DNA of 42,736 bases from a virus, in IMG/VR virus record IMGVR_UViG_3300043773_000468, positions 1 to 42,736 of that record. One strand, written 5' to 3'. The notes beneath the pieces were generated by a model that was given only the letters and a program-made list of their open reading frames with translations, was not told the DNA's origin and searched no databases. A program made the translations under genes and the position numbers. Of this stretch, positions 1 to 42,736 are shown in pieces (positions within the stretch are counted from its first letter, which is position 1; each line of letters opens with the position of its first letter).

Positions 1-679
1 CTATGAAATATGCGGCTGTATTACCTTGAACTAGAGTAATATCGTCATATTGATTATATACAGTGGTATAAGTATTTGCTCTGGATTCCTGTACAGAAAC
101 CATCAAAGTAGATGTATCTACATTGGAAGACGCAATCTTGAAACGGCGTCGAGTATTTTGAGCATCCATTTCAAACTGACGAGTAATTACTTCACCCTGT
201 CTGATAACAACATTAGCAAAATTAAAAGCACCAGCTGTTTTAGAAACCGTGTTTGAATAAAGAGTAACAAATGGATAGTTAATACCGCTAATGTCAGCGC
301 CTAGAAGTCTTGTATATTTGTCTAGAGTAAGAGTTTGTGCTGTAGTGTCCTCTGAACCAATAGTAGGAGTAACTGTAATGTTAATCTTTGTTTCCGCACC
401 TTGACTGCTTCTTGGTGTATAATTCATCAACTTAGCAATTGATACCATGGATTCACGCAACTGGGCTGTGTCCATGAACGATTCGTTACCAACCATATTG
501 AGATAGTAGCCCATATAGTGTGTATTATAGGCCAGCAAGTCAATGAGAACTGACATACCAGAACCTTCAAAGTCAAAGTCTTGAAATTCAGACTGACTGC
601 GAAGATAGTTTTTCAGATTAGTTTTGATTGAGTCAAAATCAAGTTCTGATATTCTTAGTGAAGTGTTTGATGTACTCAT
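1..679 (-). CDS. 6: Baseplate wedge subunit gp6 (C-terminus beyond left edge)
   Basis: The reading frame opens with an ATG at 679, overlapping the stop of gp25 as ATGA, and stays open to the left edge, giving 226 N-terminal residues of a longer protein. The start reads MSTSNTSLRISELDFDSI, followed by FEGSGMSVLIDLLAYNTHYMG and a segment around NMVGNESF, which is the characteristic N-terminal region of T4 gp6 and baseplate-J-like wedge proteins. In T4, gp6 forms the inner ring of the baseplate wedge and binds gp25 and gp53, both encoded just upstream here. The gene order gp25-gp6 is the usual one in T4-type phages. The rest of the protein lies outside the window. Confidence 0.88.
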   Translation of the reverse strand, partial: MSTSNTSLRISELDFDSIKTNLKNYLRSQSEFQDFDFEGSGMSVLIDLLAYNTHYMGYYLNMVGNESFMDTAQLRESMVSIAKLMNYTPRSSQGAETKINITVTPTIGSEDTTAQTLTLDKYTRLLGADISGINYPFVTLYSNTVSKTAGAFNFANVVIRQGEVITRQFEMDAQNTRRRFKIASSNVDTSTLMVSVQESRANTYTTVYNQYDDITLVQGNTAAYFI

Positions 680-1077
680 CTAATGCGCTCTAGGAATAAG
701 TTGATAGTCGCGGGTTCGTTTCTGTTTAGTATCGTTATAAAGAGTTTTACATTATAACCATTATTGTCATAATCAAAACTAACTCTCAAATCTTCAATCT
801 TGACTCTAGGTTCAAAATTGGTAATAACCTCGCGAATAGCATTGTTTAGAAAATTGGCTGTAATTGGTGTTGCATTATCAAACAGTAGTTTTAATGCGTT
901 TGAGCCGATATATGGCTGAAACGGCTTGTCGTAAAAATTAGTCAAAACTAGATTACGAACAGACCTCTTGATAGCCTCAATGCCTGTTTTTTTCATGACA
1001 TCCTTTGTTGTCGGATGTGGCATGAAATCGAGGTCTAAATCTGCATAATCTTTTTTACGTGCGACTGTATTTACCAT
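676..1077 (-). CDS. 25: Baseplate wedge subunit gp25
   Basis: A 133-residue protein of the GPW/gp25 family, almost the same length as T4 gp25 (132). The centre carries the family pattern GIEAIKRSVRNLVLTNFYDKP, the equivalent of the conserved 'ai..sl.nll.t..gEr...p..G' stretch, then a C-terminal half with the alternating pattern of the gp25 fold (FEPRVKIEDLRV). In T4, gp25 joins gp6 and gp53 in the wedge core and helps trigger sheath contraction. It overlaps gp6 by four bases, so the two are probably translationally coupled. A CATAAATA sequence lies only a few bases upstream of the start, too close to act as a promoter for this gene. Confidence 0.9.
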   Translation of the reverse strand: MVNTVARKKDYADLDLDFMPHPTTKDVMKKTGIEAIKRSVRNLVLTNFYDKPFQPYIGSNALKLLFDNATPITANFLNNAIREVITNFEPRVKIEDLRVSFDYDNNGYNVKLFITILNRNEPATINLFLERIR

Positions 1078-1095
1078 GTGATTATTTATGCTACC

Positions 1096-1965
1096 TTATC
1101 TTGGGCCGCCAGCGTTAGGATTCTTTGGCGGTGGAATTGAAATTTCCATATCTTCTGCTCCGTCTGCTGACTCCGAAGATCCGGAATTAAGATATATATT
1201 GCTTCCGTCCATTCCAATAATACCACCAGCTTTCATAGACATCTTGCCGCCAGATTCCTGACGCATTACACCAGAAGCCTTGATATCTACGCTGCCGCCA
1301 GTGGACTCAGCTTTCATTGCGCCTTCAGACTTAACGTCAATAGTGCTACCAGCATCTATCATGATCTTACCTGATGCACCAATACCAACGTCTACTTGAC
1401 CAAGAATAGATACGGATTCTGTAGTCGATGAAAGAGATAGACCACCGTCAGAGATAATATTTGTTACACCCTCGGTTGTAATCTCTGTAGAACCTTCAAT
1501 TTTGGTTGTCATGTTCTTTGCAGATGTGTCCATGTTACCACGAACAACCGTATTCATATTCTTGGCTGTAATATTCATATCGCCATGAACTACTGTATTA
1601 TGATTACCATGAACAGTTGCATTATAATCGCCCTCAACCATCAGTGAACAATCGCCCTTTACAGTTACATCATGAACACCTGTTATGAGCATTTTGTTTT
1701 CACCAAATACCACTGTATATTGACCATTATGTGATACAAATTGCATAGAACCGTCTGGCAAACACTGAAACATAGAACCGGAACGGTGTTGTACTGTTAT
1801 GCTTTCAGCGCCCTTACTATCATCAAGTGTAAGAGTATGTCCGGATCTTGTTCTGGTAGAAGTATAATTATTATAAGTTAATGCGCCAGATAATGATCTA
1901 GCGTCTTTTTTACCATCCCACTTTGGTTCAGTTTTAGTCTTAGAACTTGCGCTATCGTCTGCCAT
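1096..1965 (-). CDS. Central spike beta-helix protein, like gp5 C-terminal domain
   Basis: A 289-residue protein. After about 85 residues, roughly residues 100-175 show an eight-residue pattern with small residues and glycine (VKGDCSLM, VEGDYNAT, VHGNHNTV, VHGDMNIT), the VxGxxxxx repeat that builds the triple-stranded beta-helix of the T4 gp5 spike and of VgrG. The remaining 100 residues continue with Gly/Ser/Asp-rich strands and end in a proline-rich tail. It therefore looks like the needle of the cell-puncturing device, but as a separate gene; the OB-fold part is the next gene upstream. Spike function is inferred from repeat type and position. Confidence 0.75.
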   Translation of the reverse strand: MADDSASSKTKTEPKWDGKKDARSLSGALTYNNYTSTRTRSGHTLTLDDSKGAESITVQHRSGSMFQCLPDGSMQFVSHNGQYTVVFGENKMLITGVHDVTVKGDCSLMVEGDYNATVHGNHNTVVHGDMNITAKNMNTVVRGNMDTSAKNMTTKIEGSTEITTEGVTNIISDGGLSLSSTTESVSILGQVDVGIGASGKIMIDAGSTIDVKSEGAMKAESTGGSVDIKASGVMRQESGGKMSMKAGGIIGMDGSNIYLNSGSSESADGAEDMEISIPPPKNPNAGGPR

Positions 1966-1976
1966 AATTTATCCTT

Positions 1977-3251
1977 TTACTTCAACGCTTGTAGTGCTGT
2001 TTTTCTACCCAACTTTACAACACCTGTTACTCCCATTGCAAAACCTGCCATTTTATTTACTTTATCTCTCGAAGGTAATCCAGGAGCAACGTTCTTTTGC
2101 ATTTGAGTCACAGCCTTAGTTAATTCTTCTGTTGGTAATCTATTAAACATTTCATTTAATACTCCAGAAGATCCGCCAAACATATTAGCGCCAGGAAATA
2201 CTCCAGGAAACTGTAATCCATTTGACATAAGAGAAGAAAATGCTTCCGCTAGTTTCTGCACTGGTTCAGGTAATAAACTTGTTATGGCGCCAGTCGCATC
2301 AATAGACATAGGAATATCACCAAATGGTCCACCAGTCATTGTAAAACTGACGGGCGGTAAACTATCTAATCCAGCTAAAGAAGGATTAGACTGCAATTGC
2401 TGAAACGCTCCAACTAGACCTGCTATATCTCGCGCGCCCGAGAGAAGATTGGCCGCAGTATCAAAAAATGTTGCTGGATTTACTTTGGTTGCGGTATTAA
2501 ATGTTCCTGACTCTGCTATCTCTATTGTCTGCATTAGACCAGAAATAGCAGTTAATGCATTACCAATTTCTGGAGGAATATTCTTATATAATTCGCTTAC
2601 TAATGCTTGAGGCATATTTGACATTAAAGAACCAATGCTCATGCTCATTCCAGGTAATTGACCTAATAAATCGCTTGTCAATATTTGAGAAAATGCTTGA
2701 GTGGCTGTCGATACGTTTGTAACCTGAGGTATTACCATTCCAACCAAGGGAGCAAGAGATGCTGTTGAAATAATACCTTTTGTCATATTGGTATTATAAG
2801 CACCTTTTTCTTTTGGTGGTCTAGTATCGGCTTCACCCTTACCTGCATCCGGCGGTTTATTAACATTAGGCATTTCATAGTTTCTGGCCAGTTTCAATGC
2901 TGGATTTTCCCAACCGCCCATTGTATTGCCAGGAATACCATTTTCTTCTGCAATATCAGGTAATGCACTCATAATTTGGAGATGATTTGTGCCACCCTGA
3001 CCTTCGAACTTATAGCAAAGAACCGCTGTACCATTTTCTGGCGGTGGATTATTATTAATTGCGCCATGCTGAGTTCCCTGAGAAGCATTTCTGCTCCAAG
3101 CCTTGTGTCTTACATCGACGCCCGTTCCCTCAATTTCAGGAAAGATAACTTTTACACCACCAGACAACTCTGGGTCAAAGTTCTCAGTGTCGCCGTATCC
3201 TCCCTGACACACGATTCCGTATATCAATTTACCTTGATTAGGATAAGCCAT
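1977..3251 (-). CDS. Baseplate hub OB-fold protein, gp5 N-terminal-like
   Basis: 424 residues. The first 110 resemble the OB-fold of T4 gp5/VgrG: a strand with GKLIYGIVCQGGYG, then GGVKVIFPEIEGTG, and the NGTAVLCYKFEGQG segment. No lysozyme motif follows. Instead residues 150-424 are a low-complexity, Met/Ser/Leu/Pro-rich stretch (for example LPGMSMSIGSLMSNMPQ) without recognisable domains. In T4 a single gp5 joins OB-fold, lysozyme and beta-helix; here the OB-fold and beta-helix are separate genes and the lysozyme is probably in the 757-residue protein at 9037-11310. The start overlaps the upstream hub gene stop (TAATG). Confidence 0.65.
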   Translation of the reverse strand: MAYPNQGKLIYGIVCQGGYGDTENFDPELSGGVKVIFPEIEGTGVDVRHKAWSRNASQGTQHGAINNNPPPENGTAVLCYKFEGQGGTNHLQIMSALPDIAEENGIPGNTMGGWENPALKLARNYEMPNVNKPPDAGKGEADTRPPKEKGAYNTNMTKGIISTASLAPLVGMVIPQVTNVSTATQAFSQILTSDLLGQLPGMSMSIGSLMSNMPQALVSELYKNIPPEIGNALTAISGLMQTIEIAESGTFNTATKVNPATFFDTAANLLSGARDIAGLVGAFQQLQSNPSLAGLDSLPPVSFTMTGGPFGDIPMSIDATGAITSLLPEPVQKLAEAFSSLMSNGLQFPGVFPGANMFGGSSGVLNEMFNRLPTEELTKAVTQMQKNVAPGLPSRDKVNKMAGFAMGVTGVVKLGRKTALQALK

Positions 3252-4495
3252 TAAACAATACCTCCACCAACTGTATCAGCTACGCAATCCATTGTAGTTG
3301 TGCCGTAGCCACCTGCTTTTAATGTATGTGTTAAACTATGTATTAGATATAGACCAGAACCATAATTTTCGTACTTTTCTGTTTCTTTATTGATAAAATA
3401 AACTTCAATCATTCGACCTGCATGTAGAACTGGATTCCATGGTACTGTCAATCTCAAAGCAATCTTGTCTTGCTCAAGTAAATTCATTCTGGCCTGACGA
3501 AGCAGCAAGTGCTTTTCTACATCTGTATTACACGAATCCTGTCTCTTGGCTGAATTGAAATTGGTAAACGATGTCATATATTCACCACGACCAATACCGC
3601 AACCTCTCGCTTTATTTCCAAGCAAGTGATATGATTTCAGCATGGGATTTACAACGACCAAAGATGCCATCTGAGAACCATCTAAATCAACGCCGTTTAA
3701 TATGTCAGATAGATAATCAAAATCGCAAGGAAAAGAATGTGTGAGAATAGATTCTGGATGACCATAACCAGCATGTACGCCAGTCTCTTGAAAGAAGAAC
3801 CGAGCAACACCATTATTTGGCGCTGTCAAACTACGCAAAGACCTAAAGTGATGCAATCCTCTTGGATCACCAGACTTAAAGTTCTCATAAGTCATGTAGT
3901 GTATAAAAGACGGATCATCACCAGCTAGAGCAACGTCAGCCTGTTGATTAATTACCTGAAATGGGTGTATATTTTCAGCAATGTAATCTCTTGCTGGACC
4001 AGAAGTTTCAACATCCGTATTGATTGCATTAACACAAGTGCCTAAAATTTCGCTGACTATTGCTGACGGAGATACACACTTCCAAGATTTAGAAACAAGA
4101 TTTCTAGCATCATTTAATAGAGTATCATCACAACCTTGCAGTGTAAATTCTTCTGTATTATTGTTGATAAGTTTTCTATTTTCTAATCTGTATATTCTGG
4201 TAGATGCTTCCATTCTGTCTAGCATATTAAAGCCATTAAGAATGGGTCTTATAACTTTTATATTGGCCACAGCAGACTTAAAATTATCAAAAATCTTTAT
4301 GATTGGAGTCTGCATAAAACTGTGAAATTTCATTGACGTTTGCAGACCTGGAGTCAATAAACTTTCTGTCATTGTTATTTCTTTGGCACTTAGATCACGA
4401 AATAGATAATCATTGGTTCCATCAAAAGAAACCTCAAATGATGTGGTCGTAAGACCGTGAAGTTCTGGACTATCAACTTGTTTAGGTGTTTCCAT
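3251..4495 (-). CDS. Baseplate hub subunit, gp27-like
   Basis: A 414-residue protein lying between the gp53 and gp5-like genes, where a gp27-type hub protein is expected (T4 gp27 has 391 residues). The sequence shows N-terminal strands (LHGLTTTSFEVSFDGTNDYL), a middle domain with SAIVSEILGTCVNAI and PFQVINQQADVAL, and a C-terminal half with MNLLEQDKIALRLTVPWNP and GLYLIHSLTHTLKAGGYGTTTM. The last segment matches the usual end of hub proteins of the gp27/gpD type, where a field of beta strands closes the ring above the spike. Assignment rests on these patterns and on gene order; T4 gp27 itself is very divergent. Confidence 0.65.
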   Translation of the reverse strand: METPKQVDSPELHGLTTTSFEVSFDGTNDYLFRDLSAKEITMTESLLTPGLQTSMKFHSFMQTPIIKIFDNFKSAVANIKVIRPILNGFNMLDRMEASTRIYRLENRKLINNNTEEFTLQGCDDTLLNDARNLVSKSWKCVSPSAIVSEILGTCVNAINTDVETSGPARDYIAENIHPFQVINQQADVALAGDDPSFIHYMTYENFKSGDPRGLHHFRSLRSLTAPNNGVARFFFQETGVHAGYGHPESILTHSFPCDFDYLSDILNGVDLDGSQMASLVVVNPMLKSYHLLGNKARGCGIGRGEYMTSFTNFNSAKRQDSCNTDVEKHLLLRQARMNLLEQDKIALRLTVPWNPVLHAGRMIEVYFINKETEKYENYGSGLYLIHSLTHTLKAGGYGTTTMDCVADTVGGGIV

Positions 4496-4497
4496 AA

Positions 4498-5394
4498 TTA
4501 AGGTCTTCTAAGAAATACTTTTTGATTTGTAAGATTTTCTAGTTCTGATACCAACTGATTGTAATATCTTGGTCTGATTATTTTAATAAGTCTCTTGTCA
4601 TCATTTAATTTTTCCTCATAGTCGTAATACGTTACTCTATCTCTGGAAATCGTTTCGAATACGGTTCTACCTGCTACAGTGTATGTAGAAAAGTCTGTCG
4701 TGTCTGTTAGAGTATTGTACGCATCCATTGGTTCAGTAGGTAAATCAATAGAGAGAATTGAACCATTTGCCGAAGAAGAATTGCCTATCAAATATTGATA
4801 AAGACTGGCCTGTCCAGATGTGTTGGCTAAAACGATTTGACCGTTAGAACTATTCCAGGCAATTACTTCTCCAGAAAATGTATTTGTAGCATTTGATGGA
4901 CCAACAAACGCAATTTCGCCTGGAGAAAAGTTAGTGGCACCAGCATCAAGTGTGAGTATTCCATCTGTAAGTTTTTTGTCGTTTATTACAAATCTGGTCG
5001 TATTAACAACTTGGGCCAATGGATTTTCTCTAGTGATGACTTTCTCATAGTGATGATAATTTGTTTTTGCCCACTCTATAGAACCATATTTTTTGATTAT
5101 ATATTTTTGAAATGTTCTGTCATCCATTGGCCAGTCATAATAAGGGTCATAAATGTTATTAGCATACAATATAACCCAGTGTGCTTCTGGTGTTCCATAT
5201 ATTCTGTCGGCTAAAGTTTCTGGTCTATCGCCATCACGGACGGAATAAAATTGATATGAATCGACGTTTGTTTCCATTACTTCTTTGATAATGCCGACAC
5301 GAAACAATATGTTTGTGACCGTATCGCGCTCAGACAGTAGAGACTTGTCTACTGTATATCTTACTAGCGGAAACTTATCAAGAAAATTTGACAT
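4498..5394 (-). CDS. 53: Baseplate wedge subunit gp53
   Basis: 298 residues. The N-terminal half has the LysM-like arrangement typical of gp53: YSVRDGDRPETLADRIYGTP, then HWVILYANNIYDPYYDWPMD and FQKYIIKKYGS. The remainder contains a beta-rich insert (residues 130-210) and ends with a strand about residues found at ITYYDYEEKLNDDKRLIKII. In T4, gp53 bridges neighbouring wedges around the hub. The protein is longer than T4 gp53 (196), as is common for T4-type phages outside the enterobacterial group. The start directly overlaps the gp48 stop (TAATG). Confidence 0.87.
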   Translation of the reverse strand: MSNFLDKFPLVRYTVDKSLLSERDTVTNILFRVGIIKEVMETNVDSYQFYSVRDGDRPETLADRIYGTPEAHWVILYANNIYDPYYDWPMDDRTFQKYIIKKYGSIEWAKTNYHHYEKVITRENPLAQVVNTTRFVINDKKLTDGILTLDAGATNFSPGEIAFVGPSNATNTFSGEVIAWNSSNGQIVLANTSGQASLYQYLIGNSSSANGSILSIDLPTEPMDAYNTLTDTTDFSTYTVAGRTVFETISRDRVTYYDYEEKLNDDKRLIKIIRPRYYNQLVSELENLTNQKVFLRRP

Positions 5395-6425
5395 TAGAAT
5401 CCTTCCAGAACTCTTCTCTTGTGAACAATTTCAATTTCTCTGAATCCAAGACTCAATCTTACAGCCACTGGACTACCATCTCTAAATGTAGAATACGCGC
5501 CGCTCTGAGGTGCATAGTCAATATCAATTCTCTCTAGAACGCAAGTATTGATGCGCGGCAAATTCAGATTTTCTATACCCTGTCTAAAGAATGTAATATC
5601 AAATTCAGCAGGTGGAACAAAAGCAAATCCTGCCAAGTCTAATTCTGGAGCAGCATGATATCTAAGTGTTCTGATAATTTCTCTTACTGTCTGTGCTTCC
5701 GATGCTGATCTCGGTGCTAAGAATAATTCAAACATCCACTGTCTCTGAGGACGAGTGGCAAATAGAACTTCAACACGAGGATTGATAGGATAGCCGGCAA
5801 TCTTAGAACCGTTTTTCAATACTTGACCTGCCACATTGGTACCGACATCAAAAATTGTAGCAACTTTACCAGACAAGGAATCTGAAATACCTTTTGCTAG
5901 AGAAGACACAAGACTACCGCCCATTGCGGTAAGAGATGCTTCCTCGTATTTGTTATCTTCGGTATATACTAGACCGCCGTTAGGCATGTGCAAGGCTATT
6001 GATTCTTTAATTCTTCTTGTAAATCTCGGAATAGAAAACGCTTCTCTTTGACCTCTATCACCAGCTCCAAATCCATCGGAAGCATCTGACAAAATATTAC
6101 CAAATCTTAGATTGTCGACCTTTGAATATTCATTGCTAAGTATGTTGGTTCTATAAGAATATGCAGACCTACTACCACCACCAAAATTTTCTGAGTATAC
6201 TGGGACGTTGATGTTTATTACCATATAATGAGAGTTATCCTGCATAGTCAAATCTTCAGGAAAAATTCTGCTAGTAAAATCGTAAATGCTCTGTTCTAGA
6301 CCTGTTGGGTCTTCTACTTTCAGATTTAGTAATTCATCCCAACTCGGCAACTCTCTTGGTGCTTGTTCTGGAAAATTTCCTGTTTCGCTGTCTGGTCGTA
6401 TTGGTCGTCTGTCGCTCGGCGCCAT
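5394..6425 (-). CDS. 48: Baseplate tail-tube cap gp48
   Basis: 343 residues, close to T4 gp48 (364). The C-terminal half carries the recognisable tail-tube-fold region: NPRVEVLFATRPQRQWMFEL, then a stretch APRSASEAQTVREIIRTLRY with YHAAPEL, then PRINTCVLERIDIDYAP and the closing FREIEIVHKRRV. gp48 sits at the tube-baseplate junction and, with gp54, starts tail tube polymerisation. It is the first gene of the leftward late block; a T4-type late promoter sequence lies 26 bases upstream of its ATG. Confidence 0.82.
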   Translation of the reverse strand: MAPSDRRPIRPDSETGNFPEQAPRELPSWDELLNLKVEDPTGLEQSIYDFTSRIFPEDLTMQDNSHYMVININVPVYSENFGGGSRSAYSYRTNILSNEYSKVDNLRFGNILSDASDGFGAGDRGQREAFSIPRFTRRIKESIALHMPNGGLVYTEDNKYEEASLTAMGGSLVSSLAKGISDSLSGKVATIFDVGTNVAGQVLKNGSKIAGYPINPRVEVLFATRPQRQWMFELFLAPRSASEAQTVREIIRTLRYHAAPELDLAGFAFVPPAEFDITFFRQGIENLNLPRINTCVLERIDIDYAPQSGAYSTFRDGSPVAVRLSLGFREIEIVHKRRVLEGF

Positions 6426-6450
6426 TTTCTTTCCTTACGGTTGTTCTATA

Positions 6451-6458
6451 TATTTATA
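6451..6458 (-). promoter_or_regulatory. T4-type late promoter TATAAATA before gp48
   Basis: On the minus strand the exact octamer TATAAATA lies about 26 bases upstream of the gp48 ATG, in the 32-base gap between the divergent gp48 and gp4 genes. This octamer is the -10-like element of T4 late promoters, read by gp55/gp33-modified RNA polymerase, and gp33 is encoded at 13669-13896. It is the only exact copy noticed in the window; gp55 is not in the window. The gp4 start codon overlaps its last base on the other strand. Confidence 0.5.
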
Positions 6459-6895
6459 TGGCATATAAAGGTAAATTTTCACCAAAAAATCCCAAGAAAT
6501 ACAAAGGCAACCCAACGAACATCGTTTATCGTTCGTTATGGGAACTCAGGGTTATGAAGTATTTAGATGATAATCCCGCAATATTAGAGTGGGGATCAGA
6601 GGAATTGGCTATACCCTATGTGTGTCCAACAGACAATCGTATGCACAGATATTTTCCTGATTTCGTAGTAAAAGTAGCAACAAAAGATGGTGTTGTCCAG
6701 ACCATGATTTTAGAGGTCAAGCCCAAAAAAGAAACAAGAGAGCCAGTCAAGAAGAAGAAAGTTACCAAGCAATATATCACTGAGGTCATGACATGGGGCA
6801 AAAATCAGGCCAAATGGAAAGCGGCTCAAGAATATTGTCTGGATCGTGGTTGGACATTCAAACTCTTAACGGAAGATCATCTGGGGATTAAATAA
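6458..6895 (+). CDS. 4: Head completion protein gp4
   Basis: 145 residues starting MAYKGKFSPKNPKKYKGNP, which closely parallels the start of T4 gp4 (also called gp50; 150 residues). Further conserved segments are VYRSLWELRVMKYLD, ILEWGSEELAIPY, RYFPDFVVKV and the ILEVKPKKET motif; the D-x-E/K arrangement (YFPDF ... LEVKPK) is that of a PD-(D/E)XK-like nuclease fold. gp4 acts late in head maturation, before tail attachment. The open frame extends upstream to 6305 inside gp48, but the ATG at 6458 gives the family start. There is no clear Shine-Dalgarno sequence before it. First gene of the plus-strand block. Confidence 0.9.
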   Translation: MAYKGKFSPKNPKKYKGNPTNIVYRSLWELRVMKYLDDNPAILEWGSEELAIPYVCPTDNRMHRYFPDFVVKVATKDGVVQTMILEVKPKKETREPVKKKKVTKQYITEVMTWGKNQAKWKAAQEYCLDRGWTFKLLTEDHLGIK

Positions 6896-6903
6896 ATATC
6901 TCT

Positions 6904-7407
6904 ATGGCTACAAAATACACATCAAAAGAACTATTCGACTGGATGACAGAAAAAGCAAGAAGTGCTTCTTCTATGCGTAATAGACTTATGCAATTAGAGG
7001 GTCAGAAAAGAGGCACACCTGTTACGGGCAAAATGTTCTTTTTAAAGTATGATCCTAAGACCAAAGATAAGCTACCGATATACGACATTTATCCTCTGGT
7101 ATTTCCGCTAGAACAATACAACGATGGATTCTTAGGATTAAACATTCATTATTTGGATGTAAATGCGCGTATCGGTCTATTAGGTCGTCTCCAAGAATAT
7201 GCAACATCTAAAAAATATACACCAAAAACTAGGTTGCAAATATCATACGATCTTCTTAGTTCGTCAAAAAGTGTGAGTTCTATTATGGCACCAGCCGTAA
7301 AAAGATATCTGTTTGGTCATGTTCGCTCAAGATTTATAGAAATACCAGCAACAGAATGGGATAAAGCAGCACAACTATCCCTAGAACTATTCATAAGAAA
7401 AGGCTAA
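6904..7407 (+). CDS. Conserved T4-type virion-associated protein
   Basis: 167 residues. The sequence pattern FFLKYDPKTKDKLPIYDIYP, FPLEQYNDGFLGLNIHYL and the late segment RSRFIEIPATEWDKAAQL recurs in a conserved protein of marine and rhizobial T4-type phages usually found near gp4 and baseplate genes. No catalytic motif is visible. It is eight bases downstream of gp4 and one base upstream of the next gene, so it is probably made late with structural proteins. The exact role is unknown to me; a tail or neck structural role is a guess from context. Confidence 0.6.
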   Translation: MATKYTSKELFDWMTEKARSASSMRNRLMQLEGQKRGTPVTGKMFFLKYDPKTKDKLPIYDIYPLVFPLEQYNDGFLGLNIHYLDVNARIGLLGRLQEYATSKKYTPKTRLQISYDLLSSSKSVSSIMAPAVKRYLFGHVRSRFIEIPATEWDKAAQLSLELFIRKG

Positions 7408-7408
7408 A

Positions 7409-8101
7409 ATGTCCAATTTACCAGTAACAAACCCGCTATCAAATCTTACTATGAATGATATGAAGGCAGTCAGTTCGATGTATGGCGGTCTAGCCAAATC
7501 TGCTAGATTTGCTGTAAGAATTGCACCAGCTAAATTACATCTAGAAGCTAATTACGGACCTTTTCTTAGAGACTTCACTTATCTCTGTGAGGCCGCTGAG
7601 ATGCCCGGTCGTGGATTCTTGAGTCTTGATGTTCGCTACTATGGACCAAATCAAAAATTGCCATATCAGACTCAATATGAAGACACAACAATGACTTTTC
7701 TATGTCGCTCGGAATCATTTGAAAGACAGTTCTTCGATGACTGGATGGAAATGATTAATCCAACAAACAGTTTTGATTTTAGCTATAGATCGGACTACGA
7801 AACAACGATAGAGATAATGCAATTGGCTGAATATTCAGCCGAAGCAGTTGTAGGACCAAATCAACCTGGCGCTAATAGAAAACCAAAAGAAACATACAGG
7901 ATTACGCTATACAACGCTTATCCTACATTAATAAATCCGCAGCCAGTTACATGGGCTGACGATCAATTTCAAAGACTGGCTGTGACATTTACTTACCATA
8001 AGTGGCGCCGTGCTGGATATGATCCTGCTGTTACAAGTAATCCAGACCTTGTAAAAGGAAGAACTAACATAATGCGAGGAACAACTCCAAATAGAGAGTG
8101 A
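7409..8101 (+). CDS. Tail-tube-fold protein, possible gp54 or tube-type subunit
   Basis: 230 residues. The segments ARFAVRIAPAKLHLEANYGP, LRDFTYLCEAAEMPGRGFLS, DTTMTFLCRSESFERQFFDD and TYRITLYNAYPTLINPQPV, then FQRLAVTFTYHKWRR, follow the order of the gp19/gp54 tail-tube fold (strand, 'aelPG', beta hairpin, 'v.f.y..w'). Because it sits next to a chaperone-like gene and the hub lysozyme rather than next to a sheath gene, it is more likely the baseplate-tube initiator gp54 or another hub tube ring than the main tube. T4 gp54 is longer (320), so the exact assignment is tentative. Confidence 0.6.
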   Translation: MSNLPVTNPLSNLTMNDMKAVSSMYGGLAKSARFAVRIAPAKLHLEANYGPFLRDFTYLCEAAEMPGRGFLSLDVRYYGPNQKLPYQTQYEDTTMTFLCRSESFERQFFDDWMEMINPTNSFDFSYRSDYETTIEIMQLAEYSAEAVVGPNQPGANRKPKETYRITLYNAYPTLINPQPVTWADDQFQRLAVTFTYHKWRRAGYDPAVTSNPDLVKGRTNIMRGTTPNRE

Positions 8102-8111
8102 GGAATATAAT

Positions 8112-8834
8112 ATGCTGCCTAAGATTGATACGCCGATATATGATGTGAAAATACCGTCAACGGGACAAGAGATAAAGATCCGCCCGTTTCTGGTAAAAGA
8201 AGAAAAATTGCTGCTCATGGCCGTAAAAAGCAATGATCCGCAAGAAATTATTAACACAACAAAGCAGGTCATAAACAACTGCCTGATTGACTCTGACATA
8301 AACGTTGATGCTTTGCCGTTTTTTGATATAGACTATTTGTTTATAGCCCTGAGGGCTAAGTCTATAGGAGAAAAGATAGAGGTAAATTTCATTTGTCAGA
8401 ACATGGTTGATAATAGTAAATGTGGAGGAAAATTTAAAGCTGAAATTGACATATCAAATGTTGAGGTTGTAAATAACGACAAATCTAGATTAGATATCAA
8501 GTTCAACGATAATCTGATTTTCAAGATGAAGTATCCAACTTATTCTATAATGAAACTAATAGACGGCAAAGAAGATGTAATTGAAAATAAGATTAAGATT
8601 ATCTCAGCCTCTATAGATAGAATATTCAGTAAGGGACAATACTACAGCAGTAAAGACTTTACACCGGAAGAACTGAGAGATTTTCTAGAGAATTTGACTC
8701 AGCAGCAATTTGAAAAACTTGATGAGTTCATTACTGACTTTCCAACATTCTATGCTACAGGCAACGGCAAGTGCCCGAAGTGTGGAAAAGAGCATTCAGT
8801 GAGGTACAAAGACTTTGTAAATTTTTTTCGATAA
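8112..8834 (+). CDS. 26: Baseplate hub/tail chaperone protein, gp26 family
   Basis: 240 residues beginning MLPKIDTPIYDVKIPSTGQE, with KIRPFLVKEEKLLLMAVKS and INNCLIDSDINVDALPFFDID, which match the T4 gp26 baseplate-hub family. Residues 220-230 hold a CPKCGKEH zinc-ribbon-like knuckle, paired with an earlier CQNM..SKCGG segment. In T4, gp26 acts in hub assembly around the tape measure gp29. The gene ends in a run of seven T, two codons before the stop, which is a perfect -1 slippery site into the next frame. Stop and next start overlap (TAATG). Confidence 0.78.
   Translation: MLPKIDTPIYDVKIPSTGQEIKIRPFLVKEEKLLLMAVKSNDPQEIINTTKQVINNCLIDSDINVDALPFFDIDYLFIALRAKSIGEKIEVNFICQNMVDNSKCGGKFKAEIDISNVEVVNNDKSRLDIKFNDNLIFKMKYPTYSIMKLIDGKEDVIENKIKIISASIDRIFSKGQYYSSKDFTPEELRDFLENLTQQQFEKLDEFITDFPTFYATGNGKCPKCGKEHSVRYKDFVNFFR
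8822..8828 (+). promoter_or_regulatory. Candidate -1 ribosomal frameshift site TTTTTTT
   Basis: Seven consecutive T are in the correct phase (T TTT TTT in the gp26 frame), one sense codon (CGA) before the TAA stop. A -1 slip continues into the frame of the 67-codon gene at 8834 without meeting a stop and would give a fusion of about 308 residues. This is the layout of tail-assembly chaperone pairs such as lambda G/GT. An alternative is simple translational coupling through the TAATG overlap; the two are not exclusive. Confidence 0.5.
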
Positions 8835-9037
8835 TGTTCGGGCATGATACTATAGTGAACCATTATAAGGTAAACTTTGCCCTAATGCAGCATCACAAGT
8901 ATTCGCTGACCGAACTTGAAAATATGATACCATGGGAAAAGTATGTGTATATTGACTTGCTAACGGAACATTTAAGAAAACAAGAGCAAGACAGGCGCGA
9001 CCTTGAAGCGGCGGCCAAATATAAGAAAAGACGATAA
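8834..9037 (+). CDS. Small hub/tape-measure chaperone partner
   Basis: 67 residues from the ATG that overlaps the gp26-type stop. The sequence (MFGHDTIVNHYKVNFALMQH, then ELENMIPWEKYVYIDLLTEH and a basic end AAAKYKKRR) resembles the short C-terminal parts of tail-assembly chaperones, with a 'tP.w...y...l' pattern. The frame stays open upstream into the gp26 gene, which allows expression as a frameshift extension as well as a free protein. It may be the functional counterpart of T4 gp51; direct similarity to gp51 cannot be shown here. Its end overlaps the start of the next gene (TAATG). Confidence 0.6.
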   Translation: MFGHDTIVNHYKVNFALMQHHKYSLTELENMIPWEKYVYIDLLTEHLRKQEQDRRDLEAAAKYKKRR

Positions 9038-11310
9038 TGGCAACAAATCCTATTAGCAGCGAAAGTCTGACAGTAAACTATCAAAGTCTAATGAAGATAC
9101 CTGTTGGCGACCGTGTAAAAGCGGCACGAATGAGTTCTTTTGCAGAAGAATTGATGGCAGCACTTACGCCCTCTCAAATGGCTCTAGCATTTCCAGATTA
9201 CTATAGAAGACAGTTACCAGACATTTCCAATTTCATTCTTGCAAACCGATATCTTGATTCTGGTGGTAAATTTCATCAGACAGGCGGCGGCCAGCAAGGT
9301 GCTGCATATCCATATTATGATGGACCTTCTGGCGTAGATCCAAATGCTAGTCCCGGCCGCAATAAATTGTCTGCGGAAGAAATGAAAGAAAAACTTCTAA
9401 AGAAAGGTATTGATGTAGATGGAATCTACAAACAAATTGGCGCAAGTCCAATATTAGAAGGTGATGAAAGAGTAGATTTTCTTAAAGGTGCTACCGATTC
9501 AGAATTGGCTAGTATGGGACTTCAAAGAGTTCAAGATGAAAATGGTAAGAGTTTGATTCAAATGTTGCCTGTAGAAGCATACAAGTTGACCGACGAAGAA
9601 GTATTAAAAAGAATGGCTGGTAAAGTTGCTCCTGGCACAGGTGAATTAGAAGGCACACAAAAAGTACAAAAGCAGGTATATGATTCCTTTATATCAGCAG
9701 GATTTACAGACAGTCAGGCTAAGGCTCTAACTGCTGAGGTAGGTAGAGAAAACGGATTTAAAGAGAATATTATTTTCGGCAGTCACATAGACGCTAACAA
9801 CGGCAAAGTTAATGTGGGAACATTTAGCTGGCAAGGCGATAGAAGACCTGCTTTATTGAATTACTTGAAGCAACAAGGCGCATTAGACGAATATGGTAAC
9901 ATAATACCAGGTCAAAAAACATTAGATGCTATGGCTCAATTTACTAAATCTGAAATGGAAAATAATCCTGCATATGATAGAACAAAAAAACAGTTTTTGG
10001 AAAATCCTAACGTAACTCAAGAACAGGCAGCAGAAGTTCTTGGCAACAATTATATTCGTTGGGATATGACGGGTCAATACGGTCTTCGCAATCCGGCCGA
10101 ACATGCGAAGAGGAGAGATGATTACTATGCACAAATTGAAGAAATAAATGAGAGTTTTCCAGGACTAATTCTTGAAAATGCTACACCTGATCAGATTGAA
10201 TCTGCTAGACAGCAGATTATTCAAAACATGGACAAAACTGAATTAGATAACTTTACTAGAAAAATATACGAGCAACCGTCTGTTACTTCATCAGATTATA
10301 TACCAGATAGAGTGATTGAAGAACAGGCTGGATTTAGAAAGTTGCCAATTAAACCAGAACTCAGAAATGCACTAGAGTATGCTGCCGAACAAAGCGGTCT
10401 AAAACTTAAAGTATTTTCTGGAGGACAAGACGAACACATTCATGATGCTATGGAAGCATCTGGTAATCCTTCATCTTGGAGACACAGCGTAGACATTGAA
10501 GGTATACCTGGAGCAGCGGATGTATTTTTGCAATATACTGACGAAAGCGGCAAACTAGTAACACTTAGCGCAACTAATCCAGAACATGCCCCAATAATCG
10601 CAGAGTTTACCAGAAATTTTTCTAGAGTTACTCCAAGTGCTGGTGTTGGCGCAAATTATATGAAAACTGGTGGTCAAGTTGATCCTACAAAATTTCACTA
10701 TGGTGGTCCAAATGCTCCTGACGCTCCGGCAGCAACGTGGGGTAATATGCCAGCATATCTACAAGAAGCACATGCGGCAGGTGTCGCGCAGAGAGCATCA
10801 GATTTAGAATCTGGCATTGACCCGTTAAAAGAATGGATAGCAAAAAAAGAACAAGAAAAAAAATTAGCAGAAGCACAACAAACAACAGTGCCAGAAACTA
10901 CTCCGCAAAAAGCACTCGGTGGTAATGTCTATGGCCTGAATGAAGATTTGACTCTGGTTGAAACAAATACTGGTAATCCTGTAGCACAAGTCAATGAGAA
11001 TGAAAAACTGATAAAGCAGGGGAGCATGATGCAGGTTACTCCTGAGACAAAGATTGTTGCAGAACAACTATCAGACAACACATCCGTCAACACAACAGAC
11101 GCAGAAGAACCACAAACATCTCCTGAGCCAACAAAACTCAATAAGCAAGTTGAGTTGCCGCCTCAAAGAGAAACTGATAATATGTGGAGAGAATCAATCA
11201 ATGCTACAGCATATGATCCATCACCATCATATCAAAGAGCGATGAATAAGGCCAAGTATCAAAACACTGAAAGAGAAAGTCGTAGTTGGAGTCGGGCTAA
11301 AGTATCATAG
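9037..11310 (+). CDS. Tail-associated lysozyme with M15-like second domain
   Basis: 757 residues, probably part of the hub. Residues 205-370 look like a phage tail lysozyme domain: FTDSQAKALTAEVGRENGF supplies a candidate catalytic Glu in a helix, followed by TFSWQGDRRPALLNYLKQQG. Residues 425-560 look like an M15-type peptidase fold, with SSWRHSVDIEG, IPGAADVFLQ and KFHYGG as likely zinc ligands (H, D, H). The last 190 residues are Glu/Gln/Thr-rich and include a VNENEKLIKQGSMM segment. This would supply the wall-cutting activity missing from the gp5-like gene at 1977-3251. Domain calls rest on motif patterns, not on a profile search. Confidence 0.65.
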   Translation: MATNPISSESLTVNYQSLMKIPVGDRVKAARMSSFAEELMAALTPSQMALAFPDYYRRQLPDISNFILANRYLDSGGKFHQTGGGQQGAAYPYYDGPSGVDPNASPGRNKLSAEEMKEKLLKKGIDVDGIYKQIGASPILEGDERVDFLKGATDSELASMGLQRVQDENGKSLIQMLPVEAYKLTDEEVLKRMAGKVAPGTGELEGTQKVQKQVYDSFISAGFTDSQAKALTAEVGRENGFKENIIFGSHIDANNGKVNVGTFSWQGDRRPALLNYLKQQGALDEYGNIIPGQKTLDAMAQFTKSEMENNPAYDRTKKQFLENPNVTQEQAAEVLGNNYIRWDMTGQYGLRNPAEHAKRRDDYYAQIEEINESFPGLILENATPDQIESARQQIIQNMDKTELDNFTRKIYEQPSVTSSDYIPDRVIEEQAGFRKLPIKPELRNALEYAAEQSGLKLKVFSGGQDEHIHDAMEASGNPSSWRHSVDIEGIPGAADVFLQYTDESGKLVTLSATNPEHAPIIAEFTRNFSRVTPSAGVGANYMKTGGQVDPTKFHYGGPNAPDAPAATWGNMPAYLQEAHAAGVAQRASDLESGIDPLKEWIAKKEQEKKLAEAQQTTVPETTPQKALGGNVYGLNEDLTLVETNTGNPVAQVNENEKLIKQGSMMQVTPETKIVAEQLSDNTSVNTTDAEEPQTSPEPTKLNKQVELPPQRETDNMWRESINATAYDPSPSYQRAMNKAKYQNTERESRSWSRAKVS

Positions 11311-11314
11311 AAAA

Positions 11315-11352
11315 GAGAGGAGCAAGTAAAGGAGAGAAACCTTGCCCCTCTC
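11315..11352. terminator. Bidirectional hairpin between convergent genes
   Basis: GAGAGGAGCAAG pairs with CTTGCCCCTCTC across a 14-base loop with one mismatch (12-base stem). It lies in the 52-base gap between the plus-strand lysozyme gene and the minus-strand gp32 gene, where a shared terminator is expected. Neither side has a long T run, so it may stop polymerase weakly or act as an mRNA 3' end stabiliser. Confidence 0.6.
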
Positions 11353-11362
11353 ACGCTGCAAA

Positions 11363-12292
11363 CTACTCGTTAGCCAGAGTCTTGAAGTAGTTCAAGTCCT
11401 CGTCTTCTTCGTCCTTCCAAGGTGCAGTATCTTCAACAGACTTGCGCGGCTTGGACGCTTCGAACGATGGCTCAGACTTGGCCGCTGACCTAGTAAGACC
11501 AGTCACAGATGCAGACTGAGCCTGCTCAGTAATACCAAGCACCTCGTTCAGCTTCCGCTTCAAGTCATCATAAGACTTGAAGTTCTTGGCATCCAAAAAC
11601 TCCTTGAGAGAGTATTCAGACTTCCACAGCTTCTCCAACTTAGCATCGTCACCATCAAGAAGCGGTGATGGCGAATCAAAGCCAGAGAGATCGTAGTTGC
11701 GATAGCCCTCGACCTGACGGATCTTGATCTTGAAGTTGGCACCGTTCCAGAAATCGAACGGGTTCAGCGGCTTCTCGTCCTCATACTGAGGATTCATAGC
11801 AAGAGTGATCTTGTCGAAAATCTTCTTGCCGAACTTGTACAAGAAAACCTTACCCTCATTCTCAGGGTTCTTCGGATCAGTAACCACCATGATGTTAGAG
11901 ATGTAAGTAAGACGGCGCTTCTGTGCGCGGGCCTGCTTACGCTGCGACGAGTTATCATCGCTGGTAGAGTTCCAGAGTTCGCTGTTATACTCAGACACAG
12001 GATCCTTCTGCCCGATAGTCGTGAGCGAGTTTTCGATATACCACTTACCGCCAGGACCCTGGAAACCGTGATTGAAGATGCGTACCCAAGGGAGTGCATC
12101 ATCACCGTCTACAGCAGATGCAGGAAGGAAGCGAATGACTGCATAGCCATTGCCTGCCTTGTCTACCTCTGGCTGCCAGAAGCGAGTATCTTCCTTGCTG
12201 CCACCTTCCGATGGTGCATTGATCTTCTCGATTTCCTTGGTAAGACGGCCGATATCAGCCGAAGACTTCTTGAGGGATGCGAAATTTGACAT
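11363..12292 (-). CDS. 32: Single-stranded DNA-binding protein gp32
   Basis: 309 residues from MSNFASLKKSSADIG, in line with T4 gp32 (301). The OB-fold core is visible (GYAVIRFLPA, PWVRIFNHGFQGPGGKWYIE, LTYISNIMVVTDPKNPENEG, FLYKFGKKIFDKI) and the C-terminus is acidic (WKDEEDEDLNYFKTLANE), as needed for partner binding. The Cys residues of the T4 zinc-binding loop are absent; the segment reads ENSLTTIGQKDPVSEYN. The open frame has 24 extra upstream codons, but these lie in the leader after a consensus promoter, so the ATG at 12292 preceded by CGGAGAA is chosen. gp32 coats single strands in replication, recombination and repair. Confidence 0.93.
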   Translation of the reverse strand: MSNFASLKKSSADIGRLTKEIEKINAPSEGGSKEDTRFWQPEVDKAGNGYAVIRFLPASAVDGDDALPWVRIFNHGFQGPGGKWYIENSLTTIGQKDPVSEYNSELWNSTSDDNSSQRKQARAQKRRLTYISNIMVVTDPKNPENEGKVFLYKFGKKIFDKITLAMNPQYEDEKPLNPFDFWNGANFKIKIRQVEGYRNYDLSGFDSPSPLLDGDDAKLEKLWKSEYSLKEFLDAKNFKSYDDLKRKLNEVLGITEQAQSASVTGLTRSAAKSEPSFEASKPRKSVEDTAPWKDEEDEDLNYFKTLANE

Positions 12293-12306
12293 TGTATGTT
12301 CTCCGT

Positions 12307-12326
12307 ATTGCGTTGTATTGCGTTGT
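12307..12326 (-). repeat. Tandem 10-base direct repeat in gp32 leader
   Basis: On the minus strand ACAACGCAAT occurs twice in tandem, between the gp32 transcription start region and the CGGAGAA ribosome site. T4 gp32 represses its own translation by binding an unstructured leader; this repeat is in the right place for such an operator, but that is inference. Confidence 0.5.
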
Positions 12327-12335
12327 ATGTTTTGT

Positions 12336-12364
12336 ATAATAACAGGACAATCTCGCCCTGTCAA
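12336..12364 (-). promoter_or_regulatory. Sigma-70-type promoter of gp32
   Basis: Minus strand TTGACA (12364-12359), 17-base spacer, TATTAT (12341-12336). The start of transcription would be near 12329, giving a leader of about 36 bases. The -35 element lies just inside the 3' end of the gp59 gene. Confidence 0.75.
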
Positions 12365-12951
12365 GCACTATTTAGTTTCTCTTTTAGAATTTGTTTGAAC
12401 TTTTCTCTGTCCAGGTCTTGAAGCAGAAACGGAGCAAACTTCCGTGCCTTGAAACTAAACTTAGACCAGAGATAATCGTCGCCGAGTTTAGCATCAAACT
12501 TTGAAATGAACTGGATAAAAGCATCAAGGATGATTATTGATTCCAGAGATAGAGTGCCGAAGTTGTATTCTACCATGAACTTTGGATAACCAGTGTCGCT
12601 CATAGTGAATAGGTCTTTCAAGTCTTCTATCTTTTCCAATTCATTCTTAAAATTGTAGGACATGGACTGGACACTTTTCACATGACGCTTGGTAGCATCA
12701 AATGCATCATCATCCAGCATATCTCCAATCCATGCCCTATCTGCGAGGAAGTTGACTATCATGTGCGTCTTTACATCATCACACTTTCTGGCCAACTTCT
12801 CAAACTGAAATCTGTCTTTCCGAATCAGAAATGATTCCTTGCTGACATTTTTCGTTTTACCATTATACTTGAAGAAGTCGTATTTGTCAAGAGTAAAGTG
12901 ATTCTTCAAGGCTAGGTAAAGACAGTAAGTCTCGTACCCTGAGAGTTTCAT
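12361..12951 (-). CDS. 59: Helicase loader gp59
   Basis: 196 residues, near T4 gp59 (217). Shared pattern: an N-terminal ETYCLYLALKNHFTLDKYDFFKYNG, then RFQFEKLARKCDD, VNFLADRAWIGDM and the C-terminal LESIIILDAFIQFISKFD, WSKFSFKARKFAP, which parallel T4's 'KYDVIKYN', 'FFQKLSEKY', 'WIGD', 'FETFILLDSFLNIIDKHD'. gp59 loads the replicative helicase onto gp32-coated DNA and is all-helical. The 33-59-32 order of T4 is kept, except for one extra gene between 33 and 59. It overlaps that gene by four bases (ATGA). Confidence 0.85.
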   Translation of the reverse strand: MKLSGYETYCLYLALKNHFTLDKYDFFKYNGKTKNVSKESFLIRKDRFQFEKLARKCDDVKTHMIVNFLADRAWIGDMLDDDAFDATKRHVKSVQSMSYNFKNELEKIEDLKDLFTMSDTGYPKFMVEYNFGTLSLESIIILDAFIQFISKFDAKLGDDYLWSKFSFKARKFAPFLLQDLDREKFKQILKEKLNSA

Positions 12952-13667
12952 TTTAGTCTGTATATCTTGTTGGAATATCCGTAAGTTAAATCTGCATAAT
13001 CATCTGGTAGATACACTTTACTAGGATCAATCACCAATTCAATCTTATCATAATTTACATATCTACGAAGATGTTCAAAGGTATTGGAAGTAAAGAACAC
13101 TTCTTTTCCATCTAGTCTCTTGTCTAGCATAAATTCCCAATTCTTATATGCCAAATCTTCGTCTTGAAAAACGCACGACATCATTATAACATCTTCTTCA
13201 TCAAAGTCAAACTTATTAATCGGATATGGAGGACAGTTGTTACCTATACAAGCAAGAACAGTTCCTGCATTGAGATATTCTTTTTGAATAGAACTGACAA
13301 TATTAAGTCCGCACATTTTCGCTTGAATGTTTAAAATTCCAAAGTCTGCACATACAGTTAGAATCTTTTTACTAAAGAAATGCTGATAGTGATCAGAAAT
13401 AAACTTGGCCATGTTAAATGAGTGTGTCGAAACAGTATGAGGCGAAATCATAGAAAACAGACCAGTATATGAATCTATTATTGTTCCTTTATATATTAGG
13501 AAATCAAATTCCAAGGTATTATTAATCAGAATATCATAATACCCATCTTGTAAATCGGCATCATATTCTTCGTTAGCAAAGAATGATTGGATTCTCTCAC
13601 GCCAGATTTCAGCGTTAGGTCTTTCTGGTGTTAACAGATTTAAAATTGGACTGAGATTGTATATCAT
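12948..13667 (-). CDS. Unrecognised protein, possibly Rossmann/methyltransferase-like
   Basis: 239 residues from the ATG at 13667, one base after the gp33 stop; the longest frame (start 13727) would overlap gp33 by about 60 bases and has no better ribosome site. A central segment FFSKKILTVCADFGILNIQA followed by NIVSSIQKEYLNAGTVLACI and EEDVIMMSCVFQDEDLAYKN has the strand-loop-helix rhythm of a SAM-dependent methyltransferase, but the glycine-rich SAM loop is degenerate. Function unknown. Its place inside the gp33-gp59-gp32 cluster suggests expression with replication genes. Confidence 0.6.
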   Translation of the reverse strand: MIYNLSPILNLLTPERPNAEIWRERIQSFFANEEYDADLQDGYYDILINNTLEFDFLIYKGTIIDSYTGLFSMISPHTVSTHSFNMAKFISDHYQHFFSKKILTVCADFGILNIQAKMCGLNIVSSIQKEYLNAGTVLACIGNNCPPYPINKFDFDEEDVIMMSCVFQDEDLAYKNWEFMLDKRLDGKEVFFTSNTFEHLRRYVNYDKIELVIDPSKVYLPDDYADLTYGYSNKIYRLK

Positions 13668-13668
13668 A

Positions 13669-13896
13669 TCAAAATGGTAACTTGGTTGTGTTTGACTTTG
13701 GTAAAAAGTTGAGTTCTTCTGCTTCAATCTGAATTTTAGCCTTGAGTGCGGTCGATACTAACTTAGCCGCAGTCTCGACTTCCAATCCAGTATTCTCGCA
13801 GTGCATTAATATAGCATCCATATATGGCATCTTCTTTTTCTCCACCAACATCTCAATGCTGATGGAGAAGTTATTCACTTCATCTTTTGTGGGCAT
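13669..13896 (-). CDS. 33: Late-transcription co-activator gp33
   Basis: 75 residues: MPTKDEVNNFSISIEMLVEK, then KKMPYMDAILMHCENTGLEV, ETAAKLVSTALKAKIQIEAE and the end ELNFLPKSNTTKLPF. The 'M.YMDAi..yce.tglEie..akl......k.kie.EA..lnflpk' pattern is that of gp33 in T4-type phages. gp33 connects RNA polymerase to the sliding clamp to activate late promoters with sigma gp55. It is short compared with T4 gp33 (112), as in marine relatives. The start is two bases after the protease gene stop. Confidence 0.85.
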   Translation of the reverse strand: MPTKDEVNNFSISIEMLVEKKKMPYMDAILMHCENTGLEVETAAKLVSTALKAKIQIEAEELNFLPKSNTTKLPF

Positions 13897-13897
13897 A

Positions 13898-14902
13898 TTA
13901 CTTCTTGCCCATGTCCGGTGTGTATTCCTTGGACAGTTTATAGTTTGTCTTCACATCAATCATCATCTTTTCTCCGTTGCGCTCAATCAATAGTTTAATA
14001 TCTTCATCGTCGCCTCTCATCACAGCAAACTCAGAAATCAAATCATCAGCATTTGAAATTTCAATTCCGTTAGGATGATTGTTTGGTGTGTAGATTTCCA
14101 ACAACTTATCACCCTCTTTTAGTCCTGCTTTGTCGGCTGCTCCATTAGGTTCAACAGATGCGAGTATAACAGAAGAGCGGTCGTCTGTCAAGTTTACAGA
14201 TACATTTATTGCGCGCCATCTTACTTCACCAAACTTGTCCAAATCGTAAAGTACCTTCTTTACAAAATTGGATGGAAGACAGAAGCCGTATGAGCCGCCT
14301 TCTTTAGCCAGCATCATATCATTCACACAAACAACTTCCCCTTTGTCGTTGAAAGTTGGACCACCTGAGTTACCTTGATAAATCTTAGCATCAATCTGAT
14401 CCATGAACTTTGGATTCTGACCCATGCGAATGTTCTTCGCTGACATGATACCTTCGGACACAGTCCATGCTAGACCCCAAGGATGACCGATGACGATTAC
14501 CTTGTCACCAGGAACTATCTTTTCACTATCACCAAACGATAGAATTTCAGGAGTCTCTGTCTCTTTGAACGTATTCCAGTCTTCTAGAGCAACAATGGCC
14601 AAGTCTGCTATTTCATCTGAGTATAGCACCTTAGCATCATACTTTCTTTCGGAATCATCTGCAAAAACTGAAAGCTTTCCGTTGCCTTCGATTACATGAT
14701 GATTTGTTACAATCATGTTGTCTTGAATCAGAAAGCCTGTGCCGATTCCGCCTTTGTCACCCTCTAGTTCATTTGCGATGAGAACAACACCATCTCTATT
14801 CTTATCAACAATCTGAGTGGTTGACATTTGACTACCTGGCAATTTTGGCAGATTGCAACCCGCCAACAACATAGCAAAGACCGCGGTTAATATGTACTTC
14901 AT
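13898..14902 (-). CDS. HtrA/DegP-like lipoprotein serine protease with PDZ domain
   Basis: 334 residues. The N-terminus is a lipoprotein signal with the lipobox LLAGC (Cys16). The trypsin-like domain follows: GIGTGFLIQDNMIVTNHHVI supplies His, DEIADLAIV supplies Asp and IYQGNSGGPTFND supplies the catalytic Ser, so the triad is complete. Residues 230-325 form a PDZ-like domain (VILASVEPNGAADKAGLKEGD). The protein should sit in the periplasm tethered to a membrane. Bacterial HtrA proteins cut misfolded envelope proteins; a phage-encoded copy is unusual. Its start overlaps the stop of the upstream membrane gene, and it is the last gene of the envelope module, two bases before gp33. Confidence 0.85.
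   Translation of the reverse strand: MKYILTAVFAMLLAGCNLPKLPGSQMSTTQIVDKNRDGVVLIANELEGDKGGIGTGFLIQDNMIVTNHHVIEGNGKLSVFADDSERKYDAKVLYSDEIADLAIVALEDWNTFKETETPEILSFGDSEKIVPGDKVIVIGHPWGLAWTVSEGIMSAKNIRMGQNPKFMDQIDAKIYQGNSGGPTFNDKGEVVCVNDMMLAKEGGSYGFCLPSNFVKKVLYDLDKFGEVRWRAINVSVNLTDDRSSVILASVEPNGAADKAGLKEGDKLLEIYTPNNHPNGIEISNADDLISEFAVMRGDDEDIKLLIERNGEKMMIDVKTNYKLSKEYTPDMGKK
14163..14191 (-). promoter_or_regulatory. Promoter-like sequence inside the HtrA-like gene
   Basis: Minus strand TTGACA (14191-14186), 17-base spacer, TATACT (14168-14163). It lies within coding sequence and points at gp33 and gp59, about 270 bases downstream. The match is good but coding constraint could produce it by chance. 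Confidence 0.4.
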
Positions 14903-15480
14903 TATTCTGATCCTTTCTCAGGAGTTGTAGGACGCATAATCTCCATATCTGGAACTTTTGGCTTATACGTATCTTTCATTGCTGGCAAAATCTTTTCTAT
15001 GATGTCTCCGATGACCTCAACAATGCTATCGGAACCGTCAGAAGGAATATCACCGCCAGCAGTCTTTGGTGGTATTCTATTGATGCGAACTTCTTTGCCT
15101 TCGACTAGTGCTTGTTTTGCCTTCTCAAACTCTGCTGCTCTATCATTTGAGTATTCGACAAAGTATGTTTTTGGTGCGTATCTTGGATATTCATAGTCGT
15201 ACCAGTGTCCCGATTCGGACTGAAACAGACTGATATAGATTGCACCTTCGCTGTTCTCTGATGGATTGATTATGACAATAGACGCAAGTGTGCCTTTGAC
15301 TTCTTCTTTTTCTTCTGCTGGCCAACCTTTGACTCCATCGAACGTGAAGTATATCATGTTGGCTAGAGCGACCACAAATAATATAGAAAGAAACTTGAGA
15401 GAATTACTTCTGAAATAAAATGCTGCTGCAATCACCAAAGCAATAAACAAAGCAAACAATAATATGATGTATTGTGTCAT
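14902..15480 (-). CDS. Membrane protein of the envelope module
   Basis: 192 residues, no family recognised. Two hydrophobic helices at about 4-23 and 29-46 (IILLFALFIALVIAAAFYF and FLSILFVVALANMIYFTF) precede a hydrophilic domain of about 140 residues with GAIYISLFQSESGHWYDYEY and a proline-rich end (RPTTPEKGSE). The topology suggests a short cytoplasmic loop and a domain outside the inner membrane, or the reverse. It overlaps the ExbD-like gene upstream by four bases and the protease gene downstream by one, so it is very likely made with both. Confidence 0.7.
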   Translation of the reverse strand: MTQYIILLFALFIALVIAAAFYFRSNSLKFLSILFVVALANMIYFTFDGVKGWPAEEKEEVKGTLASIVIINPSENSEGAIYISLFQSESGHWYDYEYPRYAPKTYFVEYSNDRAAEFEKAKQALVEGKEVRINRIPPKTAGGDIPSDGSDSIVEVIGDIIEKILPAMKDTYKPKVPDMEIMRPTTPEKGSE

Positions 15481-16127
15481 GGCGATTTATTCTGTCCTGT
15501 TCTGATACCAACATAGTCATTCTTGAATCGAATGATGTTCTTTTTGCTATCCATTGTGAAACGAACAACCGTCTTTTCTTGCCAAATACTTTCCATCGTC
15601 AACTCAATATGCTTCACAACATAATAAGACGGATTGATTTTGATTATTTCTACAATGATAGGAACGTTAACTGGCGATCCTGGTTGTGCAGCAGAAGTGG
15701 CCAGAGTTGACCTTAAACACGAATACACATGAACGTTTAATACGTATTCGCCAGGAAATGTACCGCGAAGAGTGACGAACTCTTTGTTGTCGGGATCAAT
15801 TATGATTTCTTTTCCGTCTAACTGATAGACGCTTCTACGCTTGCCCATATCATCGCGCTCAAAATACATCAAGCCCGCTTCTGGGAATTTGTATGATACG
15901 ATGTTGTTCTGCGGATCACGAACCCACATATCAACATCGCAGTCCATATCGTTGGGCCATTCTAGAGATAGAACATAGTCAGCATTCTTCTTGATACCTT
16001 CGCTGTTCTTCGTGATTGGTGCGATGAGAAGGGTAGTAAGAATGAATAAAACAACCGTGCCTGTCAGCAGGTTGATAAGCAGGTCGATGTATGCGGTACG
16101 GAAATCAAACTTTCTATGGCTCATCAT
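15477..16127 (-). CDS. ExbD/TolR-like anchored periplasmic protein
   Basis: 216 residues. Residues 7-34 read DFRTAYIDLLINLLTGTVVL, matching the single transmembrane helix of ExbD/TolR/MotB, where the Asp (here in YIDLL) carries protons; the spacing Asp then two leucine-rich turns is kept. The periplasmic part is not a standard ExbD or peptidoglycan-binding domain: it contains DCDVDMWVRDPQNNIVSYKF and RGTFPGEYVLNVHVY, like the beta-sandwich modules seen in DUF2135-type proteins. Two start codons in tandem (ATGATG) overlap the end of the ExbB-like gene. With that partner it should form a proton-driven inner-membrane complex. Confidence 0.72.
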   Translation of the reverse strand: MMSHRKFDFRTAYIDLLINLLTGTVVLFILTTLLIAPITKNSEGIKKNADYVLSLEWPNDMDCDVDMWVRDPQNNIVSYKFPEAGLMYFERDDMGKRRSVYQLDGKEIIIDPDNKEFVTLRGTFPGEYVLNVHVYSCLRSTLATSAAQPGSPVNVPIIVEIIKINPSYYVVKHIELTMESIWQEKTVVRFTMDSKKNIIRFKNDYVGIRTGQNKSP

Positions 16128-16569
16128 ATGTTACCGCATATAGCAAGCCCTTTGTTACAAGACTTGCGAGAATGCCAACCGCATTCGTATATAAAGCGAT
16201 ACCTAGACCAACAGACATGTTTGCGAGAAGAGTTGCTAGACTTGTAGGATCAGTTACAGAAGCGGATGTGATTCCAGATGAAAGCAAATAAATGAAGCCG
16301 ACAACTGTACCTAACATACCAAGGGCTAACATTTGCTCGGAGAGAAACCAGCAGGCATCTACAATCTTGCTGGCAAAATCTTTAGTGTATGCTACGTAGC
16401 CGATTAGAGCAGTTGTTACTACGTAGAGTAGTGAGAGGACCGAAGTGATCATAGTCACATCATCATACCAAATCTTGGCGATAATACCGCTGTGCCATGC
16501 CCAGAATACACCAGTTGCCACAGCTAAGTTTGTAATCCACCAGATATAAAAAGGTTTAACTAATCTCAT
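16114..16569 (-). CDS. MotA/TolQ/ExbB-like proton channel protein
   Basis: 151 residues, about 60 percent of E. coli ExbB (244). Four hydrophobic helices are visible at about 8-26, 38-60, 78-100 and 112-142. The last two carry the family signature: EQMLALGMLGTVVGFIYLLS (the LGLLGTVxGM helix) and LANMSVGLGIALYTNAVGIL (the helix lining the pore, with ALxTxxxGL). The N-terminal part is shorter than in cellular homologues and no cytoplasmic domain is present, so this looks like a minimal channel. It overlaps the ExbD-like gene by 14 bases, as in cellular exbB-exbD pairs. Confidence 0.78.
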   Translation of the reverse strand: MRLVKPFYIWWITNLAVATGVFWAWHSGIIAKIWYDDVTMITSVLSLLYVVTTALIGYVAYTKDFASKIVDACWFLSEQMLALGMLGTVVGFIYLLSSGITSASVTDPTSLATLLANMSVGLGIALYTNAVGILASLVTKGLLYAVTYDEP

Positions 16570-16604
16570 TCGGTCCTCACTTTGTTGCTTTTATTATTTA
16601 GTGA

Positions 16605-17060
16605 TTACTCCAACCTGAGAGTAGCAACTCCACCCGCTACATTTAGCCCAGTCTGACCTGAAACAGACACAGGATTTAGTACAATACCTGATTCCAGACC
16701 ACCGATGAGAGCATTTACGCCAACACCAAAGACTACAGAGGCTTCGGCATTAACACCAGTGTAGACACCCTTGAGTCCGCCGTTTGACCGACCATCGACG
16801 CCAAAGACTGCCCAGACAAGAGCCTGATTGCCAGTCACGCCAATATCAACGCCAAGACGCGAGAATGTTGCGCGATAGTGCTTCTTCTTTCCGTTAGTCT
16901 GAGTGAATACACATTCACCGTGCTTGACAGACCCGATGATAAGACCTGGTCCGCCATCAAGATGGCATGTGAGAGTGCCTAGATTGACACCATCAGCCTG
17001 AGCGGTGCCTGCCATTAGTCCAACGGCCATGAGAGCCGCAGCAATAGTTCTCTTAATCAT
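16605..17060 (-). CDS. Secreted DUF992-like protein
   Basis: 151 residues with a cleavable signal peptide (MIKRTIAAALMAVGLMAGTA, predicted cut after AQA). The mature part follows the DUF992 pattern known from Rhizobiales: VNLGTLTCHLDGGPGLIIGS, CVFTQTNGKKKHYRATFSRL, GVDIGVTGNQALVWAVFG, then a glycine-rich VVFGVGVNALIGG and VSVSGQTGLNVAGGVATL. The family role is unknown; it is a small periplasmic or outer-surface beta protein. Its presence in a phage suggests capture from an alphaproteobacterial host. Two bases separate it from the upstream gene, and a 35-base gap follows before the ExbB-like gene. Confidence 0.82.
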   Translation of the reverse strand: MIKRTIAAALMAVGLMAGTAQADGVNLGTLTCHLDGGPGLIIGSVKHGECVFTQTNGKKKHYRATFSRLGVDIGVTGNQALVWAVFGVDGRSNGGLKGVYTGVNAEASVVFGVGVNALIGGLESGIVLNPVSVSGQTGLNVAGGVATLRLE

Positions 17061-17062
17061 TA

Positions 17063-17317
17063 TTATTCTCCAGTTTTTGATACAAATTCATTTAGTTTCT
17101 TCGCCAGTTCAATGATCTGATTAGGATCAATGGTTGGTACATTTGGGAAAGGAGGCAGTTCAACTTCCTTGTTCTGTGATAGGGCGATAGATGCCCTTTC
17201 ACGATCAAGATTCCAATCATTCTCTAGACGAATGCGTTCATTCATTAGATTTTCTGTGATGATTGATTGGGCCATTGCCAAAAGATCAAAGCGAATTTCG
17301 TAGGGAGTTTTTGACAT
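17063..17317 (-). CDS. Conserved small T4-type phage protein
   Basis: 84 residues, MSKTPYEIRFDLLAMAQSII and a Pro-rich middle (VELPPFPNVPTIDPNQI) before a helical end. The start 'SK.PYEIR.dlL..A' is a recurrent feature of a small protein in T4-type phages of marine and rhizobial bacteria. No function is known to me. It is the first protein gene after the tmRNA and seems to begin the transcript that runs through the envelope module; no separate promoter was found between the tmRNA and its start. Confidence 0.7.
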   Translation of the reverse strand: MSKTPYEIRFDLLAMAQSIITENLMNERIRLENDWNLDRERASIALSQNKEVELPPFPNVPTIDPNQIIELAKKLNEFVSKTGE

Positions 17318-17340
17318 GTTATATTCCTGTGTTGTGTGTT

Positions 17341-17643
17341 AAGGTGGGGAGGTTCTGTTTCCACGCCCTCCCCTGGCGCATGTTAGGCTGCTAGAGCCAA
17401 ACGAGGTGCAAAGTTATCGTTTGCATTTAGAATTTGCGCTGTATACGACAGTCGCCTCTCGGTTATCTCCAATTCACTATTCTACGCTTGTCGAGCCTAA
17501 TTCGCCCCCATCAAAGACACACGAAGACGATTTGCCGAAGCATTCTTACCCATCTTAAGGAACAGCTCCGTGTGTCTTTGGTGGAGGCGGCGGGAATCGC
17601 ACCCGCGTCCAAAACGTTTTTCGATCCTCTTCATCGATAACAG
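17341..17643 (-). ncRNA. ssrA: Two-piece (circularly permuted) tmRNA
   Basis: Read on the minus strand. First comes the acceptor piece (about 17643-17579): it contains a T arm (stem GCGGG/CCCGC at 17606-17590), the strand CGCCTCC, discriminator A and an encoded CCA ending at 17579. A 69-base intervening segment (17578-17510) is closed by a perfect 12-base stem, CAAAGACACACG with CGTGTGTCTTTG. The coding piece starts at 17509 with GGGGGCGA, which pairs with CGCCTCC and places a G-U at the third pair, the alanine identity signal. The tag frame is 17424-17383: ANDNFAPRLALAA then TAA, close to alphaproteobacterial tags and ending in the degradation signal LAA. tmRNA rescues stalled ribosomes. The 3' end near 17341, after a GGGGAGG/CCTCCCC hairpin, is approximate. 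Confidence 0.9.
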
Positions 17644-17649
17644 AAGTAT

Positions 17650-17678
17650 ATATTACACCAGTTACTTTGACTTGTCAA
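17650..17678 (-). promoter_or_regulatory. Consensus sigma-70-type promoter of the tmRNA
   Basis: Minus strand TTGACA (17678-17673), 17-base spacer, TAATAT (17655-17650), transcription start near 17643. The -35 overlaps the last codons of the oxygenase gene. It may also drive the following envelope genes, because no T-rich terminator follows the tmRNA. Confidence 0.8.
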
Positions 17679-18229
17679 CCAAAATGTAGATACGAACTCA
17701 ACAAATACTTATCGTGAGATATAGAAATGTTTCCCTTATGTGGATACATCCAGAGAGGAGGAAATATAAAAACTCTACCCTTTTTCGGTGATATTTTTAT
17801 ATTGAGTGTTGGAAATTCTGTCTCGCCGCCAATTTCAACATCACTAAGATACCAGAAGAATGCTAGAAATCTCTTTGATGTTTCCTTGGTAGTAGCATCT
17901 GCATGGTATTCAAACTGATCTTCGGTTTGCTTTCTGTAGTGTTTTATGCGGAACTGTTCAAAGCCGATGCTTCTTGGCCAAAAAGAAGTTTCTGAAACTT
18001 TCTTTTTATAAACATTCAAAGTTTCAAACGTGCTATTAAGTATTTTAGTATGAAGTTCAGGATTCAAATTCACATTGGCAGTAAAATTCAACTGAGTGAA
18101 ATTTGGTCTTTTGTCTAGATCAAGTCTTTCATGCAAATTTTCATTGGAATGAAAGAGATTAATCACATCATCGCAAATACTATCACTCAGAGAATTATCT
18201 TGCACATAACAAAAATCAATTAGATTCAT
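17675..18229 (-). CDS. 2-oxoglutarate/Fe(II)-dependent oxygenase
   Basis: 184 residues of the prolyl-4-hydroxylase type. The iron ligands are HAD in FEYHADATTKET (HxD) and the later His in FPPLWMYPHKGN; the Lys in SHDKYLLSSYLHF is the likely 2-oxoglutarate contact. Between them is the strand pattern RFLAFFWYLSDVEIGGETEF. Such oxygenases are frequent in T4-type phages of marine and rhizobial bacteria; substrates (protein, nucleic acid or sugar) are mostly unknown. The stop lies inside the tmRNA promoter region. Confidence 0.85.
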   Translation of the reverse strand: MNLIDFCYVQDNSLSDSICDDVINLFHSNENLHERLDLDKRPNFTQLNFTANVNLNPELHTKILNSTFETLNVYKKKVSETSFWPRSIGFEQFRIKHYRKQTEDQFEYHADATTKETSKRFLAFFWYLSDVEIGGETEFPTLNIKISPKKGRVFIFPPLWMYPHKGNISISHDKYLLSSYLHFG

Positions 18230-18230
18230 A

Positions 18231-18443
18231 TCACTTCTTCTTTCGCGTCTTCTTTACAGGAATCTCAGCATACGGAGTCCAACGCTTGATGCTACCGTCT
18301 TCTTCCACTTTAATGTATCGTTGTTCTTCCAAAGCGATCAAAGTATTCATTGCACCAACTACAAATCCTTGGCGTCTGCTAATGAAAGCACAAGCGCCAA
18401 ATGCGATACAGATTGTTACAATCATCCATGGTTCCAAATACAT
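18231..18443 (-). CDS. Small single-pass membrane protein
   Basis: 70 residues: hydrophobic helix at about 5-22 (PWMIVTICIAFGACAFIS), then a short region with NTLIALEEQRYIKVEEDGSI and a basic tail KKTRKKK. The small protein shape with a helix followed by an 'yikieedG.I' hairpin recurs in T4-type phages. Function unknown. One base from the oxygenase and overlapping the nuclease upstream by a base. Confidence 0.65.
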   Translation of the reverse strand: MYLEPWMIVTICIAFGACAFISRRQGFVVGAMNTLIALEEQRYIKVEEDGSIKRWTPYAEIPVKKTRKKK

Positions 18444-19114
18444 TAGAATTTTTCCTGTTTGTAGAGATGAATTTTTTCCAAAAGGTTTTGTACGTAGTGG
18501 ATCTTGTCACGAATGAAAATCTGAGGCTTTTCCATACCGTCTACCGAGATTAGAATTACGATTTGATTTATCGGCTCACCAACAAGTTCTTCATACATCA
18601 GAGCATATGCGGTGCCTTGTTCAAAGTAGTTTTCAATCCATTCTTCCTTCTTTTCTTTTAGAGAAGTCTTGAAGTCGATAATGGAAAGAACACCATCATA
18701 CTCAGCAATACAATCTGTTCTGCCAGCCACTCCAAGTTTTTCAGAGTAGAGAGGGCTTTCAATATAGCGTATGTTGTCAATCAAGTCAAGAGTTTTCGCC
18801 ATGTCAAAGAAGGCCTGCTTCATGTCAGGCATTACTTCTTTGAGAAAGCCATCTTCATTACGAAGATACGATTCCATCATGTTGTGAAATTTTGTTCCGC
18901 GCGTGGATGCGCGTGTGGAAATCCTGTTAGCCTCTTCATGACCAACACGATTGCGCCATTCAATCATGGCTTTCTTCTTGAAATGGCCAAGAACGGTTGT
19001 GACTGATGGCAGTTTCTTGCCACTTGGCGTCACATAAAATCTTTCACCTGTGCTTTCGTCTGTAGGCAGTTGCTTTAAATCTGGCATGCCCTCAACGAAT
19101 TTAAACTTCTTCAT
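18443..19114 (-). CDS. PD-(D/E)XK exonuclease, RecB/Cas4-like
   Basis: 223 residues. Active-site pattern of the PD-(D/E)XK superfamily is clear: GVAGRTDCIAEYDGVLSIID followed by DFKTSLKEK (D...D-x-K), with the upstream helix RGTKFHNMMESYL (the conserved His region of RecB-like enzymes) and the later EQGTAYALMYEELVG (QxxxY type motif). It probably digests or processes DNA ends in recombination or host DNA breakdown. Similar stand-alone proteins occur in T4-type cyanophages. It overlaps the downstream gene by one base. Confidence 0.82.
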   Translation of the reverse strand: MKKFKFVEGMPDLKQLPTDESTGERFYVTPSGKKLPSVTTVLGHFKKKAMIEWRNRVGHEEANRISTRASTRGTKFHNMMESYLRNEDGFLKEVMPDMKQAFFDMAKTLDLIDNIRYIESPLYSEKLGVAGRTDCIAEYDGVLSIIDFKTSLKEKKEEWIENYFEQGTAYALMYEELVGEPINQIVILISVDGMEKPQIFIRDKIHYVQNLLEKIHLYKQEKF

Positions 19115-19434
19115 GTTCTATTCTTATCGTGATCTTTGATATTGTTTGTGTGTAGTCCATCGGTCTTGAGACTCTTAGTAACTTTCAAATTTTTAGGTTC
19201 GTTCTTCTTCATATAATTATGTGCTTGATCTCTTGTCATGAACTTCTTTTTATTTTCGTGATGAACAAATCCCATTTCTCCGTCAAATTCTTTTCCGTCG
19301 GAGTAATTATCTATCTCTCTTGTACTTAATAGATCAGAATGAACCCATCCTCGTTTACCGACTTGAACTTTGCCGTTTGATCTTTTTCTTGCTACAAGTA
19401 AATGTTCTTCCAAGTATTGTTTGAATGTCTTCAT
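19111..19434 (-). CDS. Basic protein of unknown function, MKTFKQYLEE start
   Basis: 107 residues from the ATG at 19434; the longest frame adds nine codons, but the ATG at 19434 has a GAGAG ribosome site directly upstream and gives the start MKTFKQYLEEHLLV. The protein has a GKVQVGKRGWVHSDLL segment and a Lys/Asn/His-rich remainder (FVHHENKKKFMTRDQAHNYM). Amphipathic short N-termini of this kind recur in several genes here (19864, 39873, 41906). Function unknown. It overlaps the nuclease gene by four bases. Confidence 0.6.
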   Translation of the reverse strand: MKTFKQYLEEHLLVARKRSNGKVQVGKRGWVHSDLLSTREIDNYSDGKEFDGEMGFVHHENKKKFMTRDQAHNYMKKNEPKNLKVTKSLKTDGLHTNNIKDHDKNRT

Positions 19435-19862
19435 CTCTCGTTCCACTTCTTTAGAATCCAAGATGAACTATTCATCTTCTCTACACCACCAATGCCAAAG
19501 ATGAACTCAACATCATTTATACCACAACTCATCTCCGGGATGTTTTCTTTCGTTCTATCGCCACCGTTTGCAAAGATAATCGTGTGTTCTGGATTTTCTT
19601 CGCGTATACACCGAATAGCATCAATAGCAGTGTTGTCAGAATCATCAAAAGCAAATACATCATCTACGCTCCTTAGATTAGATAAAATGATATGACGTTC
19701 ATTCCATGGCATGAAAGGCTTACCCTTCTTCCGAGTAAGCCAATCATCTGAGTTTAATCCGACGAATAGATAATCGCCAAGTTTCTTGGCTGCATTAATA
19801 TATTCTATGTGGCCTGAATGAACAGGATCAAATCCACCTGTGATAAGAACTAGTTTCGGCAT
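19431..19862 (-). CDS. Cytidylyltransferase-like nucleotidyltransferase
   Basis: 143 residues, complete for this fold. The nucleotide-binding HxGH motif is in LITGGFDPVHSGHIEYINAA, and the family's second signature region is near ANGGDRTKENIP with WNERHIILSNLRSVDDVFAF earlier. The closest type is HldE/RfaE C-terminal domain or TagD, which join a nucleotide to a sugar or polyol phosphate. The substrate cannot be told from sequence. In context, with the GalE-like gene at 29292, it could serve surface glycan or nucleotide-sugar synthesis. Confidence 0.82.
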   Translation of the reverse strand: MPKLVLITGGFDPVHSGHIEYINAAKKLGDYLFVGLNSDDWLTRKKGKPFMPWNERHIILSNLRSVDDVFAFDDSDNTAIDAIRCIREENPEHTIIFANGGDRTKENIPEMSCGINDVEFIFGIGGVEKMNSSSWILKKWNER

Positions 19863-19863
19863 G

Positions 19864-20406
19864 TCAATTCTTTACAATTTTATATGTTTGACCTGCAACA
19901 GATGTTGGGTCATTAGGATGACCTGCTACGTTAGCAACATCAGTATGTGGGTTTTTAGGATCGTGAGGCCCGCCGTTATTGACAACCATATGTCCTCTGG
20001 TAACTTTTAATGGTGTCTTCGACCAAGACGGACGAAATACACCATCTCTATGTGCAATAATTGCAGGTTTTCTAACACCTTTCTGTCTTGCTGTGCCAGC
20101 TTTTTCATCAACATCAGAATGTAATTCATGAAACTTTTCTCTCGACATTGGATATGTATCGGGCTGACTTCCTTTTACAGAATGTCGTGTTACGATAATA
20201 TGTCCTTCAGGAGCATTGATTTTGCCTTCTTTAGTTTGAACATCTTCACCTTTCGACACTTTAAAAGAAACAGGATTTCCTTTCTTTTCTACAGTAAATG
20301 TTTTTGATGAATCTGCAAAATCTGCTGAACTATATTCGTACGGTTTTCCACCACGGCGTTCTAGCAAAAATTCTTCTCTGATAAATCTCTCTAAGTTTTC
20401 TTTCAT
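19864..20406 (-). CDS. Hypothetical protein
   Basis: 180 residues, no family recognised. The N-terminus MKENLERFIREEFLLERRGG is an amphipathic helix; the remainder is hydrophilic and Gly/His/Asn-rich (KGEDVQTKEGKINAPEGHII, VNNGGPHDPKNPHTDVANVA). The ATG overlaps the PhoH stop (ATGA). The middle contains PMSREKFHELH. It could be a virion-packaged protein by its N-terminus, but that is speculation. Confidence 0.55.
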   Translation of the reverse strand: MKENLERFIREEFLLERRGGKPYEYSSADFADSSKTFTVEKKGNPVSFKVSKGEDVQTKEGKINAPEGHIIVTRHSVKGSQPDTYPMSREKFHELHSDVDEKAGTARQKGVRKPAIIAHRDGVFRPSWSKTPLKVTRGHMVVNNGGPHDPKNPHTDVANVAGHPNDPTSVAGQTYKIVKN

Positions 20407-21119
20407 AGTCCCATTGCATCCTTCTGTATGATGTACGATTTGACTAGACCAGAACGTACAATATCCTCTTTCATGAACTCCACATGTTCAAAAGTATTTA
20501 TTTTATTGGTGATACGCATCAACTGTGTCACGCCTTCACGCTCATGCGGCTTTGTTAAATCTGTCTGACGAAAATCTCCGCAAACGATTAGTCTGCTTTC
20601 ATCACCCATACGTGTCATCACAGTATCACATTCTTGGAATGATAGGTTCTGACTTTCATCCAAAATGACAATGGCATTATTGAATGTAATGCCGCGTAGA
20701 TAAGATGTTGTCGTGAAGTGGACTAGTCCTTTCATCTTTAGTATATCGTATCCATCACCACGGCCAAATAGACTGTCACAGATTTCGCGGTATGGTTCTT
20801 CATAGACTTGAATCTTTTCCTTCATAGAGCCAGGAAGAAATCCCATATCGCGTGATGGAACTACAGACCTGATTATGACTATTTTATTGTATATTGAGTT
20901 GCCTGTCAAGATTTCATTTAGAGCAAGATATAAAGCGCAGAATGTTTTGCCTGTTCCAGCAAAACCGTGAAGCATTAGATGATAGCCTTTTTGATATGAG
21001 TTGAATACCTTTTCTTGATTTGGTGTGAGTGGTTTAATGTGTCTCAGTTCAAAATGTGCGGCCTTCTTTTGTGCTTCTTGTTCTTTATGAATGTTCTTGT
21101 TCTTAGGTTTCTTGGACAT
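20403..21119 (-). CDS. PhoH-like ATPase
   Basis: 238 residues from MSKKPKNKNIHKEQEAQKKA. Walker A is MLHGFAGTGKTFCALYLAL and Walker B is NAIVILDESQNLSFQECDTV; sensor region GDESRLIVCGDFRQTDL. This is the PhoH domain seen in many T4-type phages; the molecular role in phage growth is unclear (it resembles the helicase superfamily I core). The open frame continues upstream to 21203, but a terminator-like hairpin sits in that stretch, and the ATG at 21119 has an AAAGGAG site seven bases upstream, so the shorter form is chosen. Confidence 0.88.
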   Translation of the reverse strand: MSKKPKNKNIHKEQEAQKKAAHFELRHIKPLTPNQEKVFNSYQKGYHLMLHGFAGTGKTFCALYLALNEILTGNSIYNKIVIIRSVVPSRDMGFLPGSMKEKIQVYEEPYREICDSLFGRGDGYDILKMKGLVHFTTTSYLRGITFNNAIVILDESQNLSFQECDTVMTRMGDESRLIVCGDFRQTDLTKPHEREGVTQLMRITNKINTFEHVEFMKEDIVRSGLVKSYIIQKDAMGL

Positions 21120-21131
21120 TTTGGCTCCTTT

Positions 21132-21173
21132 AAAAGCAAAAGAGGACGAATCACCTGCGTGACCGTCCCCTCT
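21132..21173 (-). terminator. Hairpin with T-rich tail upstream of PhoH gene
   Basis: Minus strand AGAGGGGACG pairs with CGTCCTCT with a two-base bulge, with an inner TCAC/GTGA stem, followed by TTTTGCTTTT. This looks like an intrinsic terminator or attenuator in the 80-base gap before the PhoH start. Confidence 0.6.
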
Positions 21174-21199
21174 AAAAACTCGTCGTTTATTTTTGATAC

Positions 21200-21454
21200 T
21201 CATATTTCTTTTGGTATCGTATGTCTTCTCTCTATCGCTCCACCTAAAGGATGATTTTCTTTCACGCGACCTAAAACATATTTGGAAAAATCTGAAGGAG
21301 GCTTCGTGACACCTGCACGAATGGGATCAATTACATTCATTCTAAACGTCTGATTGACCTTCGGATTGTTCTGTAAGAACTCCTTTAGTTCATCATATGA
21401 CATTTGAAGTTCAAACTCTTCGCCTGTCTCTGTGTCTTCAAAACTGTAAATCAT
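21200..21454 (-). CDS. Conserved small T4-type protein, FmdB-like N-terminus without cysteines
   Basis: 84 residues: MIYSFEDTETGEEFELQMSY, DELKEFLQNNPKVNQTF, then DFSKYVLGRVKENHPLGGAI. The beginning resembles FmdB-type zinc-ribbon regulators (Y.F.d..tgeeFe) but the CxxC pairs are missing, as in other T4-type phage members. Function unknown. The C-terminal 'l.rikenhP.g' is conserved in relatives as I remember them. Confidence 0.62.
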   Translation of the reverse strand: MIYSFEDTETGEEFELQMSYDELKEFLQNNPKVNQTFRMNVIDPIRAGVTKPPSDFSKYVLGRVKENHPLGGAIERRHTIPKEI

Positions 21455-21472
21455 ATCTCTATTTAGTATCTC

Positions 21473-22012
21473 CTATGATTGTGTGATCCATTCTGGTATC
21501 TCACGCTTTGTCCATTTGTGCATACGCGCCTTGGCCACACGATAATAGTTGCGATAAGACGATACGGAGTCATGCGGTACCTTGTACTCATCAGGCATCG
21601 CTGGCGTTACAGGCGTTAGATGACCGATTTCAATATTGTATGGTGCCCGCATTAGCCATTCACTCATGCTATCACACTTATGAGTTTTGCCATAACGATG
21701 TGTATATTCGGCCAGCAAACCTAAGAAGTGGCAATACAGCCAGTTGTAGTTGTTATTGTTCGCACGACACCATACGGCTGATGGGTGATTGATATGTGTG
21801 GCTGAATATAACACCGTCTCGCGGTCGTCAGGCAAACGCCAACGCTTGACATTGCGACCAGTCTTGGTCTTGTCGGTGTATTCCGTGCCATCTAGAATGC
21901 GGTGAGCGGTGGACAAAAGTTGTGCTGTCTCTAATACCATTTTCACGATATGTTTATCCACAAGCCATATTGCAGATTGGATTGGATCTTTATCTACGGC
22001 AAAAATGTTCAT
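21473..22012 (-). CDS. Conserved T4-type phage protein, possible nuclease-like
   Basis: 179 residues. The start MNIFAVDKDPIQSAIWLVDK with HIVKMVLETAQLLSTAHRIL is a well-conserved block in T4-type phages; HPSAVWCRANNNNYNWLYCH follows. The N-terminal 'DpiqsA..lvDkHivKM..Etaq.LstahR' block is also seen in proteins labelled as pyrimidine-dimer glycosylase-like, but I see no certain catalytic residues, so no enzymatic claim is made. The HNH gene upstream overlaps it by four bases, and a second partial copy of its first 18 codons lies at 22750-22809. Confidence 0.65.
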   Translation of the reverse strand: MNIFAVDKDPIQSAIWLVDKHIVKMVLETAQLLSTAHRILDGTEYTDKTKTGRNVKRWRLPDDRETVLYSATHINHPSAVWCRANNNNYNWLYCHFLGLLAEYTHRYGKTHKCDSMSEWLMRAPYNIEIGHLTPVTPAMPDEYKVPHDSVSSYRNYYRVAKARMHKWTKREIPEWITQS

Positions 22013-22464
22013 GTGTTATTTTCCAAATACCTTATTGCGTTCTGTAGAATCATTATATCATCTTTTGCATTACCAAGCAAGGTATTACAACTGAAACATA
22101 GAAGTCCTCTGACATTTCCTGTGGTGTGAGAATGATCTACACACAACTTATCGTAACGATGATCGGTATCGTTTCCGCATATATCACACTTGAAGTTTCG
22201 CTGCTCATGCATTTGAATAACTTCCTCTTGCGTCAGGCCATACTTCTTATAATAGTGACTGTATGCTTTTGTTCCTTCACCGCGCATTTTTCTCATATAC
22301 TTGGTATTATATGTGCGATAGCAATCTTTACACCAAGGCTTGATGCCATTCTTATATTTGTAAAACGATTTGGTCTTGGGATTGGCTTTAGGAAAGCAGT
22401 CAATGTGTTTTGTCTCGTTGCATTGACTGCAAACCTTTTGTTCTCCGTCTTGTGTGGTACGCAT
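22009..22464 (-). CDS. HNH endonuclease of the endonuclease VII type
   Basis: 151 residues. Two zinc knuckles are visible at the N-terminus (CSQCNE and CKDCYRTYN) and a second pair in the catalytic region: FKCDICGND, then KLCVDHSHTTGNVRGLLCFS with CNTLLGNAKDD. This DHxHxTGxxRGLLCxxCN pattern is that of the recombination endonuclease VII family, often found as free-standing homing-type HNH genes in phages. The gene stands between an intact gene and a 5' remnant of the same gene, which fits a mobile intron-less endonuclease. The stop overlaps the start of the 21473 gene (ATGA). Confidence 0.85.
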   Translation of the reverse strand: MRTTQDGEQKVCSQCNETKHIDCFPKANPKTKSFYKYKNGIKPWCKDCYRTYNTKYMRKMRGEGTKAYSHYYKKYGLTQEEVIQMHEQRNFKCDICGNDTDHRYDKLCVDHSHTTGNVRGLLCFSCNTLLGNAKDDIMILQNAIRYLENNT

Positions 22465-22522
22465 GATGTTACTCCTTATTACAGGAGTATTTAGTAAATA
22501 TCATCTTTACATCATTCTCACA

Positions 22523-22750
22523 TCATTCAATTCCAAAAAGTTCTTCAATCCTATTGGCCGAATACTCTAATGCTTCATTAAAACCGTCATAGTAATCCGT
22601 TTCCGAGATTTGATACTTACTCTCACGTAAGGTTCTACTACACTCTCTTACGATAAACTCGGCAAACTGTTCAGCATTAAACTCGCGGTGAGCTGGATTC
22701 CAACACATTTCTGCGATTTCTTGTAAGAGTTTATTTTTGAACTCACTCAT
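22523..22750 (-). CDS. Small conserved phage protein
   Basis: 75 residues from MSEFKNKLLQEIAEMCWNPA; the longest frame has five more codons but the ATG at 22750 overlaps the stop of the remnant frame upstream as TGATG. FNAEQFAEFIVRECSRTLRE and a C-terminal EYSANRIEELFGIE match the 'fa.livrEc......' and 'ik.hFGiE' segments common in small phage proteins. Function unknown. It lies 58 bases upstream of the HNH gene. Confidence 0.6.
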   Translation of the reverse strand: MSEFKNKLLQEIAEMCWNPAHREFNAEQFAEFIVRECSRTLRESKYQISETDYYDGFNEALEYSANRIEELFGIE

Positions 22751-22809
22751 CACTTTACCATCCACATTGCAGACTGAACTGGATCTTTATCGATTGCGAA
22801 TATGTTCAT
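22750..22809 (-). pseudogene. 5' remnant copy of the 21473-22012 gene
   Basis: The frame reads MNIFAIDKDPVQSAMWMVK then TGA; 14 of the first 18 residues equal MNIFAVDKDPIQSAIWLV of the gene ending at 21473, and the four differences are conservative. Third-base changes are frequent (for example ATT/ATA, GCC/GCA), so it is not a fresh duplication. It starts directly after the stop of the gene upstream and ends overlapping the next start, so it could still be translated as a short peptide. Confidence 0.7.
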
Positions 22810-23025
22810 TTAATCCTCAATTGCGTCGATGCGGAACACTTCGCCAGGTTCGACGTTCAGTGTCCGATCAATATCAGGTTCGCCGTCTGGACTCCATGAG
22901 CGAACACGGATCTTTCTTACGCCTGGCGGCACTTTCCAGACAGCATGATTTTTTGCCGCAGCATTAGCAACAATAGCAAAAAATGGCAGGGCTGTCAACC
23001 CTGCCATGAGTTGGCGTCTAAACAT
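22810..23025 (-). CDS. Small secreted protein
   Basis: 71 residues from MFRRQLMAGLTALPFFAIVA, a typical signal peptide with predicted cut after ANA; the longest frame begins 18 codons earlier but the ATG at 23025 overlaps the previous stop (TGATG) and gives the signal sequence. The mature part has KVPPGVRKIRVRSWSPDGEP and EPGEVFRIDAIED, an all-beta pattern. It is probably periplasmic. No family recognised; host-type origin possible. Confidence 0.62.
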   Translation of the reverse strand: MFRRQLMAGLTALPFFAIVANAAAKNHAVWKVPPGVRKIRVRSWSPDGEPDIDRTLNVEPGEVFRIDAIED

Positions 23026-23228
23026 CACTTTATCTTTCGGTAAGTCGCGCCACCAGTCAGAACAAGAGCCGCCAACCAATTCCAGAATGTATACTCAATT
23101 GTCAGGAATGTACCGAACAACTGATTCCATGCCCACATGTAGATTAGTGGTGCGATGGCTACAATCAACAGTGTACCAAGAATAGCGCCGAGCATCGCGG
23201 CGCTATCTTCCATTCTATCTCTAAACAC
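23025..23228 (-). CDS. Small two-helix membrane protein (GTG start)
   Basis: 67 residues. Two hydrophobic helices at about 13-33 and 44-59 (AMLGAILGTLLIVAIAPLIY and FWNWLAALVLTGGATY), with a short loop. The GTG start is preceded by AAGGAG at good spacing, while the next ATG has no such site. The pattern 'aplliymWaWnqLf....eytFWnwla' resembles small membrane proteins common in bacteria and phages. A holin role cannot be excluded, but the lysis genes are at 40594-41909. Confidence 0.6.
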   Translation of the reverse strand: MFRDRMEDSAAMLGAILGTLLIVAIAPLIYMWAWNQLFGTFLTIEYTFWNWLAALVLTGGATYRKIK

Positions 23229-23238
23229 TTACATCTCC

Positions 23239-23760
23239 TTACTTGAGGAAGTTAGCCACATCGATGCCGTCCATGCTGTCCCAATCGGGATCAACAGAGT
23301 AGGTACCACCAGCATACTCACCAGCGTTCTTCATGTTGAGTTCAGCCAGCAAAGCATCGGCCTGCTTGTCAGCCGCGTCCTTGAGGACGTTCCGAGCAGC
23401 CTTCTTGACGGCCGCAGATGCAGTCTGTTTGGACTGACGCACCTTGACAGGCTTAGACGCCTTCGGCTTCGCAGCAGCCTTAGCCTTCTTCTGCTTAGGA
23501 GCAGCGGTACCGTTGCGCTGGGCAGGCGGCACCCACTGATAGTTGCGAGTGGCCGAGTCGCCGTCCGAGATATACTTGTACTCTACAACGGTCTTGCCGT
23601 TCTTGACGGCTTCAATCTCATAGCCCTCAATCTTGAGATAGCAGATATACTTGGACGCATAATTACCCTTACCAACGTGGGCGTTGATTTCAGCGGGAGT
23701 TGCAGTACCCTTGGACTTGAGAAAAGCAAGGGCAACAAAGTGGGCAGCATTCTTAGTCAT
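23239..23760 (-). CDS. Histone-H1-like DNA-binding protein
   Basis: 173 residues. An N-terminal winged-helix-like segment (residues 1-55: AAHFVALAFLKSKGTATPAE, INAHVGKGNYASKYICYLKI) precedes a Lys/Ala/Pro-rich region of about 45 residues (KQKKAKAAAKPKASKPVKVR) like histone H1 tails. An acidic end follows (DPDWDSMDGIDVANFLK). It probably binds DNA, perhaps to organise the replicating or packaged genome or host chromosome; the H1-like composition is visible, function is inferred. It has its own consensus promoter 30 bases upstream. Confidence 0.65.
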   Translation of the reverse strand: MTKNAAHFVALAFLKSKGTATPAEINAHVGKGNYASKYICYLKIEGYEIEAVKNGKTVVEYKYISDGDSATRNYQWVPPAQRNGTAAPKQKKAKAAAKPKASKPVKVRQSKQTASAAVKKAARNVLKDAADKQADALLAELNMKNAGEYAGGTYSVDPDWDSMDGIDVANFLK

Positions 23761-23782
23761 GTGTGTGTTTTCCTGTGTTTGT

Positions 23783-23971
23783 TTAGTTTACCTGCATATC
23801 ATAGTCGGAATTGAGCATACTGTCAAGCAGATTTTTAACAGTATACCTATCTACACGTTTATCGTGCATATACACGTAGGAGTAGATATTTTCTTCGTCG
23901 GTCATGCCCTTCTCCAGGGCTGACCAGACCAACTCTTCCACGCCGATTAGAAAGTCCTTATAAGCACTCAT
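23783..23971 (-). CDS. Hypothetical small protein
   Basis: 62 residues from the ATG at 23971 (MSAYKDFLIGVEELVWSALE); the longest frame uses an upstream TTG, but GGAAAA sits just before the ATG. An acidic middle (EKGMTDEENIYSYVYMHD) and VDRYTVKNLLDSML follow. Function unknown. The promoter of the downstream H1-like gene lies inside its coding sequence. Confidence 0.55.
   Translation of the reverse strand: MSAYKDFLIGVEELVWSALEKGMTDEENIYSYVYMHDKRVDRYTVKNLLDSMLNSDYDMQVN
23798..23826 (-). promoter_or_regulatory. Sigma-70-type promoter for the H1-like gene
   Basis: Minus strand TTGACA (23826-23821), 17-base spacer, TATGAT (23803-23798). Start of transcription near 23791, about 30 bases before the H1-like ATG. 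It lies within the last part of the 23783 gene. Confidence 0.7.
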
Positions 23972-23983
23972 CTTATTTTCCAA

Positions 23984-24214
23984 TCAGTAAGTTGATTCGA
24001 GAAAGTCAATTCTATTTGCCTTAATTTCCTTTTCCCATTCACTATCACCAATAGACCTGGAAAGAGCCAGACAGAACTGATAGTAGTTCAGCTTGGGAAA
24101 ATACCGCCGAAGAATTTCCAGCTTTTCTTCCTGATCCTTTTCGTCAAAGTCTTCAGGATACTTTTCCTGCCAACGGTCAAGAAAATATTCGGCCTTTTGT
24201 CTAAGACTAGCCAT
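23984..24214 (-). CDS. Hypothetical small protein
   Basis: 76 residues with alternating charged helices: SLRQKAEYFLDRWQEKYPED, then EEKLEILRRYFPKLNYYQF. Composition and pattern suggest a small helical protein. No family recognised. Overlaps the gene upstream by one base (TAATG), part of a chain of similar small genes that begins at promoter 24698-24726. Confidence 0.6.
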   Translation of the reverse strand: MASLRQKAEYFLDRWQEKYPEDFDEKDQEEKLEILRRYFPKLNYYQFCLALSRSIGDSEWEKEIKANRIDFLESTY

Positions 24215-24435
24215 TAGCGAAGGTTCTCCGAGGGATTGTTAAAGTTGACTTTCTCAGCAAACATTTGAGCCAGAGAAAGGGCGGTCATAAACTCGGAAAC
24301 ATCACCCTTGCGGGCCTGGAACAAGGCATCGGCCAGAAAGTCGGCCGCGATGCGGATGTTGGCATTAGGATGCTTGTACAGGATTTCGTGGATACGAGCC
24401 TTTTCAGCGAGGCCGCGCTTGGTACGCTTGGACAT
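24214..24435 (-). CDS. Hypothetical small helical protein
   Basis: 73 residues: basic N-terminus MSKRTKRGLAEKARIHEILY, followed by NANIRIAADFLADALFQARK and a helical end. It may bind nucleic acid through the basic start. Function unknown. Start and stop overlap the neighbouring genes, as in the rest of this transcript. Confidence 0.6.
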   Translation of the reverse strand: MSKRTKRGLAEKARIHEILYKHPNANIRIAADFLADALFQARKGDVSEFMTALSLAQMFAEKVNFNNPSENLR

Positions 24436-24674
24436 TAGGCAATCTCCTTGTTCATGATATACTTGGTGTTGTAGCCGCTGGCGTTATTGCCAACCCGCTC
24501 AAAGTCCACACTGCGATAGCCAGCTGGCCGATCTGGAGTCTGGCTGTAGGTCTGCCGCTTAGAAGCGACAGGCATATACTTGCGCGGGCGATACTTGGGC
24601 GGTCTGGACTTGAGAACGTTGATACAACCACCACGCGCAAAAAACTCACTAATCAGTCGGTCGGTATCGGTCAT
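24435..24674 (-). CDS. Small phage protein with GGCI motif
   Basis: 79 residues from MTDTDRLISEFFARGGCINV. Two ATGs are possible (24680 and 24674); the second has AGAGAG at a suitable six-base distance and is preferred. The segment 'f.arGG.i..l....pkyr.rky' resembles short phage proteins with a 'llarGGkvt' core. The remainder is Arg/Pro/Tyr-rich. Function unknown. First gene after promoter 24698-24726. Confidence 0.6.
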   Translation of the reverse strand: MTDTDRLISEFFARGGCINVLKSRPPKYRPRKYMPVASKRQTYSQTPDRPAGYRSVDFERVGNNASGYNTKYIMNKEIA

Positions 24675-24697
24675 TTCCATCTCTCTCTTACATACAT

Positions 24698-24726
24698 AAT
24701 ATAGTGATGGTACCCGTCGGAATCAA
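24698..24726 (-). promoter_or_regulatory. Early-type promoter P1 with GGGTACCATCAC spacer
   Basis: Minus strand TTGATT (24726-24721), 17-base spacer, TATATT (24703-24698). The spacer ends GGGTACCATCAC, identical to that of P2 at 33715-33743. Transcription would start near 24691 and drive the small-gene block below 24680. Confidence 0.7.
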
Positions 24727-24745
24727 TAACGGAGTTGTCATACCT

Positions 24746-24766
24746 GCTATGCATCCACCGCATGGC
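24746..24766. repeat. Inverted repeat, CCTGCTATGC family (copy 1)
   Basis: GCTATGC pairs with GCATGGC around the loop ATCCACC, one G-U in RNA. It belongs to the same family as the hairpins at 33760-33786 and 25569-25597, and CATACCTGCTATGC here is the exact reverse complement of bases 25565-25578. No T run follows, so a terminator role is less likely here. Confidence 0.6.
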
Positions 24767-24808
24767 TAAGTCATTGATTTTATTGGGTTCGGCTAAGTGA
24801 TTGATTTT
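24764..24808. repeat. Tandem 18-base direct repeat (iteron-like), copy 1
   Basis: GGCTAAGTCATTGATTTT (24764-24781) and GGCTAAGTGATTGATTTT (24791-24808) differ at one base, with a 27-base period. Two more copies lie upstream of promoter P2. They stand about 37 bases upstream of the P1 -35 box. Confidence 0.75.
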
Positions 24809-24855
24809 GTTGGGACTCTTTAGGATGCGGTAGGAACGGGCTGGAGTGGGTAGGC

Positions 24856-25491
24856 TCAAGCCGCGAGGCTACGTACCACCCGCTCCTGAGCCGTCTGGAG
24901 GAGAGCATCCTTGTCAATCTTGGCCACGTCAACCCGTTCACAGTTGCGCTGCCAGACCCAGACCACGTCCTGGTAGACCTCAGCCACCTTACCATTACGT
25001 AAGGCCTTCTTGACCTTAACGTCAGAGGTAGCAATTGCCAGCTTCTTCTCAATCCGAGACTGCCAGCCCATCCCGTAGGCTGCATCCATCATGACTACAA
25101 CCTTCCCGATAGTACCCTTGCCGTTTCGACCGCGCACAACCTTTGCGATAGTGCCCTTCTCAATCTGGCGAACTGCAATCTCCGCGCTACCAAGCAGGCG
25201 ATTATACTCGCGGTTGATCAACCATTGCTTGTGCTTTTCGCGGATCTCAGGAGTAGCATCCACCGTGATCTGGACAGGGTGCCAGCCCTCAGGATTCATG
25301 TCATACACATTGACCAGTATCTGCTTGGGGCCATTGATATTTTCGTCCCAGACAAGGGCAAAGTCAGCCGTACCCCATACGTCGGACATGATCCGATAGC
25401 TGTTATCTACAATCTTTTCAAGCACATAGCCAGCCCAGTCGGTCTGGGTACCCTCAAAGCCGTTGTGTTGTTCAGTCCAAGCGATAGCCAT
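24856..25491 (-). CDS. Hypothetical protein with KOW-like repeat
   Basis: 211 residues from MAIAWTEQHNGFEGTQTDWA; the longest frame begins five codons earlier, but the ATG at 25491 has GGAGA at eight bases. Residues 115-140 hold two short KOW-like turns (EKGTIAKVVRGRNGKGTIGK), a pattern of RNA-binding ribosomal and NusG-like proteins. The remainder is a mix of strands and helices (VDVAKIDKDALLQTAQE at the end). Function unknown; early expression from promoter P3 is likely. Candidate role in RNA or transcription control is only a suggestion. Confidence 0.6.
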   Translation of the reverse strand: MAIAWTEQHNGFEGTQTDWAGYVLEKIVDNSYRIMSDVWGTADFALVWDENINGPKQILVNVYDMNPEGWHPVQITVDATPEIREKHKQWLINREYNRLLGSAEIAVRQIEKGTIAKVVRGRNGKGTIGKVVVMMDAAYGMGWQSRIEKKLAIATSDVKVKKALRNGKVAEVYQDVVWVWQRNCERVDVAKIDKDALLQTAQERVVRSLAA

Positions 25492-25524
25492 TAGGAAAGT
25501 CTCCATTGAGTGTCTGATGGACTA

Positions 25525-25553
25525 GATATAAGACCTACCACCCAAAAATTCAA
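25525..25553 (-). promoter_or_regulatory. Early-type promoter P3
   Basis: Minus strand TTGAAT (25553-25548), 17-base spacer containing GGGTGGTAG, TATATC (25530-25525). Transcription start near 25518, 27 bases before the ATG at 25491. It lies just downstream (on the minus strand) of the hairpin at 25569-25597. Confidence 0.65.
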
Positions 25554-25568
25554 TAGTTATAAATGCAT

Positions 25569-25597
25569 AGCAGGTATGCTTTGGCCACATACCTGCT
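25569..25597. repeat. Inverted repeat, CCTGCTATGC family (copy 3)
   Basis: AGCAGGTATG and CATACCTGCT form a perfect 10-base stem around a 9-base loop. The left arm with its flank, GCATAGCAGGTATG (25565-25578), is the exact reverse complement of bases in copy 1. It stands 15 bases upstream of the P3 -35 box. No T run on either side. Confidence 0.7.
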
Positions 25598-25606
25598 TAC
25601 GCTACG

Positions 25607-25786
25607 TCATCTGTAACTCTTGCGGTTACTATAAAAATCGTCTATAACCTCGGCCTCGTCTTGGTTCTGAGTATAGGCTCTGGTCCAATTGCGAATCGGG
25701 CGTCTTTTTTGCCCCGCTCTCAGTTCTGCATATTCTTCATCATCATAATCTTCATGAGTGCCATAGTAATTCTTTTTGTACTTCAT
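25607..25786 (-). CDS. Small acidic-then-basic protein
   Basis: 59 residues: MKYKKNYYGTHEDYDDEEYA, then LRAGQKRRPIRNWTRAYTQN, ending YSNRKSYR. The ATG is one base after the stop of the SprT-like gene. No family recognised. The absence of stops, the coupling with the neighbour and a charged composition typical for small phage proteins support it as real. Confidence 0.6.
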   Translation of the reverse strand: MKYKKNYYGTHEDYDDEEYAELRAGQKRRPIRNWTRAYTQNQDEAEVIDDFYSNRKSYR

Positions 25787-25787
25787 G

Positions 25788-26180
25788 TCAATACGCCTTT
25801 GATAAATTCAAACCTTTCTTGTTAAACTTGTCACGCCATTTTAGAAACGAGGACCCGTGACCAACTTCCTCGTTGTAGATGTATTGATAGTGATGAACCA
25901 TTTCGTGGGCCAACACTTCAACGAAAAACTGTTTTGATTTGTATCGCTTGTTCATGAGCAATCTGGCTGTACCAGTACCTGGATTGGTCTGGTCATAATC
26001 GTACCACGCATGAGCGCCTCGACGCCAACGTATATCGATTTCATCAACTTGTGGGAGGGATTCGTTGAATAGTTCGCGGTTGAGGATATTGAACCATCTC
26101 TGGCAATCCTCAACCGTTGTTTCATATTCGTAATGTTCTTTTGTAGACAGTAGTTTTGCAAGTTTCGATTTCTTAGACAT
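25788..26180 (-). CDS. SprT-like zinc metallopeptidase
   Basis: 130 residues. The HExxH zinc motif is in EVLAHEMVHHYQYIYNEEVG, and the third ligand region follows as GHGSSFLKWRDKFNKKGL, a layout of SprT-like and Spartan-type proteins. The N-terminal part has the FNILNRELFNESLPQV segment of the family. In bacteria and eukaryotes such proteins cut DNA-bound proteins; for the phage one, a role in clearing protein-DNA crosslinks or host proteins is possible but unproven. Single gene with a 42-base gap to the next one upstream. Confidence 0.83.
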   Translation of the reverse strand: MSKKSKLAKLLSTKEHYEYETTVEDCQRWFNILNRELFNESLPQVDEIDIRWRRGAHAWYDYDQTNPGTGTARLLMNKRYKSKQFFVEVLAHEMVHHYQYIYNEEVGHGSSFLKWRDKFNKKGLNLSKAY

Positions 26181-26222
26181 GATCGTTCCTTCGTTAGATT
26201 GACCATGATGTAAGGCACTCCA

Positions 26223-26651
26223 TCAATACGAAAATATATCTGGGAAAACTTCTTCAATCAACTTCTTGTTGAGATGTTTTACCTTGATACGTTTCAGTAG
26301 CATATCAGCAAAAATCTTAGCTTCTTTAGCCTCTAGTCCTTCCAGAATCTGAGTAAGGACTATCTTCTTTCTTTCCAGCGTCAGATTGGGATCAACCCTT
26401 GGATTGTTCTGCTCAAAGATATAGACGCGGTTGATTTCCTTGTGAATGGAAGTATCACCCAATCCAATAGGCGCATTATTCTCACGATAAGGCGGCACCT
26501 CATCTATGACGAACTTGATTCCAGGATGAAAGTTGGCCCTCAGGACGCCTCTGAGACCTGGAGTTATATTGTAATATAGTATCGCCTTGGCTGCATCCTT
26601 ATGCGGCGCAGCTTCTAGTTCTTCAAACACTTCATGAATATTCTTGATCAT
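26223..26651 (-). CDS. Conserved T4-type protein of unknown function
   Basis: 142 residues from the ATG at 26651 (MIKNIHEVFEELEAAPHKDA), preceded by TGAGGAAA; a longer frame starts with TTG inside the RNase H gene and is not chosen. Segments LRGVLRANFHPGIKFVIDEV, PPYRENNAPIGLGDTSIHK and EGLEAKEAKIFADMLLKR belong to a family widespread in T4-type phages (one protein per genome, near replication genes). No catalytic motif is seen. Expressed with RNase H, seven bases downstream of its stop. Confidence 0.68.
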   Translation of the reverse strand: MIKNIHEVFEELEAAPHKDAAKAILYYNITPGLRGVLRANFHPGIKFVIDEVPPYRENNAPIGLGDTSIHKEINRVYIFEQNNPRVDPNLTLERKKIVLTQILEGLEAKEAKIFADMLLKRIKVKHLNKKLIEEVFPDIFSY

Positions 26652-26658
26652 ATTTTCC

Positions 26659-27510
26659 TCAAAATTCGTCAATGACTTCCATTAGATTGCTCAACCGCTT
26701 TTCGATGAAATAGTTGAACATCTTCTGGCGAGTGCTTGGCTTGGTGTTTTCGTAGGCTTCCACAATCTGCTGCTTGATTGTCTCTGGAATATAATCCAGA
26801 TCAACCAGCATTTGATTGCGCTTGTATCCGCGAAGCATATTGTCGTTGATACAGAACTCTTCTGGAGTCTTACGCAGCCACTCGGCCAGCTTCTTAGTAT
26901 TTATGACTTTCTGGCGTTCTCCAAGGGCAAAGGTATTGTCAGCAGACAGAAAGTTTGGAATGCCGTCGCCGCGGTCGCCACGAATAATATGTTCCTTCAC
27001 GTACAGGTGAGGATCCTGAGCCTCGACATACCGCTTGAGAATGGGAGAATACTGGATTACGTTGCTGTACTTCTGGAGTTGGACGAAATCTTTGTCAGAG
27101 GACAGAATAAGTACCTCTTCGTTCGGTGAGGTTCTGGCCGACAGGACAGCAATAATGTCGTCCGCTTCTGCACCCTCAACTTCCAGTACGCGATACGGAA
27201 AGTTTTCTTTCAGTTCGTTTCTAATCTTGCCGAGAGTATCAAAGATGAGATTCCAATCGAACTCAGACTTTTCACGATCCTTCTTTCGATTGGACTTGTA
27301 GAACGGAAACACATCACGGCGCCAATACTTCTTGCTATCGCAGCAGATAACGATATCGCCATACTTCTGCTTGAACTGACGAGCATATGACCGAAGAGAG
27401 TTTAGTACCATATGACGAATCAAATCTTCTTCCAATTTGACTTTGGGATTTGAACCGATTTGTTGCATCAAATTAGAAATCAGGACCTGATTCAGGTCAA
27501 TCAAAATCAC
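26659..27510 (-). CDS. rnh: RNase H / 5'-3' exonuclease (FEN family)
   Basis: 283 residues. Flap-nuclease acidic residues are in place: ILIDLNQV (Asp5), DIVICCDSKKYWRRDVFPFY, VEGAEADDIIAVLSA, LILSSDKDFVQLQKY and IRGDRGDGIPNF. The helix-hairpin-helix region lies after this. T4 RNase H (305 residues) removes RNA primers on the lagging strand and works with gp32. Its place near the T4-type gene at 26223 is typical. The start MILIDLNQV fits the family exactly, so no longer start is needed. Confidence 0.9.
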   Translation of the reverse strand: MILIDLNQVLISNLMQQIGSNPKVKLEEDLIRHMVLNSLRSYARQFKQKYGDIVICCDSKKYWRRDVFPFYKSNRKKDREKSEFDWNLIFDTLGKIRNELKENFPYRVLEVEGAEADDIIAVLSARTSPNEEVLILSSDKDFVQLQKYSNVIQYSPILKRYVEAQDPHLYVKEHIIRGDRGDGIPNFLSADNTFALGERQKVINTKKLAEWLRKTPEEFCINDNMLRGYKRNQMLVDLDYIPETIKQQIVEAYENTKPSTRQKMFNYFIEKRLSNLMEVIDEF

Positions 27511-27520
27511 ATTACACCTA

Positions 27521-27883
27521 TTAGTTGTCGTTAGTTTCTACTTCTGCTTTTTCTAGGTATTCTTTATATTCTTTTTCGTTGGTAAAGATTTCCACATTGT
27601 CATCGACAAAGTTGTGGAGTGAATGCTTTAGACCCATGTTACGATATATAACACTTTTCAGAACGTCTGTCAAGAAAATAAAGTCTTTGCTCACACTTCC
27701 ATCATCATCTTCAATTTCCACTCCATAGTTTTCCAGTTCAGCAATAAGTCCAGTTGCAACCTCGCCAACAATTCCGTCAGCATACTTTTGCTTGCCCTTT
27801 TCCTTTTGCTTCTCTACCTCTTCCAGATTGACTGGAACTTCTCTGACGATCTTGTGTTCGGGAAACTTGAATACGTTTGTCAT
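27521..27883 (-). CDS. Hypothetical T4-type protein
   Basis: 120 residues: MTNVFKFPEHKIVREVPVNL, a Glu/Lys helix (EEVEKQKEKGKQKYADGIVG), then KDFIFLTDVLKSVIYRNMGL, HSLHNFVDDNVEIF and an acidic end. The ending and the 'FlteslrSll.R..g..H.lq' pattern occur in T4-type phage proteins of unknown function. A promoter-like sequence (TTGACA, 17 bases, TATATA; 27673-27645) lies inside it and could serve RNase H. Confidence 0.6.
   Translation of the reverse strand: MTNVFKFPEHKIVREVPVNLEEVEKQKEKGKQKYADGIVGEVATGLIAELENYGVEIEDDDGSVSKDFIFLTDVLKSVIYRNMGLKHSLHNFVDDNVEIFTNEKEYKEYLEKAEVETNDN
27645..27673 (-). promoter_or_regulatory. Promoter-like sequence upstream of RNase H gene
   Basis: Minus strand TTGACA (27673-27668), 17-base spacer, TATATA (27650-27645), within coding sequence about 135 bases before the RNase H start. 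Confidence 0.4.
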
Positions 27884-29010
27884 TTGATAATCCTTAGAAG
27901 CACGACATCACTATTTATGCGACCGTTCGCTTCCTTCGACTTGCACTTGATTTCATCCATGAACTTGCGAAGAACGACCTTTCCACCATCAAGCAACTTG
28001 TTCACTTGTTCAGTCGGCTTTCGCAGTTTCTTCACAATGGATGTTTTCTCATCATAGCCAGTTACGGTGCAACCCTTGATGCCCAACCCAGCAGGGCCCA
28101 TAGCATTGTAAACAGCCATAGTTCGATATTTGGTATTGAACACCCAAAGTTGATTGCATCCAATGATCTGCTTTGGATCGACTGAAACGACATTGTAGGT
28201 TTCATCCTTCTCTTTGTACTTGAGTTTGGCCACAAGAACAGAAGCAGGCTTTTCCTTCTTCTTGCGTGGCTTACGAATAGCCTTTGCGATGACTGAACGA
28301 GTTTCAGCCGCTGAGATGATAGACTTGATGAACTCAATATAAGCCTTGAGTTTCGGCTTAGTCCAGTGTGAATATCCTTCTTTCAGTTGTGCATCTTTGC
28401 CTTGCAGGGCATCGAATGCTTCTGAGTAAAGCGGCTTGTAATAGTCCGCAATTCGTTGTGCAATCTGCGGCTTTACATCATTTTGAGAGAGCCAATCAGA
28501 GGCTTTGAATTGAGTGCCGTTACGATAGTAGTTGTCCAGATGGACTTCGATATCGGCAATCAATTCACTAGCCCGATTGGCCACTCGCTCCTGAATGGAG
28601 ATTACTTGCTTGACTTCTTCTTTGGCGCTGCCTTCTTTGGCTTCCCCGTCTTCGAATTCGGCACGGGCGCTGGAGGAGGCAAGGGTTCGAATTTTGGCAA
28701 TGTTTCGTTCTTCGATTCCTTCTGGGAGATTCCCGCCCAGTAGTAATATACGAGAACTCCAGCCACAAGTGCGGCAAGAATGAGGATTAATTCTGTTGGC
28801 ATTTTTTATTAACTCCTTGTCTGATTTATAAAACTCTTTTAGATATTCGATGACCCAAGCCTTAGCCTGGTCTGAGTCATAGAAATAGTTGTACCAATTG
28901 TATGCTTGAGCAAGTTGTGCGTTTGTGACTTCGCCACGCAAGTCTGGTTCTGATCCAAGATACTTTTCATCTGCAAACTTACCGCGAATCGCTTTCTGCT
29001 TCTTTGCCAT
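27880..29010 (-). CDS. Large conserved T4-type hypothetical protein
   Basis: 376 residues: MAKKQKAIRGKFADEKYLGS, DLRGEVTNAQLAQAYNWYNY, and a C-terminal half with SIQERVANRASELIADIEVH and GLGIKGCTVTGYDEKTSIVK. This is a protein seen once per genome in T4-type phages, with the same start and the SIQERv block. A central segment of about 60 residues (NPHSCRTCGWSSRILLLGGN, and on to EVKQV) is odd in composition and overlaps a second frame with good coding character (28602-28802). The ATG has GAGGAAAA just upstream; it overlaps the neighbour by 32 bases. Confidence 0.65.
   Translation of the reverse strand: MAKKQKAIRGKFADEKYLGSEPDLRGEVTNAQLAQAYNWYNYFYDSDQAKAWVIEYLKEFYKSDKELIKNANRINPHSCRTCGWSSRILLLGGNLPEGIEERNIAKIRTLASSSARAEFEDGEAKEGSAKEEVKQVISIQERVANRASELIADIEVHLDNYYRNGTQFKASDWLSQNDVKPQIAQRIADYYKPLYSEAFDALQGKDAQLKEGYSHWTKPKLKAYIEFIKSIISAAETRSVIAKAIRKPRKKKEKPASVLVAKLKYKEKDETYNVVSVDPKQIIGCNQLWVFNTKYRTMAVYNAMGPAGLGIKGCTVTGYDEKTSIVKKLRKPTEQVNKLLDGGKVVLRKFMDEIKCKSKEANGRINSDVVLLRIIK
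28602..28802 (-). CDS. Embedded small membrane protein
   Basis: 66 residues wholly inside the 27880-29010 gene in another frame. A membrane helix (ELILILAALVAGVLVYYYWA) is followed by a Pro-rich linker (PLPPPAPVPNSKTGKPK) and a basic tail (KKAAPKKKSSK). The start is preceded by AAGGAG ten bases upstream. The protein shape (membrane anchor, proline spacer, basic end) is far from random, and the enclosing frame looks poorest here. Either a true overlapping gene or a relic of an inserted small gene. No lipobox is present, so it is not an Rz1 type. Confidence 0.6.
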   Translation of the reverse strand: MPTELILILAALVAGVLVYYYWAGISQKESKNETLPKFEPLPPPAPVPNSKTGKPKKAAPKKKSSK

Positions 29011-29302
29011 ACTTTTCCTCTAGCACTTTGAAATCGATATCCTTAAAGTCGGAAATCACACAAATTCCATACTCAAGATATTCATAATTGTAGCTGATCA
29101 TCTCGGCATAGTCAAGTGCTAATTCAATATTGGTAAACATCTTGTTGGCATGGAAATAATCCCAAATCATTTCAGGATCGCCTTGCCATCGGAACGTTTC
29201 ATCGGAAAAGCTTCCGTAGATATTATCAATTCCTTGATGATGTCCTACACGAAATTCTGGACCTCTTGTGTGTAGAATATAGATTCCATTATCAGATGAC
29301 AC
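28979..29302 (-). CDS. Hypothetical T4-type protein
   Basis: 107 residues: GIYILHTRGPEFRVGHHQGI, FRWQGDPEMIWDYFHANKMF and an acidic C-terminal half. A 'yil...gpefrV.....i' start is conserved in small T4-type phage proteins that I cannot name. Function unknown. It overlaps the epimerase gene upstream by 11 bases and the next gene by 32. Confidence 0.6.
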   Translation of the reverse strand: MSSDNGIYILHTRGPEFRVGHHQGIDNIYGSFSDETFRWQGDPEMIWDYFHANKMFTNIELALDYAEMISYNYEYLEYGICVISDFKDIDFKVLEEKYGKEAESDSR

Positions 29303-30155
29303 GAATCTTCTCCAACTTATACTGATCTAAACACATATCTTCCAATGTTTTTTCCAATGTTATTCTATCACTCAATTTATCAACGATACATGACACAGCA
29401 TCACCTTCGCGTCTTGGCATCTTTGTAATCGGTATTGGATGTTGTGTCACATCTCTCATAGTATGTATAACATCCCACACTGAATATCCTTTCATGCTAC
29501 CAAGACACTCATATGGTGTATTTGCTGGGCCCATATCGATGGCTCTAGCGATAGACTTGGCCACATCCACAACATGAACATAATCACGAATACACGTGCC
29601 ATCGCGTGTGGGATAATCTGTGCCGTAGATGGGCAGAAATTCGCGCTTACCTGCTGCAACTTCGGCGGCAACACGAATAAGATGCGTAGCTTTACCCAAC
29701 TGACGATAAAGACCATTCGTGCCACTCACATTGAAGAAGCGGAAGATTGTGTAGCCTTTGGCCTTTTCTTTGATGATATCTTCTGCACCGACTTTGCTTC
29801 GTGCATATGGACTTGCCATTTCCCACGACGAACTAGTGCCTGCAAATATAAAATGAGGAGTTTCTGTGCGCGTCAGAAGATTAAGAGTGCCTAAAGTATT
29901 GACGCGATAATACTCGGAGGGTTCTACTAGACTTTGAGAAACAACAGAACGGCCTGCAAGATGAACAATGGCATCAAATTCGCCGCTGATTCCTCTCTTT
30001 GTTACATCCCAAGATAGGTATTCATCACAAACGATATTGTTCCATTCTCCACCAAAGCAATTGTCCCACGCAGAAACGTGATGTCCTCGCTCTTTCAATT
30101 CAAGACACACATGACTACCGATGTAGCCAGTTGCGCCAGTAACCAATACCTTCAT
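29292..30155 (-). CDS. NAD-dependent epimerase, GalE-like
   Basis: 287 residues, slightly shorter than GalE (338). The NAD-binding loop is VTGATGYIGSHVCLELKERG; catalytic Ser/Thr, Tyr and Lys are in SSSWEMASPYARSKVGAEDI (YxxxK); GKREFLPIYGTDYPTRDGTC followed by RDYVHVVDVAKSI is typical of UDP-glucose 4-epimerase. It interconverts UDP-sugars, probably for modification of phage or host surface polysaccharide. Similar GalE-type enzymes occur in T4-type phages; the natural substrate is unclear. Start overlaps the small basic gene upstream (TAATG). Confidence 0.83.
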   Translation of the reverse strand: MKVLVTGATGYIGSHVCLELKERGHHVSAWDNCFGGEWNNIVCDEYLSWDVTKRGISGEFDAIVHLAGRSVVSQSLVEPSEYYRVNTLGTLNLLTRTETPHFIFAGTSSSWEMASPYARSKVGAEDIIKEKAKGYTIFRFFNVSGTNGLYRQLGKATHLIRVAAEVAAGKREFLPIYGTDYPTRDGTCIRDYVHVVDVAKSIARAIDMGPANTPYECLGSMKGYSVWDVIHTMRDVTQHPIPITKMPRREGDAVSCIVDKLSDRITLEKTLEDMCLDQYKLEKIRVI

Positions 30156-30247
30156 TACTTCTTCCTGTTCTTAGCAGCCTTCTTACGCTTACTAGAACCA
30201 ATCTTACGACGACCCTTGCGTGGTCTATTCTTATGTGGATGTGGCAT
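30155..30247 (-). CDS. 30-residue highly basic peptide
   Basis: Reads MPHPHKNRPRKGRRKIGSSK then RKKAAKNRKK, with 15 Lys or Arg in 30 residues. The ATG overlaps the stop of the upstream gene and its own stop overlaps the GalE-like start (TAATG both ways), which strongly suggests a real gene. It may bind nucleic acid; I know no family. Confidence 0.6.
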   Translation of the reverse strand: MPHPHKNRPRKGRRKIGSSKRKKAAKNRKK

Positions 30248-30513
30248 TATACTCTATTCACTCCTATATATTCAATTGTATTGATTGAGTCGAGACGGAA
30301 TGACCGCCAACCCGAATTATCTAGATCCCATACAGCCAGAACTTCATCGTTTTCCGCGCGAGGCAAATGTCGTACAGCTGGCTCACTTTGCTTTGGAACA
30401 AAATCTTCCATCAGAGTGCAGTTCATTTCCCGTGTAGAACCGTCTGTCTTTGTAAAGATAACACGGGCCATACACTTTGTCAAGTTTTCTCTGAGTGTAT
30501 TCTTGTCAATCAT
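30247..30513 (-). CDS. Small beta-barrel protein, DUF2693-like
   Basis: 88 residues from the ATG at 30513 that overlaps the preceding stop (ATGA). MARVIFTKTDGSTREMNCTL, PKQSEPAVRHLP and VLAVWDLDNSGWRSFRLDSI follow a pattern of small SH3-barrel proteins found in T4-type phages ('v.FtkkdGt.R.mrcTl', 'vWDl....WRSFr.dsI'). Function unknown; the family may be involved in host takeover since it is made early in related phages, but that is inference. Confidence 0.72.
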   Translation of the reverse strand: MIDKNTLRENLTKCMARVIFTKTDGSTREMNCTLMEDFVPKQSEPAVRHLPRAENDEVLAVWDLDNSGWRSFRLDSINTIEYIGVNRV

Positions 30514-30905
30514 GGACACACCGTTGTTTGATAGGGAATGTATCCCTTACCAGGAATATAGACCTGAGTCCACATCATTTGACACTCTGCACCTTCCATG
30601 TATGCGCCAGGCGGTGGAGCATATGCAGGAGGAACAGCATATTCTGGACCAGATTCCAAAAGCAATCCGCCAACTACACCTGCGACTGAACCCCAAAGAT
30701 AAGGATTCTCATACCAGTCGCCGTTGTCGTACTTGTAATTATAGTTATAGTTCCAAGTGCCGCCGTGATGACGCTTGTGTGGTCGATGTGGCTTTACTGG
30801 TCTATGATGCTTGAATTGCTTCTGCTTTTCTCCTGAAAAGACAGGAGTAGAAAGTAAAGTTGATGCAGCAAATGCTGCTGCTATAACTGTGATAAATGTT
30901 TTCAT
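30510..30905 (-). CDS. Secreted His/Tyr/Pro-rich protein
   Basis: 131 residues. A clear signal peptide (MKTFITVIAAAFAASTLLST, likely cleaved near VFS) is followed by a His-rich stretch (KHHRPVKPHRPHKRHHGG), a Tyr/Asn segment (WNYNYNYKYDNGDWYENPY), a short hydrophobic glycine-rich helix and a proline-rich region (PPAYAPPPGAYMEGAE). It looks like secreted proteins of rhizobial hosts with metal-binding potential. Role unknown; export to the periplasm is the secure point. Confidence 0.65.
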   Translation of the reverse strand: MKTFITVIAAAFAASTLLSTPVFSGEKQKQFKHHRPVKPHRPHKRHHGGTWNYNYNYKYDNGDWYENPYLWGSVAGVVGGLLLESGPEYAVPPAYAPPPGAYMEGAECQMMWTQVYIPGKGYIPYQTTVCP

Positions 30906-31156
30906 CCTTGTAACCCCATTATTCCTGTGCTTTCGCAGTAATCGGCAAAGTCTTCATATCCACCGATACGCTTACCACGAACAAAGATTTGCGGCAAAGT
31001 CAATGGCAGATTTTCAGGAACAAGTTCACGCAATTCTTCGCGGGTAAAATCTGTTCCAAGTTTATACTCTATATATTTCAGATGCAGCTTGTTCATTAGT
31101 TCTTTAGATTTGACACACCATGAACAATCATCTTTGGTATAAATTTTAATTTCCAT
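30902..31156 (-). CDS. Glutaredoxin
   Basis: 84 residues, complete. The redox motif CSWC lies in IYTKDDCSWCVKSKELMNKL; the cis-proline loop is LPLTLPQIFVRGKRIGG, followed by GYEDFADYCESTG. Dithiol glutaredoxin; phage glutaredoxins usually feed electrons to ribonucleotide reductase or other enzymes. The phage NrdJ at 34983-36917 ends in a redox pair that could use it. It overlaps the secreted protein gene by four bases. Confidence 0.92.
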   Translation of the reverse strand: MEIKIYTKDDCSWCVKSKELMNKLHLKYIEYKLGTDFTREELRELVPENLPLTLPQIFVRGKRIGGYEDFADYCESTGIMGLQG

Positions 31157-31329
31157 TACTCAGACTCCCAGGAACGATAGTGAAAATATTTTCCACAACT
31201 ATCTATCTCACTTTGTGGATAGCCATTTTGTACGAGCCAAGAGTTGACATCCTTGATATCATTAGGAAGAATCTTTGGAAATCCATATCGCCAACCGCCT
31301 GGCGGATCAATATAAGTTTTCTTTTTCAT
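31156..31329 (-). CDS. Small phage protein, GWRYGFPK type
   Basis: 57 residues: MKKKTYIDPPGGWRYGFPKI, PNDIKDVNSWLVQNGYPQSE, ending HYRSWESE. The 'yiDPPsGWrYGFPk' start is a recurring feature of small proteins in large phages. Start and stop overlap both neighbours (TAATG). Function unknown. Confidence 0.72.
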   Translation of the reverse strand: MKKKTYIDPPGGWRYGFPKILPNDIKDVNSWLVQNGYPQSEIDSCGKYFHYRSWESE

Positions 31330-31472
31330 TATACTTCTTCTTCTTTCATTACGATAGCATTATGTCCACCGATATTTTTGACCCAAAGTATAGCAGCACT
31401 TGAACTAGATGTAAAGACCTCAGATTCATACCAATAAGCACCAATGCTATAACGTACAGTAAACTTTTTCAT
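31329..31472 (-). CDS. Small hypothetical protein
   Basis: 47 residues: MKKFTVRYSIGAYWYESEVF, TSSSSAAILWVKNIGGHNAI, ending EEEV. A compact alpha/beta pattern (strand, helix, strand). TAATG overlap with the downstream gene; GAATAGAA precedes the start as a weak ribosome site. Function unknown. Confidence 0.6.
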   Translation of the reverse strand: MKKFTVRYSIGAYWYESEVFTSSSSAAILWVKNIGGHNAIVMKEEEV

Positions 31473-31490
31473 TTCTATTCCTCTTTATGT

Positions 31491-31850
31491 TTACGCATGA
31501 CCTGCAAATTGGCCATTGCCAGGATAAGCCAATACAGCATCCATTATGTATTCTTGCACATCGCGGCCGCGATCATCCAAACGCCAGTGGTTACCACGGC
31601 GAAGCACCTCGACCAAAGAACGAGCATCATACTCTTCCGGATCCCACTGACCTTCAAGCCCGTAGCAAGAGCAGTGAGAACCATACGCCCAGTAATAGCG
31701 ATCACCCTGACGATAGATCACGTTGGCGTAACCTTCGTAAGACGGAGTATTATACTCAGCATATATTACATCATCAGGCTCAGGCTCATTCATCTCAAAC
31801 TCACGTTGAACGTCAGCCCAAGATCCAAACTGTTCACGATAAACTTCCAT
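31491..31850 (-). CDS. Conserved small phage protein with CSCYGLE motif
   Basis: 119 residues: VIYAEYNTPSYEGYANVIYR, YYWAYGSHCSCYGLEGQWDP and EEYDARSLVEVLRRGNHWRL. The 'GShCSCyGLegqW.Pe' block occurs in proteins of many unrelated large phages; their function is unknown to me. Position among early small genes suggests host-directed activity. One base from the next gene downstream of it in the reading direction upstream. Confidence 0.68.
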   Translation of the reverse strand: MEVYREQFGSWADVQREFEMNEPEPDDVIYAEYNTPSYEGYANVIYRQGDRYYWAYGSHCSCYGLEGQWDPEEYDARSLVEVLRRGNHWRLDDRGRDVQEYIMDAVLAYPGNGQFAGHA

Positions 31851-32033
31851 CTACTTCAACTCCATTTCCTGCAAGATATATTCACAAGTTATGACGCCTT
31901 CATCACAACCTAGAACTTCATTCATCTCAATAACTTGCAGTTTAGCTTCCTTTTCATCTTTGAAAGCACCAACAACATCAGACCAAGTTTCAATACCATC
32001 ACGATAAAGTCGGTATATCAAATAAATATTCAT
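31851..32033 (-). CDS. Small hypothetical protein
   Basis: 60 residues: MNIYLIYRLYRDGIETWSDV, VGAFKDEKEAKLQVIEMNEV. Compact strand-helix pattern ('yli.r.....d......vgaF.deeeAk..v...N') typical of small phage proteins. Function unknown. It overlaps the upstream gene by four bases (ATGA). Confidence 0.6.
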   Translation of the reverse strand: MNIYLIYRLYRDGIETWSDVVGAFKDEKEAKLQVIEMNEVLGCDEGVITCEYILQEMELK

Positions 32034-32212
32034 TCTACAACCTCAATTCTATCTTCGGCCACCATGTACCAGTCAGGAGCGCGAAGGGCAGTATTCTCAG
32101 CATTGACCGCACGAATACGTTCCTTGGCAGCATTGTATGTATCGTAGTCCTCATGCCAACGCTCTTGACCCCAGCCGCGTTCAGATTCCAAAAGAAAGAT
32201 ACGATACTTCAT
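32030..32212 (-). CDS. Small hypothetical protein
   Basis: 60 residues: MKYRIFLLESERGWGQERWH, EDYDTYNAAKERIRAVNAEN, then PDWYMVAEDRIEVVE. Pattern like the preceding gene (strand, helix, strand), perhaps an old paralogue. Preceded by AAAGGACAGGAA, a good ribosome site, and by a consensus promoter (32241-32269). Function unknown. Confidence 0.62.
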   Translation of the reverse strand: MKYRIFLLESERGWGQERWHEDYDTYNAAKERIRAVNAENTALRAPDWYMVAEDRIEVVE

Positions 32213-32224
32213 TTCCTGTCCTTT

Positions 32225-32587
32225 CTATATCTTACGTCCAATTGTAGCAGGATCAGTACCTTCTGTCAAGTATTGAACCGCGCCCTTGTTATATGCTGGC
32301 GCAACTCGCGTCTTCTTACGCTCAATTTCCTTGATAGTAGCAGCAGATTCCTCACGGTCGCGCTTCCACTTGTAGTCATCAACAGACCGCTTGAAGCCAT
32401 TGCCAACACTGTTTGAGAGGGGCGGCAATTTCTTGCGCGGCAACGGCTCAGGCAGATTGATCGGCCGTTCTTTGCGTGAACCCTTTAGCACAGACGCGAA
32501 ATAAGCCTTGCGGTCTTCGCGCAACCGCAGCGTCTTCTTGGACGGTTTCTTACGACCAGATGAAGTCTTGGTATATACGAGTGCCAT
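32225..32587 (-). CDS. Basic hypothetical protein
   Basis: 120 residues, strongly basic: TKTSSGRKKPSKKTLRLRED, SRKERPINLPEPLPRKKLPP and a charged helix near KWKRDREESAATIKEIERKK. The composition suggests nucleic acid binding. No family known. The next downstream promoter (32241-32269) lies inside its last codons; it overlaps the upstream small gene (TAATG). Confidence 0.6.
   Translation of the reverse strand: MALVYTKTSSGRKKPSKKTLRLREDRKAYFASVLKGSRKERPINLPEPLPRKKLPPLSNSVGNGFKRSVDDYKWKRDREESAATIKEIERKKTRVAPAYNKGAVQYLTEGTDPATIGRKI
32241..32269 (-). promoter_or_regulatory. Sigma-70-type promoter
   Basis: Minus strand TTGACA (32269-32264), 17-base spacer, TACAAT (32246-32241). Start near 32234, 22 bases before the ATG at 32212. 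It lies at the end of the basic-protein gene. Confidence 0.65.
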
Positions 32588-32736
32588 TAGTCATAGTCCT
32601 TCAACATTTCCTGATATGAACCAGGCACAAACATTATACACTCGGACGGTTCATAAAACAAGATGTAACCGCCAATCCAAGTAGTATTGATGTTCCAGTT
32701 TTTTTCGTGCCGATCATAGCGATACATGACCGCCAT
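32587..32736 (-). CDS. Small hypothetical protein
   Basis: 49 residues: MAVMYRYDRHEKNWNINTTW, IGGYILFYEPSECIMFVPGS, YQEMLKDYD. Start overlaps the stop of the upstream gene, and its stop overlaps the next start (TAATG both ways). Beta-rich pattern; function unknown. Confidence 0.6.
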   Translation of the reverse strand: MAVMYRYDRHEKNWNINTTWIGGYILFYEPSECIMFVPGSYQEMLKDYD

Positions 32737-32915
32737 TACACCCAACCTTCTGAATACTCTTCCTGCTTAGTCTTGTAATGCTCATGAAGACCCGCCAGAA
32801 AGGAATTGATATCTTCAAGCGGTATGTCCATAATACGCTTTTCGGCCGCGACTGTCAAGACATATTCTGCCACCAGAACAGGAATCTCGGCATAGGACTC
32901 ATACGGCTTACGCAT
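32736..32915 (-). CDS. Small hypothetical protein
   Basis: 59 residues from MRKPYESYAEIPVLVAEYVL; earlier in-frame ATGs exist, but the ATG at 32915 has GAGGAAG at the right distance. A helical protein with AAEKRIMDIPLEDINSFLAG. It overlaps the gene upstream by eight bases. Function unknown. Confidence 0.6.
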   Translation of the reverse strand: MRKPYESYAEIPVLVAEYVLTVAAEKRIMDIPLEDINSFLAGLHEHYKTKQEEYSEGWV

Positions 32916-33183
32916 CGGCTTCCTCTTCCTCATCTTCGTCAACAAAATCGGAATCTTCGTTATAGTGATCGGCCAGTTCGATCCAGTTAACGCGATGCAA
33001 GAACATATTCATAACATCGGCCGCAAAACTGGAATCAGGAATCTTGTCCATTTCCATCTCGACCACAAATGACTCAAGATCATCGCCGCGAAGTTTCTGT
33101 TCCGAAGCCATGTCGGAGAAAACATCGCCGTACCACATAACGACATTCCAGGTTTCGTAGTTAGACCAACCATTGTAAGACAT
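32908..33183 (-). CDS. Conserved small protein, SYNGWSNYETWNV type
   Basis: 91 residues from MSYNGWSNYETWNVVMWYGD; five extra upstream codons are not used because the ATG at 33183 overlaps the previous stop (TAATG). The start motif 'GWsNyETWnV.lW' is found in short proteins of many phages and plasmids, often near antirestriction genes. The end is very acidic (EDSDFVDEDEEEEADA). Function unknown; DNA mimicry is a possible reading of the acidic tail but unproven. Confidence 0.72.
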   Translation of the reverse strand: MSYNGWSNYETWNVVMWYGDVFSDMASEQKLRGDDLESFVVEMEMDKIPDSSFAADVMNMFLHRVNWIELADHYNEDSDFVDEDEEEEADA

Positions 33184-33338
33184 TATCGCTTTCCCCATGA
33201 GATAGACACGACAGAAAAAAGAAGCATTTCGTGCTTCATGGCCTTAGCGATAGCTTCGACCATGGACTTGGTTTGATATTCGCGGCGAATAACTCGGCCG
33301 TCATCAAACTCGATTTGGTAATAGTAGTTAGGACGCAT
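33183..33338 (-). CDS. Small hypothetical protein
   Basis: 51 residues from MRPNYYYQIEFDDGRVIRRE, then YQTKSMVEAIAKAMKHEM. The longest frame begins 12 codons earlier, but the ATG at 33338 overlaps the upstream stop. Strand-helix-strand pattern. Function unknown. Confidence 0.58.
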   Translation of the reverse strand: MRPNYYYQIEFDDGRVIRREYQTKSMVEAIAKAMKHEMLLFSVVSISWGKR

Positions 33339-33688
33339 TAGTGAGTTCCCGTCCAGACAACACGACCAGCCCAAGTCTCGGGCTTGTCAATGTAAGCGCG
33401 AAGGAAGTTGGTCGCAGGAGCCTTGAAAGTTGCAGCCTTGAGAACAGCGCCCTTAGGGAACTTACCGTCCTTGTTACAGATGAAGGAGTGAACAGATTCC
33501 GCAACTCCGTTCTTGGTCTTTACAACCTTAATATACTTCGAACCAGGCTGGAAGTCAATATCAAACTCAGCAATCATTTGCTGCACATGCGGATCTGAGG
33601 CGCGAGAACCCCACCATTTGCGATAGTCGGCCTTGATATGCTCGGCATACTTGTTCAGAAGGGACACGGGGACGTTGAAACTAGCCAT
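33338..33688 (-). CDS. Small protein after promoter P2
   Basis: 116 residues from MASFNVPVSLLNKYAEHIKA; the ATG at 33688 has GAGAGAGG just upstream, while the longest frame would run back through the P2 promoter. Segments YRKWWGSRASDPHVQQMIAE and VVKTKNGVAESVHSFICNKD, then GRVVWTGTH at the end. Conserved small phage protein of unknown function; first gene of the early block from 33708 to 31.5 kb. Confidence 0.62.
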   Translation of the reverse strand: MASFNVPVSLLNKYAEHIKADYRKWWGSRASDPHVQQMIAEFDIDFQPGSKYIKVVKTKNGVAESVHSFICNKDGKFPKGAVLKAATFKAPATNFLRAYIDKPETWAGRVVWTGTH

Positions 33689-33714
33689 TGGAACCTCTCT
33701 CTTGTTACTCTTAT

Positions 33715-33743
33715 AATATAGTGATGGTACCCGAGAAATACAA
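33715..33743 (-). promoter_or_regulatory. Early-type promoter P2 with GGGTACCATCAC spacer
   Basis: Minus strand TTGTAT (33743-33738), 17-base spacer, TATATT (33720-33715). The 12 bases GGGTACCATCAC before the -10 and TATATTAT are identical to P1. Start near 33708. Confidence 0.72.
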
Positions 33744-33786
33744 CACAAAAAAGAGAATACCTGCTATGCGGTGGATGCATAGCAGG
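33744..33786 (-). terminator. Perfect 10-base hairpin with T-rich tail
   Basis: CCTGCTATGC and GCATAGCAGG flank the loop GGTGGAT (33760-33786), followed on the minus strand by TATTCTCTTTTTT. This is a good intrinsic terminator for the 33836 gene, located between it and promoter P2. The same arms occur at 24746 and 25569 without the T tail. Confidence 0.75.
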
Positions 33787-33788
33787 TT

Positions 33789-33834
33789 GGCTAAGTTATT
33801 GATTTTAATGAGGTTTTGCTAAGTTGTTGATTTT
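33789..33834. repeat. Tandem 18-base direct repeat (iteron-like), copy 2
   Basis: GGCTAAGTTATTGATTTT (33789-33806) and TGCTAAGTTGTTGATTTT (33817-33834), period 28 bases. Same sequence family and same position relative to the promoter (about 45 bases upstream of the P2 -35 box) as the pair at 24764-24808. Confidence 0.75.
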
Positions 33835-33835
33835 A

Positions 33836-34015
33836 TTAGGTTTTTATTGTCTTGAGATACTGACGAACAAATGCATCGTCCAGTTGCACCCCCAGTTTTT
33901 TCAACTGGCGGTATTCTTTTGAATACTCTACGCGAAACATGCGAACCAATCCAGTTTCGCTTTCATTCCGAAATCCATTCATGGCGTTCAGAAACATTCT
34001 TCCCCATGCGGTCAT
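33836..34015 (-). CDS. Small hypothetical protein
   Basis: 59 residues from MTAWGRMFLNAMNGFRNESE, preceded by AAGGAGAG; the longest frame adds 21 codons through its promoter region and is not used. Basic helical protein (FRVEYSKEYRQLKKLGVQLD). A promoter candidate lies at 34049-34078. Function unknown. Confidence 0.62.
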   Translation of the reverse strand: MTAWGRMFLNAMNGFRNESETGLVRMFRVEYSKEYRQLKKLGVQLDDAFVRQYLKTIKT

Positions 34016-34048
34016 GGTAGGACTCTCCTTGTTATGTTGTGATACACT

Positions 34049-34078
34049 AATATATAGTATCTCGCAGTTGCGAAACAA
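34049..34078 (-). promoter_or_regulatory. Promoter-like sequence
   Basis: Minus strand TTGTTT (34078-34073), 18-base spacer, TATATT (34054-34049); start near 34042, about 27 bases before the ATG at 34015. Confidence 0.5.
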
Positions 34079-34093
34079 GATGACAGAATGTCG

Positions 34094-34498
34094 CTACTCT
34101 TTGATATGAGAACGATGGACTTTACACATTATCCATTCATTATAAAATTCATTGGGTCTTTCCAGAACTTCATGCTGCATCTGGAGTTTTGCTTCCCAAT
34201 AACTGGCCGTTCCTCTTGTCTTGCAGAGTTTTACGATTTCACGACTAAACTTATCTTCGCCCAATCTATCAACGTCTGCGATGAGTGCCAGATTCGAACC
34301 GAAATAAGATTTCCAGTTACTTTCTTTTTGGACTTTCTTTCTTCTCTTTTTGCCTTTGACTTTTTGTCTTCTGACAGATGTGAAGATTTTTTTACCAATA
34401 TATCTCTTGTTATTTTCTAGATTGGTGATGATGTAAACAAATGCTGCATAGCCGACAACTTCATCATCACCAATCTCTTTACCTTTGTAAGTCCACAT
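34094..34498 (-). CDS. GIY-YIG-like endonuclease
   Basis: 134 residues. The start of the domain, VGYAAFVYIITNLENNKRYI, with YIGKK is the GIY-YIG pattern (here VYI..YIG). The region after it has a basic helix (RRQKVKGKKRRKKVQKESNW) and the conserved 'YfGSN' segment, then EDKFSREIVKLCKTRG and an E..L helix (YWEAKLQMQHEV) with the likely catalytic Glu. A stand-alone homing-type or host-DNA-cutting nuclease is likely. A stretch at 34281-34300 looks like a tRNA T-arm but is coding. Confidence 0.75.
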   Translation of the reverse strand: MWTYKGKEIGDDEVVGYAAFVYIITNLENNKRYIGKKIFTSVRRQKVKGKKRRKKVQKESNWKSYFGSNLALIADVDRLGEDKFSREIVKLCKTRGTASYWEAKLQMQHEVLERPNEFYNEWIMCKVHRSHIKE

Positions 34499-34524
34499 AA
34501 CACTCTCCTATGAGAGTATGTATG

Positions 34525-34815
34525 CTACTTGTCAGATTGTGCGATGGTAGGATTTCCTGCCCAATCAGGATATGATGATGACATGTTATCGTATGTTGCA
34601 CCAACTGCACCATCACTGTATGCTACGGCCGTGTAAGGACATCCTGAAGTGTAACATACTTGTGCAGACATAAAGACTTTGCCACACTTTGGACAGCCAT
34701 AATTATTACCAAAAACATAATCATCTAATCTGGTAGTTTTAGGAGCAAGTCTCTTACCTTCTTCTAGACCAGCAGCGAAACCATCCTTGAATCCCTTTGC
34801 ATAATCATCACTCAT
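34525..34815 (-). CDS. Small zinc-binding protein
   Basis: 96 residues from MSDDYAKGFKDGFAAGLEEG. CPKCG and a second CYTSGC form a likely zinc knuckle (GCPKCGKVFMSAQVCYTSGC). The initial 'yakGfkdGFaaG' pattern is common in small phage proteins. The rest is Ser/Tyr-rich. It overlaps the next zinc-ribbon gene by eight bases. Function unknown. Confidence 0.65.
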   Translation of the reverse strand: MSDDYAKGFKDGFAAGLEEGKRLAPKTTRLDDYVFGNNYGCPKCGKVFMSAQVCYTSGCPYTAVAYSDGAVGATYDNMSSSYPDWAGNPTIAQSDK

Positions 34816-34972
34816 TTTCATCATCCTCTAAATCAAGTTCGTCTTCATTAAAGCATTCTTCACCACAGAAGGAACAGAAACGAGGCTGCCCCTGTGTTTC
34901 TTCATAGTCGTAAAGCACTTTGTATGATGACTCACAGAAGTTACATTTAATCTTTTCTACTTCTTTTGTCAT
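34808..34972 (-). CDS. Small zinc-ribbon protein
   Basis: 54 residues from MTKEVEKIKCNFCESSYKVL; ATG at 34972 has AAGGA upstream. CNFC and CSFCGEEC are the two metal-binding knuckles; the end is acidic (DELDLEDDENE). Zinc-ribbon proteins of this size may bind nucleic acid or a partner protein. It lies directly after NrdJ in the reading direction. Confidence 0.68.
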   Translation of the reverse strand: MTKEVEKIKCNFCESSYKVLYDYEETQGQPRFCSFCGEECFNEDELDLEDDENE

Positions 34973-34982
34973 ATGTGAATCC

Positions 34983-36917
34983 TTAGATTTCACAGCCACC
35001 AGCGACACAAGCCAATTCTTGTGAGCCAGTTGTGCTGTCTCTCTTTTCGTATTTAGCGAGGTCTGCCCAGTTCACATTCTTAGGCATCTTTGCAAGGAGT
35101 GCTTCGTATTCTTCCTTCGTGCAGTCCTGATATGGTGCTTGACGATATACGTGATCGGAGAAAGGCAAGAATGATACGCCAGACATTTCGTCAAAGTGAT
35201 CGTAGACCCATGCACCAACTGCTGGCCATTCTTCTTCTTTCACAGAGATAGTAACAGAAGGCTTATGCTCACACCAATGACGCTGATATGTCAGCCACAG
35301 TTCAAGTTGTTCAATAGCAGACATGTCCTTACGGAACACGGCATGTTCAGGCGACTTCTGCGGGAATGAGAACACATATGTATGTTCAGGCTTCGTCACA
35401 TCATCTTCAACAGGGAAGCCCATGTCCTTCATCATTACCGCGAGAGGATCTTTTTTATCTGCTCGTACAGTACGAATATAATAAGGACTATGACGGGCGT
35501 GGATACCAGAAGCGGAATCAACGAGTTGAGATACAGTGCCAGAAGGCTTGACACAAGTAATAGCAGCACTGACAGGAATATTGAGCTTTGCAGCCCAGAG
35601 TTTATTAGTCTTAACAGCTTCTTCACGTAGTCCCTCCAACATATCAGCAACATTAAATAATCCAGTAACCTTTGCTGCATGGCCATTTGTGTATTCATTG
35701 TCCATGATGCCAGTCAATGACACGCCAAGCAAACGCTCTTCACCACAGTTTTCTTGCCACTTCTTACTTAGGTATTTGAAGTTGATGAGTGTTGACTGGA
35801 ATGTACCAAGTATAGTTGCGAGTTTGACTTTACGCTTGAGACTTTCTGGAGTGTCATCTCCTCTAACGACAACCTCTGTGAGATTACAGAACTCTCTGGA
35901 ACGTAGAATGATTTCACTACATGGATTGGTGCCGAAATCGTGATCCGAGTCTCGTCTTCCAAACTTCTCTGCCTGCTTCTTAGATGCCTGACGGGAGAAG
36001 ATACCACGCTCACCACTGCGCGACTCATAGAGCGAAAGCCACTCGCGCATGAAGATACCAACGTCTGGCTTTTCCTTTGCGACGAATGAGTTATTTGCGA
36101 GTGCGCGTTGGACGTTTTCTTTCCACCAGTCACCAGACTTCGCAACGCGCATACGGTCGTCTGAAAGGTCAGATAGAGAGATAAGAGCGGAACGACGAAC
36201 ACCACCAACAACCACGATCTCGGCAATTTTACATACAATGTCATGGCACTCCAATGTTGATAGACGGCGACCAGCAGCCCTCTTAAATGTTGCAACAGTA
36301 AACTTAAACAAATCTTCAAGTGGTGCTGGACCAGATGCGCGACCACCAAATGTCTTGAGTGGTGCACCAGCAGGACGAACCTTTGAAACATCCCAACGCG
36401 GCACTTGACCTGCATAAAGAAGATGAATAAGTTCCTTTAATGCTTTTGCCCAACCAAGCTTTGAGTCGGCCACAAGAATAGTAGTATCTGTATCATGAAA
36501 GTCATCTGCAATCACAGGCAGTTGATCTACAAACTTGCTTTCTACAGAAAATCCAACACCAGTTCCATTCATGAGAATGTAAAGGATTTCATCAAACGAA
36601 CGAGGAGAATCTACAGCAACATAAGAGCAGTTATAACCAGCCACGTTCTCGCGCTTGAGTGCTTCACCGGCAGTCATCAAGCAACGCATAGATGGCATGA
36701 TTTCAAGATTAAGAACAGCATCTTCCAGTTCCTTACGTTCTTCTTTGGTTACAGTATAACCTGTAACTTCCTTGACATGCTCATCAAAGAAATTGAAATA
36801 CCGAGCAACTGTTTCATCCCAGTTCTCTCTACGATTTTCATCCCACAGCCAACGGGCATAACGAGACTTGTGAATGAACTCTTGATAGAGTGTCGGTAAC
36901 ATATTACTGCCTGACAT
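34983..36917 (-). CDS. nrdJ: Ribonucleotide reductase, adenosylcobalamin-dependent (class II)
   Basis: 644 residues. N-terminal CSYVAVDS region and NGTGVGFSVE, then FGTNPCSEIILRS (NPCSEI active-site loop), a core with CVKPSGTVSQLVDSASGIH, and the end QELACVAGGCEI, whose two Cys are the redox pair re-reduced by thioredoxin or glutaredoxin. Absence of an R2 subunit nearby and the size indicate a monomeric class II enzyme that needs vitamin B12 cofactor from the host. Most T4-type phages use class I; class II is known from rhizobial phages of the phiM12 group, consistent with rhizobial hosts that make B12 enzymes. It feeds dNTPs with ThyX, encoded next. Confidence 0.92.
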   Translation of the reverse strand: MSGSNMLPTLYQEFIHKSRYARWLWDENRRENWDETVARYFNFFDEHVKEVTGYTVTKEERKELEDAVLNLEIMPSMRCLMTAGEALKRENVAGYNCSYVAVDSPRSFDEILYILMNGTGVGFSVESKFVDQLPVIADDFHDTDTTILVADSKLGWAKALKELIHLLYAGQVPRWDVSKVRPAGAPLKTFGGRASGPAPLEDLFKFTVATFKRAAGRRLSTLECHDIVCKIAEIVVVGGVRRSALISLSDLSDDRMRVAKSGDWWKENVQRALANNSFVAKEKPDVGIFMREWLSLYESRSGERGIFSRQASKKQAEKFGRRDSDHDFGTNPCSEIILRSREFCNLTEVVVRGDDTPESLKRKVKLATILGTFQSTLINFKYLSKKWQENCGEERLLGVSLTGIMDNEYTNGHAAKVTGLFNVADMLEGLREEAVKTNKLWAAKLNIPVSAAITCVKPSGTVSQLVDSASGIHARHSPYYIRTVRADKKDPLAVMMKDMGFPVEDDVTKPEHTYVFSFPQKSPEHAVFRKDMSAIEQLELWLTYQRHWCEHKPSVTISVKEEEWPAVGAWVYDHFDEMSGVSFLPFSDHVYRQAPYQDCTKEEYEALLAKMPKNVNWADLAKYEKRDSTTGSQELACVAGGCEI

Positions 36918-36937
36918 ACGAATAACTCCTAAATTTT

Positions 36938-37636
36938 TTATTGATTATTTTCTAAGACGTTTTTGAGTGATGGAAATTGTTCAACGATTACATTCCAACA
37001 TTGTTCTGCGATTAATCTATGTTCCTTCTGCGTTCCGTTCCCCATACGTAGTTCGCAGTAGTGGATCCATGAACGAAGTGATCCAGACATATACATGCGT
37101 GACATAGTGAGACCTTCAGGAAGAACAGACCGAGCAACTTCCTTTGCGATACCATTTTCTATGGCCCATTCATATACACGCTGAACGTCTTTCTTGATCT
37201 GTTTTTGCATATCATACCAAACATCTGTGATGCCCTGTTCATCATTAGTAATCTCAATGCTGTTCTGTCGATTCTTCTGATCTTGTAAACGGGCTTCGCG
37301 CGGCTCACTCATAACAGTGACGTTAGCATAACGCTGGCTGAACTCTTGAAACGAGAATGAGCGATGACGAAGGATCTGCCGTGCAATGTCGCGTGTCGTT
37401 TCAATTTCCATAACGATATGCACCATCTCAAACGGCGACCAATGCTTATGCTTCACAAGATACTTGAGAAGACGTTCGCTGTCTGGATTATCCTGATTAG
37501 CAGGATTAGACACACGCGCACAGTATGCAATCAACTCTTCGGCAGTCATAGCCCGTCTCTCTTCTACAATATCGTTTACCGTACGTATTGTAAACATAGT
37601 CGGCTGTGTAACGCCGATCAAAGTCACATCATTCAT
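36938..37636 (-). CDS. thyX: Flavin-dependent thymidylate synthase
   Basis: 232 residues from MNDVTLIGVTQPTMFTIRTV. The ThyX signature RHRSFSFQEFSQRY is exact (RHRxxSxxxxSxR), and AKEVARSVLPEGLTMSRMYM with SGSLRSWIHYCELR are the other conserved blocks. The enzyme makes dTMP from dUMP with a flavin and reduced folate. It lies 21 bases upstream of NrdJ, so the two enzymes of dNTP supply are made together. The in-frame ATG four codons earlier overlaps the upstream gene and is not needed. Confidence 0.93.
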   Translation of the reverse strand: MNDVTLIGVTQPTMFTIRTVNDIVEERRAMTAEELIAYCARVSNPANQDNPDSERLLKYLVKHKHWSPFEMVHIVMEIETTRDIARQILRHRSFSFQEFSQRYANVTVMSEPREARLQDQKNRQNSIEITNDEQGITDVWYDMQKQIKKDVQRVYEWAIENGIAKEVARSVLPEGLTMSRMYMSGSLRSWIHYCELRMGNGTQKEHRLIAEQCWNVIVEQFPSLKNVLENNQ

Positions 37637-37638
37637 AA

Positions 37639-37905
37639 TTAAATCCAATTCTCATAGGGGTTAGCAACATAGTTAGAAGGTAACTTAGACACATCAAGTT
37701 TGCGGCCGTTCTGCTCAAACATTTCTTCAACAAACTCTAGTGTTACAGGAAAACTGCCGCCGACTGGAATCTCCGAGTAGATTGAATAATCTTCTGATAC
37801 CCAAAGAAACACACCGTTCTCTGCAATCTCAATCCATTCAAAAGACTTTTCGTCCATAAACTTACGATTAGTAATAAGTCGTGGATTCTTTTTCACTTTT
37901 CTCAT
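37639..37905 (-). CDS. Hypothetical protein
   Basis: 88 residues: basic start (MRKVKKNPRLITNRKFMDEK), then FEWIEIAENGVFLWVSEDYS and VEEMFEQNGRKLDVSKLPSN. Beta-rich; no family recognised. It overlaps the gene upstream by four bases and is three bases before ThyX. Confidence 0.6.
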   Translation of the reverse strand: MRKVKKNPRLITNRKFMDEKSFEWIEIAENGVFLWVSEDYSIYSEIPVGGSFPVTLEFVEEMFEQNGRKLDVSKLPSNYVANPYENWI

Positions 37906-38825
37906 AAATTGACTCCACTAAGTTTATTCACATAATCATTCATAACTTTTTCTCCTAAATCCACAAAAGAACAGTGAGCACAATTTTTGCCTGTGATTAG
38001 ATAATTCTTGAGAATATGATTATATAGACGCACATCACCACCATCAATATATAACTCACTAATATCAACATCATTATCACGCAGAAAACGAACAGAATTA
38101 AAAATGTAATCCATGTCCGTATTATGCTCATATTTCAAAACAGATAGTAAATCATCATACATCATTCTATTTGTTTTGGACAAAGAGTATAAGATAGAAT
38201 ACACAGTTCCTATCTTATGATTCAATGAAGATGATCTAAAGATGTCTGCCACATCTGTAACTAGTCCATCATATGAAACATCGGTAATGCTTCTTTTGTC
38301 CCATATAAAATTCCAGTTGTTTTGAATCATATACGACAAAAGATTTTTCAGTGCGACTGGATTGCCGCCGCTCAAATACTTTCTTCTGCCACACAAGTAG
38401 TCCACAACAAAATAGTATTGACTATTCGTCTTGTCCCAGTTGACAACCTTTTTGAGTTGCAAAGAAGATAGTTTGAAGTCTTCAACATTTTCAAGAATAC
38501 TCAACTCTTTATTGCCACAAGAACCAATAAAGTCTGTAAACTGCGGCTGATACTTCTCTTCAAATATTCCTTTGAGATTTACAAATTGCTTCTTGACAAC
38601 TTCAAAACCGAGATAGTTTACATCTGTGTGTCTTATCGTTGTATATTCGTTTGTTGGTTCCAACATAAAATGAGACACATACGGAATACCTAGACCTTTA
38701 TAGTATGACTGAGTATTCAGTCCTCTTGAAATTCTTCCGCCAATATATTGTAAAGGTTCTTCAACTATAAGTTCATTTACTTTGTTGCCGCTAGAGTCCC
38801 ACACGGATACTAAATTTTCTTCCAT
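37902..38825 (-). CDS. Hypothetical protein, 307 residues
   Basis: No family recognised. The sequence has an N-terminal beta segment (ENLVSVWDSSGNKVNELIVE), Tyr- and Asn-rich middle parts (YYFVVDYLCGRRKYLSGGNP, VALKNLLSYMIQNNWNFIWD) and a Cys pair near the end (CAHCSFVDLGEKV), which could bind metal or iron-sulfur. It overlaps the primase gene by 16 bases, so it belongs to the same transcript. Base use appears similar to its neighbours. Confidence 0.62.
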   Translation of the reverse strand: MEENLVSVWDSSGNKVNELIVEEPLQYIGGRISRGLNTQSYYKGLGIPYVSHFMLEPTNEYTTIRHTDVNYLGFEVVKKQFVNLKGIFEEKYQPQFTDFIGSCGNKELSILENVEDFKLSSLQLKKVVNWDKTNSQYYFVVDYLCGRRKYLSGGNPVALKNLLSYMIQNNWNFIWDKRSITDVSYDGLVTDVADIFRSSSLNHKIGTVYSILYSLSKTNRMMYDDLLSVLKYEHNTDMDYIFNSVRFLRDNDVDISELYIDGGDVRLYNHILKNYLITGKNCAHCSFVDLGEKVMNDYVNKLSGVNL

Positions 38826-39814
38826 CTTTCGAACTCTAACTTTGCTCTCAAACCTTCAAACGTATTTCTATCTATAATACTCTGTATCTCACTGGATGTC
38901 GCTCCAGTCAAAATATAGTCGTTTATGTCTTTGGCCTCTATTCCTTGAGGCCAAATAAAAATATTTTTACCGTGACTAATTGTCTTCTCCATGTGCTTCA
39001 CAATAGCAGCATTGCGCGGTTCATTATCATGAATGAACACATAGTCATGATTGCCAAGCAAAAGAGATACATTATACAATGAAGCATCCATAGTTGCAAC
39101 TGAATTTTGCAAGAACATACTATCAATCGGACCTTCTACCACATAGATACGCTTATTTGGATCAACTTTATTTGCTCCAAATATCTTTGCGTTTTCTTCA
39201 TCTAGCTTGATTGTAATATACTTGATCTTGCTATCGCCGATTGCACGACCTTGAAATCCTAGCAATTCATCGTCAACATCATAGAATGGGAAAATGATGC
39301 GCTGTTCTTTATAAACAGACTTATCATAATCAGGATGAATTTCTTGCACAAAGTCTGCAAAGTTTTCAGCATAGTATATATCATTCAACCTATCAGCAGG
39401 AATCTTTCTGTTTGTCAGATATACTCTAGCAGGATGATTGTCAGACAAGGAAGATATTGCTGGCAGATTTATCTTAGTTGAGAATGTTGGCTTCTCACGG
39501 GCCATAGAAAAGTCAGGCTTTGCAACGTTACCAGACGATTCGTTCTTGTATCTTTCCAATTGATACTCACGATACAAAGATGGATCAATAATCTTGATGA
39601 AGTTGCCTAGAGACAGACTTGTTCCGCAATTATGGCAAATATAGAATATGTCCGACTTGCGGCGATAGAAATAGCCGCGAGCCTTGATTTTGTTCTTGCT
39701 GGAATCGCCACAGATTTTGCAGCGACAATTCCACAAGTATTCTGATTTTTGCTTGAAACGTTCCAGTTTTGGAGAAACTAAGGAAACGAACTTCTTGTCG
39801 ATGAATAAAGACAT
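38810..39814 (-). CDS. 61: DNA primase gp61
   Basis: 334 residues, near T4 gp61 (342). The zinc-binding segment is WNCRCKICGDSSKNKIKARG with FYICHNCGTSLSLGNF; the TOPRIM core follows with IYVVEGPIDSMFLQNSVATM and the acidic FIHDNEPRNAAIVKH. FFYRR-like tracts are replaced by YFYRRKS. gp61 makes RNA primers with helicase gp41. It has a consensus promoter 28 bases upstream, the first of the ThyX/NrdJ transcript. Confidence 0.9.
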   Translation of the reverse strand: MSLFIDKKFVSLVSPKLERFKQKSEYLWNCRCKICGDSSKNKIKARGYFYRRKSDIFYICHNCGTSLSLGNFIKIIDPSLYREYQLERYKNESSGNVAKPDFSMAREKPTFSTKINLPAISSLSDNHPARVYLTNRKIPADRLNDIYYAENFADFVQEIHPDYDKSVYKEQRIIFPFYDVDDELLGFQGRAIGDSKIKYITIKLDEENAKIFGANKVDPNKRIYVVEGPIDSMFLQNSVATMDASLYNVSLLLGNHDYVFIHDNEPRNAAIVKHMEKTISHGKNIFIWPQGIEAKDINDYILTGATSSEIQSIIDRNTFEGLRAKLEFERWKKI

Positions 39815-39841
39815 AATGCCACCTAATGATACTTAGATGGC

Positions 39842-39869
39842 ATTATAACAGATAGATTTAGAAAGTCAA
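39842..39869 (-). promoter_or_regulatory. Sigma-70-type promoter of primase
   Basis: Minus strand TTGACT (39869-39864), 16-base spacer, TATAAT (39847-39842). Transcription would start near 39835, 20 bases before the ATG. Confidence 0.7.
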
Positions 39870-39872
39870 CGA

Positions 39873-40082
39873 TTACTTCTTAGTCTTCTTAGATGGTTCT
39901 TCCATGCCGGTTACGGCTTTATTTTGAAGTCTCTTAGCCTTCTTATTCCATTTCTTCTGGCCGAGACGACTGATAATTCCGTCAGCAACTTTTTTAGCAT
40001 TTCTAGCCATTTTAGCATCATTCGGATCATAATCTTCACGAACTTGCTGTAGTTTGCTGTAGAAGTTTTCTCTGATATCCAT
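39873..40082 (-). CDS. Small basic protein
   Basis: 69 residues: amphipathic start MDIRENFYSKLQQVREDYDP, then a Lys-rich helix (NAKKVADGIISRLGQKKWNK, KAKRLQNKA) and KTKK end. The N-terminus resembles those of other unknown proteins in this window. May be packaged or bind nucleic acid; function unknown. Confidence 0.6.
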   Translation of the reverse strand: MDIRENFYSKLQQVREDYDPNDAKMARNAKKVADGIISRLGQKKWNKKAKRLQNKAVTGMEEPSKKTKK

Positions 40083-40093
40083 TGTAGTTGTCC

Positions 40094-40570
40094 TCAGTCA
40101 AACAGTTTGGTAATGTTGATTGCGTTGTTGGCTATCAAGAAAAGAAGGAATGTGATGATAGCAGCGATTCCGTATTTCCATGTTTCAATTTGACCAAGAC
40201 GAGTTCCAAATCCTTCGTCTTTCTTAGTCAAGTCTTCTCTAATCTTCTTTAGTTCTTCAAGGATTTTATTTTCGGTATCTTCAATCTTGTCTGTCAATTC
40301 TTTGTTGACTGTATTGATTCTATTGTAAACGTCTTTTATGTTATTCTGCTGTTCCTGTCTACGCATTTCCAGTATACCCTGCACTTCATGAGTGATTCGT
40401 TCTTGTGTTTCAATCCTCTGCTCTTGCAAAGATACCATACGTGAAAGACTTGATGCAATCTCCTGCATCTTGTCAATCGTCGTGTCAAATTTATTCAACA
40501 ATGCTGCCATTGTTGTAACGTCTTTTTTGAGTAGTTCTATCTCAATTCGGTTTTCTTGTTCTGTATCCAC
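40094..40570 (-). CDS. Coiled-coil protein with C-terminal membrane helix (GTG start)
   Basis: 158 residues. Heptad-rich coil from about 10 to 128 (IEIELLKKDVTTMAALLNKF and on to EELKKIREDLTKKDEGFGTR), then a hydrophobic helix at about 133-152 (WKYGIAAIITFLLFLIANNA). The start is GTG with AAGG upstream; no ATG fits. In lysis cassettes such tail-anchored coils can act in membrane or wall contact; the two holin-like genes are just upstream, so a lysis-related role is plausible but not shown. Confidence 0.62.
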   Translation of the reverse strand: MDTEQENRIEIELLKKDVTTMAALLNKFDTTIDKMQEIASSLSRMVSLQEQRIETQERITHEVQGILEMRRQEQQNNIKDVYNRINTVNKELTDKIEDTENKILEELKKIREDLTKKDEGFGTRLGQIETWKYGIAAIITFLLFLIANNAINITKLFD

Positions 40571-40593
40571 GACGATTGACCTTGTTCGTATAT

Positions 40594-41103
40594 TTATTTC
40601 TTCTTGTTTGTTGGTGAAACTGTTGTCGCGGTAACCATAACCTGTGGCACTTGACCTTGCTTTTCCATCACACGACTACCAAACCAGAATGCGATGATTG
40701 TTGAAAACAGAGCCATAGTCTCTGCATCCCAAACGGCCTTCAACATTTCTGGTACAGATTGTCCTGTTGTCAACATGACATATGCTGCTGCCATTTTTAC
40801 TGCTATGAATACAGTAAAGAATGTGTAAGTTATAACAGGGCGTACAGAAGCGCGGAGTGCGTTAATAAACTTTCCACCATCAATAGACTTATCATGATCA
40901 AGAGCAGATTGTCGAAGCTGACTGTCAGCCCTAACCATCTCAATATTGAAGTCGAGATTGGCCTGGCGTTCGGCTGCGTCCAGCTTAACCTTAGTGAGTT
41001 CAAGTTCATACTTTATCTCCTGCTTACGCTCAAATATTCTCACAATGGAAGGTAACAGACTTCCAATGATACCAAAGAGAGGTGATAACAATGCTAAAAA
41101 CAT
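40594..41103 (-). CDS. Holin-like protein, 3TM type
   Basis: 169 residues. Hydrophobic N-terminal helix (MFLALLSPLFGIIGSLLPSI), a charged coil (VRIFERKQEIKYELELTKVK), then RASVRPVITYTFFTVFIAVK and a final helix near ETMALFSTIIAFWFGSRVME. The layout and the 'slRPvitY..f..f...K' and 'iiaFWFGsR.meK' segments match three-helix holins of the gene-transfer-agent type. It would permeabilise the inner membrane for endolysin or regulate its timing. It lies three bases from another membrane gene. Confidence 0.7.
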   Translation of the reverse strand: MFLALLSPLFGIIGSLLPSIVRIFERKQEIKYELELTKVKLDAAERQANLDFNIEMVRADSQLRQSALDHDKSIDGGKFINALRASVRPVITYTFFTVFIAVKMAAAYVMLTTGQSVPEMLKAVWDAETMALFSTIIAFWFGSRVMEKQGQVPQVMVTATTVSPTNKKK

Positions 41104-41106
41104 ATT

Positions 41107-41391
41107 TTACTTTCCTTCTTCCTTAGTTGTTGTGTTATTCTCTACAACTAACTTTTCAATTTTCTCTTGACCGCGCGTCCATGCGCTCACACCGATAATT
41201 GCGGCCATTGCAAGATGATAGAAGCCGCCATCTTTTAGAGTGATAGGATCCCAGTTATTGTCAAGTTTCAAATAATAACTCAGACCGAAATCAAAGAATG
41301 GAAAAATAATGAAATCAAACATACAGACAGCAAAATATTGCCAAGCAATTGCTGGTCGCCAGTATTGTTTGATCCACGATTCTTCTTTCAT
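41107..41391 (-). CDS. Second holin-like membrane protein
   Basis: 94 residues from MKEESWIKQYWRPAIAWQYF; the ATG overlaps the endolysin stop (ATGA), so the longer frame is rejected. Two hydrophobic helices (WQYFAVCMFDFIIFPFFDFG and FYHLAMAAIIGVSAWTRG) are followed by an acidic tail. The 'ikqYWRPa.Awqy..vClfDFii.P' start is seen in holin-like proteins of large phages. With the upstream endolysin and the downstream 3TM protein it forms a lysis cassette. Confidence 0.66.
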   Translation of the reverse strand: MKEESWIKQYWRPAIAWQYFAVCMFDFIIFPFFDFGLSYYLKLDNNWDPITLKDGGFYHLAMAAIIGVSAWTRGQEKIEKLVVENNTTTKEEGK

Positions 41392-41909
41392 CCAAGTCTC
41401 GCAAACTGCCAGTGCATACCGTCGCAACGGCGCTCGTCTAGTGTATTATTGTTTCCGTTCCAATCACCGCCCCACACTGCACCAGTTCTCTTCCATGCAT
41501 CTAGCACTTCTGGAAACTGAGCGAAGCGAGGTGTCTGGTCACCGAGTCCGTTGTTTGCTGGATCCAAGTCGATAGCACAGCCCCATGAGTGCATCGATAG
41601 ACTTGTGCCGCCTCTCATCAAACGATAGTTATACACACCGCCAAAGATAGAGACGCCCCAATGGTCTAGTGTAGCCTGCTTACCGCCGGCGGCTTTGTGT
41701 AGATTGTTGAATGCTTCCTGAAAGCCAACAAGACAGTTCTTGTTTACCTTGAAGCGAGATACTGGCTTGCCAGCATATGTGATGCGAAATGGTGGAGTAA
41801 AATATACAAGATATTCTGATTCCCACTTCACAGATGGTTGAGTTACATTCTTACCGCGTGGATTTCCATAGAATGAATCACATTCGCGTTGTAATGGCCA
41901 AGTTGTCAT
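41388..41909 (-). CDS. Endolysin, M15 peptidase
   Basis: 173 residues from MTTWPLQRECDSFYGNPRGK; the ATG at 41909 overlaps the previous stop (ATGA), so nine extra codons are not used. Zinc ligands of the M15 family are visible: LSMHSWGCAIDLDPANN (SxHxxGxAxD type) and CDGMHWQFARLG (final His). These enzymes cut the peptide bridge in peptidoglycan (L-Ala-D-Glu or D-Ala-linked bonds; bond not determinable). No signal sequence, so holin-dependent export is expected. Confidence 0.87.
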   Translation of the reverse strand: MTTWPLQRECDSFYGNPRGKNVTQPSVKWESEYLVYFTPPFRITYAGKPVSRFKVNKNCLVGFQEAFNNLHKAAGGKQATLDHWGVSIFGGVYNYRLMRGGTSLSMHSWGCAIDLDPANNGLGDQTPRFAQFPEVLDAWKRTGAVWGGDWNGNNNTLDERRCDGMHWQFARLG

Positions 41910-42400
41910 ACGTTTTTCCCATATCTTGCGAAACACAGTGCGCCTGTGTTTTCGTCTTCTATAATAATAGCACCCTTTTTATTCTTCTTTGCTTCCATAC
42001 GGATGTGATGATATGTGTCATCTTCATCCAAGTATTTGCGCCAGTGTTTGCCCTTGCGCTTTGCTTCTCTGATTTGATTGAAAACTCTGGAAGGAACTAT
42101 GTAAGTTTCAATACCCATGAACTTCTTGCCGCGTCGAGCCATTGGCATGAGTTGTGCTGGACGACCTGGTTCGCCTTGTGGACCGACACCGATTCCAGCA
42201 ATATTGCCACCACCAGCAGCATTCACAGGAGCATCTTCATCTACATAAGAACCCATAGTCTTGCCTAGAGGAATAGGTTTCTCGTTTCTCTTTGCATCAA
42301 TCTCTTGACCCATAGCAGAAAAAGGTGCTGACATTCCACCATCGCCAGATGTCCCTGCTCCGCCTAAATTCTCTTTAATCTTTTTTCTAACTAACTTCAT
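41906..42400 (-). CDS. Hypothetical protein with collagen-like turn
   Basis: 164 residues from MKLVRKKIKENLGGAGTSGD; the longer frame starts ten codons upstream, overlapping a promoter-like region. A glycine-rich centre holds GGNIAGIGVGPQGEPGRPAQ (three Gly-X-Y turns). The C-terminal half (RQI-like helix EAKRKGKHWRKYLDEDDTYH, then HHIRMEAKKNKKGAIIIEDE) is basic. Family members in T4-type phages exist, but I do not know their role; a virion-packaged or lysis-related protein is possible. Confidence 0.6.
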   Translation of the reverse strand: MKLVRKKIKENLGGAGTSGDGGMSAPFSAMGQEIDAKRNEKPIPLGKTMGSYVDEDAPVNAAGGGNIAGIGVGPQGEPGRPAQLMPMARRGKKFMGIETYIVPSRVFNQIREAKRKGKHWRKYLDEDDTYHHIRMEAKKNKKGAIIIEDENTGALCFARYGKNV

Positions 42401-42407
42401 TATTCTC

Positions 42408-42436
42408 TTGACAACCTCTTGACAAAGCATTATATT
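42408..42436 (+). promoter_or_regulatory. Antisense promoter-like sequence
   Basis: Plus strand TTGACA (42408-42413), 17-base spacer, TATATT (42431-42436). It points right, opposite to the genes around it, and would give an RNA antisense to the end of the partial gene at 42463. A good match, but no gene is seen on that strand. Confidence 0.35.
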
Positions 42437-42462
42437 GGCTATGTCCGCTATGATATGAATAC

Positions 42463-42736
42463 CTATATATCTCTTAGTCTCTTTCCAACAAACAAGTCAA
42501 CTGAGATGTTTCTTGACCAAATGTCTTTACCTCTGACGCCTGTAATATAGTCTGGCATATAATCAAGAAACATCAAGAATGTTTTTAGTATCTGATAGTC
42601 TTGTTCATCTAGTTTAAAGAACAACATTCTAACAGCATTTCTAGTTCCAAAAACATTAGAGAGGATGATAATGTGATTTAGTATCAACCTCTCTTTTAGT
42701 TCTCCAGTTGTTTTATACCTCTTGATAAGTCTCTTT
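42463..42736 (-). CDS. Conserved T4-type protein (5' end beyond right edge)
   Basis: The frame is open from the right edge to the stop at 42463, giving 90 residues: KRLIKRYKTTGELKERLILN, HIIILSNVFGTRNAVRMLFF, LKTFLMFLDYMPDYITGVRG and the end VDLFVGKRLRDI. The 'lkeRlilNHiivL.NvFG...a.rmLff' block is a conserved hypothetical protein of T4-type phages. A TTG inside the frame is not a needed start; the real start lies to the right. No function known to me. Confidence 0.7.
   Translation of the reverse strand, partial: KRLIKRYKTTGELKERLILNHIIILSNVFGTRNAVRMLFFKLDEQDYQILKTFLMFLDYMPDYITGVRGKDIWSRNISVDLFVGKRLRDI

Follow-up and report, generated by a model that had tools for sequence, protein, structure and literature searches.

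A free-standing HNH endonuclease gene in the virus record IMGVR_UViG_3300043773_000468 separated an intact gene, here called gene X, from a second, stranded copy of its start, and this arrangement is probably a scar left when an F-CphI-like HNH enzyme homed without an intron and the break was closed by one-sided, partly illegitimate repair, as judged from the sequence comparisons below. The window analysed was the whole record of 42,736 bases, to which all positions refer. On its minus strand, the locus read in order up89, the X stub, a small ORF, the EndoVII-type HNH gene, intact X, a transcription-regulator-like gene and phoH (Table 1), with the start codon of X overlapping the stop codon of the HNH gene (ATGA). 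At the position equivalent to the putative cut site, the window allele was flanked by recoded sequence and would presumably be protected from the enzyme.

Table 1. Features of the X locus in the window; L numbers denote loci on other contigs.
Feature	Position	Strand	Remark
up89, upstream neighbour ORF, left flank of the event	22810..23079	(-)	translation may begin at an ATG further inside
Stranded native X 5′ end, resident allele nt 1-53	22757..22809	(-)	51/53 nt match to the L003/L004 X start
Stub read as an ORF, MNIFAIDKDPVQSAMWMVK-stop	22809-22750	(-)	stop codon at 22752-22750
Left (putatively illegitimate) junction, resident X nt 53/imported DNA	22756..22757	(-)	L003/L008 alignment diverges past ATGTGGATGGT
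Small ORF	22523..22750	(-)	75 aa from ATG 22750, 80 aa from GTG 22765
Conserved HNH-cassette leader, where the mobile core begins	22465..22516	(-)	AAAGATGAT repeats and ACTAAATA box
EndoVII-motif HNH endonuclease, 151 aa	22009..22464	(-)	PF02945, E 1.7e-22
Intact gene X, 179 aa	21473..22012	(-)	phrog_624, PF03013 (weak)
Imported, recoded X 5′ end (nt 1-81), co-conversion tract	21932..22012	(-)	holds all HNH-diagnostic sites
Equivalent of the putative cut site, X nt 52-59	21954..21961	(-)	stub ends 53, 53, 59; L006 switch 52-56

The first-pass annotation had reported that the first 18 residues of X recur in the stub with 14 of 18 equal, followed by a stop, and that an endonuclease VII-type HNH gene and a small ORF sit between the stub and intact X. 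All of this was recovered, the stop lying one further codon downstream of the 18. A tblastn search of the record with X returned exactly two places, the intact gene and the stub (E 8.7e-6 for the stub). Compared with the single X start of the HNH-free loci L003 and L004, the stub was identical at 51 of 53 nt, both differences falling in codon 11, and the X of L003 and L004 occupied the stub's position, next to an upstream gene that was otherwise nearly identical. This degree of identity at the same place indicated that the stub was not a chance resemblance. Two other IMG/VR contigs (L001 and L002) carried the window arrangement with 0 mismatches over 1877 nt, and a third, L085 (contig 3300046010), carried the same junction behind an upstream flank partly different from that of the window, its stub being identical at 53 of 53 nt to the native X start of L019. 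The junction in these three further contigs ruled out an assembly artefact. The L085 contig itself stopped at X nt 55, near the putative cut site (L085:4453-4507), an end that perhaps reflects both X start types coexisting in the sampled population.

A scan of IMG/VR with X yielded 341 relatives, of which the best 80 of 341 were retained. The comparison with HNH-free relatives, proposed earlier as a check, revealed a single X and no second copy in L003, L004 and L008. These loci had near-identical flanks, no small ORF and no HNH gene, and their one X began where the stub begins, directly next to up89, whose protein was 100% identical in L003 and L004 and 99% identical in L008; the downstream flank protein of all three was 100% identical to that of the window. 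Within X, the start in use in the window differed from L004 at 19 of 87 nt and the rest of the gene at 25 of 450 nt (P = 7.5e-6). The stranded start was that of the native allele and the start now in use was of the HNH-linked type, as the first-pass annotation had supposed. Its proposal that a related allele had replaced the resident one held for the 5′ part of X (~nt 1-81/110), which was clearly imported, but not for the body, which was mostly of resident type and patchy in the window; this pointed to partial replacement with co-conversion, not whole-allele replacement.

The same allele types decided against a tandem duplication of X in one lineage in which one copy then decayed and the HNH gene was inserted afterwards. 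Such a history would explain two head-to-tail copies of the same start, but the stub resembled L003 (51/53) whereas the intact start belonged to another type (19/87) common to other HNH-containing phages, and HNH-free relatives carried one copy. The difference in allele type ruled the duplication out, leaving it practically no probability, and the earlier judgement that a recent tandem duplication was unlikely agrees with this.

Two observations at the window locus counted against homing. The right flank of the window matched L003 with 0 of 560 mismatches, though the X body differed at 25 of 450 nt, and a donor of the window's cassette (small ORF-HNH-X start) was not found. X was a local divergence hotspot also between the HNH-free loci L003 and L008, with 49 of 534 differences in the gene and 25 of 1560 in the flanks. 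The patchy X body beside an identical flank suggests that either the right-hand conversion tract was patchy or X was exchanged more than once, and more than one exchange of gene X is probable from the pattern of differences.

The HNH protein matched the endonuclease VII family phrog_2633 and contained an N-terminal CxxC...CxxC zinc-finger-like region. It shared ~37% identity with F-CphI over 138 aa, and its PDB profile matches were the restriction enzyme Hpy99I (2e-12) and T4 EndoVII (9e-7). According to the available text of PMC6083498, the EndoVII motif consists of CX2-4C, D-H-x-H, R and CX2C followed by N, and the motif residues C, D, H, R and N were shown to matter in F-CphI. The window protein carried the full motif (C93-x2-C96, D110 H111 x H113, R119, C123-x2-C126 and N127), whose residues were invariant in a 6-sequence alignment; the protein was also aligned with F-CphI. 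Its predicted structure was poor, with a mean pLDDT of 64. The leader in front of the gene, searched by blastn from L049, showed 82-88% identity over ~50 nt with the window, L025, L040 and L044, and no match beyond.

Relatives of the HNH gene were sought by protein and by alignment, giving 11 loci each. X lay directly downstream of HNH in 10 of 10 contigs that had at least 44% identity and extended beyond the HNH gene; the eleventh contig, L091, ended inside that gene, and a 30% match, L109, was left out. A distant HNH-X pair at L092:575-1577 had frameshifts in both genes, indicative of decay or sequencing error. When the two window proteins were concatenated into a single query, 0 of 50,697 GenBank phage records covered 80% of it in one place. 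In Aeromonas phage 1233, the match showed an apparent HNH-tail extension before X, where the annotation lists no such gene.

To assess the association of the stub with the endonuclease, native X starts were compared by blastn with as much as 2.5 kb of the sequence preceding X. Among the loci compared, the stub occurred in 8 of 14 with HNH or an HNH remnant, whereas the HNH-free loci that had at least 250 nt of upstream sequence showed it in 0 of 68; three loci were not classifiable. The stub loci represented four independent lineages (the window with L001, L002 and L085; L049 with L091; L068; and L040). Counted by lineage, defined as a distinct X or HNH type, this amounted to 4 of 9 with HNH versus 0 of 68 HNH-free (P = 9e-5). 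The absence of the stub from five of the nine HNH lineages (L025, L044, L048, L089 and L092) counted against homing.

The census bears equally on whether the stub serves as a functional leader peptide or translational coupler retained so that the small ORF is expressed. The stub's stop codon shares bases with the small-ORF start (TGATG at 22752-22748), and the end of the stub frame in L068 also spans the start of the gene that follows; yet the stub was absent from 68 of 68 HNH-free loci and was nearly base for base the resident X allele, with no sign of a history of its own. The conserved leader gene raised as an alternative by the first-pass annotation was not borne out and is ruled out by the census, and retention of the stub for its function is highly improbable. 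The coupling of stub and small ORF may be a by-product that helped the stub persist.

The junctions of the stubs would fit repeated breakage near one place in X. The stubs derived from different native alleles, and the DNA joined to them differed as well: the window stub led into the small ORF, that of L049 into a short spacer, that of L068 into a different small gene and that of L040 into the HNH leader. They ended at X nt 53 (window), 53 (L049), 59 (L068) and about 20 (L040, where the end fell at nt 19 to 24 depending on the alignment), and a fifth left junction, that of L025, was farther out than any stub, ~167 nt upstream of X. No left end fell to the right of X nt 59, and three ends lay within 7 nt. 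In the four stub lineages and L025, one junction, the right one, lay in X homology and the other was joined to unrelated DNA. An endonuclease ORF together with a foreign X start on a resident body and a stranded native end was found in the window, L040 and L049; L068 showed this pattern with HNH deleted. Comparison with the empty-site locus L050 showed that the left flank of L040 was identical at 184 of 185 nt up to X nt 19, past which came HNH and a new X start and then the resident body at ~91% identity to L050. Similarly, the X body of L025 was 99% identical to that of the HNH-free L033, with 6 of 441 positions differing, while 21 of 87 positions differed between their starts (P = 5e-13). 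At L046:5835-6032 and L040:5298-5507, a small gene upstream overlapped the X start or stub with its 3′ end, in another frame, so that the X stub doubles as the C-terminus of that small gene.

To delimit the imported part of X, we defined a diagnostic site as a base shared by at least 4 of 5 HNH-linked alleles and present in at most 15% of 48 HNH-free ones. Ten sites qualified, every one at X nt 15-81; when sets of five alleles were drawn at random 500 times, 0 of the 500 had as many sites in nt 1-87. The HNH-linked X alleles had this common recoded 5′ end on unrelated resident bodies, and the location of the recoded sites at nt 15-81 would fit resistance of the donor target to its own enzyme. 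In the HNH-free hybrid L006 (L005/L006), X was native up to nt 51-56 and HNH-type on to about nt 136, a boundary that places the switch point within X nt 52-56; the X of L005/L006 reads as a half-converted or recombined allele. The right end of the imported tract lay between nt 79 and 137 in 4 of 4 matched pairs (window/L004, L025/L033, L040/L050 and L049/L036), around the QLLSTAHR-coding block where donor and resident are most alike. A break near X nt 53-60 would give these end points.

Phylogenetic trees of the two parts of X conflicted. On the body tree (nt 91-528), built from 43 of the 56 distinct genes, the HNH label needed 6 changes for 6 HNH rows and a single clade was rejected (P = 1.4e-6), whereas on the start tree (nt 1-87) the label needed 2 changes and a single clade was not rejected (P = 0.18), with 5 of 6 HNH rows in one 100/99 branch and the L006 hybrid adjoining. 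L044 stood apart on the start tree and its X start was not of the shared HNH type, which counted against homing. Between the window and L025, HNH DNA was 96% identical, the X body 75% and phoH 80%. The tree conflict and the 96% identity of HNH DNA indicated that the HNH gene and the X start move together across phage lineages, and hence would have been grafted onto resident bodies in different lineages. Both co-conversion and inter-lineage transfer were supported by the 5′-versus-body conflict in the matched pairs and in the trees.

The earlier suggestion of homing with imperfect repair was supported by the empty and filled pairs, the census and the allele types, while cutting by the HNH enzyme is deduced from the end points. 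In the sequence of events that we favor, a free-standing EndoVII-type (F-CphI-like) endonuclease would cut resident X near nt 53-60. The right end would be resected to the conserved block at ~X nt 88-125 and would invade donor X, and, to judge from the tract, copying would run leftwards through the donor's recoded X start, HNH and the small donor gene. The left end would be closed non-homologously, since to the left of the X start the two genomes were presumably unrelated in sequence, and this joining would strand the first 53 nt of resident X. The product would be an intact X whose start the enzyme presumably no longer cuts. Like events would have occurred in L025, L040, L049 and L068, with left ends from X nt 59 leftwards, and the recipients L048 and L068 would later have lost most of the HNH gene.

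The two last-named loci retained the last 17-18 in-frame codons of HNH before X (L048:5945-6001 and L068:5900-6004). Sequence inspection located one AAAGATGAT repeat upstream of the HNH gene and one inside its KDD codons, and the loss apparently fits a deletion between these repeats. The X start of L048 was of the native type, and L068 kept its stub. The reduction of HNH in both apparently represents the loss step of the homing cycle.

Ordinary mosaic recombination among phages might also have placed the small ORF, HNH and X start, with the HNH enzyme uninvolved and the stub a random left breakpoint. In its favor, X diverges locally even between the HNH-free L003 and L008, and L073 and L074 hold a stranded phoH 3′ piece without an endonuclease. 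This diverged piece (L073:2050-3336 and L074; ~58 codons, 85% identical) lies behind an intact phoH and an 85-aa ORF, is 93% identical to the phoH of L048 and forms a mirror image of the X stub; stranded pieces can therefore arise or persist through mosaic exchange alone or after loss of an endonuclease. Against random exchange, independent breakpoints clustered at X nt 53, 53, 59 and 52-56, all stubs found went with HNH or an HNH remnant, and the HNH-linked recoded start was spread over unrelated X bodies. We therefore consider mosaic recombination unlikely and retain one-sided homing as the preferred explanation.

Intronless homing with co-conversion is established in T-even phages (PMC2988022, available text). 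As with the T-even SegF, SegG and SegB, an optional free-standing endonuclease gene sits here beside its presumed target, with target co-conversion and no intron or intein, and the free-standing HNH gene was optional between conserved genes, as is characteristic of intronless homing, being absent in L003, L004 and L008. In the account of PMC2988022, the cut of a free-standing enzyme is separated from the insertion point by hundreds or thousands of bp, whereas the putative cut here lies ~55 bp from it; unlike in T-even intronless homing, the left side here would have been repaired non-homologously, leaving a stub of the target gene. F-CphI of cyanophage S-PM2, which belongs to the EndoVII-motif or DHHRN family of homing endonucleases, resembles the window enzyme in its EndoVII motif residues, its N-terminal zinc-finger-like region and its free-standing place beside a conserved gene. 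F-CphI targets psbA, its own copy being protected by a group I intron (PMC6083498, available text), whereas here protection would come from the recoded target and no intron is present. X was one uninterrupted ORF, and an Rfam scan of the window returned tmRNA models only and no intron model.

One-sided illegitimate repair of double-strand breaks was reportedly found by Parker, Belisle and Belfort in 1999 in homing of the T4 td intron. As described in the available text of PMC2988022, one-sided homing of td with illegitimate double-strand break repair has homology on one side only and a non-homologous junction with resection on the other, like the loci studied here; unlike that laboratory system with its intron-encoded enzyme, the events here would be natural, repeated and due to a free-standing enzyme. 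Hybrid genes made by mobile ORFs in fungal mitochondria (Allomyces atp6; Glomus atp6, atp9, cox2 and nad3) likewise consist of an endonuclease ORF and a foreign target end fused to the resident body, with the native end stranded (PMC3630166, available text). The window locus works like these fungal hybrid genes but is not a member of them: the fungal cases involve C-terminal ends, LAGLIDADG or GIY-YIG enzymes and mitochondria, whereas the window has a 5′ end, an EndoVII-type enzyme and a phage genome. A literature search on phage homing with partial duplication, hybrid genes, truncated copies or illegitimate repair, and on homing endonucleases at a pyrimidine-dimer gene, with subscription journals thinly covered, gave no phage report of a stranded target-gene end.

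One gene thus offers a natural series of empty, filled with stub, filled without stub, half-converted and HNH-deleted loci, from which one can predict, to within a few bp, where an uncharacterised homing enzyme of the EndoVII family cuts. The series suggests that the one-sided illegitimate homing of the T4 laboratory system also occurs in nature, and that it builds phage hybrid genes as in fungal mitochondria. A broader proposal is that HNH travels as a discrete mobile unit, a 'resistant exon' cassette, together with its leader of ~52 bp and the first 80-110 nt of X in their recoded form. One-sided homing would be the usual way in which this cassette spreads, its right end set by the conserved core of the target and its left end by whatever the repair joins; we judge the chances of this being right or wrong to be about equal. 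If true, phages would have in this cassette an equivalent of the hybrid-gene elements of fungal mitochondria, one that gains new upstream genes and writes target-gene stubs recording the cut site.

Gene X scored 25.2 bits against PF03013 (pyrimidine dimer DNA glycosylase family; gathering cut-off 23) and matched phrog_624 with E 6.8e-54, and a PDB sequence search with E up to 1 gave only unrelated cellulases (E 0.25 and 0.27). With a weak PF03013 score and no useful PDB match, the function of X stays uncertain. The small ORF was missing from L003, L004 and L008 and from the other HNH-containing lineages, which had other small genes or a spacer there, and probably hitch-hiked in as donor DNA lying upstream of HNH. 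It had no match among GenBank phages, and in IMG/VR three distant kin were the only ones outside contigs with the window arrangement; kin with 41-71% identity lay elsewhere in L096-L098. Tandem paralogues of a small family (MNERIKEL...FAELIVREC), of which the window small ORF appears to be a member, were seen at L097:3508-4508. Elsewhere in the window, a permuted tmRNA of alphaproteobacterial type at 17383-17641 (-) (Rfam RF04321, 135 bits; ARAGORN tag ANDNFAPRLALAA) suggests an alphaproteobacterial host.
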